Assembly: GCF_016406085.1 (NCBI RefSeq)
Contig: NZ_JAEHFJ010000005.1
Location: 124,001 to 188,000 of the forward strand
Direction: 5' to 3'
From: Aureibaculum flavum
Lineage (GTDB): Bacteria > Bacteroidota > Bacteroidia > Flavobacteriales > Flavobacteriaceae
Length of the DNA: 64,000 nucleotides
Shown here: positions 1 to 64,000 of the stretch, in pieces
Numbering within the stretch: position 1 is the first letter of the stretch
Layout: every line of letters starts with the position of its first letter
Notes under the pieces: generated by a model
Database searches by the model: none
Told to the model about the DNA's origin: nothing
What the model saw: the letters and a program-made list of their open reading frames with translations, nothing else
Made by a program: the position numbers and the translations under genes

Positions 1-1
1 C

Positions 2-1069
2 CAGAAAACAGGTAATTATGCGAATGCCATTAACTATTATAACAAAATATATAGTTTAAATCCATCGGATAAAGTAAAGGAACAACTGGGTAAATGTTAT
101 CAATATACTGGCAACTCTAAAAAAGCGATGCAATTGCAAAGTGAGGTTTTAAATGACAATCCTGATAATTTATTATTGCAATATCATTTAGCCAAATTAT
201 ATGCTGCCAATAGAAAAACAAAGGAAGCTATTATTTTGTTGGAAGGGTTGGTAGAAAAAGATCCTGAGAACCCGAATTATCATTATGAGTTAGGTGAGGC
301 ATTAAATAAGATAAAAAAAGACCCGACGAAACCGTATTTAGAAGCCTATCGTTTAGATACCTCTCATGTTAAAAGCATGTATCAACTCGCAAAATATTTC
401 AATAAGGTAAAAGTGAGAGATTCAGCGGACTTATTTATTGATAAAGGGCTGGAAATCGATTCTGAAAATTTGAACTTTTTACAATTAAAAGCCCAAAATG
501 AATTTTTAAAGAAGGAATATGACACTACAATAGTGTATCTAAAAAGATTAGAAGCTCTAAATTTCAAAACGGTATTTGTCAATAAATTATTTGGTTTAAG
601 CTATTTCAAAAACGAAGATTATGAAAATGCATTGTTGTATTTTAATAAAGTCAAAATGGCCGATTTTATGGATACGGGTACCTTATTTAATATTGGTTTG
701 GTACATGCTGCTATGAAAGAATATAAAAAAGCTGAAATGAGTTTTTATATGTCTATAGCTTTTCAAAAACCTGAATATGATAAGAACTATTTTGAATTGG
801 GAAAAGTGCAGTTAGAACAAAAAGAAGTTAAAAAAGCGATAACATCTTTTGAGAAAGGTTATGAAAATAATTCTAGAAATTATCAACTTTTATTTCAAAT
901 AGCCATGCTCTCTGAAAATTATTTTAAGGATAAAAAAATTGCGTTAAGGCATTATGAGCAATATGTGGAAAATTTTTCATCGAAAGATGAAAAATCAACT
1001 TTGTATGCAAAATCTCGTATAAAAGAGATTAATAAAGAGCTTTTTATGAAAGGAACAGAAGAGGAATAA
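2..1069 (+). CDS. TPR-repeat protein, 5' end outside window
   Basis: The reading frame is open from the left edge of the window, so the gene begins upstream and about 355 residues are visible. The sequence is built of degenerate tetratricopeptide repeats: helix pairs with alternating small and aromatic residues such as YANAINYYNKIYSLNP at the very start, YENALLYFNKVK near the middle and KKAITSFEKGYENN towards the end. TPR proteins are protein-protein interaction scaffolds. No enzymatic domain is visible and the N-terminus, which would show a signal peptide, is missing. The gene ends shortly before a lipoprotein gene with its own possible promoter. The family call is firm; the partner and function are unknown. 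Confidence 0.85.
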   Translation, partial: QKTGNYANAINYYNKIYSLNPSDKVKEQLGKCYQYTGNSKKAMQLQSEVLNDNPDNLLLQYHLAKLYAANRKTKEAIILLEGLVEKDPENPNYHYELGEALNKIKKDPTKPYLEAYRLDTSHVKSMYQLAKYFNKVKVRDSADLFIDKGLEIDSENLNFLQLKAQNEFLKKEYDTTIVYLKRLEALNFKTVFVNKLFGLSYFKNEDYENALLYFNKVKMADFMDTGTLFNIGLVHAAMKEYKKAEMSFYMSIAFQKPEYDKNYFELGKVQLEQKEVKKAITSFEKGYENNSRNYQLLFQIAMLSENYFKDKKIALRHYEQYVENFSSKDEKSTLYAKSRIKEINKELFMKGTEEE

Positions 1070-1090
1070 CATTGTTTTATCAAAAAATTG

Positions 1091-1098
1091 TACTTTCG
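1091..1098 (+). promoter_or_regulatory. Possible -7 element (TACTTTCG) for the lipoprotein gene
   Basis: TACTTTCG differs from the Bacteroidota TAnnTTTG consensus at one base. A TTG lies 16 bases upstream (1072-1074) and the ATG at 1116 follows at a plausible distance. The match is imperfect. Confidence 0.35.
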
Positions 1099-1115
1099 TT
1101 CTTTTAAATGCGACA

Positions 1116-1598
1116 ATGTTAAGGCGAACCATTAGTTTTCTTTTTTTAATACTTTTATGTACTTCTTGCGAGTACTTTTGGTCTAGTTCATCTACATCAA
1201 AAAGTAACTTAGAAGTAGCTAATACTATTATTGATTTTACAAAAGTAGATACGTATCCTGTGTTTTCTGATTGTGAGAATTATGCGGAAAGTGACAATCA
1301 AAAAGATTGCTTCTACAAAATGCTACCTCAAAAATTAGGTGAGTCTTTAAGCAAAGAAGATATAAAGGTTAAAAAAGTAGTTAATGATGCCGCTTGGATT
1401 GATATTCTAATAGATAACACAGGTAGAGCAAGTCTTGTCGATATAATTTCTACGACAGAAATTGATGAACAAATTCCTGATTTTAGACAAATTATAGAAC
1501 AAAGTATTAATCGTTTGCCAACTATGTTTCCTGCTAAAAAACAAGGCATTTTAGTACGATCTCAGTACAGAATGGCTATTGAAGTGAAAACAATTTAA
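1116..1598 (+). CDS. Lipoprotein with TonB C-terminal-like domain
   Basis: The 160-residue product has a lipoprotein signal peptide: a positively charged start, a hydrophobic stretch and the lipobox LCTSC, so the mature protein would start at Cys 18. The rest resembles the C-terminal domain of flavobacterial energy-transducer TonB proteins. It has the DTYPVFSDCENY entry motif, a second Cys in DCFYKML and a weak strand-helix-strand pattern (IDILIDNTGRASLVDI). It lacks the transmembrane helix and Pro-rich linker of true TonB, so it is probably not itself an energy transducer. An ATG nine bases upstream runs straight into a stop, which supports this start. The lipoprotein call is firm; the TonB-C resemblance is by eye. 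Confidence 0.65.
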   Translation: MLRRTISFLFLILLCTSCEYFWSSSSTSKSNLEVANTIIDFTKVDTYPVFSDCENYAESDNQKDCFYKMLPQKLGESLSKEDIKVKKVVNDAAWIDILIDNTGRASLVDIISTTEIDEQIPDFRQIIEQSINRLPTMFPAKKQGILVRSQYRMAIEVKTI

Positions 1599-1607
1599 AT
1601 GTTATAT

Positions 1608-1635
1608 GTCATTCAGAGCGAAGCGAAGAATCTCA
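1608..1635 (+). repeat. Dispersed palindromic repeat, GTCATTC...GAATCTCA type
   Basis: This 28-base element starts GTCATTCAGAGCGAAGCG and ends GAATCTCA. Its ATTC/GAAT arms and GCGAAGCGAA core fit a short imperfect hairpin. Elements of this form are scattered through intergenic regions of many Bacteroidota. Related copies with divergent cores lie at 10393 and 46272. It sits between the convergent lipoprotein and Bax inhibitor genes. Confidence 0.6.
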
Positions 1636-1675
1636 CAATGATGAGTTACCTTTAGAGAGCATAATTTAAATGCCC

Positions 1676-2416
1676 TTAAAACCTGATCGCCAACTTCTTC
1701 ATTAAACGTATTACCTCTACATATAACCATATAAGTGTAACGAGCAAACCCCAAGTTGCCACCCATTCATAATATTTTGGAGCTTTATTTATTTTTCTGT
1801 CAATAAAATCAAAGTCAAGTAATAATGAGAATGAAGCAACTATTGCCGCAATGATATTAAATCCAATGGCAAACCATGAAGTACCCCAAATATAGGGTGT
1901 GTTAATGCCGAAAATATTCAATATCCAACTGATAATATAGATGCTCATAATGGTAATTATGGCCGTAATTAAGACACTTCTAAATCTTTTAGTGACAATA
2001 ACTATTCGTGCTTTGTAAAGTATTAGCATTATAAAAAAGGTAAGTAACGTAACACCAACGGCTCGCATGGGCATACCTTCAAATTTAGCTTCGGCATACG
2101 CGGAAATTCCACCTAAAAATAATCCTTTGGATAGAGCATAAAGGGGAGTGGTAATTGGTGACCATTTCTTTTTGTAAGAAGTAATAATGCTAAATACAAT
2201 GGCAGCTATCATTCCGCCATAGGTGTAATATTGAACATCCTCACCTTTGTTTACTAAATCCCAAACATACCAAGTGGTTAGTCCTACCAATACAAGAGAA
2301 AAAATCGATTTTATAATAACACCATTTAGGGTCATTTTTGATGCAGAACTGCGATTGTATTTCCAGATATAGCTACTAAAAACTGGATTCGATGTGTTGT
2401 AATTAGCGTATGCCAT
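1676..2416 (-). CDS. Bax inhibitor-1/YccA family membrane protein
   Basis: This 246-residue protein has about seven hydrophobic segments after a short polar N-terminus (NPVFSSYIWKY). That is the usual layout of the Bax inhibitor-1/YccA family, with the TM segments packed from about residue 30 to the C-terminus. The segment ending FDFIDRKINKAPKYYEW corresponds to the conserved acidic region before the last helix. Relatives act as calcium-leak channels or modulators of membrane proteolysis, but the bacterial role is poorly defined. It lies three bases downstream of the glycosyltransferase gene on the same strand and is probably cotranscribed with it and the flippase-like gene before it. Confidence 0.85.
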   Translation of the reverse strand: MAYANYNTSNPVFSSYIWKYNRSSASKMTLNGVIIKSIFSLVLVGLTTWYVWDLVNKGEDVQYYTYGGMIAAIVFSIITSYKKKWSPITTPLYALSKGLFLGGISAYAEAKFEGMPMRAVGVTLLTFFIMLILYKARIVIVTKRFRSVLITAIITIMSIYIISWILNIFGINTPYIWGTSWFAIGFNIIAAIVASFSLLLDFDFIDRKINKAPKYYEWVATWGLLVTLIWLYVEVIRLMKKLAIRF

Positions 2417-2419
2417 ATG

Positions 2420-3547
2420 TTATTTTTTAAACATCCTGTTTTTCCATTGATACCCTTTTTTGAAGGATAGAATGATGACAAACATACTGAAAAATGGGTA
2501 GCAGAAACTGTTTAGAATAAATTTTAGAAAATTAAATGATTGCTTAAAGAAATGAAATGCTTTTATCAGCAGCACAAAATCGACAACTATTTTAAGCGTA
2601 ATAACGGTAAATAAATACTGCCAATTAATATAGCCTACTAAATATAATATGAAGGATGAAATCCACAAAAAATTCATTAATAAAACAATAAGGCCTACTA
2701 ATTTTGTAAATCTACTTTTAACTGAGGTGGTTTTGGAGGCCCAACGAACCCGTTGTGAAATTAACGATTTAAATGAGGGTTGAGGTTTGGTGATAACAAC
2801 AGCATCACTAGATTTTAGAAAATGTACGTTATCAGGAAATTTTTTTGTCATTTTCTCTAATAAAAAAATATCATCACCACTGGCAATTTTGTCATTCCCC
2901 TTAAATCCATGTACTTCAATAAAGGCTGATTTCTGATAACAGAGGTTTGCACCATTGCATAAAAATGGTTTTTTTAATCCGAATCCTCCAATTGTTGACG
3001 CTTGTAAGCTTAAGAAATCAAACAATTGAAAGTGTTCTAAAAAGCCATTTCCAATTGCATAAGTAACTGGTGCTGCAATTAATTTAGATTCGTGAGTTTG
3101 TATAAAGGCATCATAAGTTTGCAACCAAGTTTTTGGTAAAATACAATCAGCATCCGTAGTAATAATCCAATCAAATTGTGCGACGTTAATAGCAGTTTCA
3201 ATGGCATCTTTTTTTGGTGAAACCGATTTTCTGCTATTTTCTAAAATTAGTATCGGTAAGCTTGGGTGCTTAGTTTTAAAATGCTCAATACGTTGAATAG
3301 AAGCATCGTCAGAAGCATCATTAATCATTAAAATTTCATAATATTCTTTAGGATAGTTTAATAAAACCAAGCTGTTCAATAATTCAGTTAGATTGGCTTC
3401 TTCGTTACGAAAAGGAATAATAATTGAGAATTTAGAAACGGGGCTCTTAACTTCATTGTTGAATGGAGATACTTTTTCGAACCCTATACTTAAAGCGATT
3501 ATTATAGCGGCATAACAAAATATGATGATAATGGTTGTAAGTATCAT
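2420..3547 (-). CDS. Glycosyltransferase family 2 membrane protein
   Basis: The 375-residue product has an N-terminal membrane anchor (residues 1-22) and a GT-A domain. Visible motifs are SIIIPFRNEEANL for nucleotide-sugar binding, the metal-binding DADC, an acidic GDD motif and QRVRW, the QxxRW signature of processive GT2 enzymes. The C-terminus has about three transmembrane helices. It probably transfers a sugar to a lipid or polysaccharide acceptor at the inner membrane. Its start overlaps the end of the upstream flippase-like gene by four bases, which indicates translational coupling. The sugar and acceptor cannot be read from the sequence. Confidence 0.88.
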   Translation of the reverse strand: MILTTIIIIFCYAAIIIALSIGFEKVSPFNNEVKSPVSKFSIIIPFRNEEANLTELLNSLVLLNYPKEYYEILMINDASDDASIQRIEHFKTKHPSLPILILENSRKSVSPKKDAIETAINVAQFDWIITTDADCILPKTWLQTYDAFIQTHESKLIAAPVTYAIGNGFLEHFQLFDFLSLQASTIGGFGLKKPFLCNGANLCYQKSAFIEVHGFKGNDKIASGDDIFLLEKMTKKFPDNVHFLKSSDAVVITKPQPSFKSLISQRVRWASKTTSVKSRFTKLVGLIVLLMNFLWISSFILYLVGYINWQYLFTVITLKIVVDFVLLIKAFHFFKQSFNFLKFILNSFCYPFFSMFVIILSFKKGYQWKNRMFKK

Positions 3548-4497
3548 TTTTGTTGATTTGTATTAAAGTTTAGCACAAAATAACTACCTATCATTGCGGG
3601 GAATCCAAAATTTAGAATCCACATCAATAAGGTTATTGTTACAATAATCAACTCATTAACACCAACTAAACTAAATACCCAAATAGCCACAGAACCTTTT
3701 ACTAACCAATCTAACAATGCTAAACTGGGCACTACAGAAGCCAACAAATACATGCTCGTTATTAAAGCCATTGCGGTTGAATAATTAAGGTCAACTCCAA
3801 ATACTGTCAATAAAAAATAAAACTGATGTGAGAAAAAAACATATCTCAAAAATGAGAAAAGCAGCGTTTTGAAATGTAAACTCAAAGGTATTTTTTTAAA
3901 AAACTGAATTATTTTATCAATATAAAAACCTCTTATTTTTTTAAAGCCTTTAATACTACCTCCAATTAAAATTACCAATAATATCGCTAAAATATAACCA
4001 GCTTTTCTAAAACGGTATAGATCAATTTCTATATCGAAATTAATAAAAACATAGGTTAATCCTACAATGCCCAATAGCACAGTAATTGCCATTTGGCTGC
4101 TATTTCCAAGCAGATTTAACAACATAACTTTTCTTCTATTTCCTTTTTTATAATAGATGGCTTTTGCTCCATATTCACCAATGCGGTTGGGTGTAAATAA
4201 GGAAGCTGTAAGAGAACCTAAACTCTGTTGAAAGGCATTATAAAACGATATGTTTTTGATGTTTGAAACCAATGTTTTCCACTTTACTATTTCAAAAAAC
4301 CAATTACATGTTGTAAAGGCAATTAGTATCAGGATAGTTGTATAACTTTTGAAAATACTTTTTTCTAGCTGAATTATAAAATCGCGAATTGGTAGTTGAT
4401 CGTTATGTATTATTTTATCGTAAATGAAATAAAAAGCACCAACAACGATGGCTAGTTTAATCAGAAAAAAAAAGAATTGTTTAGTTTTTTTTGGCAA
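3544..4497 (-). CDS. Lysylphosphatidylglycerol synthase-type TM protein (flippase-like)
   Basis: The 317-residue protein is almost entirely hydrophobic, with about eight transmembrane segments. It matches the flippase-like TM domain shared by MprF-type lysyl-PG synthases and the AglD/UPF0104 family. The conserved region TPNRIGEYGAKAIYY falls in the first third, as in the family. There is no aminoacyl-transferase domain, so lysyl-PG synthesis is not implied. With the overlapping GT2 gene downstream, it is likely part of a membrane glycolipid or polysaccharide pathway. Its start region faces the divergent metallophosphoesterase gene about 60 bases away. Confidence 0.8.
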   Translation of the reverse strand: MPKKTKQFFFFLIKLAIVVGAFYFIYDKIIHNDQLPIRDFIIQLEKSIFKSYTTILILIAFTTCNWFFEIVKWKTLVSNIKNISFYNAFQQSLGSLTASLFTPNRIGEYGAKAIYYKKGNRRKVMLLNLLGNSSQMAITVLLGIVGLTYVFINFDIEIDLYRFRKAGYILAILLVILIGGSIKGFKKIRGFYIDKIIQFFKKIPLSLHFKTLLFSFLRYVFFSHQFYFLLTVFGVDLNYSTAMALITSMYLLASVVPSLALLDWLVKGSVAIWVFSLVGVNELIIVTITLLMWILNFGFPAMIGSYFVLNFNTNQQK

Positions 4498-4557
4498 TGG
4501 GTTGTACTTTAGTCGCTCAAGTGCAAAGTAAGTAAATATTTACATTAATGTTATAAA

Positions 4558-5493
4558 ATGGGAAAAACAGATAAGAATTTTAATTTCGAAAGGAGAAATA
4601 CGTTGAAAAAGTTGGGCTTGGTTGCAGGTGCAATAACTATTTCACCTTTAGTTTCTGCATCTGTTGCCAAAGAGAATACCATCACTAAAAAAAGAGTGTT
4701 AAGAGTTGCTCATATAACAGATATCCACATAAGACCAGAGCATAATGCTCCTATTCGCTTTGAAAAATGTTTGGAAGATATTAAAAAGCACAACATCGAC
4801 TTTTTTCTTAATGGTGGTGATGTTATTTACGCTGCAAATTATAAAAATATAGTAAGAGATAGAGTTAATGAACAATGGGATATTTGGAAAGACTTAAGAA
4901 GTAAATTTTCAGAATATGATATGCATTGTTGTTTAGGTAATCATGATATGTGGTGGGCGGCTCCAGAAAAAACCGATCCTATGTATGGTAAAGAATATGT
5001 GGTGAAGCAATTGGAAATGCCAGCTACCTATTATAGTTTTGATAGGCAAGGATGGCATTTTATTATATTGGATAGCATGAATGATAAAACCATTGCATTA
5101 GGCGAAGATCAGCGAAAATGGTTAGCCGAAGATTTAGAAAAATTACCAGCAGATTCCTCAATTGTAATAATGTCTCATTGCCCTATTTTGAGTGCTAGTG
5201 GTGTTTTTAAAAATGGCAACCACAAGGATTATGAAGAAATTACCAAAATTTTTTACAAGCATAAAGACAAAAAAATAAATTGTTTTAGTGGTCATATCCA
5301 CTTGTTAGATGCGGCCGTTTATAATAATGTAAACTATTATGTTACAGGAGCAGTGAGTGGTGCTTGGTGGGAAGAAGGAGACGAACATTCTGCACAGAAA
5401 TATTGGTATAGAGAAACACCTCCAGGATATGCTATTATCGATTTATTTGATGATGGTACACTTTTAAATACATATTACCCTCACCCTTATTAA
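4558..5493 (+). CDS. Metallophosphoesterase with Tat-like signal
   Basis: The 311-residue protein starts with a twin-arginine-like leader (ERRNTLKKLGL followed by a hydrophobic stretch), which suggests export in a folded state. The calcineurin-like phosphoesterase motifs are in order: DIHIRPEH (D-x-H), NGGDVIY (GD), GNHDMWW (GNHD), MSHCP and GHIH. These ligate a dinuclear metal centre that hydrolyses phosphoesters. The substrate is not evident. It is followed after seven bases by an endonuclease/exonuclease/phosphatase-family gene, so the two probably form an operon of secreted phosphohydrolases. Confidence 0.9.
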   Translation: MGKTDKNFNFERRNTLKKLGLVAGAITISPLVSASVAKENTITKKRVLRVAHITDIHIRPEHNAPIRFEKCLEDIKKHNIDFFLNGGDVIYAANYKNIVRDRVNEQWDIWKDLRSKFSEYDMHCCLGNHDMWWAAPEKTDPMYGKEYVVKQLEMPATYYSFDRQGWHFIILDSMNDKTIALGEDQRKWLAEDLEKLPADSSIVIMSHCPILSASGVFKNGNHKDYEEITKIFYKHKDKKINCFSGHIHLLDAAVYNNVNYYVTGAVSGAWWEEGDEHSAQKYWYRETPPGYAIIDLFDDGTLLNTYYPHPY

Positions 5494-5500
5494 TCCTTCA

Positions 5501-6421
5501 ATGAAAAACGTTCTTTTAATTAGTTTCGTAATGTGTTTTTCTTTTGTTGCAAATACTCAAGAAGCACCCATTGTTTTTAAAGTAATGGCATGGAATATTT
5601 TGCATGGTGTCAATGATATAGAAAATGGTCCTGAAAATGCCATTAAGATTATTAAAGAAATAAACCCTGATGTTATCTTAATGGTAGAAACCTATGGTTC
5701 TGGTAAAATGATTGCTGATGCTGCAGGATATAATTTTCATTTGATTGCTCAAGAAGGTACCCCTTTGGATGATAAAAGTGTGAACTTATCAATCTTTTCT
5801 AAATTCCCTTTTGGAGAAAGAATTGATACAAAATTTCCGTTTTATCTAGGAGGTAGAGCCGTTATAATTAAGGGTCAAAAAATCAATTTTTTTTCAAATT
5901 GGTTTCATTATTTACCCTGGAGTGATGAACCTGAAAAAATGGGTAAAACTGTTGAAGAATTATTGAAATGGGAGCGAACAGAAATTAAATATAAAATGAT
6001 TCAAGAAGTACTCCCTACTATTAAAAAATATGCCTTACAAACTGATTCTATCCCAATGGTTTTTGGTGGAGATATGAACTCTTTATCTCATTTGGATTGG
6101 GGAGAAGACGCCAAAAAAATACATAATAATTTAGTTGTGCCGTGGTATTCAACGAAAGTATTAGAAGAATTGGAGTTGATAGATTCTTACAGAGAAGTAA
6201 ATGCTAATTCCATAACTCATCCTGGAATTACTTGGGATTCCAAAGGAATAAAAGATGAACATAGAATAGATTATATTTTTTATAAAAGCCCAAAACTTAA
6301 AGCCATAAAATCAACATCATATATGGCTTTTTTAAATGAACCATTTTCCATTAATGAAAAACAGATCAATTATCCATCAGATCATGGGTTTGTTGTCACT
6401 ACATTTGAACTTAAAGAATAA
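5501..6421 (+). CDS. Endonuclease/exonuclease/phosphatase family protein, secreted
   Basis: The 306-residue protein has a cleavable signal peptide (MKNVLLISFVMCFSFVANTQ). The EEP fold motifs are visible: MAWNILHG (Asn), MVETYG (catalytic Glu), GGDMNSLSHLDW (Asp/Asn), DYIFY and the terminal SDHGFV. Family members cleave phosphodiester bonds in nucleic acids, inositol phosphates or sphingolipids, and the substrate here is unknown. The gene follows the metallophosphoesterase by seven bases. The two products may act together on extracellular phosphate esters; that is inferred from adjacency. Confidence 0.88.
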   Translation: MKNVLLISFVMCFSFVANTQEAPIVFKVMAWNILHGVNDIENGPENAIKIIKEINPDVILMVETYGSGKMIADAAGYNFHLIAQEGTPLDDKSVNLSIFSKFPFGERIDTKFPFYLGGRAVIIKGQKINFFSNWFHYLPWSDEPEKMGKTVEELLKWERTEIKYKMIQEVLPTIKKYALQTDSIPMVFGGDMNSLSHLDWGEDAKKIHNNLVVPWYSTKVLEELELIDSYREVNANSITHPGITWDSKGIKDEHRIDYIFYKSPKLKAIKSTSYMAFLNEPFSINEKQINYPSDHGFVVTTFELKE

Positions 6422-6440
6422 AGAACCTAACAAAGTAGAA

Positions 6441-7028
6441 ATGATTAGTTTTGTAGGTATAGCGAAATATAATTTGAATACAGAAAAAATCATATTAGGG
6501 ATAGATCCTGGAACCACCATAATGGGTTTTGGGCTGATAAAAGTGGTCAATAAAAAGATGCACTTTATGCAATTAAATGAGTTACAGCTAAAAAAATACG
6601 ATAACCATTATGTAAAGCTCAAACTTATTTTTGAACGCACTATCGAGTTGATAGAAACGTATCATCCTGATGAAATTGCTATTGAAGCTCCTTTTTTTGG
6701 TAAAAATGTGCAAAGTATGCTCAAGCTGGGTCGTGCCCAAGGTGTAGCCATGGCAGCAGGCCTTTCGCGAGATATTCCCATTACTGAATATTCTCCCAAA
6801 AAAATTAAAATGGCAATTACGGGTAGTGGTAATGCTAGTAAAGAACAAGTTGCTAAGATGTTGCAGAGTACACTCGGGTTAAAAGAATTGCCTAAAAATT
6901 TAGATTCTACCGATGGTTTGGCCGCTGCTGTATGTCATTTTTATAATGAAGGTAGAGTAGAGGTGGGTAAAAATTATTCAGGATGGGGTGCTTTTGTGAA
7001 GCAAAATGAAAAGAGGGTGAAAAAATAG
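6441..7028 (+). CDS. ruvC: Crossover junction endodeoxyribonuclease RuvC
   Basis: RuvC resolves Holliday junctions during recombination. The 195-residue product has the RNase H-like motifs with catalytic acids: GIDPGTTIMGFG near the N-terminus, IAIEAPFFGKN in the middle and STDGLAAAVCHF near the C-terminus. It also has the conserved KLGRAQGVAM segment. The reading frame is open further upstream to 6336, but that extension lies inside the preceding EEP gene in another frame and matches nothing in the family. The ATG at 6441, shortly before the conserved EKIILGIDPGTT, is the better start. Confidence 0.95.
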   Translation: MISFVGIAKYNLNTEKIILGIDPGTTIMGFGLIKVVNKKMHFMQLNELQLKKYDNHYVKLKLIFERTIELIETYHPDEIAIEAPFFGKNVQSMLKLGRAQGVAMAAGLSRDIPITEYSPKKIKMAITGSGNASKEQVAKMLQSTLGLKELPKNLDSTDGLAAAVCHFYNEGRVEVGKNYSGWGAFVKQNEKRVKK

Positions 7029-7085
7029 TTTTCAGTAATAGTAGGCAGTAACAGTTTTTACTTATAAATCATTATAATATTACTT

Positions 7086-7244
7086 ATGGCATTCAAAGAT
7101 TTATTGGCATTTAAAAAGTCCTTTGCTTTAGCGATGAGAATTTTTGACACTTTAAAAAAATTCCCGAAGAAAGAAACTTATTCTTTGACGGATCAAATAA
7201 GAAGATCGTCTAGAAGTTTAACCGTCAATATTAGAGCCAATTAA
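7086..7244 (+). pseudogene. Truncated four-helix-bundle (IVP/S23-type) gene fragment
   Basis: A 52-codon reading frame starts MAFKDLLAFKKSFALAMRIF and runs to NIRAN and a stop. It matches the first two helices of the four-helix-bundle family (TIGR02436, 23S rRNA intervening-sequence-type proteins): a D-L-x-x-(W/F)-x-K-(S/A) opening, then LTDQIRRSSRSLTVNI, which fits the family's LxxQIRRAxxSVxxNIAEG. The usual protein is about 120 residues, so the second half is missing. It is flanked by CAGTA/TACTG-rich sequences at 7033-7060 and 7243-7267 that are imperfect inverted copies. It sits between ruvC and hemW and is probably the decayed remnant of a small mobile cassette. Confidence 0.6.
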
Positions 7245-7273
7245 CTACTGCTACTGTAAACTGCTACTTTTTT

Positions 7274-8401
7274 ATGTCTTCCATCTACATTCACATACCA
7301 TTCTGTAAACAGGCCTGTCACTATTGTGATTTTCATTTTTCAACTTCGTTACAGCGAAAAGAAGAAATGATTCAAGCAATAGCAAAGGAAATTGTGTTGC
7401 GTAAAAGTGAATTGAATGAAGTGATTGAAACCATTTACTTTGGTGGAGGAACGCCATCTCTCTTAAGTACTGAAGAATTACATTATTTAATAGATACGGT
7501 TTATAAAAATTACAGTGTAATTGAACATCCAGAAATTACGTTAGAAGCTAATCCAGATGATCTGACAAAAGAAAAGATTCAAGAGCTTGCCATTTCTCCA
7601 GTCAACAGATTAAGTATTGGTATTCAATCTTTTTTTGAAGAAGACCTGCAAACTATGAATCGTTCTCACAATTCAGAACAAGCAAAAAATTGTTTAGAAG
7701 AGGCCACACGTCATTTTGATAATATTACGGTCGATTTAATTTACGGAATTCCAAATATGTCAAACGAACGTTGGCAAGAAAATCTACAAACTGTTTTTGA
7801 TTTTGGTATCAATCATATCTCGAGTTATGCGTTAACCGTTGAACCTAAAACCGCATTGGCAAGTTTTATACGTTCCGGTAAATATCCTAATGTATCAGAA
7901 GAACTGGCATTAGAGCATTTTAATATTTTGGTTGCAGCAACGGAAAAAAATGGATTTGTCAATTATGAGGTTTCTAATTTTGGTAAGCCTAATTATTTTT
8001 CAAAACACAACACTTCGTATTGGTTGGGTAAATCGTATTTGGGATTTGGACCTTCGGCTCATTCCTTTAACGGAAAACAAAGAAGTTGGAATGTCTCAAA
8101 CAATATAAAGTATAATAAAGCTTTACGTGATAATATCATTCCAAATGAAACAGAAACATTATCTCAGAACGATGTTTTTAATGAAACTATAATGATCGGT
8201 TTACGTACCATTTGGGGTATAGATTTAAAACATATCGAAAATCATTTTAGTACTTCCTTTAAAGATAAACTTATTGCAAACGCCGATAAATTCATTCAAA
8301 AAGAACTGTTGGAGCTTACCAAAGACCAAAAATTAAAAATCACTAAAAAAGGTAGGTTCTTAGCTGATGGTATAGCCAGTGATCTGTTTTTGGTGCATTA
8401 G
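7274..8401 (+). CDS. hemW: Radical SAM HemW (coproporphyrinogen III oxidase-like, heme chaperone)
   Basis: The 375-residue protein opens with the radical SAM cluster motif CKQACHYCDF at residues 11-20 (CxxxCxxC), followed by FGGGTPSLL and a radical SAM core. The C-terminal HemW-type domain contains SYWLGKSYLGFGPSAHSF. The cluster spacing and length fit HemW rather than true HemN. HemW proteins bind heme and are thought to deliver it to respiratory proteins. They are often annotated as coproporphyrinogen dehydrogenase. The start follows the CAGTA-type inverted-repeat flank of the upstream gene fragment. Confidence 0.9.
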   Translation: MSSIYIHIPFCKQACHYCDFHFSTSLQRKEEMIQAIAKEIVLRKSELNEVIETIYFGGGTPSLLSTEELHYLIDTVYKNYSVIEHPEITLEANPDDLTKEKIQELAISPVNRLSIGIQSFFEEDLQTMNRSHNSEQAKNCLEEATRHFDNITVDLIYGIPNMSNERWQENLQTVFDFGINHISSYALTVEPKTALASFIRSGKYPNVSEELALEHFNILVAATEKNGFVNYEVSNFGKPNYFSKHNTSYWLGKSYLGFGPSAHSFNGKQRSWNVSNNIKYNKALRDNIIPNETETLSQNDVFNETIMIGLRTIWGIDLKHIENHFSTSFKDKLIANADKFIQKELLELTKDQKLKITKKGRFLADGIASDLFLVH

Positions 8402-8460
8402 TTTTAAAGCTATTTCTTATACTGTTTAGTATTAAATACTTTTCGTAAAACTTTTCGGAC

Positions 8461-8493
8461 TTTGTGTGGAACCTTTTTTAATCCTTATATTTG
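8461..8493 (+). promoter_or_regulatory. Promoter of the cyclase-family gene (TTTG / TATATTTG)
   Basis: TATATTTG at 8486-8493 is a perfect Bacteroidota -7 element. A TTTG lies 21 bases upstream at 8461-8464. The ATG follows 24 bases after the -7 box. Confidence 0.6.
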
Positions 8494-8517
8494 ACATAAT
8501 TAAATGCCATGTAATTT

Positions 8518-9255
8518 ATGCTCACTACGATTCAATACGGTTCACAAAAATTAAAAATAAATTTATCAGAACCATTAGATATTTCAATACCAGTGCCATT
8601 AACACGAGATAATGTGGGTGTACTTGCTTGGGATCAAAAAAGCCCTAGACTAAAAAAATTAAGGAGTGTTAGAAAAAAACATTCTACTAATTTTAATTCT
8701 ATTCTTTTTATGCCACATGCCCATGGTACACATACCGAATGTATAGGGCATATTACGCATGAATTTATATCCATAAACAAAACCTTAAAGCAATTTTTCT
8801 TTTTGGCAGAAGTAGTTACAGTAGCTCCAGAAAAAATAAATGGGGACTTAGTAATATCAAAAAAGCAAATGCAATTTGTACTAGGTAATAAAAAGCGTGA
8901 AGCTATTATTATACGAACCATGCCTAATATGACTGATAAACTTAAAAGAAACTACTCTAAAAGCAATCCACCATATTTATTGGAAGATGCTGTTATACTT
9001 TTAAAAGATAAAGGGATTGAACATTTATTGATTGACTTACCTTCTATCGATAAAGAGAAAGATGGTGGTAAATTGTTGGCTCATAATGCATTTTGGAACA
9101 CAAAAGGTAAAAAGAGACTCGCAGCCACCATAACAGAGATGATTTTTGTGTCCAATAAAATTAAAGACGGAAAGTATTTTTTAAATCTTCAAATTGCTCC
9201 GTTCGAAAATAACGCAACACCTAGTAAGCCTATATTATATGAGGTATTGAATTAA
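8518..9255 (+). CDS. Cyclase family protein (kynurenine formamidase-like fold)
   Basis: The 245-residue protein contains the metal-binding signature of the cyclase/formamidase superfamily, here PHAHGTHTECIGH in place of the usual HxGTHxDxPxH. A later segment, LLIDLPSIDKEKDGG...LLAHNAFW, matches the family's second conserved block. Relatives include arylformamidase (tryptophan degradation) and polyketide cyclases, but no tryptophan gene is nearby. The Glu-Cys in place of Asp-x-Pro is a variation common in flavobacterial members. The substrate is unknown. A good promoter precedes it, and the DUF4260 operon follows after 12 bases. Confidence 0.78.
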   Translation: MLTTIQYGSQKLKINLSEPLDISIPVPLTRDNVGVLAWDQKSPRLKKLRSVRKKHSTNFNSILFMPHAHGTHTECIGHITHEFISINKTLKQFFFLAEVVTVAPEKINGDLVISKKQMQFVLGNKKREAIIIRTMPNMTDKLKRNYSKSNPPYLLEDAVILLKDKGIEHLLIDLPSIDKEKDGGKLLAHNAFWNTKGKKRLAATITEMIFVSNKIKDGKYFLNLQIAPFENNATPSKPILYEVLN

Positions 9256-9267
9256 ACGGTCACGAAA

Positions 9268-9624
9268 ATGAAAAATATTCTAAAGTTAGAAGAAATGGCA
9301 TTGCTAGCTCTTTCTGTATACTTATTTTCATTTTTAAACTTTAGTTGGTGGTGGTATTTAGGATTATTCTTTCTTCCTGATATTAGTTTTATAGCATATG
9401 GTATCAACTCGAAAATAGGAGCCTATGCCTACAATATTTTACACCATAAAGGGATAATGCTATTGCTTTACTTTTTGGGAATTTACTTTCAAAATGAAAC
9501 ATTGCAAATGGTGGGTCTCGTATTTTTTGGTCATTCCTCCTTTGATAGAATGTTAGGCTATGGTCTTAAATATACAGACAGTTTTAATAACACACATTTG
9601 GGTAAAATAGGAAAAGAAAAATGA
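9268..9624 (+). CDS. DUF4260 family membrane protein
   Basis: The 118-residue protein has three to four hydrophobic segments. Its motifs LFFLPDISFIAYGIN, YNILHHKG and FGHSSFDRMLGYGLKY are characteristic of DUF4260. The conserved Asp, His-His and His-x-x-x-Asp pattern could coordinate a metal or form an active site in the membrane; that is inference. Its stop overlaps the next gene's start by four bases, so it is translated in one operon with the acetyltransferase and the MmcQ-like protein. Function unknown. Confidence 0.8.
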   Translation: MKNILKLEEMALLALSVYLFSFLNFSWWWYLGLFFLPDISFIAYGINSKIGAYAYNILHHKGIMLLLYFLGIYFQNETLQMVGLVFFGHSSFDRMLGYGLKYTDSFNNTHLGKIGKEK

Positions 9625-10022
9625 TTACAATTTCCACAGATAAAAGCTTGTTGGATATCAATACCATTTACAATTTTATAACCGAAGCGTATTGGGCAAA
9701 AGGGAGAACCATTGAAGAGGTTCAAAAAACAATTGATAACTGTTTCTGTTTTGGTGCTTATTTAGAGGGTAAACAAATTGGTTTTGCTAGAATTTGTACC
9801 GATTATACCGTCTTTGCATATATTATGGATGTCTTTATTCTACCAGAACATAGAGGGAAAGGGTATTCCAAACAATTGATGGATAACGTACTTAATGATT
9901 CCGAATTGCAAAGTTGCACGGTTTGGATGTTAAAAACGTCTGATGCACATGGTTTGTATAAGCAATATGGTTTTACAGATTTAAAACATCCTGAAAAAGT
10001 AATGGAAAAAATTATTAAATGA
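9621..10022 (+). CDS. GNAT family acetyltransferase
   Basis: The 133-residue protein has the GNAT acetyl-CoA motif A as VFILPEHRGKGYSKQLMD (the R/QxxGxG/A loop with helix), followed by VWMLKTSDAHGLYKQYGF, the usual C-terminal part. The length is that of a minimal single-domain GNAT. The acceptor substrate is unknown. It overlaps both the DUF4260 gene before it and the MmcQ-like gene after it by four bases each, so the three are translationally coupled. Confidence 0.88.
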   Translation: MITISTDKSLLDINTIYNFITEAYWAKGRTIEEVQKTIDNCFCFGAYLEGKQIGFARICTDYTVFAYIMDVFILPEHRGKGYSKQLMDNVLNDSELQSCTVWMLKTSDAHGLYKQYGFTDLKHPEKVMEKIIK

Positions 10023-10369
10023 ACATAGAAGAATTTCGTGATTATTGTTTGAATAAAAAAGGAGTGACGGAAGCATTTCCTTTTGATGAATCTACATTGG
10101 TTTTTAAAGTGCTAGGTAAAATGTTTGCATTGTCGGGATTGAATCAAAAACCTGCTGCAGTAAATTTAAAATGTGATCCTGAACGTGCTATTGAGTTACG
10201 TGAAGAATACGATGGGATTATTACAGCAGGGTATCATATGAGTAAAAAACATTGGAATACTATTCTTCTGGAAAGTAGACTGTCTAACAAAATTCTTGAG
10301 GAATTAATTGATCATTCGTATAATTTGGTAGTAAGTGGTTTGTCCAAAAAACTCCGTGAAACGCTTTGA
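10019..10369 (+). CDS. MmcQ/YjbR family protein
   Basis: The 116-residue product matches the MmcQ/YjbR family (DUF419): an N-terminal helix MNIEEFRDYCLNKKGVTEAFPFD, then FKVLGKMFALSG, and a C-terminal DHSYNLVVSGLSKK. These proteins adopt a double-wing DNA-binding-like fold, but their role is not established. It is the last gene of the overlapping trio. Behind it the sequence turns into dispersed repeats, which suggests the operon ends here. Confidence 0.85.
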   Translation: MNIEEFRDYCLNKKGVTEAFPFDESTLVFKVLGKMFALSGLNQKPAAVNLKCDPERAIELREEYDGIITAGYHMSKKHWNTILLESRLSNKILEELIDHSYNLVVSGLSKKLRETL

Positions 10370-10392
10370 ATGCCAAGGTCGGTTTTATTGTT

Positions 10393-10418
10393 GTCATTCC
10401 GAGGTACTAGGAATCTCA
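10393..10418 (+). repeat. Dispersed palindromic repeat, GTCATTCC...GGAATCTCA type
   Basis: The element starts GTCATTCC and ends GGAATCTCA, with ATTCC/GGAAT arms forming a 5-bp stem around GAGGTACTA. Its outer bases match the repeat at 1608-1635, although the core differs. It lies in the intergenic space after the MmcQ-like gene. Confidence 0.5.
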
Positions 10419-10450
10419 TTCACAATTGTTACTATTTTTAAAAAGATTGT

Positions 10451-10476
10451 TCCCTTGAGGGGACTTTAGGGGTGTT
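10451..10476 (+). repeat. CCCTTGAGGGG-type intergenic repeat
   Basis: TCCCTTGAGGGGA forms a small palindrome and is followed by CTTTAGGGGTGTT. Sequences of this pattern recur between genes in flavobacterial genomes. This second repeat type lies just downstream of the GTCATTCC element, which makes this a small repeat-rich gap. Confidence 0.4.
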
Positions 10477-10530
10477 GAACTTGCAAACCAGATAATTTAA
10501 TCCTAATATTGCAACATCCAAAAATAAAAA

Positions 10531-11109
10531 ATGAGCGTACAAACAGCCTTAGAAGAAAGAAGCAATTCAACTTGCGAAATGTGTAAAGCCACAGATAACT
10601 TAAGTGTTTATAAATTACCACCGGCTTTAAACGAAACCGTTGATGAAGCGGTATTGGTTTGTGGTACATGCTTAGAGCAAATAGAAGATGAAGAAAAAAT
10701 GGATTCTAACCATTGGAGATGTTTAAATGATAGTATGTGGAGCGAGCATAAACCTGTACAAATTCTCTCTTGGCGGATGTTACAACGATTAAAATCAGAA
10801 GGTTGGCCACAAGACCTATTAGACATGATGTATCTAGATGATGAAGCCTTAGCTTTTGCAAGAGCATCTGGTGAGCATTTAGATAAAGCAAATGCTATTG
10901 TGCATAGAGATGTAAATGGTGTAATCTTAGAAGCAGGTGATTCTGTAGTATTGATTAAAGATTTAAAAGTAAAAGGTTCTAGCATGGTTGCCAAACAAGG
11001 TACGGCTGTAAGACGTATTTCTTTAGATCACGAAAATGCTGAATACATTGAAGGTAGAGTTGGTAGTCAACAAATTGTGATCATTACAAAGTATGTAAAG
11101 AAATTATAA
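10531..11109 (+). CDS. PhnA-like zinc-ribbon protein
   Basis: The 192-residue protein has an N-terminal zinc ribbon, CEMCKATDNL...CGTCLEQ (two CxxC pairs at about residues 15-18 and 45-48). It ends with the PhnA C-terminal domain, VHRDVNGVILEAGDSVVLIKDLKVKGSS. PhnA was named from its location near the E. coli phn genes, but a general role in phosphonate use is not supported and the function is open. The middle 60 residues (HWRCLNDSMWSEHKPVQ...) are an additional segment seen in Bacteroidota members. It ends at a strong terminator shared with the convergent M56 gene. Confidence 0.85.
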   Translation: MSVQTALEERSNSTCEMCKATDNLSVYKLPPALNETVDEAVLVCGTCLEQIEDEEKMDSNHWRCLNDSMWSEHKPVQILSWRMLQRLKSEGWPQDLLDMMYLDDEALAFARASGEHLDKANAIVHRDVNGVILEAGDSVVLIKDLKVKGSSMVAKQGTAVRRISLDHENAEYIEGRVGSQQIVIITKYVKKL

Positions 11110-11135
11110 TTCAAAACGTCACTTCGAGTGAATAT

Positions 11136-11166
11136 AAAAAGGGTAAAACTATGTTTTACCCTTTTT
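11136..11166. terminator. Bidirectional intrinsic terminator
   Basis: A perfect 14-bp stem (AAAAAGGGTAAAAC and its complement) with a three-base loop sits between the convergent phnA-like and M56 genes. T-runs on both strands make it usable in both directions. Confidence 0.85.
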
Positions 11167-11202
11167 ATATTTGTATCGAGAAGTTTTTATAACGAGATGT
11201 CT

Positions 11203-14136
11203 TTAATTTTTTACTGTAATGGGCTTCTTAGATAATTTAACTATGGGTTTACTCGACCCTTCACTCAAAACGTGCATATGAATACGTTTGCTTTCTTTTA
11301 TCAGTTCAATAGCCTTATCTGATGTTATTTTTTTATCCTCATAATAAAATAATGCGTTTTGTTTTGCCAGTTCTACGATATGATCTATTGGGTTTGGTGG
11401 TGTTGGAGGCGGAGGTGGCGGCGTTGGTGAAATACCTTCTTCTATGGCAATTTTTTCATATCTTTCATACAGTTCCATTACTTTTTTATACTCATCTTCA
11501 ACGTTACGCATACCTTCTTTCGTAGTTCTGTAATTTTGTACTGATGTACCATATATTTTTGATTTTTCTGAGAATTCCTTAAAAGCTTTTTGTAATTCTA
11601 TAGATCCTTTATTTATAGTCTTTTGACTAGGAACAGGAGGTGGCGGAGGTGGAATGTCATATCCATATTGAGTGTCGTTTTTAATTACTTTTCGAGGTGT
11701 TGGTGGTGCAGGCGGTGGCGGTGGCAAATCAGGAAAAGACTCCGCACCATTTTTTTGTTCTTGCGTCATTTTATTGTAGATAAACTGAAGTCGTTCTACA
11801 TCTTTTAGTTTGATGTTCATGTTCTGTTTTGACATGTTATTATAATGCTTCGCCAATTTGTTGTATTCGGTTAGTTCTTGTGGAGTAGCTAGGTAACTAT
11901 TTTTGGTAACATTGCTTAAATGTTCGTTAATACTTTTCTCTAGAGCTTTTAACTGTTCAGTTAAATTATTTGAATCTGCACTATTTTTACTAGCATTTTG
12001 TTGTGCTTTTAACATGTTATATTTTGATACTAATCGTGCTAATTTATTATTTGAAGTTGTATCCTGTGACTGATTATTGCTTAAAGGAGGTGGAAACTTC
12101 CAATCCGGAAAAGTTTCAGCTTCTTCTTTTTGGATATTTGTCATCTTATTATAGATGTAATTTATCCTTTCTAAATCCTTTTCTTTAACGATCATCTTAT
12201 CGGTAGGAACGGCATTATACTCTTTTGCCAATTTATTGTATTCTGCTATTTCTTGTGGTGTAGCTTTGTCTCTAACTTGCATTTCAACTGAACTACTATT
12301 TATTATTCGCCCTCGTATGCCAGCTTCATGAAGTTTATTTTTAACATTTAGTACGCAACCCATATTTGTAATGGCGTCTGTTTTTATGATTACCTTTATT
12401 TTGGAAACTTGATTGGGAGTATACTCTTTTAAAATTTCTTCGATGGCAGGTGTTATGGTTTTTAAAGCGATAGGGTTATTTCCATTTATTACTATTTCTT
12501 TATTATTACTAATACTAATGTAAATATTTGGCACAACATTTACTTTTGCTGCATTGTTTGTACTAATTAGTGCTTTTGGTACTTCTTGACTTTTAGGAGG
12601 ATTGTATTTGGTAAGTTCTTCTTCATTAAAACTATTGTAAATGAAATCAGCTTGCTGTTTTAAAATTAACAATTCTGAATTGTCTGTTTTATCCGTTTTA
12701 TTAAAGAATTCTACTTCTTCGTTATATTTATTTAAGAGGTTCATGTATTTCTTGTAATCCGCTTTTTCGTAGGCCTCTTCAAAACCCGTTTTAGTGTACA
12801 GGCTGTATTGTTGGGTCTGTGGAAATTTTTTACTTCTGGCATTTTTGTATACAAAGCTTCCTGAAAAGTAGACAATATCAGATTTAGTGTAATTACTCAA
12901 TACACTGTTGTCAACATATTTTCCATCTATCCAAATGGCAAATTTTGATTTATCCTTCCAAGAATTAAATTCGGCTTCGGTAGGTTTCCTCGGCTTTGTT
13001 TCACTCATTTTATGATTCATAACGCCAAAATTTGGGTATTTCTTTACACTTGCTTTTTGAGCATCCGACATTAAATCATAAATAGCAACTGCTCGTTTGT
13101 ATAAATTGCCATAAACCATTTTGGACTTTTCGAATGAGCTCATAAATTCACTGTACTCTTCCATCATACGATCTGTTGCTCCTTCAATTGTAGATGATTT
13201 ATAATTTTCTTGAAATTCATTCTCATCTTCTAAATTAATTTGCACAGTTTCATTTGAAGCTTCTACTTCAATTATTTTTTCTCTACTAAAACTATAAACC
13301 AACACTGCAACTAATGGTAATAAAACCAAGCTTTTAAACCAAGCTTTTTTTTGTGATGTCTTTGTTTTCATAATCGTAAATCTTTTTTTGATGGATGAAT
13401 AATTTAATGCATTGGCTAATACAGGTTCAGTTGAATTACTTGAAAATGCTAATAAAATTTCTTGGTAGGCAGTAAGTGAAACACCTTTATTTAATACGGC
13501 TTTATCTGCCAAGAATTCATGGTTCAGTTTAATGTCTTTTTTAATGAAGTAGAGTAGTGGGTTAAACCAAAAAACAACTTGTAAAATTTCTAATACAACA
13601 ACATCAAAGCTGTGCTTTTGTTTGGCATGGGTTTCTTCATGCCAAAAGACTTCTTGTGGAATTTGATGCTGTAAATACCTTTGCTTATTCAAAAAGATAT
13701 AATTAAAAAAGGTATGTGGTGTACTTAAATGCTCTAATAAAACATGTGTAAATTGCTTTACTTTTTGCTTTGTGTTTTTCCTCACTCTAAACCCTATTTG
13801 AAAAAGGTTAAATAGAAATTTTAACCCAAATGCTAAAACTCCAAATCCATATACCGTCCATAAAATAATGGGCCAATAATTGATAGGTGTAACTTCTGCA
13901 TCAAATATTGGTTGAGGTTCAAAAGTGACTTCTGAATAGTTGATTGGTGCCATAATCATCGGTTCTACTTCCACCATTGTTGTAAAAGTGATTAATGGTA
14001 TAGCAAATGCCAATAGTAATCCACCCAATAAATAAAATCTCTTAAACATATGGATGGGTTCTTTTTCTAATAATAATTTGTAGAACAGATAAAATACTGC
14101 CAAACAAACTCCCGATTTTAATAAGTAGTCTAACAT
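11203..14136 (-). CDS. M56 family (BlaR1-type) metallopeptidase with long chimeric C-terminus
   Basis: The 977-residue protein starts with the BlaR1/MecR1-type membrane domain: TM helices in the first 110 residues and a zinc-protease motif HEETHAKQKH at about residue 165, with a further TM helix near 270 (LVLLPLVAVLVYSF). In BlaR1 proteins the cytoplasmic zinc protease transmits signals that inactivate BlaI. Here the C-terminal 690 residues are unusual. A segment at roughly 530-610 (NIYISISNNKEIVINGN...IKVIIKTDA) resembles the periplasmic domain of ExbD/TolR. It is followed by repeated modules with the pattern TPQE(I/L)xEYNKLAKxYN...YNKMT, separated by poly-proline tracts at about 805, 828 and 905. 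The BlaI-type repressor gene lies one base upstream. Confidence 0.85.
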   Translation of the reverse strand: MLDYLLKSGVCLAVFYLFYKLLLEKEPIHMFKRFYLLGGLLLAFAIPLITFTTMVEVEPMIMAPINYSEVTFEPQPIFDAEVTPINYWPIILWTVYGFGVLAFGLKFLFNLFQIGFRVRKNTKQKVKQFTHVLLEHLSTPHTFFNYIFLNKQRYLQHQIPQEVFWHEETHAKQKHSFDVVVLEILQVVFWFNPLLYFIKKDIKLNHEFLADKAVLNKGVSLTAYQEILLAFSSNSTEPVLANALNYSSIKKRFTIMKTKTSQKKAWFKSLVLLPLVAVLVYSFSREKIIEVEASNETVQINLEDENEFQENYKSSTIEGATDRMMEEYSEFMSSFEKSKMVYGNLYKRAVAIYDLMSDAQKASVKKYPNFGVMNHKMSETKPRKPTEAEFNSWKDKSKFAIWIDGKYVDNSVLSNYTKSDIVYFSGSFVYKNARSKKFPQTQQYSLYTKTGFEEAYEKADYKKYMNLLNKYNEEVEFFNKTDKTDNSELLILKQQADFIYNSFNEEELTKYNPPKSQEVPKALISTNNAAKVNVVPNIYISISNNKEIVINGNNPIALKTITPAIEEILKEYTPNQVSKIKVIIKTDAITNMGCVLNVKNKLHEAGIRGRIINSSSVEMQVRDKATPQEIAEYNKLAKEYNAVPTDKMIVKEKDLERINYIYNKMTNIQKEEAETFPDWKFPPPLSNNQSQDTTSNNKLARLVSKYNMLKAQQNASKNSADSNNLTEQLKALEKSINEHLSNVTKNSYLATPQELTEYNKLAKHYNNMSKQNMNIKLKDVERLQFIYNKMTQEQKNGAESFPDLPPPPPAPPTPRKVIKNDTQYGYDIPPPPPPVPSQKTINKGSIELQKAFKEFSEKSKIYGTSVQNYRTTKEGMRNVEDEYKKVMELYERYEKIAIEEGISPTPPPPPPTPPNPIDHIVELAKQNALFYYEDKKITSDKAIELIKESKRIHMHVLSEGSSKPIVKLSKKPITVKN

Positions 14137-14137
14137 A

Positions 14138-14503
14138 TTATTTTTCTTTTATTTGTTTGTCAATCAGTTTTTTTAAATCTTCCAATTCCTCCTTGGTGAG
14201 ATTGGTTTCTTCGGTAAAAAAGGAAGCAAATTGTGAGGCAGAATCGTTAAAGAAGGTTTTTATCAATCCGTTTACATGCTTAGAGAAATAATCCTTCTTT
14301 TTAACCAATGGGTAATACTCTCTAGCATTTCCATACAATTTATAAGCAACAAAGCCTTTTCCAATCATTCGTTTTAATAAGGTTGCAATAGTTGTGGTTG
14401 CCGGTTTTGGCTCTGGATAGATTTGCAACAAGTCTTTCATAAAAGCTTTTTCAAGCTTCCAGAGGTATTGCATTAATTGTTCTTCAGTTTTTGATAAGGC
14501 CAT
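14138..14503 (-). CDS. BlaI/MecI/CopY family transcriptional repressor
   Basis: The 121-residue protein has the winged-helix DNA-binding domain of the BlaI/MecI family, seen in EEQLMQYLWKLEKAFMKDLL and ATTTIATLLKRMIGKGFVAYK, followed by a dimerisation helix region. Such repressors bind TACA/TGTA dyads and are cleaved or released when the partner M56 membrane protease is activated. The partner starts one base downstream. A perfect dyad with a TACA/TGTA core overlaps its own -7 promoter element, so autorepression is likely. The signal sensed is unknown and need not be a beta-lactam. Confidence 0.9.
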   Translation of the reverse strand: MALSKTEEQLMQYLWKLEKAFMKDLLQIYPEPKPATTTIATLLKRMIGKGFVAYKLYGNAREYYPLVKKKDYFSKHVNGLIKTFFNDSASQFASFFTEETNLTKEELEDLKKLIDKQIKEK

Positions 14504-14521
14504 TGCTCTACATGTTTAGAA

Positions 14522-14545
14522 TTAACTCTACAAATGTAGAGTTAA
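14522..14545 (-). promoter_or_regulatory. Operator/promoter of the BlaI-M56 operon
   Basis: TTAACTCTACA, two bases, then its exact complement TGTAGAGTTAA form a perfect 11-bp inverted repeat centred on TACA/TGTA, the known BlaI/MecI half-site core. On the minus strand the centre reads TACATTTG (14531-14538), a perfect -7 element. Repressor binding would therefore block the promoter directly. An imperfect second dyad, CTCTACATGTTTAGA, lies at 14506-14520 just before the blaI-like start, and a further half site is near 14590. Confidence 0.8.
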
Positions 14546-14782
14546 AATTTGAATATGCAAATTATTTGACAATAAATTTATATGAACCTAGAGTTAATAT
14601 CAATGTTTTTAGGGTGTTGTGGTTTTTTTTACAACGTCAAAAAGAGGCGTAATAAGTTCCTTTTTAGCTAAAATTTGAATAAATCACTTCAATTTTAGTA
14701 GAATTACTAATTAGATTTACTTAAATGATGAAAGAAAAAGTAGTTTAAAAATTACTTAGGTAGGGCATAAAGAAATTAATAA

Positions 14783-14790
14783 TAGATTTG
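14783..14790 (+). promoter_or_regulatory. -7 element TAGATTTG of the DUF885 gene
   Basis: This is a perfect TAnnTTTG match. The longest open frame would begin at the last base of this element, which would put its start upstream of the transcript. The ATG at 14841 is therefore preferred. Confidence 0.55.
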
Positions 14791-14840
14791 TGTTTTTATA
14801 TAATGAACGAATCACTTTAAAATTTAAACATATATTTAAT

Positions 14841-16568
14841 ATGAAGAATCATTTAGCATCATTAATATTGTTTCTAATCGTTTTATCTGCTTGTAATAAA
14901 AAGCAACAGGCAAAGAATTCTTCTGCTCAATTGGATAAAATAGTAAATGAATACCAAGACCATAAAGGATACGATAAAGAGGAATTTCCACTTGGGTTGT
15001 TTACAAAGAAATTCTATCAGAAAGAAGCTGATTATGCCAAAGAGCAATTAAATCTTTTGAATGAAATTAACGAAAAAAATCTATCTGATACAGAAAAAAT
15101 ATCCTTAACTTTATTAAAATTCACACTTCAAGAAACGATTGATTATAATAGTTTTGAGCAATATCTTAATCCATTACTTTCTGATTCAGGTTTTCATGTT
15201 AGTTTGCCCTATATCGTCCGTCCCCTAAATAACTATGATGACGTAAAGAAGTATTTAAATAAACTCACTGCTTTGCCAGTTTTTGTAGATCAGCATTTAG
15301 ATTTATTACAATTAAGTTTAGTGAAAGGAATAACGCAACCTAAGGTTATTTTTAAAGGATATGAGTCCACTTATAATACACACATTACCGATAACCCAGT
15401 TGATAATTTTTTCTATTCTCCCTTTAAAGATTTGCCATCTACCTTAACTAATTCTCAAAAGGATTCAGTTATTGAAAAAGCGAAGGCTGCAATAGCGTTG
15501 ATTGTTGTACCTCAGTTTAAAAGAATAAAAAACTTTTTTGAAGTAGAATATTTTCCTAATGCTCGAACAAGTATTGGTATTTCTGAAATACCAAATGGGA
15601 AAGCGTTTTATCAAAACAGAATTAATTTTTATACTACAAGTACACAATATACGGCTGATGATATCCATCAAATTGGTGTAAAGGAAGTAGCAAGGATAAA
15701 AGCGGAAATGGAAAAAATAATAACTGATTTAAACTTCAAAGGAAGTTTTGCTGACTTTTTAAAATTTTTAAGAACCGACGAACAGTTTTATGCTAAAACT
15801 CCCGCAGAATTATTGATGATTGCTAGAGATATGGCAAAACGCGTGGATGCCCAATTACCAAAATTCTTTAATACCTTACCTAGAAAACCATATGGTGTTG
15901 CTCCAGTACCAGATGCTATTGCTCCTAAATATACGACAGGAAGATATATTGGTACAACTAAAAACAGTACAGAACCTGGTTATTATTGGGTAAATACCTA
16001 CGATTTAAAAAGTAGAACCTTATATACTTTACCAGCATTAACTGTTCATGAGGCTGTGCCAGGACATCACTTACAAATAAGTTTAAATAATGAATTAGGT
16101 GATAGTATTCCCGAATTCAGAAAAAATTTCTACCTATCTGCATATGGTGAAGGTTGGGGATTGTATTGTGAATTTTTAGCCGAAGAAATGGGTATGTACA
16201 CAACCCCATATGAAAAATTTGGGCAATTGACTTATGAAATGTGGCGAGCTTGTCGATTGGTAGTTGATACCGGAATACATGCTAAAGGCTGGACTAGAGA
16301 ACAAGTAGTCGATTATATGACTTCCAATACAGCGTTATCATTACATGAAATAAATACAGAAACTGACCGATATATCTCTTGGCCAGGACAAGCATTATCC
16401 TACAAAATAGGCGAACTAAAGATTCGAGAATTACGACTAAAAGCAGAAAAAGAATTAGGAAGTAAATTTGACCTTCGAGAATTTCATGAAAAAATTTTAG
16501 AACAAGGAACAGTTACCTTGCCAATATTAGAGCAACGTATTAATAGCTATATTCAAGCTTCATTGTAA
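14841..16568 (+). CDS. DUF885 family lipoprotein, predicted metallohydrolase
   Basis: The 575-residue protein starts with a lipoprotein signal peptide (MKNHLASLILFLIVLSACNKK, lipidation Cys at about 19). DUF885 proteins are predicted zinc metallopeptidases. The motif TVHEAVPGHHLQIS carries the HExxxGHH zinc site at about residue 414, and AYGEGWGLYCE about 40 residues later provides the downstream Glu. The full length of the family is present. The start was chosen because it yields the signal peptide and lies after the -7 element. Likely anchored in a membrane facing the periplasm or cell surface; the substrate is unknown. Confidence 0.85.
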   Translation: MKNHLASLILFLIVLSACNKKQQAKNSSAQLDKIVNEYQDHKGYDKEEFPLGLFTKKFYQKEADYAKEQLNLLNEINEKNLSDTEKISLTLLKFTLQETIDYNSFEQYLNPLLSDSGFHVSLPYIVRPLNNYDDVKKYLNKLTALPVFVDQHLDLLQLSLVKGITQPKVIFKGYESTYNTHITDNPVDNFFYSPFKDLPSTLTNSQKDSVIEKAKAAIALIVVPQFKRIKNFFEVEYFPNARTSIGISEIPNGKAFYQNRINFYTTSTQYTADDIHQIGVKEVARIKAEMEKIITDLNFKGSFADFLKFLRTDEQFYAKTPAELLMIARDMAKRVDAQLPKFFNTLPRKPYGVAPVPDAIAPKYTTGRYIGTTKNSTEPGYYWVNTYDLKSRTLYTLPALTVHEAVPGHHLQISLNNELGDSIPEFRKNFYLSAYGEGWGLYCEFLAEEMGMYTTPYEKFGQLTYEMWRACRLVVDTGIHAKGWTREQVVDYMTSNTALSLHEINTETDRYISWPGQALSYKIGELKIRELRLKAEKELGSKFDLREFHEKILEQGTVTLPILEQRINSYIQASL

Positions 16569-16707
16569 ACGAGACTAATGAAGTTGTAACGGTCATTTTA
16601 TTAAAAGTGTAGTTGAAAAGATTCCGCTATACCTACTTTTTTGCGTAGATGATAACAATTCTTATGCGTTTGGTTTCCATATAATATAAATTACTAATTT
16701 TATAAAT

Positions 16708-17964
16708 ATGAAAAACTGCATTATCATCGGCGGAGGTATTATCGGATTAAGTACTGCATATTATCTTCAAAAAGAAGTTTGTAACGTAACTGTTATAGAT
16801 CAAACCAATATGGATGGTTTAACAGGAGGGGCTTCTTACGTGAATGCTGGATACTTAACACCAAGCCATATTATTTCATTGGCGGCACCTGGAATGATTT
16901 CTAAGGGTATTAAATATATGTTTAATAGTACGAGTCCATTTTATATGAGGCCTCGGTTAGATATAGATTTCTTAAAATGGAACTGGTATTTTAAAAAATC
17001 AGCAACTCAAAATAAAGTTGAGCGAGCTATGCCAGTGATCAAAGATATAAACCTTCTGAGTAGAGATTTGTACGAAGAGATTTATAATTCAAATGATTTG
17101 GGGCAATTTCAATTAGGAAAAAAAGGATTGCTCATGCTTTACAAAACAGATAAGGCAGGTGAAGCAGAGTCAAAAATTGCTAGAATAGCAGAGGGTATGA
17201 ATCTGGAATCTAAGATCTTAAATGCAAAAGAATTAAATGCTATAGAACCAAAAGTGAGTGCAGAGGTAAAAGGAGCTATTCATTACCTATGTGATTTTCA
17301 TACAAGTCCAAACGAAATAATGAGTAGTATGAAAATCCATTTGGAGAAAAATGGCGTTGTATTCCTTAAAAACGAAAAGGTAGTTGATTTTGCGTTTAAG
17401 AATAAAAATATAACGGAGATTATAACGGCTAAAAATAGCTATAAGACAGATGAAATTATTTTAGCCACTGGTTCTTGGAGTGGTCTTATGGCAAAAAAGT
17501 TGCATTTAAAACTTCCAATGGAAGGAGGGAAAGGGTATAGGATTAATATGGAAGAAGAGACGGGAATTAATTATCCTGCAATTTTAATGGAGAAAAAAGT
17601 GGCGGTAACCCCAATGAAAGACTTTACACGATTTGCAGGCACAATGGAAATGTCGGGACTTAATCATACAATTAATACGAAACGAGTTGATGCTATTGCC
17701 AATGCATCAGAACAGTATTATGAGGGATTAAAGATTCCACAATATAATATAGATAGTGCACAATGTGGACTGCGTCCTGTTTCACCTGATGGTTTACCTT
17801 ATATTGGAAGAACTTCCAAATTCGAAAATTTAACCATCGGAGCTGGACATGCAATGATGGGGTGGAGCCTTGGACCCGCAACTGGAAAATTGATTTCTGA
17901 AATTATCACGAATAGGAAATCTTCAATAAATATAACACCGTTTAATCCCGACCGAAAGTTTTAA
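16708..17964 (+). CDS. D-amino-acid dehydrogenase-like FAD oxidoreductase
   Basis: The 418-residue protein has an N-terminal dinucleotide-binding fold, IIGGGIIGLSTAYYLQ, and matches the DadA/glycine oxidase group. Other conserved parts are GGASYVNAGYLTPSH near residue 45, ILATGSWSG in the middle and GLRPVSPDGLPYIGR with GAGHAMMGWSLGPATGKLISE at the C-terminus. DadA oxidises D-amino acids to 2-oxo acids and feeds electrons to the respiratory chain; 4-hydroxyproline epimer oxidases look very similar and cannot be excluded. It is monocistronic and ends at its own terminator. Confidence 0.82.
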   Translation: MKNCIIIGGGIIGLSTAYYLQKEVCNVTVIDQTNMDGLTGGASYVNAGYLTPSHIISLAAPGMISKGIKYMFNSTSPFYMRPRLDIDFLKWNWYFKKSATQNKVERAMPVIKDINLLSRDLYEEIYNSNDLGQFQLGKKGLLMLYKTDKAGEAESKIARIAEGMNLESKILNAKELNAIEPKVSAEVKGAIHYLCDFHTSPNEIMSSMKIHLEKNGVVFLKNEKVVDFAFKNKNITEIITAKNSYKTDEIILATGSWSGLMAKKLHLKLPMEGGKGYRINMEEETGINYPAILMEKKVAVTPMKDFTRFAGTMEMSGLNHTINTKRVDAIANASEQYYEGLKIPQYNIDSAQCGLRPVSPDGLPYIGRTSKFENLTIGAGHAMMGWSLGPATGKLISEIITNRKSSINITPFNPDRKF

Positions 17965-17980
17965 TTAGAATATAGGATGG

Positions 17981-18009
17981 GCTAAAACTGTGAATTTTAG
18001 CTTTTTTTT
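17981..18009 (+). terminator. Intrinsic terminator after the DadA-like gene
   Basis: A perfect 7-bp stem GCTAAAA/TTTTAGC with a 7-base loop is followed by eight T residues. Confidence 0.75.
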
Positions 18010-18299
18010 AACAATGTTTGCTTATACCGAGCCATAAAAGAGATCTTCATATTAATTGGTAAGAAAATATAAAATTATACTGAAATAGTAAAGAATCTTG
18101 AGATTTCCTTTAGATTCATTTAGTACGTTTATAAAATAATCGAAATAAATACTCGTTTATACAAAAAGAAGTGGCAATTTTTTTACTTGATTTATAGCTA
18201 CTTAGAGAAAATTTTAAAAAAAAAGTAAAAAACTAAGGGGAGTTTTTAATTGGAAATTGTTTTAAATACGAAAGCAATTAATAAATAAAATTGGAAATT
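18010..18299. other. Gene-free AT-rich stretch
   Basis: I see no coding frame, RNA gene or clear repeat here. It is very AT-rich and presumably contains the promoter of the small gene at 18300, but no convincing TAnnTTTG element stands out. Confidence 0.5.
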
Positions 18300-18620
18300 A
18301 TGTTTAAAGTAGGAGAAATAGTAGTTTGTGTAAATGCAAAGAGAAGATGGTATAGACTTGGTGGTTTACAGAAAGATGAAATGTATACTGTAACTGGCTT
18401 TAATCCTTATGATGGTGGACTGATACTTGATGAAATTAAAAGTCCAAGAAGTGGATGTAATGCGTTTGCTGCAAGTAGATTTAGAAAAGTAGATTATAAT
18501 TTTGCAACAAGTCTTTTAAACGAAATGCAAGCTGAACAAGTTGAACAACAACCAATTCCACAACCAGAAGTTGAGCGTGAATTACAACCACAAAAATTTG
18601 CTCTTTCATTATTAAACTAA
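18300..18620 (+). CDS. Small conserved protein, SH3-like MFKVGE family (copy 1)
   Basis: This 106-residue protein starts MFKVGEIVVCVNAKRRWYRLGGL and continues with a MYTVTGFNPYDGGLILDE strand pattern and RFRKVDYNFA. The pattern (a Val/Cys-rich first strand, a charged loop, then xYTVxGF) is that of small beta-barrel proteins found as hypotheticals in flavobacteria and their phages. The last 35 residues are Gln/Glu/Pro-rich and probably disordered. The preceding TTG at 18291 is in frame, but the ATG is the natural start, matching the paralogue downstream. No function can be assigned. Confidence 0.65.
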   Translation: MFKVGEIVVCVNAKRRWYRLGGLQKDEMYTVTGFNPYDGGLILDEIKSPRSGCNAFAASRFRKVDYNFATSLLNEMQAEQVEQQPIPQPEVERELQPQKFALSLLN

Positions 18621-18692
18621 TATTTAACATTAATTAACTTTTAGACTTAAAATAATATTCCTATATTCACCACGGGAAAATTAAATAATAAT

Positions 18693-18980
18693 ATGTTTAA
18701 AATTGGTGAAATGGTAGTTTGCGTCGATGCTAGACGCAGATGGTATAAATTAGGAAATCTTAAGGAAAATGAAATGTACACCGTTGTAGGGTTTAATCCT
18801 TACGATGATGGTTTAGTACTTAAGGAAACAAAATCTATAAGAAGCGGACATAATGCTTACGCTAGAGATAGGTTTAGAAAAGTAGATTATGACTTTGCTA
18901 AGAATGTTTTAAGTGACATTAAAAAAGAGCATCATCACCATTCAGAGAAACTTTCTCTGAAATCAGTAAAAACAAAATAA
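18693..18980 (+). CDS. Small conserved protein, SH3-like MFKVGE family (copy 2)
   Basis: The 95-residue paralogue of the preceding gene begins MFKIGEMVVCVDARRRWYKLG and shares GFNPYDxGLxLxE, the SxRSGxNAxAxxRFRKVDY segment and the overall length of the core domain. The tail differs completely: KKEHHHHSEKLSLKSVKTK, with four histidines in a row. The copies are separated by 72 bases that carry a TATATTCACC element, so each may have its own promoter. The pair results from tandem duplication followed by tail divergence. Function unknown. Confidence 0.65.
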   Translation: MFKIGEMVVCVDARRRWYKLGNLKENEMYTVVGFNPYDDGLVLKETKSIRSGHNAYARDRFRKVDYDFAKNVLSDIKKEHHHHSEKLSLKSVKTK

Positions 18981-19036
18981 TTTCAAAGTAGTTTAAATTT
19001 TAAAACGCATTCGTGCTTTTTATGAATGTAGTTTTT

Positions 19037-19552
19037 CTAGGCTTGTTTTTCATTTATATATAAATCACATACAATGTCGTCATTTGGCAACTGTATCTTT
19101 TTTTTGTATTTCATTCCCAACTTCTTAATTAATGCTATTGATTCATGATTATCAGGATCAGTTATAGCCGCAATTTCTTGAATTTTTAAAGAGTTCAGTG
19201 CAAAATCATATAATGCTTTGGTAGCTTCATATGCAAATCCTTTATTTCTATAATTCGGTAAGACAGCGTATCCAATATCAAAGAAACTCATTTCTTCTCT
19301 ATTTACTATTCCGCATATTCCAATTGGTTTTAGATTTTCTTTAAATTTGATAATATAATAACCATAACCATTATCTATATAACTCTTAATATACTTATCA
19401 GTTATAAAATTTTCAGCATCAGCAATTGTTTTTATATTCCGATCTCCAATATTTTTTAGATACGCGGCATCGTTCATCAATTCAAATAAAAAGACAGCAT
19501 CTTTCTTAGTCGCAAAGTCTAAATGAAGTCTAGGGGTGGTTAGTAATCTCAT
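19037..19552 (-). CDS. GNAT family acetyltransferase (RimJ/RimL-like)
   Basis: The 171-residue product begins MRLLTTPRLHLDFATKKD, the typical opening of RimJ/RimL-like acetyltransferases. The acetyl-CoA loop is YAVLPNYRNKGFAYEATKAL, followed by ITDPDNHESIALIKKLGMK. It may acetylate a protein N-terminus or a small amine; the substrate is not evident. The open frame extends ten codons further to 19582, but a -7 element lies at 19570-19577, so the inner ATG giving the family-typical start is used here. Confidence 0.85.
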   Translation of the reverse strand: MRLLTTPRLHLDFATKKDAVFLFELMNDAAYLKNIGDRNIKTIADAENFITDKYIKSYIDNGYGYYIIKFKENLKPIGICGIVNREEMSFFDIGYAVLPNYRNKGFAYEATKALYDFALNSLKIQEIAAITDPDNHESIALIKKLGMKYKKKIQLPNDDIVCDLYINEKQA

Positions 19553-19569
19553 GATGATAAATTGTTTAT

Positions 19570-19577
19570 CAAAAATA
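19570..19577 (-). promoter_or_regulatory. -7 element TATTTTTG of the RimJ/L-like gene
   Basis: Perfect TAnnTTTG match on the minus strand with an upstream TTG at a suitable distance. It lies inside the longest open frame and decides for the start at 19552. Confidence 0.5.
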
Positions 19578-19588
19578 AGCATTAAAAA

Positions 19589-20692
19589 TTATCCAATAAT
19601 TTCACTTTGTTTTTTATAGAATGTATCTGACTGTAATTTTAATAAGTCTTTAGCTTTTTGCTTTTTGTAGTCGTAAATTTCTTCATCTTTAGCAACATCG
19701 TAATATACCTTTTCATTTAAAGTAACGTCTGTCGATAATAAAGCAGCTCGTTGATTCTTTTGTTGTTCAACCCAAACCTTCAAGGCATCTTCCTGCTCTT
19801 CATATCTTAAATCATAAGCCCCTTTTGATGCCATAATTTTAGCTAAAACCGGTGCGGTTTCAATAGCTACAAACAATAAAAAAATAAAAAATGAAGGTAA
19901 CCATGCCAATTCGTCTAAAGCATTAATTCTTGCCATCAATCCGTCAAATCCATCGATAATAGGTTGGTCTCGATTAATTTGCACCTCTTGTTTATTTCTT
20001 AAAAGATCTATAGATGCTTCTTTTTCGGAGATACTTATAGAGCTCTCTTTTTTTAGTTGTTGCAGCTCATTAAGTAAAGCATCATGCTTCTCTCTTTTTT
20101 CTTTATACACGGGTCCTTTACCAAGCTTTTTTGTACCTGAAGTTCCTTCTGCCTCAGAAATGTAAGTGGTGTATAGATCATTAACTTCTTTTTCTTTAGT
20201 GCCAATTTCAATTTTTAAAGCATTTATTTCGGATTGAATTCTCTCAATTTCTGGGGTAAATTGATCTGCTATTTGATTCTTGTTTTGCAGTGTAAGTTCA
20301 TTTTTTTGTTCCAATAACACTTGATTTATTTCTTTTTCAAATATTTTCATCTCAAGTGGTTTAGAGATAACGATAGCAATAATTATGGCTAGTACAATTC
20401 GTGGTGAAGCTTGTAATACTTCTTGCCAAGCATTGTTACGCTTTTTAATTGTAGAAACAATAAAACGGTCTAGGTTAAAAATAAGTAGGCCCCAAACTAA
20501 ACCAAAAGAGATTGCAATATAAGCATTGTCAAAAACTGTAAATAAAGCATATGAACTGGCAATAAAGGCCATAACAGCAGTGAAAAAAATAGTACCACCA
20601 ATGCCTGCATATTTTATTTGTTCAGATTTGGGACTTTCATTTAATAAATCAGGATCAGCACCGGAGCACATCCAAAAGAAGTTTTTTATCAT
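19589..20692 (-). CDS. DUF4407 domain membrane protein
   Basis: The 367-residue protein starts MIKNFFWMCSGADPDLL, the typical opening of DUF4407 proteins. It has a pair of TM helices (about residues 30-85), a third near 105-125, a long charged coiled-coil region of roughly 130 residues (EIERIQSEINALKIEIGTKEK and following) and a last TM helix (LPSFFIFLLFVAIETAPVLAK). The topology suggests a large coiled-coil loop outside the membrane. The function is unknown. The frame extends 14 codons upstream to 20734, but no promoter decides between the two starts; family similarity favours the shorter one. Confidence 0.82.
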   Translation of the reverse strand: MIKNFFWMCSGADPDLLNESPKSEQIKYAGIGGTIFFTAVMAFIASSYALFTVFDNAYIAISFGLVWGLLIFNLDRFIVSTIKKRNNAWQEVLQASPRIVLAIIIAIVISKPLEMKIFEKEINQVLLEQKNELTLQNKNQIADQFTPEIERIQSEINALKIEIGTKEKEVNDLYTTYISEAEGTSGTKKLGKGPVYKEKREKHDALLNELQQLKKESSISISEKEASIDLLRNKQEVQINRDQPIIDGFDGLMARINALDELAWLPSFFIFLLFVAIETAPVLAKIMASKGAYDLRYEEQEDALKVWVEQQKNQRAALLSTDVTLNEKVYYDVAKDEEIYDYKKQKAKDLLKLQSDTFYKKQSEIIG

Positions 20693-20858
20693 AATTAAGG
20701 GGATATAATAGTAAAACGATTTTGAAAACCTCATTGTTGTTTAACAGTGAGTGAATTAAATGTTAAAGTTTAAAAGTTATTTTATTTTAAAACGTTAGTA
20801 AGTCATGGTAGGAATTTGTTAGAATAAGTTGTTCTATAATAAACTATAAAAACTATAA

Positions 20859-21059
20859 ATGATGACAACAACAACAACATTAGAAATGAAAACTAAAAAA
20901 AGTAAATTCAATGCACACATTGCTAAGCAATATAAACGCATGATTTCTAGTAAAAATAGTAAAAGTGAGACTAGTGCTTGGCCATTAGATTTTAATCAAT
21001 TTGTGTCTAAGAACAATGTATGTCCAGAATCTTGGTCAGTACTTTCGGTGAATCACTAG
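20859..21059 (+). CDS. Small hypothetical protein (66 aa)
   Basis: The small ORF begins MMTTTTTLEMKTKKSKFNAH and encodes a basic N-terminal half (KQYKRMISSKNSK), then a C-terminal half with AWPLDFNQFVSKNNVCPESW and LSVNH. I do not recognise the family. Coding is supported by a composed, non-repetitive C-terminus and by a very strong terminator 31 bases after the stop. The gene stands alone between a divergent DUF4407 gene and a convergent dipeptidase gene. No signal peptide or TM segment is visible, so it is probably cytoplasmic. Confidence 0.55.
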   Translation: MMTTTTTLEMKTKKSKFNAHIAKQYKRMISSKNSKSETSAWPLDFNQFVSKNNVCPESWSVLSVNH

Positions 21060-21089
21060 TTTTAAAAAATTAAAATATTCGTAAAAATA

Positions 21090-21128
21090 AAAAATCATTT
21101 CATAGCCGATGGCTGTGAAATGATTTTT
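21090..21128. terminator. Long intrinsic terminator hairpin
   Basis: An 18-bp stem (AAAAATCATTTCATAGCC against GGCTGTGAAATGATTTTT, one G-U pair) with loop GAT and T-runs. It ends the 66-aa gene and could also act on the opposite strand for the M20 gene. Confidence 0.85.
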
Positions 21129-21186
21129 TATGAAAAGGTAGTTTATACTATACCTCGTGTTTTTTTTGTTTTAGTAAAGTTTACTA

Positions 21187-22575
21187 CTAAGAACTTAATT
21201 CTGTAAAGTATTTATAAAATAAAGGAATTGTTTCAATGCCCTTTAAATAATTAAATATTCCGAAATGTTCATTAGGTGAATGAATAGCGTCGCTATCTAA
21301 ACCGAAGCCCATTAAAATAGTTTTACTTTTTAATTCTTGTTCAAATAAAGCTACAATTGGTATGCTACCGCCACTACGTTGCGGTATTGGAGTTACACCG
21401 AAACTGTCTTCATAAGCTTTTGCGGCTGCTTTATAGCCAATATTATCTATTGGAGTAACATATCCTTGTCCACCATGATGAGGTTTAACTACTACACGTA
21501 CGCCTTTTGGAGCAATACTTTCAAAATGTTTTTTAAATAATTCAGTAATTTCAATCCAATCTTGATGCGGTACTAAACGCATCGATATTTTTGCAAATGC
21601 CTTACTGGCAATAACTGTTTTTGCACCTTCACCAGTATAGCCACCCCAAATGCCATTAACGTCTAAAGTGGGTCTAATCGAGTTTCTTTCATTTGTCGTA
21701 TATCCTTTCTCACCATAAACAGCATCAATGTCTATTGCATTTTTATAATCATCTAAAGAAAAAGGAGCTTTAGCCATTTCTGCACGTTCAGCAGCCGATA
21801 GCTCTTCAACGTTGTCATAAAACCCAGGTATGGTAATATGATTATCTTCATCGTGTAATGAAGCAATCATTTTTGTTAACACGTTAATAGGGTTTGCTAC
21901 GGCACCACCATACAAGCCTGAGTGTAAATCTCTATTTGGGCCTGTAACTTCAACTTCAACATAACTTAAACCGCGTAAGCCTGTGGTAATAGATGGTTGT
22001 GTATTGCTAATCATGCCCGTATCTGAAATTAAAATGACATCATTAGCTAATTTTTTTTGATTTTGCTTAACAAACCATGCTAAACTTTCAGAACCAACTT
22101 CTTCTTCACCTTCAATCATGAACTTTACATTACAAGGCAAATTGTTATTTTCTGTCATGTATTCCAATGCCTTTACATGCATATACATTTGACCTTTATC
22201 ATCACAAGATCCTCTAGCAAAAATGGCACCTTCAGGATGAATTTCTGTTTTTTTAATAACAGGTTCAAAAGGAGGTGAGTTCCATAAATTTAACGGATCT
22301 GGTGGCTGCACATCATAATGACCATAAACTAAAACAGTAGGTAAATTTTTATCAATTATTTTTTCGCCATAAACTATGGGGTAACCTGGGGTTTCGCATA
22401 TTTCCACATGGTCGCAACCTGCATTTTCTAAAGCTGTTTTAACTGCTTCAGAGGTGTCTATAACATCTTGACTAAAAGCAGAATCTGCACTAATTGAGGG
22501 TATTTTTAAAATCTCAATGAGTTCATTTATAAAACGTTCTTTATGTTGTTGTACGTAAGGTTTTAAGTTGTCCAT
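21187..22575 (-). CDS. M20 family dipeptidase (CNDP/carboxypeptidase-like)
   Basis: The 462-residue protein is a cytosolic-type M20 metallopeptidase. Zinc and catalytic motifs are in order: GHYDVQPPDPLNLW, ARGSCDDKGQMYMH, EGEEEVGSESL, DLHSGLYGG in the lid domain and AIHSPNEHF at the C-terminus. M20 dipeptidases of this group cleave dipeptides with a dinuclear zinc centre. The open frame reaches 22803, but that extension runs through the tRNA-Leu gene on the other strand and upstream of the gene's own -7 element. The ATG at 22575 (MDNLKPYVQQH) is therefore the start. Confidence 0.92.
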   Translation of the reverse strand: MDNLKPYVQQHKERFINELIEILKIPSISADSAFSQDVIDTSEAVKTALENAGCDHVEICETPGYPIVYGEKIIDKNLPTVLVYGHYDVQPPDPLNLWNSPPFEPVIKKTEIHPEGAIFARGSCDDKGQMYMHVKALEYMTENNNLPCNVKFMIEGEEEVGSESLAWFVKQNQKKLANDVILISDTGMISNTQPSITTGLRGLSYVEVEVTGPNRDLHSGLYGGAVANPINVLTKMIASLHDEDNHITIPGFYDNVEELSAAERAEMAKAPFSLDDYKNAIDIDAVYGEKGYTTNERNSIRPTLDVNGIWGGYTGEGAKTVIASKAFAKISMRLVPHQDWIEITELFKKHFESIAPKGVRVVVKPHHGGQGYVTPIDNIGYKAAAKAYEDSFGVTPIPQRSGGSIPIVALFEQELKSKTILMGFGLDSDAIHSPNEHFGIFNYLKGIETIPLFYKYFTELSS

Positions 22576-22599
22576 GGTTAGTTTAATGATTAATATACT

Positions 22600-22607
22600 C
22601 AAAAGTA
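22600..22607 (-). promoter_or_regulatory. -7 element TACTTTTG of the M20 gene
   Basis: Perfect TAnnTTTG match on the minus strand, 25 bases before the ATG at 22575. It excludes the longer open frame as the coding start. Confidence 0.55.
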
Positions 22608-22650
22608 ATAAAAATATAAATGAACCGTATGGCTTTTTATAAAGATTGAT

Positions 22651-22658
22651 TATATTTG
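22651..22658 (+). promoter_or_regulatory. -7 element TATATTTG of the tRNA-Leu transcript
   Basis: TATATTTG followed by CACC is a perfect Bacteroidota -7 element of the type seen before stable RNA genes. Transcription would start near 22665, so the transcript would include the tRNA-like segment at 22711 before the tRNA. Confidence 0.6.
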
Positions 22659-22710
22659 CACCCCAATTAACAAATTTTATATGCGTATTTGTATAAAATT
22701 TTAGAATTAT

Positions 22711-22767
22711 GCAGGTGTGGTGGTCCCAAATTGTCGGGAGGTAGCCAACTTGAATTATTCTAGTACC
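22711..22767 (+). pseudogene. Degenerate tRNA-Leu-like sequence in the tRNA leader
   Basis: GCAGGTGTGGTGG matches 12 of the first 13 bases of the tRNA-Leu gene 67 bases downstream. Later, GGTAGCC and TTCTAGTACC align with the GGTAGAC and ATCTAGTGCC parts of the D and anticodon arms. A TCCC/GGGA hairpin interrupts the D-arm region and the T arm is missing. It looks like a broken copy of the 5' half of the tRNA. Confidence 0.45.
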
Positions 22768-22777
22768 AAACAAAAAT

Positions 22778-22859
22778 GCAGGCGTGGTGGAATTGGTAGA
22801 CACGCTAGACTTAGGATCTAGTGCCGCAAGGTGTGAGAGTTCGAGTCTCTCCGCCTGTA
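22778..22859 (+). tRNA. tRNA-Leu (anticodon TAG)
   Basis: The 82-base gene folds into a class II tRNA. The acceptor stem is GCAGGCG pairing with CGCCTGT (a G-U pair at the end). The D loop contains AATTGGTAGAC. The anticodon stem is CTAGA/TCTAG with loop CTTAGGA, giving anticodon TAG. A long variable arm (TGCCGCAAGGTGT) is followed by the T arm GAGAG-TTCGAGT-CTCTC. The CCA end is not encoded. It reads CTA/CTN leucine codons. Its 3' end is the first unit of a tandem array. Confidence 0.95.
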
Positions 22860-23272
22860 CAGTAATAGAAGCTTCTTAGAAATAAGGAGCTTTTTTTATG
22901 AAATCTATTTTATTCTAAACGAAAGTTCAGGAGAGACGAGAAGCCTGTCCCGAGCGATAGTCGAGGGGAGTCTCTCCGCCTGTACAGTAATAGAAGCTTC
23001 TTAGAAATAAGGAGCTTTTTTTATGAAATCTATTTTATTCTAAACGAAAGTTCAGGAGAGACGAGAAGCCTGTCCCGAGCGATAGTCGAGGGGAGTCTCT
23101 CCGCCTGTACAGTAATAGAAGCTTCTTAGAAATAAGGAGCTTTTTTTATGAAATCTATTTTATTCTAAACGAAAGTTCAGGAGAGACGAGAAGCCTGTCC
23201 CGAGCGATCGTCGAGGGGAGTCTCTCCGCCTGTACAGTAATAAAAGCTTCTTAGAAATAAGGAGCTTTTTTT
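22843..23272 (+). repeat. Tandem array of 125-bp units starting in the tRNA-Leu 3' end
   Basis: Three full units (22843-22967, 22968-23092, 23093-23217) and a partial fourth (23218-23272) have an exact period of 125 bases. They differ at only two positions I can see (23209 and 23243). Each unit begins with the last bases of the tRNA (GAGTCTCTCCGCCTGTAC, 18 bases), then the tRNA terminator hairpin, then a spacer with CCTGTCCCGAGCG and TCGAGG, which resembles a dispersed Bacteroidota palindrome. Each full unit contains GGAGAGAC, which pairs perfectly with GTCTCTCC at the next unit boundary. Confidence 0.9.
22869..22897 (+). terminator. tRNA-Leu intrinsic terminator (first of four copies)
   Basis: A 9-bp stem AAGCTTCTT/AAGGAGCTT with loop AGAAAT ends in a T-run. 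Copies recur every 125 bases, at about 22994, 23119 and 23244, because they belong to the tandem unit. Confidence 0.75.
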
Positions 23273-23338
23273 GTTTTAAAACAATTTTTTAGGAGTCTTT
23301 TACGTTATAGTTTTACCTTAAGCAAAACCAACCTAAAA

Positions 23339-23482
23339 ATGAAAAAAAGAGTTGCCAAACTAAGTATCCGTTTTATAAATTATATGATAGCATTACCATT
23401 ACTAGCTTTATTACTTTTTACGAACCAAAATAAGGAAATGAGTAAATTACTTATGGTTTTAAAAACAAGTACTGAATTTTAA
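23339..23482 (+). CDS. Possible small membrane protein (47 aa)
   Basis: The ORF encodes MKKRVAKLSIRFINY, then the hydrophobic segment MIALPLLALLLF and a polar tail ending KTSTEF. A basic N-terminus followed by one TM segment is a plausible small inner-membrane protein. It sits directly after the tRNA tandem array and ends seven bases before the stop of the convergent nuclease gene. A weak TATAGTTTTACC element lies about 30 bases upstream. Only the composition supports it; chance cannot be excluded. Confidence 0.35.
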   Translation: MKKRVAKLSIRFINYMIALPLLALLLFTNQNKEMSKLLMVLKTSTEF

Positions 23483-23489
23483 TAAAGTA

Positions 23490-24284
23490 TTAATTGAAAC
23501 TCCAATCTTTATAGCTAGAGCTGGCTTCTAATTTGGCTTCTAAATCATCTGGTAACGCTGGGAAAAAATCAATATTTGTCAATTTTTCAAGATGATCTAT
23601 TGAAACTACAAAAGTATAGAGTGGTTTTTTTGACGCTTCATGTGGTACTAAAAATGCAATGGCCTTAATCTTAGGTTCAGAATAATCCAGTAGAATTTTA
23701 TAAAAATGAGTAGGAATTGCAACTTTTTCGTATCCTATTGTTTTTAAATTAGACGATAAAACACCACCGGTAACTACAAATAATTGTTTGTCTTTACTAG
23801 CCCAATAACGTGTTTTTTGCTCTAATCTATTCCATACACCTCCATTGAAATCAGCTTTTTGAGGAGAAATGTTCGATGTTAAAAAAGTTTCATCAAAAGC
23901 AGTCTTAGAAAATTTCCTGTCTCCGGCAGGACATAAATGACCTTTGGTGTACCCCGATTTTTTATAATTTCTGTAATCTGCTGACTGCGTTTTTACTTTT
24001 TTATCTTGAATGAAATAAGGGCGTTTTCTGTTTGAACCTGAAAGATGTTCTTGTGTTAATTCATATGCAACCCATTCTGCCTGCTCATAACTTTCATTGT
24101 ACGAAAGACTATAATATTGATGGTTAACTATTGTATTTGTAGTTGATGTAGGTAAATAATTAAAACCTGAAACTGCTACTGGGTTTACATCAGTATCTAT
24201 AGTATCATTCTTTGGAATAAAAAGATACATCACTAAACCCAATAAGAGTATTATAATAGGATAAACAAGGGCTTTTTTTTTCAA
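23490..24284 (-). CDS. DNA/RNA non-specific endonuclease (NUC1 family)
   Basis: The 264-residue protein has an N-terminal membrane anchor or uncleaved signal (ALVYPIIILLLGLVMYLFI). The beta-beta-alpha-metal nuclease core has YTKGHLCPAGDRKFS, the family's DRGH motif with Thr-Lys in place of Asp-Arg before the catalytic Gly-His. The metal-site Asn region is SNISPQKADFNGGVWNRLE. Such nucleases cut DNA and RNA without sequence specificity and are usually exported. It is the last gene of an operon with the aminotransferase and thioesterase, three bases behind the latter. Confidence 0.9.
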   Translation of the reverse strand: MKKKALVYPIIILLLGLVMYLFIPKNDTIDTDVNPVAVSGFNYLPTSTTNTIVNHQYYSLSYNESYEQAEWVAYELTQEHLSGSNRKRPYFIQDKKVKTQSADYRNYKKSGYTKGHLCPAGDRKFSKTAFDETFLTSNISPQKADFNGGVWNRLEQKTRYWASKDKQLFVVTGGVLSSNLKTIGYEKVAIPTHFYKILLDYSEPKIKAIAFLVPHEASKKPLYTFVVSIDHLEKLTNIDFFPALPDDLEAKLEASSSYKDWSFN

Positions 24285-24286
24285 AC

Positions 24287-24736
24287 CTATGATTTACTTT
24301 TTAAAGGAATTTCTTCAAAATTTTCCGATTTTGTAAGTTCTTTAAAAGTTTTTACCATATCTGCAGGTGGTTGTATTAGTTTTCGTTTGGTTAAATCTAA
24401 CCAAGCACCCAGAACAATAATTTCAGCAGCTAGTACACCGTCTTCTCTATATATTTTATGTAAGAATTTAAATCGCTCTCCATTTTCAGATAATCCTTCT
24501 AAAAATAATTCAATCGTGATGTCTTCCCCTAAATTTACTTCTCTATAAAAAGTAGTTTCTTCCTTAAATAAAATGGGACCGATATTTTCTTTTTGAAATC
24601 TATCCATGCCAAAGTTGTGTTCGTTTAAATAACGAACCCTACTTTCTGCCGCGTAATCATTATATGCAGTGTGACGTAAATGTCTATTTGGGTCAAAATC
24701 TGACCAACGTGTTTTGAAAGTGTATTTAAAAATCAT
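24287..24736 (-). CDS. Acyl-CoA thioesterase, 4HBT/hot-dog family
   Basis: The 149-residue protein is a single hot-dog domain. FKTRWSDFDPNRHLRHTAYNDY holds the D-x-N/H-x-H region typical of 4-hydroxybenzoyl-CoA thioesterase-type enzymes and FatA-like thioesterases, and a central strand reads FLHKIYREDGVLAAEI. It probably hydrolyses an acyl-CoA or acyl-ACP; the chain is unknown. It lies between the aminotransferase (one base) and the nuclease (two bases) in a compact operon. Confidence 0.88.
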   Translation of the reverse strand: MIFKYTFKTRWSDFDPNRHLRHTAYNDYAAESRVRYLNEHNFGMDRFQKENIGPILFKEETTFYREVNLGEDITIELFLEGLSENGERFKFLHKIYREDGVLAAEIIVLGAWLDLTKRKLIQPPADMVKTFKELTKSENFEEIPLKSKS

Positions 24737-24737
24737 A

Positions 24738-25922
24738 CTAATTTAATACATTTTTAATGCGTTTAAACGCTTCTTTTAAATCTTCAGTTGATGCTGCATA
24801 AGAAAGTCTGATACAATCAGGAGCTCCAAAAGCACCTCCAGTAACGGTGGCTACATTTGCTTTTTCTAATAAAAACATAGAAAAATCTCCAGCATCATTA
24901 ATAGTTACACCGTCTATGGTTTTTCCAAAATACGAGGATACATCTGGAAATACATAAAATGCACCTTTTGGAGTATTTATATTAATTCCTTTAATTTCAG
25001 AGAGTAATTCTAAAACTAAGTCACGCCTTTTATGAAATTCATCAACCATAAATTGAATTTTAGACACCGGAGCATCTAATGCTGCTATTGTTGCACGTTG
25101 TGCTATACAATTAGCACCAGACGTAATTTGACCTTGTATCTTAGTGCACGCTTTTGCTATCCAAGCCGGACCACCCATATAGCCAATTCTCCAACCAGTC
25201 ATGGCAAAAGCTTTAGCAACTCCATTTACGGTAATGGTTCTATCGTACATACTTTCAATACTAGCAAAACTAAAATTAGGTTGGCCATAATTGATATGTT
25301 CGTAAATTTCATCTGATAAGATATAGATATTTGGATATTTTTCTAAAATTTTAGCAAATGCTCTATATTCACTTTCCGTATAAACGGTACCACTTGGGTT
25401 ATTAGGTGAATTAAAGAAAATTAATTTTGTTTTTGGCGTAATTGCAGCTTCTAATTGTTCAGGTGTAATTTTAAAATCTGTATCAATACTAGAAGGTATT
25501 TCTTTGTATGTCGCTTCTGCCAAAGTAGCAATAGCTGAATAGCTTACCCAATATGGAGCTGGTAATAAAACTTCGTCTCCAGGGTTTAGTAATACCAATG
25601 CTATATTCGCAATAGATTGTTTTGCACCTGTAGAAACTACGATTTGATTTGGACTATAGGTCAAATTATTATCACGCTTAAACTTTCTGCAAATAGCTTC
25701 ACGAAGATCTAAATAACCATCCACAGGTGAATAAGAGTTGTAATTATCATCAATGGCTTGTTTAGCGGCATCTTTAATAAAGTCAGGTGTGTTAAAATCT
25801 GGTTCACCTAAACTTAAACTGATAATGTCTTTACCTTCAGCCTTTAATTCGCGAGCTTTTGCCGCCATTGCTAAGGTTTCTGAAACTGGTAGATTATTAA
25901 TTCTATCGGAAAGTTGTTGCAT
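24738..25922 (-). CDS. Pyridoxal-phosphate aminotransferase class I/II (aspartate-type)
   Basis: The 394-residue protein belongs to the fold-type I AAT Igamma group. Characteristic parts are SLGEPDFNTPDFI near the N-terminus, NSPNNPSGTVYT, SDEIYEHINYG (the Asp-x-x-Tyr pyridoxal site) and the Schiff-base lysine in TVNGVAKAFAMTGWRIGYMGG, followed by the substrate-carboxylate Arg near the C-terminus (APDCIRLSYA). It most likely transfers the amino group between aspartate and 2-oxoglutarate; activity on aromatic acids or prephenate is possible in this subgroup. First gene of a three-gene operon. Confidence 0.92.
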   Translation of the reverse strand: MQQLSDRINNLPVSETLAMAAKARELKAEGKDIISLSLGEPDFNTPDFIKDAAKQAIDDNYNSYSPVDGYLDLREAICRKFKRDNNLTYSPNQIVVSTGAKQSIANIALVLLNPGDEVLLPAPYWVSYSAIATLAEATYKEIPSSIDTDFKITPEQLEAAITPKTKLIFFNSPNNPSGTVYTESEYRAFAKILEKYPNIYILSDEIYEHINYGQPNFSFASIESMYDRTITVNGVAKAFAMTGWRIGYMGGPAWIAKACTKIQGQITSGANCIAQRATIAALDAPVSKIQFMVDEFHKRRDLVLELLSEIKGININTPKGAFYVFPDVSSYFGKTIDGVTINDAGDFSMFLLEKANVATVTGGAFGAPDCIRLSYAASTEDLKEAFKRIKNVLN

Positions 25923-25947
25923 AATTGTTTGATAAATATTTAGACAA

Positions 25948-25955
25948 CAAAATTA
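25948..25955 (-). promoter_or_regulatory. Promoter of the aminotransferase operon (TAATTTTG)
   Basis: Perfect TAnnTTTG on the minus strand with TTG about 18 bases upstream. The ATG follows 25 bases downstream. It should drive aminotransferase, thioesterase and nuclease together. Confidence 0.6.
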
Positions 25956-26075
25956 AAAAGAATAATGTAGAAACAACCTTAAATAATTATTAATTAACTA
26001 AAAGTTAGAATTTAAACGAATTACTAATAATAGTGAAAATATTGATGAATGGAATATTGGTATGAGATCTAACGA

Positions 26076-26107
26076 AAAAACAGCTGCGATATGTCGCAGC
26101 TGTTTTT
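26076..26107. terminator. Bidirectional terminator downstream of the desaturase
   Basis: A perfect 14-bp stem AAAAACAGCTGCGA with loop TATG and T-runs on both sides. It ends the minus-strand desaturase transcript. Confidence 0.85.
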
Positions 26108-26126
26108 AATTTTTTGTGAATTCTAT

Positions 26127-27221
26127 CTAAGCTATAGAAGGTTTTTTTCCTAAGACTTCTAACTGCTTATAATGTTCAATTACAGCTCTTCTAAACGTTT
26201 TATACTCGTTGTAAGGAAGGCTAAATTCTTTAGCAGTGTTTTTTACAATTTCAGCTAATTTTTTATAATGAACATGACTAATATTTGCGAATAAATGATG
26301 CTCAACTTGGTAGTTTAATCCACCAGTATAAAAACGCACTAACCAGTTTCTTGGAGCAAAATTAGAAGTTGTAAATAATTGATGAATTGCCCAAGTGTTT
26401 TTCATATTACCTACTTCATCAGGCATTGGCATTTCTGTATTTGGCATAACATGAGCCAATTGAAAAATTACACTTAAAATAATACCCGCAGTATAATGCA
26501 TAATAAAAAAGCCAATAAGCACTTTCCACCAAACAATACCAACAAATAATGGTAAGGCGACCCAAATGGCATAATAAATTATTTTACCAATGATTAATTT
26601 TGTCCACTGTGTAGCAGGATGTGGCATTTTTCCATAAGATAACTTACGTTTTAAGTATTGATAAGTTTGCTTAAAATCAGTAGTAATAGCCCAGTTTACG
26701 GTTAATAATCCATAAAGAAAAAAGGCGTAATATTTTTGATATTTATGAAAACTATGCCATTTAGCATGTTTTGAAAAACGGATTATTCTACCGGCATCAA
26801 TATCCTCATCGTGCCCTTGAATATTTGTATAGGTATGGTGTAGTACATTGTGTTGTACTTTCCAGTTGTAATCATTACCAGCAAGGATGTAAATACTACT
26901 TCCCATTAATTTATTTACCCACTTTTTACTAGAAAAAGATTCGTGATTGGCATCATGCATTACATTCATTCCAACACCAGCCATGCCAATGCCAACAACG
27001 ATCATGCAAATAATTTGTGCCCACCAAGCCATAGGTAATGTAAGTACTAAAACTAATGGTGCTATGAGTAAAACAAACATGACAACTGTTTTAATGTATA
27101 ATTGTCCGTTTCCTGTTTTTTTTATATTTTTTTCTTTAAAATATGTGTTAATTCTCTTATTGAGCGTCCTGAAAAACTTCGCAGAATCTACTCGTGAATA
27201 TTTTATAGTCGTTTGAGACAT
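26127..27221 (-). CDS. Membrane fatty acid desaturase (front-end/acyl-CoA type)
   Basis: The 364-residue integral membrane protein carries the three histidine boxes of di-iron desaturases: HDANHES at about residue 97, HNVLHHTYTN about 30 residues later and QVEHHLF near residue 310. The Q-x-x-H-H form of the third box is typical of front-end desaturases and linoleoyl-CoA desaturases, but no fused cytochrome b5 domain is present. It introduces a double bond into membrane fatty acids and likely helps fluidity at low temperature. It is monocistronic, with its own promoter and terminator. Confidence 0.9.
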   Translation of the reverse strand: MSQTTIKYSRVDSAKFFRTLNKRINTYFKEKNIKKTGNGQLYIKTVVMFVLLIAPLVLVLTLPMAWWAQIICMIVVGIGMAGVGMNVMHDANHESFSSKKWVNKLMGSSIYILAGNDYNWKVQHNVLHHTYTNIQGHDEDIDAGRIIRFSKHAKWHSFHKYQKYYAFFLYGLLTVNWAITTDFKQTYQYLKRKLSYGKMPHPATQWTKLIIGKIIYYAIWVALPLFVGIVWWKVLIGFFIMHYTAGIILSVIFQLAHVMPNTEMPMPDEVGNMKNTWAIHQLFTTSNFAPRNWLVRFYTGGLNYQVEHHLFANISHVHYKKLAEIVKNTAKEFSLPYNEYKTFRRAVIEHYKQLEVLGKKPSIA

Positions 27222-27246
27222 GTGTATTAGGTAGTTTAATGAATTG

Positions 27247-27254
27247 CAAATTTA
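27247..27254 (-). promoter_or_regulatory. -7 element TAAATTTG of the desaturase gene
   Basis: Perfect TAnnTTTG match followed by CAATTC on the minus strand, 25 bases before the start codon. Confidence 0.55.
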
Positions 27255-27316
27255 CGCAATTTTTGTTTTTCTGTAGGTTTTTAGCGATGAATTGTTAAAT
27301 ATTTAACAAAAGATGG

Positions 27317-27324
27317 TAGCTTTG
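27317..27324 (+). promoter_or_regulatory. -7 element TAGCTTTG of rsmG
   Basis: Perfect TAnnTTTG match followed by CCG, with a TTG 22 bases upstream at 27292-27294. It lies between the longest-frame ATG at 27313 and the ATG at 27337, so only the latter can be on the transcript. Confidence 0.65.
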
Positions 27325-27336
27325 CCGTTTACTATT

Positions 27337-27966
27337 ATGGAAATAATTTCGACATATTTTAAGGAACTTTCTGATGAGCAAATTAGTCAGTTTAAACAAT
27401 TAGAGCAATTGTATGCATTATGGAATGCACAAATTAATGTAATATCTAGAAAGGATATTGAAACCCTGTATGAAAGACATGTGCTTCATTCTTTGGGTAT
27501 TGCTAAGGTGCAGCCTTTTGTGCCAAAATCAAAAGTTTTGGATGTAGGTACCGGTGGTGGTTTTCCAGGAATTCCTCTTGCTATTTTGTTTCCTGAAACA
27601 CGATTTTTATTAGTAGACTCTATTGGTAAAAAAATTAAAGTAGTACAAGAAGTATCTAAGGCGTTAGGACTTCAGAATGTAAAAGCCCAACACATTAGAG
27701 CGGAAAGCGTAAAAGGAGAATTCGATTTTATTGTAAGTCGTGCCGTTACTAATATGGACGATTTTGTAAAATGGACCCGTAAAAAAGTAACTAAAAAACA
27801 GCGGCACGAACTTAAAAATGGTATTCTTTACCTAAAAGGAGGTGATTTAACTGAAGAGTTAGCTAATTTTCCTAAAGCAACTACCTATAACTTGTCCGAT
27901 TATTTTAAAGAAGATTTTTTTGAAACTAAAAAAGTGGTGCATTTACCATTGAAGTATAAGCCTTAG
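27337..27966 (+). CDS. rsmG: 16S rRNA (guanine527-N7)-methyltransferase RsmG
   Basis: RsmG methylates N7 of G527 in 16S rRNA; loss gives low-level streptomycin resistance. The 209-residue product shows NAQINVISRKDIETLYERHVLHSL, the SAM-binding loop LDVGTGGGFPGIPLAI, LLVDSIGKKIKVV and DFIVSRAVTNMDDFVKW, all diagnostic. The frame is open from 27313, but the -7 element at 27317-27324 lies between the two ATGs, and homologues begin with the equivalent of MEIISTYF. The leader would be only about ten bases long. The neighbour downstream is convergent. Confidence 0.94.
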   Translation: MEIISTYFKELSDEQISQFKQLEQLYALWNAQINVISRKDIETLYERHVLHSLGIAKVQPFVPKSKVLDVGTGGGFPGIPLAILFPETRFLLVDSIGKKIKVVQEVSKALGLQNVKAQHIRAESVKGEFDFIVSRAVTNMDDFVKWTRKKVTKKQRHELKNGILYLKGGDLTEELANFPKATTYNLSDYFKEDFFETKKVVHLPLKYKP

Positions 27967-28020
27967 GAATTCTAAACGTTTAATTGCTATGAATCTTTTA
28001 TTTATAGTTGCTATGAAAAA

Positions 28021-28057
28021 ACCAGAAGCACCTTTTGTATAACCTGAAACTTCTGGT
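28021..28057 (-). terminator. Terminator after the pirin gene
   Basis: ACCAGAAG pairs with CTTCTGGT across a 21-base loop. On the minus strand it is followed by a T-run, which fits the end of the pirin transcript; it may also act weakly for rsmG. Confidence 0.55.
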
Positions 28058-28088
28058 ATCTTATTTTATACTTTGTTCTTGAAGATTA

Positions 28089-28967
28089 TTAATCTTCTAA
28101 ATATCCAAACTTGCCATTATTGAAATCATTAAAGGCTTCCATTAACTCTTCTTTCGTGTTCATTACAAAAGGGCCATGAGCGGCAATAGGCTCATCAATT
28201 GGTTCGCCGCTTAATACTAAAACAATAGCATCATCTATGGCTTCAATCTCAAAATTTTCACCATCGGTAGCCATGAGTGCTAAATGGTCTGTTGGAGCTT
28301 TTTCATTACCATTAATTAAAATGCTGCCTTCCACAATAAGTAATACAGTGTTATAGTTGGCAGGAAAATGAAATGTAGCTTTGCCACCTTTGTTCAATTT
28401 TGCATTTAACATATGCAATGGTGTAAATGTTGAAGCAGCTCCTTTTATACCTTTATATTCACCTGCAATTACTTCAATTTGTCCAGCATTATTTTCTAAT
28501 AAAAAACGGTTAATGGCTTCGTTTTTTATGGCTTGATACTTTGGAGCACTCATTTTGTCCTTTTTAGGTAAGTTTACCCAAAGTTGTACCATTTGAAAAT
28601 CGCCACCCGTTTTACTCCATTCTTCTTCATGGTATTCTTTATGTAAAACACCACTTGCTGCAGTCATCCATTGCACATCACCTTCTTCTATAACTCCACC
28701 ACCACCGCTACTGTCATGATGGGCCACCTTGCCTTTATAGGCTATAGTAACGGTTTCAAAACCTCTATGAGGATGCACACCAACCCCTTTTGGTTTATGA
28801 GAAGGAGGGAAGTGGTAGCTCGAATTGTAATCTAACATTATAAACGGGTTCATCCGTTGCATGTCAAGTCTAAATCCACTAGGGATAAAGTTATGTACAC
28901 GAAAGCCATCTCCAACAAAATGTGGAGCTTTTGGACTGGCTACTAATTCTACTGTTTTTGTTTTCAT
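28089..28967 (-). CDS. Pirin family protein
   Basis: The 292-residue bicupin protein carries the pirin metal site in its N-terminal cupin: VHPHRGFETVTI followed by KVAHHDSS and SGVLHKEYHE, with the conserved HPHRG and His/Glu ligands. A second cupin domain without clear metal ligands follows (residues 170-290). Bacterial pirins include quercetin 2,3-dioxygenases and regulators of pyruvate metabolism; the role here is open. A TTG-initiated extension exists, but the -7 element TACATTTG lies within it, so the ATG at 28967 is used. The Crp/Fnr regulator lies directly upstream and may control it. Confidence 0.88.
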   Translation of the reverse strand: MKTKTVELVASPKAPHFVGDGFRVHNFIPSGFRLDMQRMNPFIMLDYNSSYHFPPSHKPKGVGVHPHRGFETVTIAYKGKVAHHDSSGGGGVIEEGDVQWMTAASGVLHKEYHEEEWSKTGGDFQMVQLWVNLPKKDKMSAPKYQAIKNEAINRFLLENNAGQIEVIAGEYKGIKGAASTFTPLHMLNAKLNKGGKATFHFPANYNTVLLIVEGSILINGNEKAPTDHLALMATDGENFEIEAIDDAIVLVLSGEPIDEPIAAHGPFVMNTKEELMEAFNDFNNGKFGYLED

Positions 28968-28986
28968 ATCATTTAATTTTATACCA

Positions 28987-28994
28987 CAAATGTA
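28987..28994 (-). promoter_or_regulatory. -7 element TACATTTG of the pirin gene
   Basis: Perfect TAnnTTTG match on the minus strand, 19 bases before the pirin ATG and downstream of the regulator's stop, so pirin can be transcribed separately. Confidence 0.6.
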
Positions 28995-29033
28995 CAATGA
29001 GCAAAAAACTTGTGCATTGATGTATGATAAGAA

Positions 29034-29627
29034 CTACTCTTTAAAATTTTTATGAGCCAATTCTTTGCGGACTCTACTTAGGCTCTCTGGGGTAATACCT
29101 AAATAAGAGGCGATCATTGTTTGCGGAACTCTCAAAAGTATGTCCGGGTACATTTTAACAAATTGTAAATACCTGTCTTCCGCAGCAGCACTTAGTAATA
29201 AATTAATTCTGTTTTGTAAATGAAGAATATGATTGTGTAATAATTTATTGTTGAAATCGGTAAATGAGGGTATTTTCTTAGCAAGTAATTGAATGAAATT
29301 TTCATCTATCATTGCTACTTGACTTTCTTCCAATGCTTGGATATAATATGCGGAAGGTCTATTAAAATATGCACTTTCTCTATCGGTTACAAACCAATTT
29401 TCAGGAGCAAAAGAAAGTATGTGTTCTTTGCCTTTTTCGTCAATTGAATATTGTCTCAATAATCCTTTCTCTACAAAAAAGGTATGCTTACAGTGTTCGT
29501 TTTTTTGTAATAAGAACTCGTTTTTTTTAACCCTTTTAATAGTGCAGTTATCTACTATTGACAAAATGTCCTTTTCGTCAATATCAAGATTTGAAGTCAA
29601 GAACATTTTAAGATTAAAAGTATTCAT
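29034..29627 (-). CDS. Crp/Fnr family transcriptional regulator
   Basis: The 197-residue protein has an N-terminal cyclic-nucleotide-binding-like beta-barrel (FLLQKNEHCKHTFFVEKGLLRQYSID) and a C-terminal winged helix with recognition region TMIASYLGITPESLSRVRKEL. There are no Fnr-type iron-sulfur cysteines in the N-terminus and no clear cAMP-phosphate binding motif, as is common in the Bacteroidota members. Pirin lies just downstream on the same strand with its own promoter and is a plausible target; that is inferred from position. The DUF502 gene ends 18 bases upstream. Confidence 0.88.
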   Translation of the reverse strand: MNTFNLKMFLTSNLDIDEKDILSIVDNCTIKRVKKNEFLLQKNEHCKHTFFVEKGLLRQYSIDEKGKEHILSFAPENWFVTDRESAYFNRPSAYYIQALEESQVAMIDENFIQLLAKKIPSFTDFNNKLLHNHILHLQNRINLLLSAAAEDRYLQFVKMYPDILLRVPQTMIASYLGITPESLSRVRKELAHKNFKE

Positions 29628-29645
29628 CTTATCTTCGTTTAAGAA

Positions 29646-30248
29646 TTAATTTGCCTCTTCATGTTCTGTAACATCATCTTTATTCCATCCCGTTAATCCA
29701 GCAGAAACTACAAACTTCATTACATCACTAGAGTTTATATCTACTGTTTTAATATTGGCTCGAGGTACAATAAATAATTCACCAGAAAAATTATAAGAAT
29801 GAGGAAAATAGACAGCAACCTTATCCATTTCTCCTAATAGCTCTAAATTCTCTTCTGTTATAAATCCTAATTTTTCTAAATCAGAATTTAAGTTAACTTT
29901 AACGAGTACTGGTTTGCTAAATTTCTTTTCCTTACCTACAAAAGCTGAAAACAAGTCATTAAAAGCAGAGTAGATAAAATTTAACAACGGAACACGTTCA
30001 ATCAGGTTTTTAAACAATTTTCGTAAAGGATCGGCAATAATTGTCCGTCCTAAAAAACCTACGAAAATTAAAAATAATATAAGCGTTAAAACGCCTAAGC
30101 CAGGAATTTTAATATCAAAAAATTTAAGTAATAAGTCTTGTAACAAACCATCTGAAAATGTAAAAACAGCATAAATAATGTATGCAGTTATACCCAAAGG
30201 AGCAATATATAATAAACCTTGTAAGAAATAATTGACTAGTTTTTTCAT
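29646..30248 (-). CDS. DUF502 family membrane protein
   Basis: The 200-residue protein has two transmembrane segments near the N-terminus (YFLQGLLYIAPLGITAYIIY and LGVLTLILFLIFVGFLGRTI) followed by a soluble domain containing PLLNFIYSAFNDLFSAF and VAVYFPHSYNFSGELFIVPR. This is the DUF502 layout. The proteins occur widely in bacteria and plants (LIKE COV in Arabidopsis), with no defined bacterial function. It precedes the Crp/Fnr gene on the same strand. Confidence 0.85.
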   Translation of the reverse strand: MKKLVNYFLQGLLYIAPLGITAYIIYAVFTFSDGLLQDLLLKFFDIKIPGLGVLTLILFLIFVGFLGRTIIADPLRKLFKNLIERVPLLNFIYSAFNDLFSAFVGKEKKFSKPVLVKVNLNSDLEKLGFITEENLELLGEMDKVAVYFPHSYNFSGELFIVPRANIKTVDINSSDVMKFVVSAGLTGWNKDDVTEHEEAN

Positions 30249-30363
30249 CTGTTAATATTTATAATTTTTTATAGGTTATATGGAACGCTATTTTTAATCT
30301 TTAGTTTGGTGTAAAGGTATATAATAATGGCATTTCATGATAATGAAATAAAAGGGTTGGTTT

Positions 30364-30939
30364 TTAATTGGAAACTCTAGTTATGGCGTGAATTTCTATA
30401 GGTTCTAAAAGTTGTTGGTTTTTATTTTTTTGAGATTGAATTTTTAAAACGACATCCATCCCCTTTGTAACTTGGCCAAAAGCAGCAAAACCGTGCCCGT
30501 CTGGATTTCGTTTTCCACCAAAATTTAGTTCAGGTTGCTCATTTATGCAAATAAAAAAGCTACTTGTAGCACTGTTCGGTTCGCTTCTAGCCATTGATAT
30601 AGTCCCGTTTTTATGTAAAACTTCAGTTTCTGCGGTAGTTTCAATTTTTATTGGTGCTCGTACAGTTTCTTCAGTGATGTTACCTCCTTGAATTACTTGA
30701 ATTTTTATGGTCCGTTCAGCTTCGTTTTCTTTAGTACAGGTTCTAAAAAAGCTACTATTGTTATAAGCAGTACTATCTACATATTGCAAAAAATTTTGAA
30801 CGGTAATTGGTGCTTTATTATCATACAATTCAATTTCAATCTCACCCAAAGAGGTCTCAATTAAGCATTTCGTTTGTTTTTGAGATTGGATGGTCTGAAT
30901 AGTTAATAAAAGTGCAACTAATAGTATTACTTTTTTCAT
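30364..30939 (-). CDS. Peptidyl-prolyl cis-trans isomerase, cyclophilin type, secreted
   Basis: The 191-residue protein has a signal peptide (MKKVILLVALLLTIQTIQSQ) and a cyclophilin domain. Active-site parts are SSFFRT, VIQGGNIT, TISMARSEPNSATSSFFICI and GFAAFGQVTKGMDVV. It should catalyse prolyl isomerisation during folding of exported proteins in the periplasm. The catalytic Arg in FFR and the Gln in QGG are present, so it is likely active. It stands alone. Confidence 0.92.
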   Translation of the reverse strand: MKKVILLVALLLTIQTIQSQKQTKCLIETSLGEIEIELYDNKAPITVQNFLQYVDSTAYNNSSFFRTCTKENEAERTIKIQVIQGGNITEETVRAPIKIETTAETEVLHKNGTISMARSEPNSATSSFFICINEQPELNFGGKRNPDGHGFAAFGQVTKGMDVVLKIQSQKNKNQQLLEPIEIHAITRVSN

Positions 30940-31013
30940 AGAGTTTCTTTAGCGTTTAAAATTAGTAATTTAATTAGCTAATTATGAAAATGAGACTGTT
31001 TATTAATAAAAAA

Positions 31014-31035
31014 AACCACGGCAATTGCCGTGGTT
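31014..31035 (-). terminator. Terminator after the NHL-repeat gene
   Basis: AACCACGGCAA and its complement form an 11-bp palindrome. On the minus strand it is followed by a run of eight T, which ends the NHL gene. Confidence 0.8.
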
Positions 31036-31055
31036 GTAATATAAATATCAAGAAC

Positions 31056-32363
31056 CTACTTTTTTATAAGTCTATAATTTATGCTTTTGTTTTCAGTGTT
31101 ATTTAATTTAACCAAATAGATACCTGAAGTTATCTTGTTTAAGTTTATTACATAATTGTTAGCATTTGGTTTTGCTTGATAAACTTCTTGTCCTAGGGTA
31201 TTGTAAACAGAAATAGCAGTAATTATTTCTTGAGAAGAAATGGTTAATTGCTCATCAATTGAAATAGGATTTGGATATAATTTTATATTCTCTAAAGAAA
31301 AATTATCTACACTAAGTGCCGCTGAGGGTAATTTTCTAATTCTATGATTTTTATAGTCACCTACAATCACATTTCCTGAATTGTCAATAACGACATCTAC
31401 TGGTTGATTTAATAAAGTAGCGGTGCCCACCAATCCATCACCATTGAAACCACCAGAATTAATTCCTGTTGCTCCAGATCCAATTATAGTGTTTATAATA
31501 CCGTCAGTGGTTATTTTTCTAACTCTTTGATTATTTCCGTCAACCACATAAATATTTCCACTATTATCTATAGTAATTCCACTAGGTTCATATAATTCAG
31601 CATCAATTGCCAATCCGCCATCTCCACTAAATGGTTGAAAACCACCTTTACCAGCAATCGTAGTAATTATGCCATTAGTATCTATTTTCCTAACTCTGTA
31701 ATTATTTCTATCTGAAAAATAAATATTTCCTGAAGTATCTACGGTTATTCCACTTGGGCTTTTTAACTCCGCTTGGGTTGCTAAACCACCATCTCCACTA
31801 AAACCATATACTCCGGTGCCAGCAATCGTATTAATGATTCCGTCAGTTGTTACTTTTTTAATTTTATGATTTTGCCAATCAGAAATATAAATATTTCCAG
31901 ATGCATCAACGGCAACATATTGAGGAGTGTTTAATTGTGCAGAAGTGGCAGGTCCGCCATCTCCACTATCTCCATTAGTGCCATTTCCTGCTACAGTTGT
32001 GATAGTGCCATTTGTGTCTAATTTTCTTACTCTATCATTTGCTCTATCAATAAAAAAAATAGTACCACTTGCGTCAACGGTTAATCCATGCGGTGTATTT
32101 ACCTCTGGAAATTCTATAATATCTGAAATAATACCATTAACGTCTATTTTTCTAATAATACTGTTTGTAATTTCAGAAAAATATATGTTTCCAGCGTTAT
32201 CAATAGCTATTCCAGTAGGGTAACTAAGGTCTGCATCTGTAGCTAATCCTCCAATTACATCATGTCCATTGGTTCCTCCCCCTGCAATGGTTGATACATT
32301 TCCATATTGTGAAAATGAGTATTGAACAGTTAAAAATAGAATCAAAAAGTAAAAGTGTTTCAT
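31056..32363 (-). CDS. NHL-repeat secreted protein with T9SS sorting domain
   Basis: The 435-residue protein has a signal peptide ending YSFSQ and about six NHL repeats, each with the pattern GIxxDxxGNIYxxDxxNxRVRKI...GIIxTIAGxGxxGxxGDGG. They would form a beta-propeller. The last 75 residues are a type A type IX secretion sorting domain: IKLYPNPISIDEQLTI, then YNTLGQEV and SGIYLVKL with a basic end. It is therefore expected to be exported and held at or released from the cell surface by T9SS. The ligand is unknown. Monocistronic, with a strong terminator. Confidence 0.92.
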   Translation of the reverse strand: MKHFYFLILFLTVQYSFSQYGNVSTIAGGGTNGHDVIGGLATDADLSYPTGIAIDNAGNIYFSEITNSIIRKIDVNGIISDIIEFPEVNTPHGLTVDASGTIFFIDRANDRVRKLDTNGTITTVAGNGTNGDSGDGGPATSAQLNTPQYVAVDASGNIYISDWQNHKIKKVTTDGIINTIAGTGVYGFSGDGGLATQAELKSPSGITVDTSGNIYFSDRNNYRVRKIDTNGIITTIAGKGGFQPFSGDGGLAIDAELYEPSGITIDNSGNIYVVDGNNQRVRKITTDGIINTIIGSGATGINSGGFNGDGLVGTATLLNQPVDVVIDNSGNVIVGDYKNHRIRKLPSAALSVDNFSLENIKLYPNPISIDEQLTISSQEIITAISVYNTLGQEVYQAKPNANNYVINLNKITSGIYLVKLNNTENKSINYRLIKK

Positions 32364-32431
32364 ATAAAAGTGTTTTAAAATTTAGGTAACAAAAGTATCT
32401 GTTTTTATTTGTCTTTGAAATTTATAATAAG

Positions 32432-32464
32432 AAAACCCTTCATTAAAATTTAATGAAGGGTTTT
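32432..32464. terminator. Terminator after pruA
   Basis: A 16-bp near-perfect palindrome AAAACCCTTCATTAAA with flanking T-run on the minus strand, between pruA and the upstream region of the NHL gene. Confidence 0.85.
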
Positions 32465-32494
32465 TAGAATGAAAGCTTTTATAAGCGATTAGAT

Positions 32495-34123
32495 TTACTC
32501 ACCTAAAAAAGGATATTTATAATCTGTAGGCGTTACAAAAGTCTCTTTAATGGTACGGTTACTAACCCAACGCAATAAATTCCAAATTGAACCAGCTTTG
32601 TCATTTGTCCCTGAAGCTCTCGCTCCACCAAAAGGTTGTTGACCTACGACAGCTCCTGTTGGTTTATCATTGATATAGAAATTACCTGCAGCATTTTCTA
32701 GTGCATTTGTAGCGTAATCAATAACATATCTATCTGCACTGAAAATAGCTCCAGTTAATGCATATTCAGAAGTTTCATCAACTAATTTTAATGAATTCTT
32801 CCAGTCTTTATCATCATAAACATAAATGGTGATTACCGGGCCAAATAATTCTGTACACATGGTAGTGTACTTTGCATCTTTGGCTAAAATAACTGTAGGT
32901 TCAATAAAATAACCTTTTGATTTATCATGATTACCACCGGCTACAATTTCTGCATCTTTATCTTGTTTTGCTTGATCAATAAAGCTTGAGATTTTATCGA
33001 AAGAAGCTTCATGAATTACTGCATTTACAAAATTTGAAGTATCGTCTGGGCTACCTACTTTAATTGATTTTAAATCGGCAACGACATATTTTTTAACATC
33101 AGCCCATAAGCTTTCCGGAATGTATGCTCTAGAGGCTGCTGAACATTTTTGTCCTTGGTATTCAAATGCTCCTCTTGTAATTGCTGTTGCAACCTGTTTT
33201 GCGTTAGCAGAAGGGTGACTCCAAATAAAATCTTTTCCTCCTGTTTCACCAACAATTCTCGGATAGGTTTTATAGTTACCAATGTTTTCACCAATTTGCT
33301 TCCATAACATTTTAAATACATGCGTTGAACCTGTAAAGTGAATGCCAGAAAATTCGCGATGGCTTAAAATAGTATCACTAATCATAACAGGATCTCCGTA
33401 AACTACATTTATTACGCCATCAGGTAAACCTGCTTCTTTAAACAATTCTACAATTACTTGAGCAGAATATATTTGATGATCAGAAGGTTTCCATACACAA
33501 ACATTACCCATCATTACTGGTGCTGCACATAAGTTTGCTGCAATAGAAGTAAAGTTGAAAGGAGTGATAGCATAAGTAAATCCTTCTAGAGGTCTATATT
33601 CCATTCTGTTCCAAATACCAGGACTTGAAATAGGCTGATTTGCATAAATTTCTGTCATAAATTCAACATTGAACTTAAAGAAATCTATCATTTCACAAGC
33701 GGCATCGATTTCAGCTTGCATTACGTTTTTAGATTGACATATCATTGTAGCCGCATTCATTCTGTCTCTATACGGTCCAGCAAGTAGTTCAGCTGCTTTT
33801 AAAAAGATAGCAGCACGGTGTTCCCAAGGTGTCTTAGACCATGCGTCACGAGCTTCAAGTGCATTGGCAATTGCTTGTTCAACATGTGTTTTTTCCGCTT
33901 TATGATACTGCCCAACAGTATGTTGGTGGTCATGTGGTGGGTGAATAGATACAGTATTACCCGTTCTAATTTCTTTTCCTCCAATGTAAAAAGGGATATC
34001 CGCTTTTTCATTGTACATTTTTTTATAAGTATCTAATAAACTCTTTTTTTCAGGGCTATTAGGTGCATAAGTTTTTACAGGTTCGTTTACTGCTTTGGGT
34101 ACATTATAAAATCCGCTTGCCAT
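32495..34123 (-). CDS. pruA: L-glutamate gamma-semialdehyde dehydrogenase
   Basis: The 542-residue enzyme catalyses the second step of proline degradation, oxidising glutamate semialdehyde (P5C) to glutamate with NAD. Diagnostic parts are MASGFYNVPKAVNEP at the start, the catalytic Glu in VGETGGKDFIW and the catalytic Cys in GQKCSAASRAYIP, typical of the eukaryote-like PruA (ALDH4) seen in Bacteroidota. The longest frame begins 47 codons upstream at 34264, but the -7 element TAACTTTG at 34162-34169 lies inside that extension. The ATG at 34123 gives the usual family length. No proline dehydrogenase gene is next to it in this window. Confidence 0.93.
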   Translation of the reverse strand: MASGFYNVPKAVNEPVKTYAPNSPEKKSLLDTYKKMYNEKADIPFYIGGKEIRTGNTVSIHPPHDHQHTVGQYHKAEKTHVEQAIANALEARDAWSKTPWEHRAAIFLKAAELLAGPYRDRMNAATMICQSKNVMQAEIDAACEMIDFFKFNVEFMTEIYANQPISSPGIWNRMEYRPLEGFTYAITPFNFTSIAANLCAAPVMMGNVCVWKPSDHQIYSAQVIVELFKEAGLPDGVINVVYGDPVMISDTILSHREFSGIHFTGSTHVFKMLWKQIGENIGNYKTYPRIVGETGGKDFIWSHPSANAKQVATAITRGAFEYQGQKCSAASRAYIPESLWADVKKYVVADLKSIKVGSPDDTSNFVNAVIHEASFDKISSFIDQAKQDKDAEIVAGGNHDKSKGYFIEPTVILAKDAKYTTMCTELFGPVITIYVYDDKDWKNSLKLVDETSEYALTGAIFSADRYVIDYATNALENAAGNFYINDKPTGAVVGQQPFGGARASGTNDKAGSIWNLLRWVSNRTIKETFVTPTDYKYPFLGE

Positions 34124-34161
34124 ATGTAATGTGTTTTTATAAAATTCAACTAATTTTGTCG

Positions 34162-34169
34162 CAAAGTTA
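34162..34169 (-). promoter_or_regulatory. -7 element TAACTTTG of pruA
   Basis: Perfect TAnnTTTG match followed by CGAC on the minus strand, with TTG 16 bases upstream. It fixes the pruA start downstream at 34123. Confidence 0.65.
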
Positions 34170-34323
34170 CAAATAGTAAATAACAAAAACGAAGCACTAA
34201 TTGTAAATTCTAGAACCCTATTTACAGGGGTGTGTTTTTTACGGTTTAGCGTGTTTTGCACCATTTAATTTTGTGTCATTTTTGTACTAAGATTTTAAAA
34301 CTATAAACTCATAACAAAGAAGT

Positions 34324-35031
34324 ATGTGTACGGTTACCTTTCTTCCTTTAAATAAGACGGATTTTATCTTGACCTCGAGTAGGGATATTCCGTTTTCTCG
34401 TCAAAAGGCATTACCGCCGAAAGCGTATGAAGAAGATGGTGTAAAACTTAGCTATCCAAAAGATGGAAAGGCAGGTGGTTCATGGATAGGTACAAGCTCT
34501 AAAAATAGGTTAATCTGTTTGTTAAATGGTGGGTTTGTCGATCATATTTCTTTAATAAATTATAAAATGAGTAGGGGGTTAATTGTAAAAGAGCTCCTTA
34601 AGGTTGAAAATATCCAAAATGGGTTAGAAGCATTAAATCTAATAGGAGTAGAGCAATTTACTTTAGTTATTGTTGATTGGAATAAAACGTTAGAGTTGAT
34701 TGAGTTTGTTTGGGATGGAGAAAATAAATATATAAAAAACATGGAGTTAGAGCCGCAAATTTGGTCTTCTTCAACATTATATGACGATAGGGTAAAACAA
34801 TTACGACGGAATTGGTTTGAGCAATGGCAACAGGTAAATAAAATAAATCAAGAAAATATATTAAAGTTTCATCATAATGCAGGTATTGGAGACCCCACTA
34901 TTGATGTAATGATGGATAGAAAATTAGGAGGTACGGTAAGTATTACTTCCGTTTATAAAGAAAAAAAATGTTTAGGTATGGTTTATGAAGATGTAAAAGA
35001 ACACGAGAAATCTAAATTAATAATTGAATAG
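34324..35031 (+). CDS. NRDE/TANGO2 family protein
   Basis: The 235-residue protein begins with the invariant MCTVTF and continues with FILTSSRDIPFSR, the family's NRDE motif in an SSRD variant, and GGSWIGTSSKNRL. These are typical of the TANGO2/NRDE family (PF05742). The N-terminal Cys and the processed look are reminiscent of Ntn hydrolases. Eukaryotic TANGO2 has been linked to heme or lipid handling; the bacterial role is undefined. It is divergent from pruA. Confidence 0.88.
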   Translation: MCTVTFLPLNKTDFILTSSRDIPFSRQKALPPKAYEEDGVKLSYPKDGKAGGSWIGTSSKNRLICLLNGGFVDHISLINYKMSRGLIVKELLKVENIQNGLEALNLIGVEQFTLVIVDWNKTLELIEFVWDGENKYIKNMELEPQIWSSSTLYDDRVKQLRRNWFEQWQQVNKINQENILKFHHNAGIGDPTIDVMMDRKLGGTVSITSVYKEKKCLGMVYEDVKEHEKSKLIIE

Positions 35032-35076
35032 TGTAATTCAAATAAAAAAAGTACGTTATACATCGTACATAATATT

Positions 35077-35748
35077 ATGATAAAAAAAATTAATTACATT
35101 TTTGTTTTTGCTTTGCTGTTCATTTGTACAAGCTGCTTCGAAATTATTGAAGAAGTTAGTTTAAATGAAGATGGCTCAGGTAAAGTTACGTTAACACTAA
35201 ACCTAAGCAGAAGTAAAACCAAGATAAATTCGATAATGTTATTGGATAGCGTTAATAATTACGAAGTTCCTTCAGAGCAAGAAATCAGACAGCATTTTGC
35301 TGATATGGTAAAAACAGTAAAAAATACTGGAGGTATAACTAATGTAACCAATTCTATAAATCTAGAAGATTATATTTTTACGCTTTCATGTGATTTTAAT
35401 GATGTTGATGCTCTAAATATGGTCGTTTCAAATTTCAGCTCTAAAGAAGAAGCAAAAAGGATTAAGAATCATAAGCATTTTAGTTATGATAAAAATAATC
35501 AGCTTTTTACGAGGAGCTATCATTACGATTTAGCTAAAGAAATTAAAAAAACAAAAATGGAAGATAGGGAAGTTTTTAAAACAGCATCCATTACAACCAT
35601 ATATCGTTTTCCTAAGGGAATAGCTTCTAGCAGTAATAACGCAGCAAAAATTTCAAAGAGTAAAAAAGCAATCATGTTAAAAATATCTGCACAAGATATT
35701 ATCAATCAGAATAAATCAATTAAAAATCAAATCAAATTACAGAAATAA
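35077..35748 (+). CDS. Lipoprotein, first gene of a three-gene envelope operon
   Basis: The 223-residue protein has a lipoprotein signal peptide ending LLFICTSCFE, so the mature protein starts at Cys 20. The body begins IIEEVSLNEDGSGKVTLTLNLS, a strand-rich domain that looks like a repeat of short beta strands, and a C-terminal IVGR-like motif is absent. I do not recognise a named family. It lies 19 bases before the DUF4836-like gene and is probably cotranscribed with the two following genes, whose products are likely also in the envelope. Function unknown. Confidence 0.75.
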   Translation: MIKKINYIFVFALLFICTSCFEIIEEVSLNEDGSGKVTLTLNLSRSKTKINSIMLLDSVNNYEVPSEQEIRQHFADMVKTVKNTGGITNVTNSINLEDYIFTLSCDFNDVDALNMVVSNFSSKEEAKRIKNHKHFSYDKNNQLFTRSYHYDLAKEIKKTKMEDREVFKTASITTIYRFPKGIASSSNNAAKISKSKKAIMLKISAQDIINQNKSIKNQIKLQK

Positions 35749-35767
35749 AAATCACTAAAATTAGTAT

Positions 35768-37456
35768 ATGAAAAAGATAATGCTAACCCTAGCCCTAGCT
35801 GCAACAACGTTTAGTTTTGCACAACAATTAGAAAGTAAGATACCTGCAAATGCACAAGCTGTAATTTCAGTTAATGGTAATAATATTTTTGACTTAATTT
35901 CCTTAACAGATTTTGATACCAATGCATTAGGTAAAGAAATGATTAAGGAATTTAAACGAGAAAATGAAGACTTCAATGGTTTAGCCGACTTTGGCGTTGA
36001 TTTAGAATCTAAAGCATTTTATTTTTACCAACCTTCAGATAGTATTTCTTATCATAGTTTTATTCTAAAAATTAAAGATAGAAAAAAATTTGAGGCAATT
36101 TTCAATGCTTCAAGTAAAGAAGAAATTGTTAAAAAAGGAAACATAAGTACGTTTGCCGATCATAATACGGCTATTATGTGGAATGATAACATGCTATTGT
36201 TTATAGGCGGAGATAAGTCTTATAGTTATTTTGACGAACATAAAGAAAGACTTATGAATGAGTTTGGAGGTGAGGATCAAGATTTTTACGATGTTAAAAA
36301 AGTAGTCGTAGCTCAATGGATTTCAAATTATTCTAGTACAATATTCAATTACAATGGAGCTTCAATACTTTCTAATAAAAGCTATGTAAAAACGATTGAT
36401 AAAAATGCCGAAGCATCAGCATGGGTTAATAGTTATGGTGAATTAATGAGTGGTGTTATGGGAGGATTTAGTTATTATATGGGTGGTTTAAAACCCAACT
36501 ATAATAATTTAGGGTTCGGAACCATGAGTGCTCATTTGTATTTTGAAAAAAATGAAGCAAAAATAACCACTAACATGGAGGTTAATGATACTTGGAAAAA
36601 GGCATTTAAGAATATCTATAAATCAAAAATTGACCAATCATTTTTTAAGTACTTTAATGAAAATGAAATTATTGGTTATACCAGTGTTGCAATGAACACT
36701 GAAGCTGTTTTAGATGAATATCCTAATTTAATTAGTCAAATTTATGGAGGTATGTTACCAGACTTTAGAGAAGAAATGGAAGTTGGTACAGAATTGTTTT
36801 CAGTGCTTATAGACGAAGAGGCCGTTGGCGATTTAATTACTGGTAATATGCTATTTGTTTTAAATGATTTGGGAGAAAAGGAAGTTACTTATACTACTTA
36901 TGAATATGATGATGACTATAAAGAAACCGAAGTAACAAAAACGAAAACGGAAATGAGTCCTGAATTTACATTTATGGTAGGTTCTGAAAATGAAAAATTA
37001 CTTTATAAGTTAATTAAGTTAGGGGTTAAGCACAAAGCATTAGAGCAAAACGCGAATTATTATAAACTGAATTTGCCGAATAAAACACCATTTGACCTGT
37101 ATGCAGTAATTAAAGATGGAATTGTATTTATTACTTCTTCAGAAAAACAATTGGCAAATATAATTAGCCCTAATCCTGTTTCATTTACAGGAGAACATAA
37201 AAAGTTGATTCGTAAAAATGCAGCGGTTATGTATTTGGATGTTAAAAAATTATTAGCAAAAATTCCAAGTGAAGATTTAAGTCGCGATGAAAAGAAGATG
37301 TTCTCATTTGCTAATGACAACATAAACAATGTTCATTATAAAACAGGTAAAATGAAAGGTAATAGTATGGTTTCCGAATTTGTAGTTGATACAGCAGATA
37401 ATCGTGAAAACTCACTAAAAGTATTGTTAGATTTTATGGATTTTATGATGAAGTAA
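35768..37456 (+). CDS. Secreted DUF4836-like protein
   Basis: The 562-residue protein has a cleavable signal peptide (MKKIMLTLALAATTFSFAQQ). The mature part opens ESKIPANAQAVISVNGNNIFDLIS and repeats pairs of long strand-rich segments, resembling DUF4836-type proteins of Bacteroidota. A distinctive acidic segment, TYEYDDDYKETEVTKTKTEM, sits at about residue 375. The downstream gene encodes a shorter relative with the same PANA opening and an equivalent YEYDDDFNKVE segment. It probably acts in the periplasm or on the outer membrane; function unknown. Confidence 0.65.
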   Translation: MKKIMLTLALAATTFSFAQQLESKIPANAQAVISVNGNNIFDLISLTDFDTNALGKEMIKEFKRENEDFNGLADFGVDLESKAFYFYQPSDSISYHSFILKIKDRKKFEAIFNASSKEEIVKKGNISTFADHNTAIMWNDNMLLFIGGDKSYSYFDEHKERLMNEFGGEDQDFYDVKKVVVAQWISNYSSTIFNYNGASILSNKSYVKTIDKNAEASAWVNSYGELMSGVMGGFSYYMGGLKPNYNNLGFGTMSAHLYFEKNEAKITTNMEVNDTWKKAFKNIYKSKIDQSFFKYFNENEIIGYTSVAMNTEAVLDEYPNLISQIYGGMLPDFREEMEVGTELFSVLIDEEAVGDLITGNMLFVLNDLGEKEVTYTTYEYDDDYKETEVTKTKTEMSPEFTFMVGSENEKLLYKLIKLGVKHKALEQNANYYKLNLPNKTPFDLYAVIKDGIVFITSSEKQLANIISPNPVSFTGEHKKLIRKNAAVMYLDVKKLLAKIPSEDLSRDEKKMFSFANDNINNVHYKTGKMKGNSMVSEFVVDTADNRENSLKVLLDFMDFMMK

Positions 37457-37465
37457 TAGCTTAAT

Positions 37466-38815
37466 ATGCGTAAGAAGGGACTCTATTTTTTTATTGTATT
37501 TGTAATTGTATTGGTTGTGCTTTATGTATGGCGATATAAGCGAGCACAAGTATTTGAAAATAGAGTCCCGGCTAACGCAACAAAAGTGATTAATGTCAAT
37601 CTCAGGCAGATAGAAAATCATTTATTATTTGATTTTTTAACCAACCCCATTACCTATTTAAAGTCTCGAAAAAAGAAAGATTCAATAAAGAAACCACGAA
37701 CGGCTCTAACCAAAGGTGTTAGTGTTCCTAAAAATATTTTATTTTATACCAATCCGACTGATTTAAGTAATAATTGGTTTAGCAGTATTGTTGCCATTAA
37801 TGATACAGAAGAATTATTCAAATTTTTGCTTAAGGAAGGTTTTAAGAAAATTGAAAATAATGGCATTGTTTATTTTAGCAAGGCTAATTTTGTTTTATCC
37901 GTAAAAGGAGAGCAGTTCATTATTGCCTTAAAAACCAGTCCCAAAGTAGATGTAAGCACTACTATACTCACCTTGTTTAGTGAAGACGATTATTTATCAG
38001 AAGATGCGATAATTTTAAAACCGATAGTAAATAATACCAATGATATAAGTTTCTCTTTGGGTGATGATGAGCTAAACGCTAATTTTAAAGATGGATTTTT
38101 TGAGTTAGAAGGTTCTCTAAAGTCTGATTTGTTTCTAGTAAATGAGAATCCTGCATCTGATGAGGATGGAGTTATTTCAATGTCAGGTGAGTTAAACAGG
38201 AATAATGCTGTGTTCAAGCAATTTTTAACGGATAAAAAAGATAAATTTAATGCGTTTACCCATTTGTCTTTAGATTCTATTGTTAATAAATGGAATGGGA
38301 AATTTCATATGAATATTACTTCTATTGAGCAGAAAACAGATACTATAGTTTCTTATGAATATGATGATGATTTTAATAAAGTAGAAATTAAATCTACTCA
38401 AGATAAAAGGATTCCATCTTTATATGCAAACTTAGGACAGCAAAGTGTTTCCAGTCTAACGGATTACTTTTACGGTAAAAATGCCATTCAAATTATTGAG
38501 AACGACACCGTGTTTACTACCATTCCAGTTTTTAAAGTTTTGACAACTAACGTTGAAGATAAGTTTGAAATACGTGTGAATAAAAACAAGAAAAGTGAAA
38601 ATACTTCAGCTACATCCTCAAAGTTTAATTTTTATTTTAATACTGAGAAGTATATGGAAACTCCTCTTGACATTCCATTAACTAAAGATCAACAAAAGTT
38701 TTTGCAATTAGTTAAATCTACAAAGTTAGAATGGACTGCGAATGATCAATTCTTGCTAAAAATTAATTTAAAAGATGTTAATCGTAATTTTTTAGGCAAA
38801 CTGTTAAAACAGTAA
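37466..38815 (+). CDS. Membrane-anchored paralogue of the DUF4836-like protein
   Basis: The 449-residue protein has an N-terminal TM anchor (LYFFIVFVIVLVVLYVWRY) instead of a cleaved signal. The following FENRVPANATKVINVNLRQIENH is clearly related to the opening of the preceding gene product, and the acidic VSYEYDDDFNKVEIKS is shared. The two therefore derive from one ancestor and differ in anchoring. It begins nine bases after the preceding gene and its stop lies three bases before that of the convergent DUF3667 gene. Function unknown. Confidence 0.65.
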   Translation: MRKKGLYFFIVFVIVLVVLYVWRYKRAQVFENRVPANATKVINVNLRQIENHLLFDFLTNPITYLKSRKKKDSIKKPRTALTKGVSVPKNILFYTNPTDLSNNWFSSIVAINDTEELFKFLLKEGFKKIENNGIVYFSKANFVLSVKGEQFIIALKTSPKVDVSTTILTLFSEDDYLSEDAIILKPIVNNTNDISFSLGDDELNANFKDGFFELEGSLKSDLFLVNENPASDEDGVISMSGELNRNNAVFKQFLTDKKDKFNAFTHLSLDSIVNKWNGKFHMNITSIEQKTDTIVSYEYDDDFNKVEIKSTQDKRIPSLYANLGQQSVSSLTDYFYGKNAIQIIENDTVFTTIPVFKVLTTNVEDKFEIRVNKNKKSENTSATSSKFNFYFNTEKYMETPLDIPLTKDQQKFLQLVKSTKLEWTANDQFLLKINLKDVNRNFLGKLLKQ

Positions 38816-38818
38816 TAT

Positions 38819-40165
38819 TTATAAAATAAAAGCGATAAATGAAACTGCAATTAATCCCAGGGAGGCTAATAAATAATAAAAAAAGTTCAATAGAATAAAT
38901 TTCACAAAGGTTTTAGTTTTGTATTGTCCATAAAAATTGTGTAAAGCCTTAAATAAGTAAAATAGGAATAAAGGCACAAATAGGTATATTTTAGTATTTG
39001 TGTTTACTATTCGATCAATTATTATAAAGACCAAAAGCAACAAGAAAAATACAGTCTGCACATTAAACACAAATATTAAATGCTCTGTATAGTTCCATTT
39101 ATGCCTGATGTAAAGTAATGAAAGCACTAGCGTGAATATAGGTAGTAAGAAGAATAATGCAATCGATATTTTTGAAATGATACTATTTACATAAGATTGT
39201 CTGAAAGTGGGGTCATCTTGAAGTTTATTATAGTTTTGAGCTAACTTATAGTAAAATGCATTAAAACGTGTTTTTGCTACACCCAATTCTTCCATGGCAC
39301 TTAAAGCCGTTCCATTAGGGTGAGCGTTATCGTACTTTGAAAATTTATTAAGTTTTTTAAAAAAATCAATTTTGTTAATGTCGGCTTCTGTTTGTGATTT
39401 ATATTCCTCAGGAATAGAGTAATCTATTTCATTTTCTTTAAAAATTTGTTCTACATGCTTATAAGTGTCTTTGTCTAGGGTTGACATGGATTGAAATACA
39501 TTCCAATTGTTATTTTCTACAGCTTTATTTATTTGTTCAGAAATATAGTTGTTATTAGAATTAAAGAAGTCTTTATAAATAGAATCCTTTACAATTTTAA
39601 GGTTTGAATCTGTTTTAAGTTGTTGAAGGAGGTTGGTTGATGTAAAAATTGAATCTATGCGTAATAAGAGGTTTTTCGTTAAATCATTGGACGAATTTTC
39701 ATTAGATTTAAAGATGGGTAAATCTTTTATAATACTATCCGCAGGCGTTGTGTTAGTATGAGTAGAATCTTTAACGGAAATAATATTATTACTATTCTCT
39801 GATGAAAATTCATTGAGAGTGTATTTATCAACTACTGAAAACAAGCTTTGTAACAAAAAGAAAACAATAGTAACATTTAGATATAACCGGAATGGGTTTG
39901 CATATTGCATGCGTTTGCCTTCAATGTAACTTTTGGATACTTTACCGGGTTTAAATACTAAAGGGATAAAGGTTCTAAAAAAACGAGAGTCAAATGAGAA
40001 AAAACCTGAAAAAAATTCAGAAAAAAACTGTTTCACACTTAAAGGTTGTAAATCATTTACTTGTCCACAATTTGAGCAGAAATTATCGCTGTCAGATAAG
40101 GGTTGCTTACAATTTAAGCATTCTATTCCGCGTATGTTTTTAGAAAATCGGGTAGTTGATTTCAT
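38819..40165 (-). CDS. DUF3667 membrane protein with N-terminal zinc ribbon
   Basis: The 448-residue protein starts with a zinc ribbon, CLNCKQPLSDSDNFCSNCGQ, followed by the DUF3667 core (LSVKQFFSEFFSGFFSFDSRFFRTFIPLVFKPGKV, then SYIEGKRMQYANPFRLYL). There is a TM helix near residue 95, a large soluble region of about 180 residues between helices and a cluster of about four TM segments at the C-terminus. The long soluble insert is longer than in many members. Function unknown. It is convergent with the envelope operon. Confidence 0.85.
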   Translation of the reverse strand: MKSTTRFSKNIRGIECLNCKQPLSDSDNFCSNCGQVNDLQPLSVKQFFSEFFSGFFSFDSRFFRTFIPLVFKPGKVSKSYIEGKRMQYANPFRLYLNVTIVFFLLQSLFSVVDKYTLNEFSSENSNNIISVKDSTHTNTTPADSIIKDLPIFKSNENSSNDLTKNLLLRIDSIFTSTNLLQQLKTDSNLKIVKDSIYKDFFNSNNNYISEQINKAVENNNWNVFQSMSTLDKDTYKHVEQIFKENEIDYSIPEEYKSQTEADINKIDFFKKLNKFSKYDNAHPNGTALSAMEELGVAKTRFNAFYYKLAQNYNKLQDDPTFRQSYVNSIISKISIALFFLLPIFTLVLSLLYIRHKWNYTEHLIFVFNVQTVFFLLLLVFIIIDRIVNTNTKIYLFVPLFLFYLFKALHNFYGQYKTKTFVKFILLNFFYYLLASLGLIAVSFIAFIL

Positions 40166-40272
40166 GAATAGTTTAGAATACTTTTTTTAATTAGGGCTAA
40201 ACTACAAAAAAAAGTGCAACCGTTTTACTTACCTTTCTGTATAGACCTATTTGAAGTAAAATAAAAGAGTGT

Positions 40273-40659
40273 TTAATTCAATACCGCGGGAACTGTTAAT
40301 TGGAAAGAAGGGATGTTAACTTTAAATCTATTCGTGTTTGTAAAGTTTATCATATTAAAGAAACCTTTCATGGCACCAGTAGGTGAAGTTAGATTACAAT
40401 ACGAACTATAGGTATATGATTTTTTCGGTGCTAAAACTGGTTTTTTGCCAATTACACCTTCTCCTTCAACAATTTCTAAACTTTTTAATGAATCAAAAAT
40501 TTTCCAATGTCTGCTCATTAGTTGTACAGAAGCATTACTTTGATTTTCTATGGTAATTTCGTAGCTAAAAGTGAAAAGCAACCTGCGGTTTTGATTGCTC
40601 ATGCCTTCAAACTTTGTCTTTACAGATATTTTAATTCCATTTGTTACTTGTTGTACCAT
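40273..40659 (-). CDS. apaG: ApaG family protein
   Basis: The 128-residue protein is a single ApaG/DUF525 domain of fibronectin-III-like fold. Diagnostic parts are FTFSYEITIENQSNASVQLMSRHWKI and GEGVIGKKPVLAPKKSYTYSS, with TGAMKGFF near the C-terminus. ApaG is associated with cobalt and magnesium tolerance in enterobacteria and may bind phosphate groups; the exact reaction is not established. It has its own promoter. Confidence 0.93.
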   Translation of the reverse strand: MVQQVTNGIKISVKTKFEGMSNQNRRLLFTFSYEITIENQSNASVQLMSRHWKIFDSLKSLEIVEGEGVIGKKPVLAPKKSYTYSSYCNLTSPTGAMKGFFNMINFTNTNRFKVNIPSFQLTVPAVLN

Positions 40660-40683
40660 AGCTATATAGTGGTAGAATTATAA

Positions 40684-40691
40684 CAAAGATA
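40684..40691 (-). promoter_or_regulatory. -7 element TATCTTTG of apaG
   Basis: Perfect TAnnTTTG match followed by TTATAA on the minus strand, 24 bases before the start codon. Confidence 0.55.
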
Positions 40692-40748
40692 TAACTATTT
40701 TTGTTGATAAATCTTGGTTAAGTATAAAGTAGATGCAGAAAAAGAGGT

Positions 40749-42008
40749 TTAGTTGCGTAAATTTTCAGAATTTGCCTTTCCATAGCCAATTACTTGTTCA
40801 TATCTGCTACCAATTGGCTTGTAATAAACAAGTACTGAATAGTCGTTTTCTGTTTGATAAAAAGAACCTTCTACAGCATCATTGCTAATTATACCTTTAT
40901 TATTGGCGGTAACATAAGTATAATTGTAGAATCCTTGTTTTAATAACATTGTACAGTCATATAGCTGTAAACGTTCGTTGTAGTTCATCTTGTTCTCTTC
41001 TGTAAGTTGCCAGTCATTAAAATCGCCATAAACATATATATCATCGTCACCAATATCGGTATAAGCCTGCAATGTAAAGTGTACGTAAGAATAGTCAGCT
41101 TCCGTAGCACTTACATCACTGTCAATTGTTCTAACCACAAAATTACCATTAACATCAGGGTAAAAAGTGTATGGTCTGTTTTTTCTCATTTCGTCAGTGT
41201 ACAAGTAGGTGTGAAACAATCCATCAAGTCTACTTTTGGCAATATTATTGGTGGCGTTTCGAATTTCTTTAGTGTCAAAAAACAGGTATTCATTACCTGC
41301 CCAGAAAGATACTTTGTCAGAATATTTATACAATAACTGTGTACCTCGATAAAATTGTGGTTTTATATTTTTAATTGCAGTATTCCAATCATTGTTTTGA
41401 TATACAACCACTTTAATTTCTTGACTAGGATTATTAATGAGTAAGTCCGGATGGTTAATGCTAAATTCAACATTTTGTTTTGTATTTATTGTTGAAATAT
41501 CTCTGCTTTTATGAACACTAACTCCTACATCAACTAAAGTTTGGTACACAATAAATGGTCTTGTAAATAATATCTCTTTGTCTGAATCTAAAATACTTAT
41601 TAAATAATTGCCAGTTTTCTTTATTTGGGTTTTATCGTTGGGTAATATTAGTTTATAATAAGTGTAGGGCTGTAAGGTGTTAAATGAGTTTTCAAATTCT
41701 CTTATCCAATCATTATCATAACCACTTATGTATTCTGTAGCTATCATTTTCGAGATCTTCCAGTCGTAATCATAATGCTCTATTTTATAAGTATATTCCG
41801 CTTGGCTATCGCTTAAATCATCAAACTCTAAAAGCAATGGATCGCCTAATTTAAGAATGGGTGTATAATTGTTTGTTTGTAGTGAGCGTAAAACAATAGT
41901 TTTTATATATTCTGGAGGGTCAACAATAACATCAGATTGGGCATTGCTGATGCCAATTGTAATGGTAAGCAATAGCGTGAATATATAACAAAAATTAGGG
42001 TATTGCAT
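40749..42008 (-). CDS. DUF5103 protein, type IX secretion system plug-like
   Basis: The 419-residue protein has a signal peptide (MQYPNFCYIFTLLLTITIGISNAQ) and the DUF5103 layout. An N-terminal domain with VDPPEYIKTIVLRSLQTNNYTPILKL and IEHYDYDWKIS is followed by an immunoglobulin-like C-terminal domain with VYGDFNDWQLTEENKM. A DUF5103 member was identified as the 'Plug' that closes the SprA translocon in the flavobacterial type IX secretion system, so a T9SS role is likely. The frame is open 13 codons upstream through a TTG, but a TAATTTTG element overlaps that position, so the ATG is preferred. Confidence 0.82.
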   Translation of the reverse strand: MQYPNFCYIFTLLLTITIGISNAQSDVIVDPPEYIKTIVLRSLQTNNYTPILKLGDPLLLEFDDLSDSQAEYTYKIEHYDYDWKISKMIATEYISGYDNDWIREFENSFNTLQPYTYYKLILPNDKTQIKKTGNYLISILDSDKEILFTRPFIVYQTLVDVGVSVHKSRDISTINTKQNVEFSINHPDLLINNPSQEIKVVVYQNNDWNTAIKNIKPQFYRGTQLLYKYSDKVSFWAGNEYLFFDTKEIRNATNNIAKSRLDGLFHTYLYTDEMRKNRPYTFYPDVNGNFVVRTIDSDVSATEADYSYVHFTLQAYTDIGDDDIYVYGDFNDWQLTEENKMNYNERLQLYDCTMLLKQGFYNYTYVTANNKGIISNDAVEGSFYQTENDYSVLVYYKPIGSRYEQVIGYGKANSENLRN

Positions 42009-42181
42009 CGAATAATTTTGTGTAGTTAAATACAAAAGTGATACCAAAATTAATCAATTAATTTGATTTTAATAATTAGGTTTAGTTTTAGAGGATCAAT
42101 CAGAAGAATAAATTTACTATTTAGAATTATTATAAATAGTAATTTATAATATAAAAACATAGATAACACGTACAAAATAAT

Positions 42182-42189
42182 TAAATTTG
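42182..42189 (+). promoter_or_regulatory. Promoter element TAAATTTG of the nqr operon
   Basis: Perfect TAnnTTTG followed by CACC, 39 bases before the nqrA ATG. It should drive nqrA to nqrF as one transcript. No clear TTG box is visible upstream. Confidence 0.55.
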
Positions 42190-42228
42190 CACCGTTTTTT
42201 ATTGATAATTAACTAGACTAAAATTAAT

Positions 42229-43575
42229 ATGTCAAAAGACATTCGTATCAAAAAAGGCTTAGATATTAGGCTTGTAGGTGAAGCCGATAAGGTTACAGCC
42301 AAACTACCTTCTACTAGTGTTTATGCTTTGAAGCCCGCTGATTTTCATAAAATAAAACCGAAACTTCTTGTTAAAGAAGGTGCAGAGGTTAAAGCAGGTG
42401 AAGCCCTTTTCCATTCCAAGCAATTTGAAAGTATTATGTTTCCTTCTCCAGTTAGTGGTGAAGTTATTGAAATTGTTAGAGGAGCTAAAAGAAAAATACT
42501 TGAAGTTAAAATATTAGCCGATAAACAACAGCAATATCAAAATTTTGGTAAAAAAGATGCCAATAGCCTTACTGCAGATGAAGTGAAAACACATTTGTTA
42601 GCTTCTGGTTGCTGGCCTTTTATTAAGAGACGTCCTTATGACGTTATAGCCAATCCTGAAGAAACACCAAAGGCAATTTTTATTTCTGCTTATGCAAGTG
42701 CTCCTTTAGCTGCAGATTATGACTACACCTTAAAAGGTAAAGAAGCTGAATTGCAAGCTGCTGTAACTGCATTATCAAAATTAACTGAAGGTAAAGTACA
42801 TATTAGCATTGGTAAAAATTCAAATTCACCGCTAGCCAATTTAACTGGAGCAGAAATTCACAAGGTTTCTGGGCCGCACCCTAGTGGTAACGTAGGTACA
42901 CAAATCGCTAAAATTGACCCTATTAATAAAGGCGAAGTTGTTTGGGTGGTTACACCTCAAGATTTGGTGGTGATAGGTGAGTTATTACTTACAGGTAATT
43001 TTAATATTAAAAGAACTGTAGCTTTAACAGGATCGCAATTCATCAAAAACCAATATGTAGAAGTTATTGCAGGAGCTATTATGTCTGATATTGTTTCAGA
43101 AAATTTAGACAGCCATACAAGAATTATTAGTGGTAATGTATTATCTGGTAAACGAGTTGCTCAAGAAGATTATCTTGGTTATTACGATAATCAGGTAACT
43201 GCTATAAAAGAAGGTGATGATTATGAACTTTTTGGTTGGACGGTACCTGTTTTTAATAAAATATCTAATACTAGAGCGTTAACCTTTTCATGGTTAAGTC
43301 CTAAAAAGAAGTATGATTTAGATACCAACACTAATGGTGAACATAGAGCGTTCGTGCTTACTGGTAATTATGAAGAAGTATTTCCTTTAGATATTTATCC
43401 TATGCAAATCTTAAAAGCTTGTTTATATAAAGATTTAGATGAAATGGAAGCTTTAGGGATGTATGAAGTGGCACCAGAAGATTTTGCATTGACGGAATTT
43501 GTTTGTGTGTCTAAACAACCACATCAACAAATTATCAGAGCAGGTTTAGACTTAATGATTGAAGAAATAGGTTAA
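42229..43575 (+). CDS. nqrA: Na+-translocating NADH:quinone reductase subunit A
   Basis: NqrA is the largest soluble subunit of the sodium-pumping NADH:quinone oxidoreductase and contributes to quinone binding at the cytoplasmic face. The 448-residue product begins with IRIKKGLDIRLVGEADK and continues with KLLVKEGAEVKAGEALFHSK, a hybrid-motif lipoyl-like region characteristic of NqrA, and SGPHPSGNVGTQI. It is first of six genes in the canonical order A-F, with short gaps. Confidence 0.95.
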   Translation: MSKDIRIKKGLDIRLVGEADKVTAKLPSTSVYALKPADFHKIKPKLLVKEGAEVKAGEALFHSKQFESIMFPSPVSGEVIEIVRGAKRKILEVKILADKQQQYQNFGKKDANSLTADEVKTHLLASGCWPFIKRRPYDVIANPEETPKAIFISAYASAPLAADYDYTLKGKEAELQAAVTALSKLTEGKVHISIGKNSNSPLANLTGAEIHKVSGPHPSGNVGTQIAKIDPINKGEVVWVVTPQDLVVIGELLLTGNFNIKRTVALTGSQFIKNQYVEVIAGAIMSDIVSENLDSHTRIISGNVLSGKRVAQEDYLGYYDNQVTAIKEGDDYELFGWTVPVFNKISNTRALTFSWLSPKKKYDLDTNTNGEHRAFVLTGNYEEVFPLDIYPMQILKACLYKDLDEMEALGMYEVAPEDFALTEFVCVSKQPHQQIIRAGLDLMIEEIG

Positions 43576-43585
43576 AATAAAAACA

Positions 43586-44812
43586 ATGGGTTTAAAACAG
43601 AACTTACATAATTTAAAAGAAAAGTATAAAGGAACTAAAATGGCACCAGCCTTTAACGCCTTGCATACTTTCTTATATACGCCAAACGATACTACACATG
43701 GTGGTACTCACATAAAGGCAGCTGACGATTTAAAGCGTACCATGAATACGGTTATTATGGCTTTAATTCCATGTTTAATTTTCGGTATGTTTAATGCAGG
43801 TTACCAGCATTACTTAGCGTTAGGCGAAATACAATCCGTTTCTGGAGGTTTTTTTAGCGGTGAATTTTGGTCATTGCAAAATTTTAGTCTTGGGTTTTGG
43901 AAAATATTACCTTTAATAATTATTTCTTATGGTGTTGGTTTAGGTGTTGAATTTATTTTCGCAACTATTAAAGGACACGAAGTAGAAGAGGGGTATCTAG
44001 TAACTGGTATGTTAGTGCCATTAATTGTGCCTATTGATATTCCTTGGTGGATGTTAATTGTAGCTGTTATTTTTGGTGTTGTTATCGGAAAAGAAGTATT
44101 TGGAGGTACAGGGATGAATATTTTGAATCCCGCTTTAACCATTAGAGCATTTTTGTTCTTTGCATATCCAACTTGGATGAGTGGTGATAAAGTTTGGGTG
44201 CAAGGTGCTGTAGAAAGAACAAAAGAAATTGCAAATGGTTCAACAGCTGATGCTATTTCTGGTGAAACGATATTAGGTAGCTTGGCTCAATCAAATCCAG
44301 TTGACTATTCCGTAATGGATATGTTTTTTGGTTTTATTCCGGGTTCCGTAGGTGAAACCTCTACACTCTTAATATTATTAGGTGGGTTATTCCTCATTTT
44401 TACTAAAATTGGAAGTTGGCGAGTAATGCTTAGTGCTGTTATTGGTGCTTTGGTTATGGGTTATATCTTTAACATGGTAGTTGCCGCTGGTTGGATAACA
44501 GATACGAGTAAGTTTTATGGATTAATGAGTACTGAATTTTGGCATCACCTATTAATTGGGGGTATGGCATTTGGTATTGTTTATATGGCAACCGATCCGG
44601 TAACGGCAGCACAAACCAATAAAGGAAAATGGATTTATGGTTTTTTAATTGGTTTTATATCAATAATGATCCGTGTATTTAATCCAGCATATCCTGAAGG
44701 TGTAATGCTAGCAATATTATTAATGAATGTATTTGCACCAACAATAGATCATTATGTTGTGCAAGGCAATGTGAAAAAAAGATTAAAAAGAGCAAAATTA
44801 AAAACAGCTTAA
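43586..44812 (+). CDS. nqrB: Na+-translocating NADH:quinone reductase subunit B
   Basis: NqrB is the main membrane subunit that conducts sodium and carries covalent FMN and riboflavin. The 408-residue protein has about ten TM segments and conserved EEGYLVTGMLVPLIVP, GGTGMNILNPAL and GETSTLLILLGG. I take the last, near residue 256, as the usual FMN-threonine region of the family; the modified residue cannot be proven from sequence alone. The conserved final segment TAAQTNKGKWIYGFLIG is present. It follows nqrA by ten bases. Confidence 0.95.
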   Translation: MGLKQNLHNLKEKYKGTKMAPAFNALHTFLYTPNDTTHGGTHIKAADDLKRTMNTVIMALIPCLIFGMFNAGYQHYLALGEIQSVSGGFFSGEFWSLQNFSLGFWKILPLIIISYGVGLGVEFIFATIKGHEVEEGYLVTGMLVPLIVPIDIPWWMLIVAVIFGVVIGKEVFGGTGMNILNPALTIRAFLFFAYPTWMSGDKVWVQGAVERTKEIANGSTADAISGETILGSLAQSNPVDYSVMDMFFGFIPGSVGETSTLLILLGGLFLIFTKIGSWRVMLSAVIGALVMGYIFNMVVAAGWITDTSKFYGLMSTEFWHHLLIGGMAFGIVYMATDPVTAAQTNKGKWIYGFLIGFISIMIRVFNPAYPEGVMLAILLMNVFAPTIDHYVVQGNVKKRLKRAKLKTA

Positions 44813-44815
44813 GTT

Positions 44816-45568
44816 ATGGCAATCAATACAGATAAAAATAGTTATACCATTATTTTTGCCATTGTTATGGTGTTGGTAGTGGGGTCTATACTCGCAGGGC
44901 TTGCTCAAGGTTTAAAACCTTTAGTTGATGCCAATAAGCGTTTTGAAAAGCAACAAAATATATTGTATGCCATGGGCATCAACGATAATGCAGGTGCAGG
45001 AGATGTTGAGTTTATTTCAACGGATAAAGTTGAAGATGTCTTTAACAAAGCCATTACCAAACAATATGTGATTGAAGGTGATAAGGTTACTGAAGACGCT
45101 AAAGCGTACATGATAGATATTAAAAAGGAAGAGACAAAAGCTAAGGATCCTAATTACACACGGAAATTACCTTTGTTTGAAGGTGAAAAGGATGGTAATC
45201 CTATTTATGTAATTCCCATTCGCGGTAAAGGATTATGGGATGCTATTTGGGGCTTTGTAGCCGTTGATAAATCAATGATTATTCAAGGTGTATATTTTGA
45301 TCATAAGGGAGAGACTCCAGGTTTGGGTGCAGAGATTAAACAGCGTTACTTTATGGATGATTTTACAGGAGAACATGTTTTGAATGATTCAGGTGCCTTT
45401 AAAGGAGTTACTGTAGCTAAAGGTAATGCAGACCCAAAAAATGAAGAAAAAAAGGATAATGAAGTAGATGCGATTGCAGGTGCTACCATTACTGGTGATG
45501 GTGTAACAGCAATGATTAAAAAAGATTTAGCAATGTATGTTCCTTATTTTAAAACTTTAAAAAATTAA
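44816..45568 (+). CDS. nqrC: Na+-translocating NADH:quinone reductase subunit C
   Basis: NqrC has one N-terminal TM helix (IIFAIVMVLVVGSILAGLA) and a periplasmic FMN-binding domain. The covalent FMN attachment motif is the AGATITGDGV segment near the C-terminus, where the Thr is modified by ApbE. ETPGLGAEI is the conserved flavin-pocket motif. An acidic insertion, GNADPKNEEKKDNEVD, lies just before the motif. The 250-residue length is normal. It lies between nqrB and nqrD with gaps of a few bases. Confidence 0.95.
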   Translation: MAINTDKNSYTIIFAIVMVLVVGSILAGLAQGLKPLVDANKRFEKQQNILYAMGINDNAGAGDVEFISTDKVEDVFNKAITKQYVIEGDKVTEDAKAYMIDIKKEETKAKDPNYTRKLPLFEGEKDGNPIYVIPIRGKGLWDAIWGFVAVDKSMIIQGVYFDHKGETPGLGAEIKQRYFMDDFTGEHVLNDSGAFKGVTVAKGNADPKNEEKKDNEVDAIAGATITGDGVTAMIKKDLAMYVPYFKTLKN

Positions 45569-45569
45569 C

Positions 45570-46262
45570 ATGGCAGAAGTAGCAGAAAAACAAGAAATTG
45601 TAAAGGCTCCAAAAGAACCTTTGTTTTCTAAAAAGAATAGAAAGTTAATGACAGATCCTTTGACGGATAATAACCCAGTTACGATCCAAGTACTAGGTAT
45701 TTGTTCTGCATTGGCAATTACAGCACAATTAAAGCCATCCATTGTAATGGCAGTTTCTGTAATGTTTGTATTAGGTTTAGGAAATGTAGTTATTTCCTTG
45801 ATGAGAAACATTATTCCGTCAAAAATTAGAATTATTGTACAGTTAATAGTAGTGGCTACATTGGTAATTATTGTAGATCAAGTACTAAAAGCTTTTGCAT
45901 ATACACTTAGTAAAGAACTTTCGGTTTTCATTGGTTTAATTATTACGAACTGTATAATTATGGGTCGCTTTGAAGCATTTGCATTGGCAAATGGTCCGTG
46001 GAAATCTTTCCTTGATGGCATTGGTAATGCTGCTGGGTATGGACTTATTTTAATAATTGTTGGTTTTTTTAGAGAATTATTAGGTTCAGGTACATTATTT
46101 GGTTTTAAAGTATTAGGTGATTCTGTTGAAAAAACGGGATTGTATAGTATTGGATATGAAAATAATGGATTTATGGTTTTACCTCCAATGGCATTAATTG
46201 TTGTAGGTCTTATCATATGGGTACAACGTAGTAATAATAAAGAGTTAATAGAAGAAAATTAG
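45570..46262 (+). CDS. nqrD: Na+-translocating NADH:quinone reductase subunit D
   Basis: NqrD is one of two homologous small membrane subunits that share a pseudo-symmetric fold and a cysteine pair holding an iron centre with NqrE. The 230-residue protein has six TM helices and the conserved segments DNNPVTIQVLGICSALAIT and LIITNCIIMGRFEAFALAN. The Cys residues in these two segments are those expected for the metal site. It starts directly behind nqrC. Confidence 0.95.
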   Translation: MAEVAEKQEIVKAPKEPLFSKKNRKLMTDPLTDNNPVTIQVLGICSALAITAQLKPSIVMAVSVMFVLGLGNVVISLMRNIIPSKIRIIVQLIVVATLVIIVDQVLKAFAYTLSKELSVFIGLIITNCIIMGRFEAFALANGPWKSFLDGIGNAAGYGLILIIVGFFRELLGSGTLFGFKVLGDSVEKTGLYSIGYENNGFMVLPPMALIVVGLIIWVQRSNNKELIEEN

Positions 46263-46271
46263 ACGTACTGC

Positions 46272-46300
46272 GTCATTCTGATTAGTTATGTCAGAATTTC
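46272..46300 (+). repeat. Palindromic repeat within the nqr operon
   Basis: GTCATTCTGA and TCAGAATTTC form an ATTCTGA/TCAGAAT stem (7 bp) with a 9-base loop. The outer bases match the GTCATTC repeats at 1608 and 10393. It is the only sizeable gap (51 bases) inside the operon, between nqrD and nqrE, and could affect mRNA stability or relative expression. Confidence 0.55.
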
Positions 46301-46313
46301 AATACTAAACAAT

Positions 46314-47060
46314 ATGGAATATATAGAATTATTTTTTAAATCAATATTTGTAGATAACATGGTATTTGCATATTTCTTAGGAATGTGTTCTTACTTAGCT
46401 GTATCTAAAAAGGTATCTACCGCTGTAGGTTTAGGTGCTGCTGTTATTTTTGTATTAGCAGTTACGGTACCTTTAAACTGGTTGTTAGATCAATATGTAT
46501 TGCAAGAAGGAGCCTTAGCTTGGTTAGGTCCTGAATATGCTGAATACGATCTTAGCTTTTTATCATTTATTATGTTTATTGCAACTATTGCAACCATGGT
46601 ACAATTGGTAGAAATTGTAGTTGAAAAATTTTCACCTTCGTTATATAACTCATTGGGTATCTTTTTACCTTTAATTGCTGTAAACTGTGCCATTTTAGGA
46701 GGTTCACTGTTTATGCAATCACGAGAAATACCAACATTAGGTGAAGCCTTAACCTATGGTGTAGGTTCTGGTATTGGATGGTTTTTAGCCATTATTGCCA
46801 TTGCAGCCATTCGTGAGAAAATCAGATATTCGTCTGTTCCTCCAGCATTACGAGGATTGGGTATAACATTTATCCTAACAGGATTAATGGCTATCGGTTT
46901 TATGAGTTTTGGAGGAATGTTAACTGGTGGTGATGAAGGAGTAGAAACTCCTGCACCAACAGAGCAAGCTATTCAAATAGATCAGAAAGAGAACGATGCT
47001 GATGTTATTTTAAAGAAAGAAGAAAAATTAGTAGAAAATACAACCGCTTTAAATCAATAA
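46314..47060 (+). CDS. nqrE: Na+-translocating NADH:quinone reductase subunit E
   Basis: NqrE is the homologue of NqrD and pairs with it. The 248-residue protein has six TM helices and conserved [22 protein letters not shown] and [17 protein letters not shown], each with the metal-site Cys. It is about 45 residues longer than typical NqrE (around 200) because of a charged C-terminal tail ([18 protein letters not shown]...) that is probably cytoplasmic or disordered. The tail is in frame and ends before nqrF; nothing suggests a sequencing error. Confidence 0.94.
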
Positions 47061-47061
47061 T

Positions 47062-48372
47062 ATGTTATTATTAGTAAGTACATCAGGGGTAATCATAGCT
47101 ACTGTAGTTGCGTTTTTAGCAATTACACTTTTATTGGTATCACTTTTATTATTTGTAAAACAAAAATTAGCTCCTTCTGGTCCTGTAAAAATTACCATAA
47201 ATGGTGAAAAAGTTATAGAAGTTCCTTCTGGAGATTCATTACTATCTACATTAGGTAGTCAAAAAATATTTTTACCCTCTGCTTGTGGTGGTGGTGGAAC
47301 ATGTATTCAATGTGAATGTCATGTGTTAGAAGGTGGTGGAGAAGCTTTGCCGACCGAAACGCCGCATTTTTCGCGTAAAGAATTAAAAGAAGGTGCAAGA
47401 CTTTCTTGTCAGGTTAAGGTAAAACAAGACATGATTATTACCATCCCTGAAGAGGTGTTTGGTATTAAAAAATGGGAAGCAACTGTAGTTTCAAATTATA
47501 ATGTTGCAACGTTTATTAAGGAATTTGTAGTTGAAATCCCAGAGGATATGAATTACAAAGCTGGAGGTTATATTCAAATTGAAATTCCTGAAATAGAAGT
47601 TAAATATTCAGATATGGATGTGGAAGCACATCCACAAGATCATCCGGGTGAACCAGATAAATTTAAGCCAGATTGGGAAAAGTTTGGACTTTGGCCTTTA
47701 GTGATGAAGAATACAGAAACAATTGAAAGAGCATATTCAATGGCTTCTTATCCTGCAGAAGGAAGAAAAATAATGCTAAATGTACGTATTGCAACGCCTC
47801 CTTTTGATCGTGCCAAAGGTGGTTGGATGGATGTAAATCCAGGAATAGCTTCTTCTTATATTTTTAATCAAAAAGTTGGAGATAAAGTAACCATTTCTGG
47901 ACCTTATGGTGAGTTTTTCATAAATGAGTCTGAAGCAGAAATGTTATATGTAGGTGGTGGTGCTGGTATGGCTCCAATGCGTTCGCATTTATATCAATTA
48001 TTTAGAACTCTAAAAACAAATCGAAAAGTTACGTTTTGGTATGGAGGACGTTCTAAGGCGGAATTATTTTACATACATTACTTTAGAGCTTTAGAGAAAG
48101 ATTTTCCAAATTTTAAATTTTATATTGCGTTATCAGATCCAACTGAAGCAGATAATTGGAAAGTTAAAAAGGATGTCAATGACGAAGGTGATGGCTTTGT
48201 TGGTTTTATTCACCAAGTTGTAATAGATCAATATTTATCTAAGCATGATTCACCAGAAGATTTAGAATTGTATTTCTGTGGTCCGCCATTAATGAATAAT
48301 GCGGTTCAGAAAATGGGTGAAGATTTTGGTATGGATGATGAGAACATACGCTTCGATGATTTTGGAGGGTAA
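47062..48372 (+). CDS. nqrF: Na+-translocating NADH:quinone reductase subunit F
   Basis: NqrF is the NADH-oxidising subunit. The 436-residue product has an N-terminal TM helix, a 2Fe-2S ferredoxin domain with [18 protein letters not shown] and the later C in ARLSCQVKV, then an FAD domain with [10 protein letters not shown] (FAD-binding RxYS) and an NADH domain with [15 protein letters not shown]. Electrons pass from NADH via FAD and the 2Fe-2S cluster to NqrC/D/E flavins. Last gene of the operon, followed by a strong terminator. Confidence 0.96.
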
Positions 48373-48400
48373 AAAATAATAAAATAATAAATTATATAAA

Positions 48401-48432
48401 AAAAACTGAAGGGATATAATCCTTCAGTTTTT
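48401..48432 (+). terminator. Intrinsic terminator of the nqr operon
   Basis: A perfect 12-bp stem AAAAACTGAAGG/CCTTCAGTTTTT, loop GATATAAT, extended by more T residues. Confidence 0.88.
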
Positions 48433-48551
48433 TTGTTTTAAAGAGAATATTTATTGTTTGTAGAACTTATTGTAAAATTAATTGATCAGCTAAATTTAAA
48501 TTTTCATCCAGCTTCTTGTCTTTATTTTGATACCATTAAAATGGAATATAC

Positions 48552-49187
48552 CTACCAAGTTGGATCTCCTTTTAACCCCTCAACACCTTTTTTAATATAT
48601 GGGACACTATGCTCAACTTTTCTCCATCCATAAAATATCCCATTGTCAGATCTTCTGATTTCTTGTAGCTGAATACCTTCAACACTTAGTTTGTACTTAT
48701 CTATGTAATATTTCCCACAATCAGACGTCATTCCTCCAATATTGACTGAAAAGTATTCTAGGATTAATTCATTTTCTTCAATTTTATAATAACCAACAGT
48801 ACCACCTTCTAAATTATTATATTGATCTAATGGTATCTTTTCATCTGATATAGTATTAATCAACACCCTGCCATTCTCAAAGAAACGAATAAATGAGATA
48901 GTTGTAGTAGCGTCGCTACAATTAGTGACTTCATATCTTAGTGCCTCTTTATTCCATTTAGCACATGATTGATAGACAACGTTCGTTTTAATAAAATCCT
49001 CTTTTTTTAAAACGTAAATATCTTTACTCAAATCAAATTTCGTTTTTCCGGGTCTAATTCCTCCATTATCGGTGAAATAGTACTGTTTTGATAAAAAATT
49101 ACAAGATCCACAGCTATTTAAGGTAACAATGAATATCAATAAAAGGAGTATTTGAACTAATCTCGGATATAATTTTTTTGATTTCAA
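48552..49187 (-). CDS. Hypothetical lipoprotein
   Basis: The 211-residue protein has a basic start, a hydrophobic stretch and the lipobox LNSCGSC, so the mature protein would begin at about Cys 26. The rest is strand-rich, with several additional cysteines and a central SFIRFFENGRVLINTIS that resembles small flavobacterial lipoproteins with a lipocalin-like look. No named family is recognised. It lies alone on the minus strand behind the nqr terminator. Confidence 0.7.
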   Translation of the reverse strand: MKSKKLYPRLVQILLLLIFIVTLNSCGSCNFLSKQYYFTDNGGIRPGKTKFDLSKDIYVLKKEDFIKTNVVYQSCAKWNKEALRYEVTNCSDATTTISFIRFFENGRVLINTISDEKIPLDQYNNLEGGTVGYYKIEENELILEYFSVNIGGMTSDCGKYYIDKYKLSVEGIQLQEIRRSDNGIFYGWRKVEHSVPYIKKGVEGLKGDPTW

Positions 49188-49267
49188 TATGGTTTTATGT
49201 TTAAATTTTTAATCAACTTAAAAGGGACTCTGTTGGGTTCTTTTTTTTATCAATTATTTGTATAGGC

Positions 49268-50260
49268 TTAGAATGATTGAAGATCCCCCACGATGTGATC
49301 CATTATCCAACTAGTATGGACTGCTGTTTCTCCGTTAGACGGGGCCATTATGTTGTCAAAGAGTTGATTCCTCATACTCTCTACATGATGTAGTTGTACG
49401 TGCTTAGGATGCTTAATTTCAATTTTAGATATTTTACCCTCTAGGTTCAATACAATTGGGTTTTCATTAAAAATGGAGAAAACAATTTCTCCTTTGCTTC
49501 CCAAAAGAGAAACTTTATCTACGTTCTGTGAGCTACCAAAGTTCCAAAATCCACTGCCAGTAACGTTGTTTTCATGTATCCAGCACGCTGTAAAAGCATC
49601 TTTAGCTTTATACAACCCTTGTTGATTTAAACTAATTCCGTTTACTTTTTTTACGTTTCCTAAAAGCCAGGTAAATAAATCGAGTCCATGACTGGCCAAG
49701 TCATCAAAATACCCACCAGGGGCTACATCAGGATTCGTACGCCAATTATCTGATTTTGACAAATCTATGGAGCTCGGAGGCTTACTTAATTGCCAACTGA
49801 CATGTCTTAAGTCTCCTATCGTATTCTTATCTAACAATTTTTTGATTTTTGTAAAGCGAGGAAGGCAACGTCTATAATAAGCTACAAATAAAGGTGTTTT
49901 CGCGGCCTTAAATGCTTCATAAATGGCTAAGCTATCTTTGTATGTAGGGGCCAATGGTTTTTCAATACAACACGGTTTACCTGCCATTGCAACTTTTAAT
50001 CCATACAATTTATGCGTGTCCGGTGGAGTGGCAATATAAACGGCATCCACATTTGGATCATTAATCAATTCGTCAGCATCTACGTAATATTTATCTATTT
50101 TGTGACGCGAAGCATAATCTTTTGCTTTTTTAGCATTACGCCGCATTACTGCTGAAATAGTAAACCCTTCAGTTTGTTGATAGGCTGGTCCACTTTTATA
50201 TTCTGTTACATCTCCACAACCTATAATGCCCCATCTGATGGGTTTAGTGTAATTTAACAT
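49268..50260 (-). CDS. Gfo/Idh/MocA family oxidoreductase
   Basis: The 330-residue enzyme has an N-terminal NAD(P)-binding Rossmann fold (WGIIGCGDVTEYKSGPAY) and the family's conserved Lys-Pro in CIEKPLAPT. A C-terminal alpha/beta domain (GGYFDDLASHGLDLFTWLLG) holds the substrate-site Asp and His. It probably oxidises or reduces a sugar, inositol or related polyol; the substrate is not evident. It precedes no obvious sugar-uptake operon, but a plug-only SusC-like protein is encoded upstream on the same strand. Confidence 0.88.
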   Translation of the reverse strand: MLNYTKPIRWGIIGCGDVTEYKSGPAYQQTEGFTISAVMRRNAKKAKDYASRHKIDKYYVDADELINDPNVDAVYIATPPDTHKLYGLKVAMAGKPCCIEKPLAPTYKDSLAIYEAFKAAKTPLFVAYYRRCLPRFTKIKKLLDKNTIGDLRHVSWQLSKPPSSIDLSKSDNWRTNPDVAPGGYFDDLASHGLDLFTWLLGNVKKVNGISLNQQGLYKAKDAFTACWIHENNVTGSGFWNFGSSQNVDKVSLLGSKGEIVFSIFNENPIVLNLEGKISKIEIKHPKHVQLHHVESMRNQLFDNIMAPSNGETAVHTSWIMDHIVGDLQSF

Positions 50261-50280
50261 TCAATATTATTAATTTGTTT

Positions 50281-50943
50281 TTATTTAATTCTAGTTGTAA
50301 TTACTATGGCACCACTACCCCCGCGTGCACCATAAATAGCCGCATTTTTTAAAATTTTTATCGTTTTAACATTAAAAGGCTCTATGTTTTCTATACTTTG
50401 ACTAATAACGCCATCAATTACATAAAGAGCATCTGAACTTCCAGTTATTGAGTTTTTACCTCTAATTTGTATTTTTCTACCAAGTGGACTATTGATTATT
50501 TGTATACCTGGAAATTTTCCTTGTAGCATAGCAAAAATATCTGGGTAATTAGAGAAATCATTGTTGTATTCAGCGTAATTTGCCAATGAATACGAAAGGT
50601 TTGATTCAGATACATGACCAAATTCTTTAGCTTCGGAAATTGATTTATCATCCTCTTTTAAGACCATTTTTATATTAATGGTATCTTTATTATTAACTCT
50701 TTTTATCACTTTTTCAAATCCAGCTCCTAAAAAGATTAATCTATCTTTGGATTTACAATTAATAGTATAATTACCTAGAGAGTCCGTTAATACAGATAGT
50801 TTTGATTTTTTAGAAACTACTTTTATATTTTGAAGTGCTAAATCTTTAAAAGCATAAACGTTACCATGAACAGTTTTGCTTTGACTGAAGCATATTGTGG
50901 ATGAATTAAATAAAAAGATCAGAAATAATACAACTCTATACAT
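50281..50943 (-). CDS. Plug-only SusC-like protein (carboxypeptidase-like domain plus TonB plug)
   Basis: The 220-residue secreted protein (signal MYRVVLFLIFLFNSSTICFSQ) has an N-terminal carboxypeptidase-regulatory-like domain (TVHGNVYAFKDLALQNIKVV...LSVLTDSLGNYTI) and then the plug domain of a SusC-type TonB-dependent receptor (IFAMLQGKFPGIQII...IRGKNSITGSSDALYVIDGVI and YGARGGSGAIVITT). It stops where the beta-barrel should start. No barrel remnant follows; the next gene is the oxidoreductase 20 bases away. Either it is a truncated receptor or one of the free-standing plug proteins known in Bacteroidota. Confidence 0.78.
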   Translation of the reverse strand: MYRVVLFLIFLFNSSTICFSQSKTVHGNVYAFKDLALQNIKVVSKKSKLSVLTDSLGNYTINCKSKDRLIFLGAGFEKVIKRVNNKDTINIKMVLKEDDKSISEAKEFGHVSESNLSYSLANYAEYNNDFSNYPDIFAMLQGKFPGIQIINSPLGRKIQIRGKNSITGSSDALYVIDGVISQSIENIEPFNVKTIKILKNAAIYGARGGSGAIVITTRIK

Positions 50944-51321
50944 ACGTTTATTAATTTAATAAAAAATTGCATTTAGCAACTTAGTAATACACGAAGATAA
51001 AACTTATAATTTGTTTTGTAAAGGTCCACTTAGTTTAGTTTTAATTAAGTAGAATAATTTATAATTCAATTCTTTTTTGGACTAAAAAATCTAGGATAAG
51101 ATCCGTTTTAGTTCAAGTACTACAAGTTATAAGGAATTAGAGGTGATGTCAATTAATTTTAATTATATAAGCTTTAAAAAACTGAATTTATTCAAATGGG
51201 TTAACATTAATTGTTCTTGAGCACAGATAAAGCAATATTTGTGCGTAGTTTTAAATATCCTATCAAAATGGTTATTACATACCTAAAAGGATAAGTTTCG
51301 CCTTAATTTAAATCTATCAAT
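50944..51321. promoter_or_regulatory. Intergenic region with a long hairpin
   Basis: This divergent region holds the promoters of the plug-only gene and the flavodoxin-fold gene, but only weak TAnnTTTG-like elements are seen (TAAGTTTC at 51291). The notable structure is a hairpin at 51077-51116: TTGGACTAAAA pairs with TTTTAGTTCAA (one G-U pair), and an inner GGAT/ATCC stem is nested in it. No coding frame is evident. Confidence 0.4.
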
Positions 51322-52047
51322 ATGAATTTTTCAAATCTTTCCGTTATTTACATTAATTGTTCATTAAAAAAATCACCCCAAAAAAGCCATACTGAAACCT
51401 TGATGAAGGTTTCGCAAAATATCTTAGAAAAAGAAAATGTAGCTTATGAAACCATTAGGTTGATAGATGAAGAGGTTGCCGTGGGAATCTATCCAGACAT
51501 GAAAGAGCATGGTTACGATAAAGATGATTGGCCAGAAATCTTTGAAAAGATTATGGCCGCAGACGTATTAATTGTGGGAACACCAATTTGGTTAGGTGAG
51601 AAGTCCTCGGAAGCTCAAAAACTTATTGAACGTTTGTATGCTATGAGTTCTAAAACGAATGATAAAGGGCAATATATTTTTTATGGTAAAGTTGGAGGCT
51701 GTATGATAACGGGTAATGAAGATGGTGTTAAACATTGTGCAATGGGTATTTTATATGCATTACAGCATGTTGGTTACTCCATACCACCGCAAGCAGATTC
51801 TGGTTGGATTGGTAAGGTTGGCCCTGGACCAAGTTATGGTGATACAGAATGGAAAGACGAAAAATTAAATATTCCAGTTGGTTTTGATTCTGATTTTACC
51901 AATAGAAATACTACATTTATGACGTATAACTTATTGCATTTGGCAAAAATGCTAAAAGAGAATAATGGTTATTCCAATTATGGAAATTCTAGAGAAAAAT
52001 GGGACGATGGTACACATTGGGCTTTTGAAAATCCGGAATACAGATAA
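51322..52047 (+). CDS. Flavodoxin-fold NAD(P)H-dependent oxidoreductase
   Basis: The 241-residue protein has the flavodoxin-like beta-alpha-beta start VIYINCSLKKSPQKSHTETLM, whose Ser/Thr-rich loop binds the FMN phosphate. It continues with ADVLIVGTPIWLGEKSSEAQKLIERL and GKVGGCMITGNEDGVKHCAMGILYAL, typical of the NADPH-dependent FMN reductase family. It probably reduces a quinone or FMN. The C-terminal 45 residues are an extension with conserved aromatic residues. Substrate unknown. Confidence 0.85.
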   Translation: MNFSNLSVIYINCSLKKSPQKSHTETLMKVSQNILEKENVAYETIRLIDEEVAVGIYPDMKEHGYDKDDWPEIFEKIMAADVLIVGTPIWLGEKSSEAQKLIERLYAMSSKTNDKGQYIFYGKVGGCMITGNEDGVKHCAMGILYALQHVGYSIPPQADSGWIGKVGPGPSYGDTEWKDEKLNIPVGFDSDFTNRNTTFMTYNLLHLAKMLKENNGYSNYGNSREKWDDGTHWAFENPEYR

Positions 52048-52145
52048 ATTCCTGATGTATGAATATTTTTAGTTTGAAGTTATTCGGAATAAAGTTTACA
52101 AATAATAATTCTTATATATCGTCTTATATTACAGACAAATCAATA

Positions 52146-52403
52146 ATGAAATTAAAGATAAAGGAGATAATTTCTTTTGGATGATTTAAGGAAAAAGGGA
52201 TATGCTAATACAGAAACTTCGCAAGAAGTTATCATTTACAATGAAATGATTCCGTAGTATTCAATTTATCTTGTAACTATTGCATGTACAGAATTGTCTA
52301 CAATCAATACGATTAACCATGCACATGTTAATGATTTGGCAATGCTTCAATGAAAAAAGGGTTTAAATATTATAAACCTAAAAAAGTAAAGAGATTAGGG
52401 TAA
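52146..52403 (+). pseudogene. Decayed GNAT acetyltransferase remnant
   Basis: Three stretches in different frames resemble parts of a GNAT protein: KKGYANTETSQEVIIYNEM (acetyl-CoA loop), an INHAHVNDLAML segment and, after a frameshift, KKGFKYYKPKKVKRLG, which fits the motif before a GNAT C-terminus. Stops and at least two frameshifts separate them. The match is by eye and short, so this is a suggestion. Confidence 0.35.
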
Positions 52404-52736
52404 CAAACTGTTGCTTGTTTTCAAATGTTTTCGCTTTCTTTTTTTCTTAGCGATTATCTATTTTTTACATGAAACAGGATTTCTATTATTCAAGATAATA
52501 CTACGATACGACTATTCTAGCTTTTTAATAATTGAACGTGTAGCTCAGGTATTTCATTTTGATTAGGAACAAGTATGAGTCTAATTGTATCGTTTTAGGT
52601 GCATTGATTTTTAAGTCTATAAATTGGTAGTCAACTAGATTAAAAACGCTTTTTTTTAGAATATATATGTATTTGGGATAAAATCATCATTTTTTATATT
52701 TTCACTATTTAAAAATAAGTTTTATCCTTGCAAAGC
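52404..52736. other. Gene-free stretch between the GNAT remnant and the acyltransferase
   Basis: No frame, RNA or clear repeat is visible. The stretch is AT-rich with several stop codons in all frames and looks like decayed sequence. Confidence 0.4.
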
Positions 52737-53682
52737 TCAGACTAACTTCTTAATAATTATGTTAGAAAACAAGTTTAATATTATTGCTAATGGGATTGTT
52801 ATAATAATTGTTAATGTAATATATAAATAATCATTTGTAATGAAAATGTGATTACCTCTTAAAAAGAAAATTGAAATACCTTGTATTAAGTAAATTTCAT
52901 AAGATATTTTACCCAGAAATAGTAGTGATTTATTTCTTGGGAAATAAAATTGTTTAAGAAATAAGAAGGTAGCTATTGGATAAAGGCACATTGACACGTA
53001 ACTGTAAACTCCCAAAATTGGAATTAATAGTATAATGATTACAACTATTAGAAGTGTATATTTAGAGTTTAGAATCTTTTTATCTATTAGATTTTCGAAA
53101 TACTTAATAAAAAAACCAGTAGTAAATCCGAAGGTTGATAGATACCACCAGTCTCCATAATTAAAATATTTTAATACCATTACGTAGATAATGGACAAAA
53201 ATAATATTATAAAAATGCCATAAAGTAATGCACCCTGCTTAGTTTTAAAAACAATATAAAATATATAATAAAAAAATATAATAGTAAATATGTACCAAGA
53301 AAAAGGTAAGAGAGAATCGGTGTTTCCAGTAATCAGATTTTTAAAAATTAAATTAAAATTATTGGATTGATTATCTATATATGCACAAGTTTGAAACGTA
53401 AATATTGCTAATAAGAATGGTGTAAGTACTATAGTAAACCTTTTTTTAAGGAAAGTATTTAGATAGTTACTTTTTTTTTGTTAATAAAGAATTTAATAAT
53501 CCATAACCTGATATGAAAAAGAAAATTGATACAATTGCACTGCCTAAATATTTAAAATAATCAATTATGAATATAACATTTGTTTTTTCAGATAAATGAT
53601 GTAAAACAATTCCAACGGCTAATAACCCTTTAAGCATCGTTGCGGTGTCTTTTGTAAAATTTCCTTTAACTCTTAGTGTCAT
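52737..53682 (-). pseudogene. Acyltransferase family 3 (OafA-like) gene, frameshifted at an A9 tract
   Basis: The first 71 codons (MTLRVKGNFTKDTATMLKGLLAVGIVLHHLS...FFFISGYGLL) are the start of an acyltransferase-3 protein, with the His-containing TM helix 1 typical of the family. A run of nine A (plus-strand T at 53471-53479) leads straight to a stop. If one A is removed, the frame continues without a stop through 53200 and joins the second part (...IYVMVLKYFNYGDWWYLSTFGF), giving one 314-residue, multi-TM protein. Such proteins acetylate surface sugars. The gene may be phase-variable, a recent pseudogene or a sequencing error; it lies 45 bases behind the MORN/TonB-C protein gene. Confidence 0.75.
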
Positions 53683-53727
53683 TAATTGAGTAATTGTTTA
53701 ATACATAGCCATCTATACATATAATAA

Positions 53728-54573
53728 TTATTGCTCAATAATTTCCAAGGTTCCACACTGAACACCTACTCTATGTCCCTTTTTTTTCCATTCAATCAAA
53801 AATTTGATGGGTATAGCGATATCAACTGTTACTTGTTCTGCATTTTTTAGTGCTGGATTCCATAATCCGTACGTTGATTTTAAAACTGAAATAAATTCCT
53901 TTTCCAATTCAGGATATTCCGCACCCTTTACAATTACATTTTCAACACTTCCGTTTTTATCTATAGTCATAGTAACATCTACAATTCCAAATAACCTTTT
54001 TACTTTTTTATGATTTATGGGATGAAAATTATTAATAAGATATAAATTTAAGTCGTCTTTTATTAATGTAGGAAGTTTATAAGAACCTTGTTTTTTAATT
54101 TCAATTTTATCAGCTAAATTATCATTAGTATCGAAGTTATATTTACCTACTAATTTTCCGTTTTTATACTTTCTCCAGATTCCAGATCTTTTATTTGCTA
54201 AAAATTCACCAACTTCTATTGTGTCTTTTCCATAGCCAAATTCGACAAAAAGACCATTCTTTTTGTTGTCTTTATAAGTTGTAAGATAATGGACTCTCGT
54301 ATCGTTTTTATCATACTTACCTTCAAAAGGGTAGTATGCTTTCCAAATCCCATCTTTATTATCATTATCATAATTTCCCTCTTCAATGATAGATTTATAT
54401 AGGTTTGCATCCCAGGTTAGTAAGTATTTTCCATGCTTCATTTTGCGATTGGTATCAAGCACGTAATAGGTCTCAATTTTTTCATCTCTCGAGCTAGTTA
54501 CTTTAACTGTTTTTTGGGAAAAAACAGAACTAAAAGTTAAAACACAAAGGATAAAAAGCAGGTTTTTTTTCAT
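53728..54573 (-). CDS. Secreted protein with MORN/YwqK-like repeats and TonB-C-like domain
   Basis: The 281-residue protein has a signal peptide (MKKNLLFILCVLTFSSVFSQ). Residues 35-150 hold repeats with the pattern G-x-W-x-x-Y and KxGLFxEFGYGKD (KHGKYLLTW, KDGIWKAYY, RSGIWRKYKNGKLVG), as in MORN/YwqK-type antitoxin-like proteins. The C-terminal half, with VTMTIDKNGSVENVIVKGAEYPELEKEF, resembles the TonB C-terminal domain. It is likely periplasmic or outer-membrane associated; no function is assigned. Confidence 0.7.
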   Translation of the reverse strand: MKKNLLFILCVLTFSSVFSQKTVKVTSSRDEKIETYYVLDTNRKMKHGKYLLTWDANLYKSIIEEGNYDNDNKDGIWKAYYPFEGKYDKNDTRVHYLTTYKDNKKNGLFVEFGYGKDTIEVGEFLANKRSGIWRKYKNGKLVGKYNFDTNDNLADKIEIKKQGSYKLPTLIKDDLNLYLINNFHPINHKKVKRLFGIVDVTMTIDKNGSVENVIVKGAEYPELEKEFISVLKSTYGLWNPALKNAEQVTVDIAIPIKFLIEWKKKGHRVGVQCGTLEIIEQ

Positions 54574-54806
54574 GGCAATAATTGTTTAAAAACAAACTAA
54601 ATAATGGTGCTATTTGTTTGCCTTTAAAGGTAATAAGAATTGCATACCATTTCTTTTGTAGTTTTTATTACTTATTAACGATATAAATGCTATTTGTAAG
54701 ATTACAATATGTTTTATTACATGGTTTGTTAGAAGTATCTATTGTTTTATGGAACCAACTAAATTATTATATTTTGTAAATTTATACTCTAATTAAATTA
54801 AACTAA

Positions 54807-55172
54807 ATGGTACCACTTACGGAACAAGAGCTTCATAATTTAGGAATGAATATTGTTGGAGAAAAATTGCAACAAATGGGCTATGAATTTGTAGCAATTA
54901 ATAGTAAGCTTAAAAGTCATCCTCAATATGTGCTTTATAAAAAGGGAGAACCTACTATTTTTGTGTTGGTTAAAGTGACTTCTAACCTACAAAATGCCCA
55001 AGATTACGATGTCATTTGGATGGAAACCTTTAAGCAGCATGCTATGAAACAAAATGCAAAGGTTTGGTTTGCAGGTGTGGGCATTGCCAATGCAGAAAGT
55101 GTAGAAATGCCGGTATTCAAAGATCAGCCATACTATATGGCCTTTGATGAGTTTGTTAAGGTGTTGGATTAA
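54807..55172 (+). CDS. Conserved hypothetical protein of Flavobacteriia (121 aa)
   Basis: The 121-residue cytoplasmic protein starts LTEQELHNLGMNIVGEKLQQMGYEF and has strands FVAINSKLKSHPQYVLYKK and TIFVLVKVTS, ending with AGVGIANAESVEMPVFKD and YYMAFDEFVKVL. It looks like a single alpha/beta domain. Related proteins occur in many flavobacteria and are sometimes labelled as Nqr subunit F, but no ferredoxin or flavin motif is present, so I do not use that name. It has a strong terminator. Function unknown. Confidence 0.7.
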   Translation: MVPLTEQELHNLGMNIVGEKLQQMGYEFVAINSKLKSHPQYVLYKKGEPTIFVLVKVTSNLQNAQDYDVIWMETFKQHAMKQNAKVWFAGVGIANAESVEMPVFKDQPYYMAFDEFVKVLD

Positions 55173-55282
55173 TATTTGTTTTATAACGTGTAAGCTGCTG
55201 CTTAATCAAAATTTCTATGTGCTTTATATTCGAATGGAGTATCTAGAAATGACGTGTTTAATAAAAAAGATGGTCCTATAAC

Positions 55283-55318
55283 AAAAAAGGCGATAGTTTT
55301 AAAACTATCGCCTTTTTT
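55283..55318. terminator. Bidirectional terminator
   Basis: An 18-bp perfect palindrome (AAAAAAGGCGATAGTTTT and its complement) ends both the 121-aa gene and the convergent OmpA-like gene. Confidence 0.9.
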
Positions 55319-55334
55319 CTAAGAATTATAATTC

Positions 55335-56201
55335 TTATTCAGATTTTGGAGTGCCATCAGGCTTTTGCTCTAAGATATCAAAGAATTGATCTAATTTTGG
55401 TAAAATAACAATTCTTGTTCTTCTATTTCTAGATCTTCCTTCTGCAGTATTGTTTGTTGCTAAAGGTAAATATTCACTTCTACCTGCAGCAATTAATCTT
55501 TTAGGATCTATTTTGAAATCATCCTGTAGAATTCTTACCACAGCAGTTGCACGTTGTGTACTTAGGTCCCAGTTATCTTTAGTTATAGCTGTATTAATTG
55601 GTAAGTTGTCAGTGTAACCTTCAACCATTACTTCCATTTCTGGTCTACCAGCAATTACAGTAGCTACCTTATCTAAAATATTTTTTGCTTTACTAGAAAT
55701 AGTAGAACTACCACTTCTAAATAATAATTTATCGTTAATCTCAACGTAAACTACCGTTTTTTCAACATTTACGATAATATCTTCGTCTTGAATACCATCT
55801 GCTAGGGCACTTTTTAAGTGTACTGCTAACGTCAAGTTTATTGAATCTTTTCTAGACATAGCACCACGGATACCATTAATGTATTTGTCTTTTTCACTCA
55901 ATTGAGCAACAATATCTTTAATGTTACCAGATGCTGATTGTGATAACGTAGTCAAGTTTTCAATTTGTCTTATTGATTGTGCATGATTTTCTGTTAAAAA
56001 TTTATTTTGTGCCTCTAAGTTAGCAACCATACCTGCAAACTTGTCTTTTTCAACTTGACAATCTAAGACTTTAGCCTTAGCGTCAGTTAATTCAGTTTTT
56101 GCGGTATCGTACTGGCTTAATAAATCGTCATATTTCTTTTGAGAAACACAAGATGATAATAAAATTGCACATGATAGAGAAAGAAAAAGTATTTTTTTCA
56201 T
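55335..56201 (-). CDS. OmpA family peptidoglycan-binding lipoprotein
   Basis: The 288-residue protein has a lipoprotein signal peptide (MKKILFLSLSCAILLSSCVS, lipidation Cys at 18). A coiled-coil region with heptads (KYDDLLSQYDTAKTELTDAKAKV) covers about residues 22-110. The OmpA C-terminal domain has VEGYTDNLPINT (the peptidoglycan-binding Asp) and SQRAT-like NWDLSTQRATAVVR, ending GRSRNRRTRIVI. It should tether the outer membrane to peptidoglycan. A -7-like TAACTTCG (minus strand, 56234-56241) with TTTG 18 bases upstream precedes it. Confidence 0.9.
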   Translation of the reverse strand: MKKILFLSLSCAILLSSCVSQKKYDDLLSQYDTAKTELTDAKAKVLDCQVEKDKFAGMVANLEAQNKFLTENHAQSIRQIENLTTLSQSASGNIKDIVAQLSEKDKYINGIRGAMSRKDSINLTLAVHLKSALADGIQDEDIIVNVEKTVVYVEINDKLLFRSGSSTISSKAKNILDKVATVIAGRPEMEVMVEGYTDNLPINTAITKDNWDLSTQRATAVVRILQDDFKIDPKRLIAAGRSEYLPLATNNTAEGRSRNRRTRIVILPKLDQFFDILEQKPDGTPKSE

Positions 56202-56309
56202 GATTTAATAGTTGTTTTTGTTTAATTAGTAAGCGAAGTTATTAAAAATTTATTTGAGCAAAGAATATTTAATAAGAATTTAACAAAGTAATTCTGAAAA
56301 ATTAATCTT

Positions 56310-56317
56310 TACCTTTG
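56310..56317 (+). promoter_or_regulatory. -7 element TACCTTTG of apbE
   Basis: Perfect TAnnTTTG followed by CAATAG, 33 bases before the apbE ATG. An ATG at 56333 opens only a six-codon frame and is ignored. Confidence 0.55.
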
Positions 56318-56349
56318 CAATAGTATAAAAATATGAAATTTTATTCAAT

Positions 56350-57354
56350 ATGAGTGCATTGTACAAGAGATTTACTCTTTTTTTTATTGTAGTTGTTATT
56401 TTAGGTTCATGCAACAATTTAAAACATGAAAAACCTGTAAAATTGGAAGGGTCAGCTTTCGGAACTTCTTTTCATATCACTTATTTTAATGCGGACCAAA
56501 ATGATTATTCTAAATCTATCGATAGTTTATTCTCTTTAGTAAATACTTCATTATCTACTTATATTTCGAATTCTGATATCTCTAAAATAAATAGTGGTGA
56601 TAGTACTATTATTGTAGATCACTTTTTTACCGAAGTTTTTAAAAAGTCATCCGCTATTTATAAAGACACTGATGGTGTATTTGATCCTACAATTGGAATA
56701 CTTGTTAATGCCTGGGGTTTTGGACCTGAGAAATCTACAAAAGGGTTGGATTCAATTAAGATAAAGCATTTATTGAGTTTGGTTGGTTTTAATAAAGTGA
56801 AGCTTCTAAAAGGTAAAGTAGTTAAGGATAATGATAGTATGTATTTTGATTTTAATGCTATTGCTAAAGGTTACGCGGTTGACGTAGCCGGTAGGTTTTT
56901 AGAAATGAAAAACATATCTAATTATTTGGTAGAAATTGGTGGTGAGTTAAGATCTAAAGGTATGAATAAAAGTAAAAATGCATTTTGGAAGGTAGGTATA
57001 GAGCATCCCAATTATGATGGTACCCGTTCTTTTGAAAAGATTATTGAATTGAATAATCAATCAATGGCCACCTCAGGTAACTATAGAAAATTTAAAATTG
57101 ACTCAATCACTGGAAGAAAATATGCACATATCATTAATTCTAAAACCGGTTACCCAGCACAAAGTGATCTATTAAGTGTTTCTATCATTGCTGAAAATGA
57201 TTGTGCAGACGTAGATGCTTATGCAACTGCCGTAATGGCAATGTCGCTAAACAAAGCTCAAAACTTCTTAGAAAGTAAAAAACAATTCAAAGGTTTTATT
57301 ATCTATAGTGACGATTCTGGAGCCGTAAAAACTTTTGCTACCTCAAATTTTTAA
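56350..57354 (+). CDS. apbE: FAD:protein FMN transferase ApbE
   Basis: ApbE transfers FMN from FAD to threonine in target flavoproteins, including NqrB and NqrC. The 334-residue lipoprotein (signal ending VILGSCNN, Cys at 21) shows DGVFDPTIGILVNAWGFG, the conserved FDFNAIAKGYAVDVAG, YLVEIGGELR, SMATSGNYRK and the metal/flavin-site region HIINSKTGYPA with DCADVDAYATAVM. Export to the periplasmic side fits the location of the flavinylated subunits. It lies about 8 kb downstream of the nqr operon and has its own promoter. Confidence 0.93.
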   Translation: MSALYKRFTLFFIVVVILGSCNNLKHEKPVKLEGSAFGTSFHITYFNADQNDYSKSIDSLFSLVNTSLSTYISNSDISKINSGDSTIIVDHFFTEVFKKSSAIYKDTDGVFDPTIGILVNAWGFGPEKSTKGLDSIKIKHLLSLVGFNKVKLLKGKVVKDNDSMYFDFNAIAKGYAVDVAGRFLEMKNISNYLVEIGGELRSKGMNKSKNAFWKVGIEHPNYDGTRSFEKIIELNNQSMATSGNYRKFKIDSITGRKYAHIINSKTGYPAQSDLLSVSIIAENDCADVDAYATAVMAMSLNKAQNFLESKKQFKGFIIYSDDSGAVKTFATSNF

Positions 57355-58308
57355 GGTTTTTATAATAGCCTCAAGTTCAAACATAAAATCACGTTTATTG
57401 ATTGAAGGAGCATAAGTAAAACCCTCAACCACTAATAGTCTGTTATTTTCTTTATCCATTATAGTGTAATTTAAAAACGGACCCGCCATAAAATCGCCTT
57501 GTGCCTCCCAAGTACCTCTTGTTTCAAAAGCAGGTTTGTCATCAAAAACAACTTCTTTCGTAAATGGAGTGTAAGCAGCTTCTGTAACCATATATGAGCC
57601 GTCTGCAGGTCCTGGAATATGGTTTTTGCCAATGATGTCTCTTGCTTTTACTATATTATTTGGGATACTATCTTTTTCTGATAAAGGAAGGGTGTAAGCA
57701 ATAATATTTAAACTACCTTTTGTAATATCTTGTCTAAGCCATAAAAAATCAAGAGTATCATCAACAATGGCAAAATTCCGTGGAATTTTTATTGATACTC
57801 CTAGTTTACTTAATGTTTTAATCTCTTTTGTTTCGTAGTAATTTTGAATATTTTCTCTTTGAAAATTCTTTAAATCAGAATCTTTAAAAACGGAAATAAT
57901 GTCTTCTTTATGAGATTGAATTAATTCATTCAAATCGTTTTCATCTTTCCCAAAGATAGTCATAGTTAACTGTGGTGCGGCATAAACATCTTTCTTTAAA
58001 AAATATCCTTCTTTTTCACTTATACCAACAAATAATATGTTTCTATTGGTTTGGAATAAATTTGAAAAAGCTGTTGGACTCACTTGATTTACTGTAAATT
58101 GAGTTTCCTCTTGCGGAAGACCTAAAACGGGGGATGCAATTATATCTCTCAGTGAATCACCAATTTGACCTTTCCAAAGGTTATTTTCAATGACAATCGT
58201 TAAGTGATTTATTCTACTGTAAGATTCTTTTAAAGTAATTTTGGTGTTTTTTGAATTACAAGAAATAAAAAAAACGCTAAATAAAGCTACTGCTAATAGG
58301 TTTTTCAT
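57343..58308 (-). CDS. DUF4837 family lipoprotein
   Basis: The 321-residue protein has a lipoprotein signal peptide (MKNLLAVALFSVFFISCNSK, Cys at 17) and the DUF4837 layout. An N-terminal segment with HLTIVIENNLWKGQIGDSLRDIIASPVLGLPQEE is followed by LSKLGVSIKIPRNFAIVDDTLDFLWLRQD and a C-terminal TRGTWEAQGDFMAGPF. DUF4837 proteins are nearly confined to Bacteroidota and have no established function. Its 3' end overlaps the convergent apbE gene by 12 bases. Confidence 0.88.
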   Translation of the reverse strand: MKNLLAVALFSVFFISCNSKNTKITLKESYSRINHLTIVIENNLWKGQIGDSLRDIIASPVLGLPQEETQFTVNQVSPTAFSNLFQTNRNILFVGISEKEGYFLKKDVYAAPQLTMTIFGKDENDLNELIQSHKEDIISVFKDSDLKNFQRENIQNYYETKEIKTLSKLGVSIKIPRNFAIVDDTLDFLWLRQDITKGSLNIIAYTLPLSEKDSIPNNIVKARDIIGKNHIPGPADGSYMVTEAAYTPFTKEVVFDDKPAFETRGTWEAQGDFMAGPFLNYTIMDKENNRLLVVEGFTYAPSINKRDFMFELEAIIKTLKI

Positions 58309-58398
58309 GGGGTCGTATTGGTTTTAATGTTAGATGTTAATTCCTTTAACCAAGATACTACTTTGCGGTTATACTATGTCAAACTAATATCAATGAAT

Positions 58399-59937
58399 TT
58401 AACTTTTGTAAATTTTAAGTTTTGTACCTGGTTTTAAACTTTTAACGCTCCAAATATTGTTCCAATTTTTGATTTGTTCAACAGAAACTTGTGGAAATTT
58501 TTTTGATATGATCCATAATGAATCTCCTTTTTTAACTGTATAGGTAGTATACTTGCCTGTTGGAGTAGGTTGTGGAGTTGTTTTTTTAGTAATAGTTGTT
58601 GTGCTTTTAGTAGCAGTAGTTTTATAATTTTTAGGATAAATAGTTAATCGTTGTCCAATTTTTAGATTATTTGAACGTAAACCATTCCATCTTTTTATTT
58701 GAGATACTCCAACACCATAACGTTTGGCTATTTTACCTAAATAATCACCATTTCTAACTCGATATCTGATTTTATCAGAAGCCGTTTGAAATTTTGGTAA
58801 CTGTTTTTCGCGTTTAGCAAGATCTTCTTTGGCATAGGCATAGATTTGCTCCTCATTAGAAACAAATTTTCCAATCAAATTAATCGGTAAACGTAACGTG
58901 TATTTCTTTTCTTTTACAAAAGGAATTATTTTTAACTTGTATTGCGGATTTAAATGTTCTAACAGCTCATTATCCGTATTTAAAACCTTGTTAATTTCGT
59001 CAAATGTAATTTGATGTTTGACAACAATAGTATCGGTTTCAAATCTTTTAGTAATAAATTTTTGAGGCCTAATGCTGTGTTCATCGGCATATTCCATTAG
59101 ATATAATGTCGCATAAAATGCCGGTAAATAACCAGCAGTTTCACGAGGTAAATTGTGTCTAATATTCCAATAATTTCGGCTACCACCAGAGCGTCTTATA
59201 GCTTTTGAAACGTTTCCAGGGCCAGAGTTGTATGCGGCTAATGCAAGATCCCAATCGTTAAATGTATTATATAATTGGGATAAAAACTTACAGGCTGCTT
59301 CCGTAGCCCTAATTGGGTCATGTCTTTCGTCTACATAAGAATTTACTTCTAAATCAAATTGCTTGCCAGTATAATACATAAACTGCCATAAACCAGATGC
59401 TCCCACTCTAGATCTAGCTGTTGGTCTTAATGCTGATTCTACAATTGCTAAATATTTAATTTCTAAAGGAATATTGTATTTGTCTAGGTGTTCTTCAAAC
59501 ATAGGAAAGTAGTATTCTGCCCTTCCCATTAAAATACCAAGTGATTTTTTACGCGTTTTTAAATAATGTTTTATTAATCGTTCTAGAGAGGAATTATACT
59601 CAACATTAAATGGAGTTGTACTATTCAGGTGAGCCAACCTCTCTTTTAAAAGTTCAGTACTTAGTCCACTATTTAATGTATCAGAAATCTCTTCATCAGG
59701 ATCTACATATTGAAAGTCATTATCTAACGATGATGCTCTTAAACGAGCAACCCATAAACTATCAATTAAATTAGCATCACTATGATCAATTAATTCAGGA
59801 GGGGTTACTTTTAGGCTATCTCCATTTATTTTCAATGCCTTTGTAGTAGTATTATCTTTAAGTTCATTGCCTATTTTTTGAGCAAACAAAAGACTAGGTG
59901 ATAATAATAAAATGACTATATAAACGAATCTCATCAT
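58399..59937 (-). CDS. Lytic transglycosylase (MltD-like) with two LysM domains, copy 1
   Basis: The 512-residue protein has a signal peptide ending SLLFAQ and a GH23-type lytic transglycosylase domain. The catalytic Glu lies in IKYLAIVESALRPTARSRVGASG, followed by LWQFMYYTGKQF and LALAAYNSGPGNVSKAI. Two C-terminal LysM modules follow: IRYRVRNGDYLGKIAKRYGV with QIKRWNGLR, then YTVKKGDSLWIISKKF with KNWNNIW. It cleaves the glycan of peptidoglycan with 1,6-anhydro products. The linker is Thr-rich. A paralogue is the next gene upstream. Confidence 0.92.
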   Translation of the reverse strand: MMRFVYIVILLLSPSLLFAQKIGNELKDNTTTKALKINGDSLKVTPPELIDHSDANLIDSLWVARLRASSLDNDFQYVDPDEEISDTLNSGLSTELLKERLAHLNSTTPFNVEYNSSLERLIKHYLKTRKKSLGILMGRAEYYFPMFEEHLDKYNIPLEIKYLAIVESALRPTARSRVGASGLWQFMYYTGKQFDLEVNSYVDERHDPIRATEAACKFLSQLYNTFNDWDLALAAYNSGPGNVSKAIRRSGGSRNYWNIRHNLPRETAGYLPAFYATLYLMEYADEHSIRPQKFITKRFETDTIVVKHQITFDEINKVLNTDNELLEHLNPQYKLKIIPFVKEKKYTLRLPINLIGKFVSNEEQIYAYAKEDLAKREKQLPKFQTASDKIRYRVRNGDYLGKIAKRYGVGVSQIKRWNGLRSNNLKIGQRLTIYPKNYKTTATKSTTTITKKTTPQPTPTGKYTTYTVKKGDSLWIISKKFPQVSVEQIKNWNNIWSVKSLKPGTKLKIYKS

Positions 59938-59986
59938 GTTAAATATTTAGAAATATTGACAGCTGTAAATTAGGGTTAGAAGAAAA

Positions 59987-59994
59987 CAAAAATA
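59987..59994 (-). promoter_or_regulatory. Promoter of transglycosylase copy 1 (TATTTTTG)
   Basis: Perfect TAnnTTTG on the minus strand with TTGAC about 18 bases upstream. It shows that this copy can be transcribed on its own. Confidence 0.6.
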
Positions 59995-60126
59995 GAAAAA
60001 TTATTTTTAAGTCAATCCTACAAACCCAATTCCTATTCAAAATAAAACTTAGTCACCTGATAAGCAGGTGTTTGAAATTAGTTTGTGATATTAAACTGTT
60101 AGCATAACGTAAAATACCTCTACAAA

Positions 60127-61545
60127 TTATTCAGTGCTTGTTAAAACTTTTAGTTCAGTACCAGGTTTAATATGAGGTACACCCCAAATATTGTTCCAAT
60201 TACGAAGTTGATTTATGGAAACATTTTGAAATTTTCTTGAAATTATAAAAAGGGAGTCGCCCTTTTTTACGGTGTATACTTTAAAAACATCGGGTTTTAC
60301 AGATACTTCATTAGTTTTAACAGGTTCGGTAGATGCTTTTATAGCAATTTCGTTTTTCTTGTTTGTAATCACCAAACGTTGTCCTTCAATGAGAAAGTTT
60401 GTTTGTAAACCATTCCATTCTTTTAGTTGTTCTAATGTTATTCCAAATTTTCTCGCAATTTTAGGTAAGTTGTCTAGCTGTTCTACAACATAGCTATTTT
60501 CAGCATTTGGAATAATATGATGTGGTTTTTCTTTATTATTCAAGGTGTTATATTCCTCGTGGCTTTTACTTAAAAATTTTGCAATGGCACGCTTTGGTAA
60601 TGTTAATACTTGGATTTTGTTTTTGTTGAACGGAATAATCTCTAACTTATATTGAGGGTTTAAAGAAGTTAAGAATTTATTGGGTACTCCTGTCCTTTTT
60701 TCAATTTCTAAAAAACTTAGCCTTTGATTAATATGTAACGTGTCTGTATCGAAATAATCAATTTCAATATTGTTGGGATAAATTTGATGTGCTTCGCCAT
60801 ATTCAAAAAGATAAAACATGGCATAAAAAGCCGGAACATAACTACTTGTTTCTTGTGGTAAGTATTGTCTAATATTCCAATAATTTCTTTTACCTCCAGA
60901 ACGTCTAATAGCTTTGTTTACATTACCTGGTCCAGAATTATAAGCTGCCAAAGCTAAGTCCCAGTCATTAAAAGTGTCGTGCAATTTTTTTAAATACTTG
61001 CAAGCTGCTTCAGTAGCTTTTATTGGGTCAGTGCGTTCATCAATATATGAAGTTACATCTAAACCATATTCTTTACCTGTATGATACATAAATTGCCAAA
61101 TACCTTTTGCACCTGCATGTGATGTTGCTGTTGGTAGTAAAGCAGATTCTACTACAGCAAGGTATTTAATCTCAAGGGGGATATCATATTTGTCTAAATA
61201 TTCTTCAAAAATGGGAAAGTAATATTCTGCTCTGTCCATTAAATTAGAAATGGCCTCTTTTTTATCCTTTATATATAAGCGAATAAAGCGTTCTACAGTG
61301 GCGTTATAAGGAACGTCAAAAGGAGTTTTGTCATTTAGAATTGCCAACCTGTCCTTTAATATCATGCTGGTGAAATTCTCAACCTTGCTCGGTTTTATTT
61401 TAGTATCAGTAGTGTTGTGAGAAATAGTATAAGCAACATTCACCTCAGTCGGGTTCGTTTCATATTCATAACTATCTACCAAGGCGTTCTGAGCAACAGC
61501 GATTAAAAAATTACAGAATAAAATAAAAGTGAAAAGCTTCTTCAT
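60127..61545 (-). CDS. Lytic transglycosylase (MltD-like) with two LysM domains, copy 2
   Basis: The 472-residue paralogue has a signal peptide (MKKLFTFILFCNFLIAVAQ), the catalytic Glu in IKYLAVVESALLPTATSHAGAKG, LWQFMYHTGKEY-type continuation and AAYNSGPGNVNKAIRRSGG. LysM modules are YVVEQLDNLPKIARKFGI and YTVKKGDSLFIISRKF. The linker is shorter than in copy 1 and lacks the Thr-rich tract, and the first LysM lacks the usual xGD. The frame continues eight codons upstream from a TTG, but the -7 element at 61572 sits next to it, so the ATG at 61545 is used. Confidence 0.92.
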   Translation of the reverse strand: MKKLFTFILFCNFLIAVAQNALVDSYEYETNPTEVNVAYTISHNTTDTKIKPSKVENFTSMILKDRLAILNDKTPFDVPYNATVERFIRLYIKDKKEAISNLMDRAEYYFPIFEEYLDKYDIPLEIKYLAVVESALLPTATSHAGAKGIWQFMYHTGKEYGLDVTSYIDERTDPIKATEAACKYLKKLHDTFNDWDLALAAYNSGPGNVNKAIRRSGGKRNYWNIRQYLPQETSSYVPAFYAMFYLFEYGEAHQIYPNNIEIDYFDTDTLHINQRLSFLEIEKRTGVPNKFLTSLNPQYKLEIIPFNKNKIQVLTLPKRAIAKFLSKSHEEYNTLNNKEKPHHIIPNAENSYVVEQLDNLPKIARKFGITLEQLKEWNGLQTNFLIEGQRLVITNKKNEIAIKASTEPVKTNEVSVKPDVFKVYTVKKGDSLFIISRKFQNVSINQLRNWNNIWGVPHIKPGTELKVLTSTE

Positions 61546-61571
61546 TGAGGTTGATAGGTTTTGTAACAAAT

Positions 61572-61579
61572 CAAAAGTA
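61572..61579 (-). promoter_or_regulatory. -7 element TACTTTTG of transglycosylase copy 2
   Basis: Perfect TAnnTTTG on the minus strand with TTTTG about 21 bases upstream. It decides for the start at 61545. Confidence 0.55.
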
Positions 61580-61828
61580 GCAAAGCATCACAGGGTAATA
61601 GCAAAATTGTTAATTAATGCTAAAAACTTTAGATGTAATAATCAGTAATAGAAGATGTTGCGTAAATAACTTTCGAGCACATTGAAAAATAGTTAGTTAA
61701 TCTTTGTTTTGATTAACAAAAATGTAATTAGATGGTCGTTAAATTGTTTAAGTCAAAATAATATGCAATTCTAAAATAAATAATATAAAATTTTTTATGC
61801 CTTTAATAAAAAGTTGTAATATTGCTAT

Positions 61829-61897
61829 GTGAAAGTGTTACAAATACATATAGTTTCTACATATTTTAGTCGCCCATCTGGGATTCGTCGCCCGTAA
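61829..61897 (+). CDS. Putative arginine-operon leader peptide (22 aa)
   Basis: A short frame with a GTG start encodes about 22 residues ending YFSRPSGIRRP followed by TAA. Three of the last nine codons are Arg (CGC, CGT, CGC), two of them adjacent and just before the stop. It is followed after 19 bases by a terminator-like hairpin and precedes the arginine genes. This layout is that of an attenuation leader peptide. The GTG start is uncertain; a second GTG lies two codons on. TAATATTG just upstream (61818-61825) is a one-mismatch -7 element. Confidence 0.45.
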   Translation: MKVLQIHIVSTYFSRPSGIRRP

Positions 61898-61916
61898 GGG
61901 TATCTTATATTTTAAT

Positions 61917-61943
61917 GAACTTAGGTGAGTCCGGTTCTTTTTT
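61917..61943 (+). terminator. Terminator-like hairpin in the arginine leader
   Basis: GAAC pairs with GTTC, with an inner GG/CC pair, followed by TTTTTT. The stem is short. GAGTCC inside it (61927-61932) can instead pair with GGATTC (61881-61886) in the leader-peptide region (five Watson-Crick pairs and one G-U), a possible alternative fold. Confidence 0.45.
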
Positions 61944-61991
61944 CAAACACACAATTTTACAAACACATTTTAATTAATCTATTATCATAGT

Positions 61992-62621
61992 ATGGATATT
62001 GTTATTGCTACAAAAAAGCATAATAAGTATGCTGCCATTATTTGCGATACCATTGCGGAATCAGCAAAAGTCCGAGGGACTGGAATAGCTAAGCGTACTC
62101 CAGAGTATATCATGACTAAACTTGAAAATCAGAATGCTGTAATTGCCTTAGATGGTGATAAGTTTGCAGGGTTTTGTTATATCGAAGCTTGGGATCATGG
62201 TAAATTTGTAGCTAATTCAGGTCTGATTGTGCATCCTGATTACAGAAGCTTAGGTTTAGCAAAAAAAATCAAAAAAGTAATTTTTGATTATTCGAAAAAG
62301 AAATTCCCAGATGCTAAAATGTTTGGCATAACTACCGGTTTAGCCGTATTGAAGATTAACTATGAATTAGGGTATAAACCCGTTACTTTTTCTGAGTTAA
62401 CAACTGATGATGCTTTTTGGAAAGGTTGTCAAACGTGTAAAAATTACGATATATTAACGCGTACAGAACGAAAAATGTGCTTATGTACAGGGATGCTTTA
62501 TGATCCCAATGATAAAAAAGTAAAAGAGGAAAGTGAACAGAATCACCCTTATAATAAAAGAGTTTTACAAAGATTAAAAAACATTAAAGAAACAGTATTC
62601 TTAAAAAATAAAAACAAATGA
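61992..62621 (+). CDS. GNAT acetyltransferase of the arginine operon
   Basis: The 209-residue protein has a GNAT fold: YAAIICDTIAESAKVRGTGIAKR at the start, the acetyl-CoA loop VHPDYRSLGLAKKIKKVIF, and a C-terminal part. The C-terminus holds CQTCKNYDILTRTERKMCLCTGM, four cysteines in a C-x2-C and C-x-C pattern that could bind a metal. Its stop overlaps argG by four bases. The position at the head of an arginine operon suggests N-acetylglutamate (or N-acylglutamate) synthesis, the missing first step before ArgC; this is inferred from context, not from sequence motifs. Confidence 0.8.
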   Translation: MDIVIATKKHNKYAAIICDTIAESAKVRGTGIAKRTPEYIMTKLENQNAVIALDGDKFAGFCYIEAWDHGKFVANSGLIVHPDYRSLGLAKKIKKVIFDYSKKKFPDAKMFGITTGLAVLKINYELGYKPVTFSELTTDDAFWKGCQTCKNYDILTRTERKMCLCTGMLYDPNDKKVKEESEQNHPYNKRVLQRLKNIKETVFLKNKNK

Positions 62622-63805
62622 ATAAATTAGTTTTAGCATATAGTGGCGGATTAGATACATCTTATTGTGCAAAATATTTGTCTGCTGAAAAAGGTTACGA
62701 AGTTCATGCTGTAAGTGTAAATACAGGTGGGTTTACAGATGAAGAAATCAATGATATTGAAAAAAAAGCATATGCTTTAGGCGTTACATCTTATAAAAAT
62801 ATTAATGCAATTTCAACCTTTTATGAAAAGGTGGTGAAGTATCTTATTTTCGGTAATGTATTAAAGAATAATACCTATCCTTTATCTGTTAGTTCAGAAC
62901 GTATAATTCAAGCGATTGAAATAGTAATGTACGCAAAGAATATTGGAGCTAAATTTATTGCTCATGGTAGCACTGGTGCAGGGAATGATCAAATTCGATT
63001 TGATATGATATTTCAAATACTAGCTCCTGAAATAGAAATTATAACACCCATTAGAGACTTAAAGCTCTCAAGAATGGATGAAATAGAGTTTTTAAAAGGG
63101 CATGGTGTTGAAATGTCATGGGCAAAAGCTCAATATTCTATTAATAAAGGGTTATGGGGTACTAGTGTTGGAGGTAAAGAAACACTAACCTCAAATGAAC
63201 CGTTACCAGAATCGGCGTACCCAAGCCAGTTAGAAAAAGAAGGTTCTGAAAAAGTGAAGTTGAGTTTTGATAAAGGAGAATTGGTAGCCATTGATTATGT
63301 AAAAAATAGTCCAATAGAAAATATTAGAATTCTTAATGAATTAGCCTCTAAATATGCCATTGGCCGTGATACTCATGTTGGTGATACAATTATTGGAATA
63401 AAAGGTAGAGTTGGTTTTGAAGCTGCAGCACCACTTATTATTATTAAGGCACATCACTTATTAGAAAAACATGTGTTGACAAAATGGCAACAACATCATA
63501 AAGAGTATTTGTCAAATTGGTATGGTACAATGTTGCATGAAGGGCAGTTTTTAGATGCTGTAATGCGAAATATTGAAGCCTTTTTGGAAGATTCTCAGGC
63601 AAATGTAAATGGAGATGTTATCGTTACCTTAAATCCATATAGGTTTAGCCTTGATGGAGTTCAGTCGCGTCACGATTTGATGAATTCTAAAGTTGCCGCA
63701 TATGGAGAAATGAATGAAGGCTGGACTGCGGATGATGCAAAAGGATTTATTAAGATTCTATCCAATCAAAATAAGATTTTTAATCAAGTAAATAACAACG
63801 AATGA
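62618..63805 (+). CDS. argG: Argininosuccinate synthase
   Basis: ArgG joins citrulline and aspartate using ATP in the seventh step of arginine synthesis. The 395-residue protein has the PP-loop LAYSGGLDTSYCAKYL at the N-terminus, the conserved AHGSTGAGNDQIRFD and SINKGLWGTSVGG, and ends as usual. It overlaps the preceding GNAT gene and the following argC gene by four bases each (ATGA), so the three are translationally coupled. Confidence 0.96.
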   Translation: MNKLVLAYSGGLDTSYCAKYLSAEKGYEVHAVSVNTGGFTDEEINDIEKKAYALGVTSYKNINAISTFYEKVVKYLIFGNVLKNNTYPLSVSSERIIQAIEIVMYAKNIGAKFIAHGSTGAGNDQIRFDMIFQILAPEIEIITPIRDLKLSRMDEIEFLKGHGVEMSWAKAQYSINKGLWGTSVGGKETLTSNEPLPESAYPSQLEKEGSEKVKLSFDKGELVAIDYVKNSPIENIRILNELASKYAIGRDTHVGDTIIGIKGRVGFEAAAPLIIIKAHHLLEKHVLTKWQQHHKEYLSNWYGTMLHEGQFLDAVMRNIEAFLEDSQANVNGDVIVTLNPYRFSLDGVQSRHDLMNSKVAAYGEMNEGWTADDAKGFIKILSNQNKIFNQVNNNE

Positions 63806-64000
63806 TACAGGTTGGAATTATTGGTGGGGCAGGGTATACAGCAGGCGAATTAATTAGATTACTTATTCATCATAGAGAAGTTAATATTAATTTTGTTTAC
63901 AGTACTTCAAATGCAGGCAATAAAATTAGTGATATTCATCAAGACCTTATTGGTGAAATAGATCAAAAATTTTCTGATAAAATTAATACTGAGGTTGATG
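63802..64000 (+). CDS. argC: N-acetyl-gamma-glutamyl-phosphate reductase, 3' end outside window
   Basis: The first 66 codons are visible: MIQVGIIGGAGYTAGELIRLL, the NADP-binding GxxGxxG motif of ArgC, and INFVYSTSNAGNKISDIH. ArgC reduces N-acetylglutamyl phosphate to the semialdehyde. It starts inside the last codons of argG (ATGA overlap), and the rest lies beyond the window. Further arginine genes are expected downstream. Confidence 0.92.
   Translation, partial: MIQVGIIGGAGYTAGELIRLLIHHREVNINFVYSTSNAGNKISDIHQDLIGEIDQKFSDKINTEVD

Follow-up and report, generated by a model that had tools for sequence, protein, structure and literature searches.

Our analysis leads us to propose that the region upstream of the GNAT-argG(-argC) operon of Aureibaculum flavum is probably an arginine-sensing, leader-peptide-dependent cis-regulatory RNA, which would work through ribosome stalling in a short leader, a hairpin at the leader's end (P1) and a readout at a second hairpin (P2). 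Sensing of arginine by translation of the leader appears very likely, and comparison of related sequences shows a conserved end of the peptide, its biased codons, two covarying hairpins, an association with the operon and genomes that lack ArgR. The window, that is, the whole 64,000-nucleotide stretch of DNA that was analysed, contains the following parts of this locus.

61817..61824, plus strand: TAATATTG, a possible -7 promoter box (by eye), 4 nt 5' of the leader start codon
61829..61897, plus strand: leader open reading frame, GTG start to TAA, 22 codons plus stop, MKVLQIHIVSTYFSRPSGIRRP (sequence and ORF list)
61878..61946, plus strand (contig 35, 185878-185946): full match to the covariance model R1, E = 1.4e-17, 75.2 bits
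61886..61891, plus strand: CGT CGC, the final pair of Arg codons, where stalling is presumed (from the conservation of RRP)
61890..61901, plus strand: hairpin P1, GCCC-GUAA-GGGU (covariation)
61902..61916, plus strand: A/U-rich linker from P1 to P2 (sequence)
61917..61937, plus strand: hairpin P2, GAAC(U)...(G)GUUC with an inner GG/CC pair (covariation)
61923..61932, plus strand: P2 apex A-GGUGAGUCC, a bulged A, GG/CC and the loop UGAGU, conserved (this form in 124 of 154 elements)
61938..61943, plus strand: T6 run 3' of P2, not conserved
61992..62621, plus strand: GNAT-family acetyltransferase, 209 aa, first gene of the operon (PF00583 above cut-off; no NCBIfam family)
62618..63805, plus strand: argG, argininosuccinate synthase, 395 aa (PF00764 and PF20979 above cut-off)
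63802..64000, plus strand: argC-like open reading frame, start only, running past the window end (named by eye)

The initial annotation had described a short frame ending SRPSGIRRP-stop, a GAAC/GTTC hairpin with a T6 tail and a position upstream of GNAT and argG, and all of these are present; P1 is a feature absent from it. Each of the three Arg codons of the window leader is CGC or CGT, and the last Arg codon together with the Pro codon forms the 5' arm of P1, the stop codon lying inside the P1 loop. In P2, GAAC (61917-61920) pairs with GTTC (61934-61937), and the stem can be extended by U61921-G61933 and by G61924-G61925 with C61931-C61932. The box TAATATTG differs at one base from TAnnTTTG, the Bacteroidota promoter consensus, and its distance from the GTG suggests a nearly leaderless transcript that starts upstream of 61943. 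The argG product scores slightly under the cut-off of TIGR00032 (258.3 against 268.2 bits), and the GNAT protein shares 99% identity with its Aureibaculum luteum counterpart. Elsewhere in the window, two adjacent similar proteins on the minus strand (58399-59937 and 60127-61569) look by eye like LysM-bearing lytic transglycosylases, and a tRNA gene on the plus strand (22778-22859) is the sole Rfam match of the window at gathering scores.

Conservation in relatives, a test that had been set beforehand, proved strong. Among loci first fetched with the GNAT protein alone, the P2 apex precedes GNAT in 61 of 62 Flavobacteriaceae-type loci (L001-L040, L042 and L082-L102, with duplicates and the window counted), the exception being L100 (TGGTGAGTCC), which has one base altered beside the apex. 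The covariance model R1, built from an alignment of 51 GNAT-fetched sequences (A2), has matches in 248 of 397 Flavobacteriaceae genomes, a single one in 240 of them and two in each of eight (G074, G106, G108, G137, G154, G249, G327 and G400), and these matches follow the GNAT gene closely, with one in 243 of 264 genomes that have it compared to 5 of 133 that do not. Three of these last five were read (all except G284 and G376): in one, GNAT is present and cut by a contig end, and in the other two, L199 and L240, what looks by eye like a different GNAT-like gene is followed by argG, and the leader element is retained. The 21 GNAT-bearing genomes without an R1 match include two (L151 and L153) that keep the apex as GGTGNGTCC and several (L149, L150, L152 and L154) that keep Arg-rich leaders with different second hairpins; others show neither leader nor apex by eye, and L165 could not be placed. 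A search at the level of the class returned matches in 5 of 295 genomes, four of them Flavobacteriaceae with the window's own included; in the fifth, L270, no arg gene follows the match, which we regard as false. The region matches no family of Rfam 15 (T-box, Bacteroid-trp, Flavo-1 and others), the single match within 61700-62000 being a chance one (E 6.5), and R1 can serve directly to annotate this family, which Rfam 15 does not contain.

For the comparisons that follow, 163 elements were gathered, leaving 154 distinct ones after the removal of duplicates; L100 failed the apex pattern and was excluded, and the truncated L099 is outside A2 and inside the 154. The apex reads GGUGAGUCC in 124, GGUGUGUCC in 25 and GGUGCGUCC in 5 of these elements, an invariance that comes partly from selection, as the elements were gathered by the P2-apex pattern itself. 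The apex is also present in 110 of 110 loci found through R1.

The Arg-rich leader peptide claimed for the window is borne out by the relatives, in which its end is conserved. The open reading frame that closes at or near P1 ends in RRP-stop in 126 of the 154 distinct elements, with Arg at 27.6% of the last 16 codons, although the leader frame was chosen as the one with the most Arg, which inflates any contrast with other frames. The Arg codons are strongly biased: CGC and CGT account for 596 of 679 in the leaders compared to 119 of 433 in window reading frames, and CGC alone for 334 of 679 compared to 26 of 433, where the background consists of all ATG-initiated frames of at least 200 aa on both window strands and may include spurious ones. 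This CGY bias is found outside P1 too (276 of 352 Arg codons). Several leaders (L115, L119, L129, L202 and others) show by eye a possible hairpin inside the reading frame, for example GTTATC...GATAAC, about 25 nt before the Arg codons.

Both hairpins covary, covariation being a check that the initial annotation had suggested. In the 51 sequences of A2, 85.9% of cells pair compared to 81.3% after shuffling, and 32 double-change cells keep their pairs compared to 5.6. In A3, which comprises 100 of the 110 R1 loci, is fitted to the structure and has 5 sequences in common with A2, 89.7% of cells pair, and 70 double-change cells stand against 17.9 in shuffled sequences. Support for the outer pairs of P1 is poor, the column pair 11-26 being unpaired in 95 of 100 sequences. 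P2 combines a variable stem with a conserved apex, a bulged A followed by GG-UGNGU-CC.

Many relatives possess a second leader. A further Arg-rich reading frame lies upstream in 96 of the 153 elements with enough 5' sequence (for example L170, L183, L191, L202 and L204), compared to 1 of 153 in a reverse-strand control, whereas the window has the downstream leader type only. The upstream peptide often reads M.NLKNKIR...RNRRR, a consensus not shared by L014, L094 and L101, and its stop codon falls mostly about 135 to 150 nt before that of the downstream leader. Its Arg codons are again mainly CGY (341 of 398), and in 74 of the 96 the start codon stands 4 to 5 nt behind an 8-nt box beginning TAnnTT. 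Exact 5-bp stems that could form a hairpin at the stop codon of the upstream leader occur in 36 of 96 cases compared to 158 of 960 shuffled sequences, and we make no claim for such a hairpin. A terminator after the upstream leader was considered and rejected: TTTTT is present in 94 of 96, yet the preceding 30 nt fold no better than shuffled sequence.

The element seems to replace the usual arginine repressor in flavobacteria. The ArgR C-terminal domain (PF02863) was found in none of 60 genomes of relatives, the window's own included (16 belonging to its genus and the others to its family or order), in a search in which 8 of 14 controls were positive, Bacteroides among them. Across 20 named Bacteroidota loci, ArgR is present in the genomes of four Bacteroidales-type ones (L049, L050, L052 and L067), and in each of these argR stands directly before GNAT. 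This arrangement is not general among Bacteroidales-type loci, as the genome of L056 has no ArgR and L051, L056, L063 and L072 have other reading frames or none upstream of GNAT; the other 15 genomes (Cytophagales-, Saprospiraceae- and Microscillaceae-type), whose completeness is not stated, gave no ArgR match. ArgR of the Bacteroidales-type relatives shares the operon with the element but is a DNA-binding protein, and our findings suggest a route by which flavobacteria lacking it may control arginine synthesis through the translation of arginine codons and not through a DNA-binding repressor.

A similar arrangement is seen in 25 Cytophagales-type loci, where two hairpins come after an Arg-containing leader (for example HTTPFRFRSPRTA). 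A U-N-N-G-U loop caps the second hairpin in 23 of the 25 (all except L070 and L077), a count that has to be read with the search pattern in mind, since the closing bases are prescribed by it, as is the loop in the case of L058. Four loci were not counted: L063, L067 and L072, which are Bacteroidales-type and fit the pattern by chance, and L041, which does not fit it. By eye, this loop resembles the flavobacterial UGNGU loop. Dyadobacter-type loci (L057-L080) also show by eye a conserved stretch of the AAACGTCCCATCGTTTT type between the second hairpin and GNAT.

We envisage that ribosomes would initiate very close to the 5' terminus of the mRNA and make a short peptide with CGY-encoded Arg residues at its end. 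With little charged tRNA-Arg available, they may stall on the last Arg codons and so cover P1; when arginine is ample, the ribosome would finish and leave, and P1 could fold. The readout would then take place at P2, where transcription would most likely pause or terminate early immediately 3' of the hairpin, such that a shortage of arginine would raise expression. A ribosome held at the final Arg codon would presumably end about 10 nt before P2, if the footprint that we assume is right, and therefore a simple masking of P2 fails as an explanation. A broader reading, which we offer tentatively and regard as possible, is that the element is a new kind of amino-acid attenuator, in which one or two near-leaderless Arg leader peptides in series feed into a P1-P2 module; there, P2 would be a sequence-specific RNA signal (the A-GGUGNGUCC apex with its U-N-N-G-U loop) and not a U-run terminator, read by a putative factor or by RNA polymerase itself, and the module would take over the role of ArgR in flavobacteria and, as a variant, in Cytophagales.

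The initial annotation had interpreted the locus as a trp/his-type attenuator, with P2 and its T6 run as the terminator and a pairing of GGATTC with GAGTCC as the antiterminator, and we now consider this quite improbable. The window does have the T6 run, and GGATTC (61881-61886) can form 6 pairs, one of them G-U, with GAGTCC (61927-61932), so that the complementarity itself is real; it is not conserved, with GGATTC occurring in 2 of the 154 elements, and the Watson-Crick helices that leader and loop can form do not exceed those of shuffled sequences in length, which argues against such a switch. Nor do the relatives support P2 as an ordinary intrinsic terminator: it is weak (median -6.8 kcal/mol over the 154 elements) and is followed by TTTTT in 16 of 154, and a plain terminator would not be expected to have invariant loop letters. 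The tail of P2 is pyrimidine-rich and then A-rich, with a short YYUUUC tract common, and the frequency of T at the third to fifth positions after P2 (69, 82 and 66% of elements) is a point in favor of the attenuator reading. No mutually exclusive antiterminator pairing was found among the segment pairs of 135 of the 154 elements, in which the duplex energies of the P1 and P2 arms are better than shuffled by 3.4 and 5.2 kcal/mol, respectively, and those of no other pair by more than 0.9. Pairing of the P1 5' arm with the P2 loop (GGUG/CGCC), in which the native sequence exceeds the shuffled one in 73% of the 135, was rejected as a candidate, being without compensatory change; GGUGAGUCC is retained in each of the 10 elements whose arm reads CGCAC, and of these L095, L183, L184 and L218 have none of CGCC, CACC, TGCC and TACC there. 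The P1 3' arm with the P2 5' arm (77%) and the linker with the P2 5' arm (68%) bring small gains (0.73 kcal/mol). Because the antiterminator, a defining feature of trp/his-type attenuators, was looked for and not found, we do not place the element in that class. Judged by eye, these flavobacteria do have classic-looking his attenuators, and the arginine element is unlike them: in 20 Flavobacteriaceae genomes (L246-L265, the window's own being L262), the his leaders have a His-codon run in most cases, a strong hairpin of the CCCGTTTGA...TCAAGCGGG type with T4 or longer in all 20, and an upstream copy of the 3' arm of that hairpin in most. The combination of a conserved apex in P2 with no U-run behind it, alongside such textbook-looking his leaders, points to a readout beyond the standard attenuation model.

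If P2 is not an ordinary terminator, the leader might still sense arginine and act through Rho-dependent termination or mRNA decay, by analogy with speF of Salmonella. We regard this as rather unlikely, even though most P2 hairpins are without a U-run and speF provides a precedent in the two consecutive Arg codons of orf34 (PMC6386406, as far as the part consulted goes); the segment pairs include no conserved alternative fold, and gene, peptide and structure all set the element apart from the leader of speF. Alternatively, an RNA-binding factor that responds to arginine, or arginine itself, could bind P2, with the leader peptide being secondary. Such a role would fit an apex that is more conserved than its stem and that has no partner within the leader, as well as the finding that AGGTGNGTCC occurs 6 times in the genome and only once in this setting, a count that also led us to reject the apex as a general genomic signal. 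We nevertheless find binding at P2 very improbable, as the Arg-rich leader occurs as widely as P2 does and has a strong codon bias, some R1-negative relatives keep Arg-rich leaders with other second hairpins, and no factor is known. Each piece of the element is short by itself and could in principle have arisen as an unrelated reading frame beside a random hairpin; conservation in 243 of the 264 genomes, covariation, the RRP-stop end and the codon bias refute this, and its probability is negligible. The reading that we prefer remains an arginine-sensing leader peptide acting through P1 with a readout at P2.

Attenuation has reportedly been the subject of a comparative study by Lopatovskaya et al. 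in 2010. With trp and his attenuators, the arginine element has in common a short reading frame with codons for the end product, followed by hairpins, before the first gene, and at its sensing end it appears, by sequence, attenuator-like; it differs from his leaders, which have a strong hairpin, a T-run and a competing arm, in its weak P2, its mostly absent U-run and its conserved apex. Within the same family, 'strong clues' for leader-peptide attenuation before amino-acid biosynthesis operons have been presented for Flavobacterium psychrophilum, with no arginine case named in the text consulted (PMC9723704). The claim that no arginine version had been described in flavobacteria is not contradicted by the open-access literature, as covered by titles and the beginnings of abstracts, in which no leader of arginine biosynthesis appears for Bacteroidota, and has to be qualified by that earlier report of leader-peptide attenuation; in the parts consulted, PMC2864571, PMC7366714, PMC4833913 and PMC8632094 do not name an arginine leader. 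The GUCCY-hairpin motif is listed for Bacteroidetes and Proteobacteria without an Rfam accession (PMC2864571); in our element the base that follows GUCC is mostly G or A and not Y.

Leader reading frames that sense arginine are known for other genes, according to the parts consulted of two studies (PMC6386406 and PMC13009471). As described there, the leader peptide of rbfL in Staphylococcus aureus resembles the element in sensing arginine limitation with rare Arg codons, but it blocks the ribosome-binding site of rbf, such that shortage lowers expression, and it serves a regulator gene and not arginine synthesis (PMC13009471). The ErmB leader has two leader peptides in series, as do 96 of the 153 elements, and differs in responding to antibiotic induction by translational attenuation and not to an amino acid (PMC8274638, in the part consulted). 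In the Salmonella speF leader with its orf34, consecutive Arg codons and ribosome pausing in the absence of arginine alter the downstream RNA structure, much as we propose for the flavobacterial element, whereas the gene under control there is an ornithine decarboxylase and the control runs through Rho and RNase G, as far as the part consulted describes it (PMC6386406).
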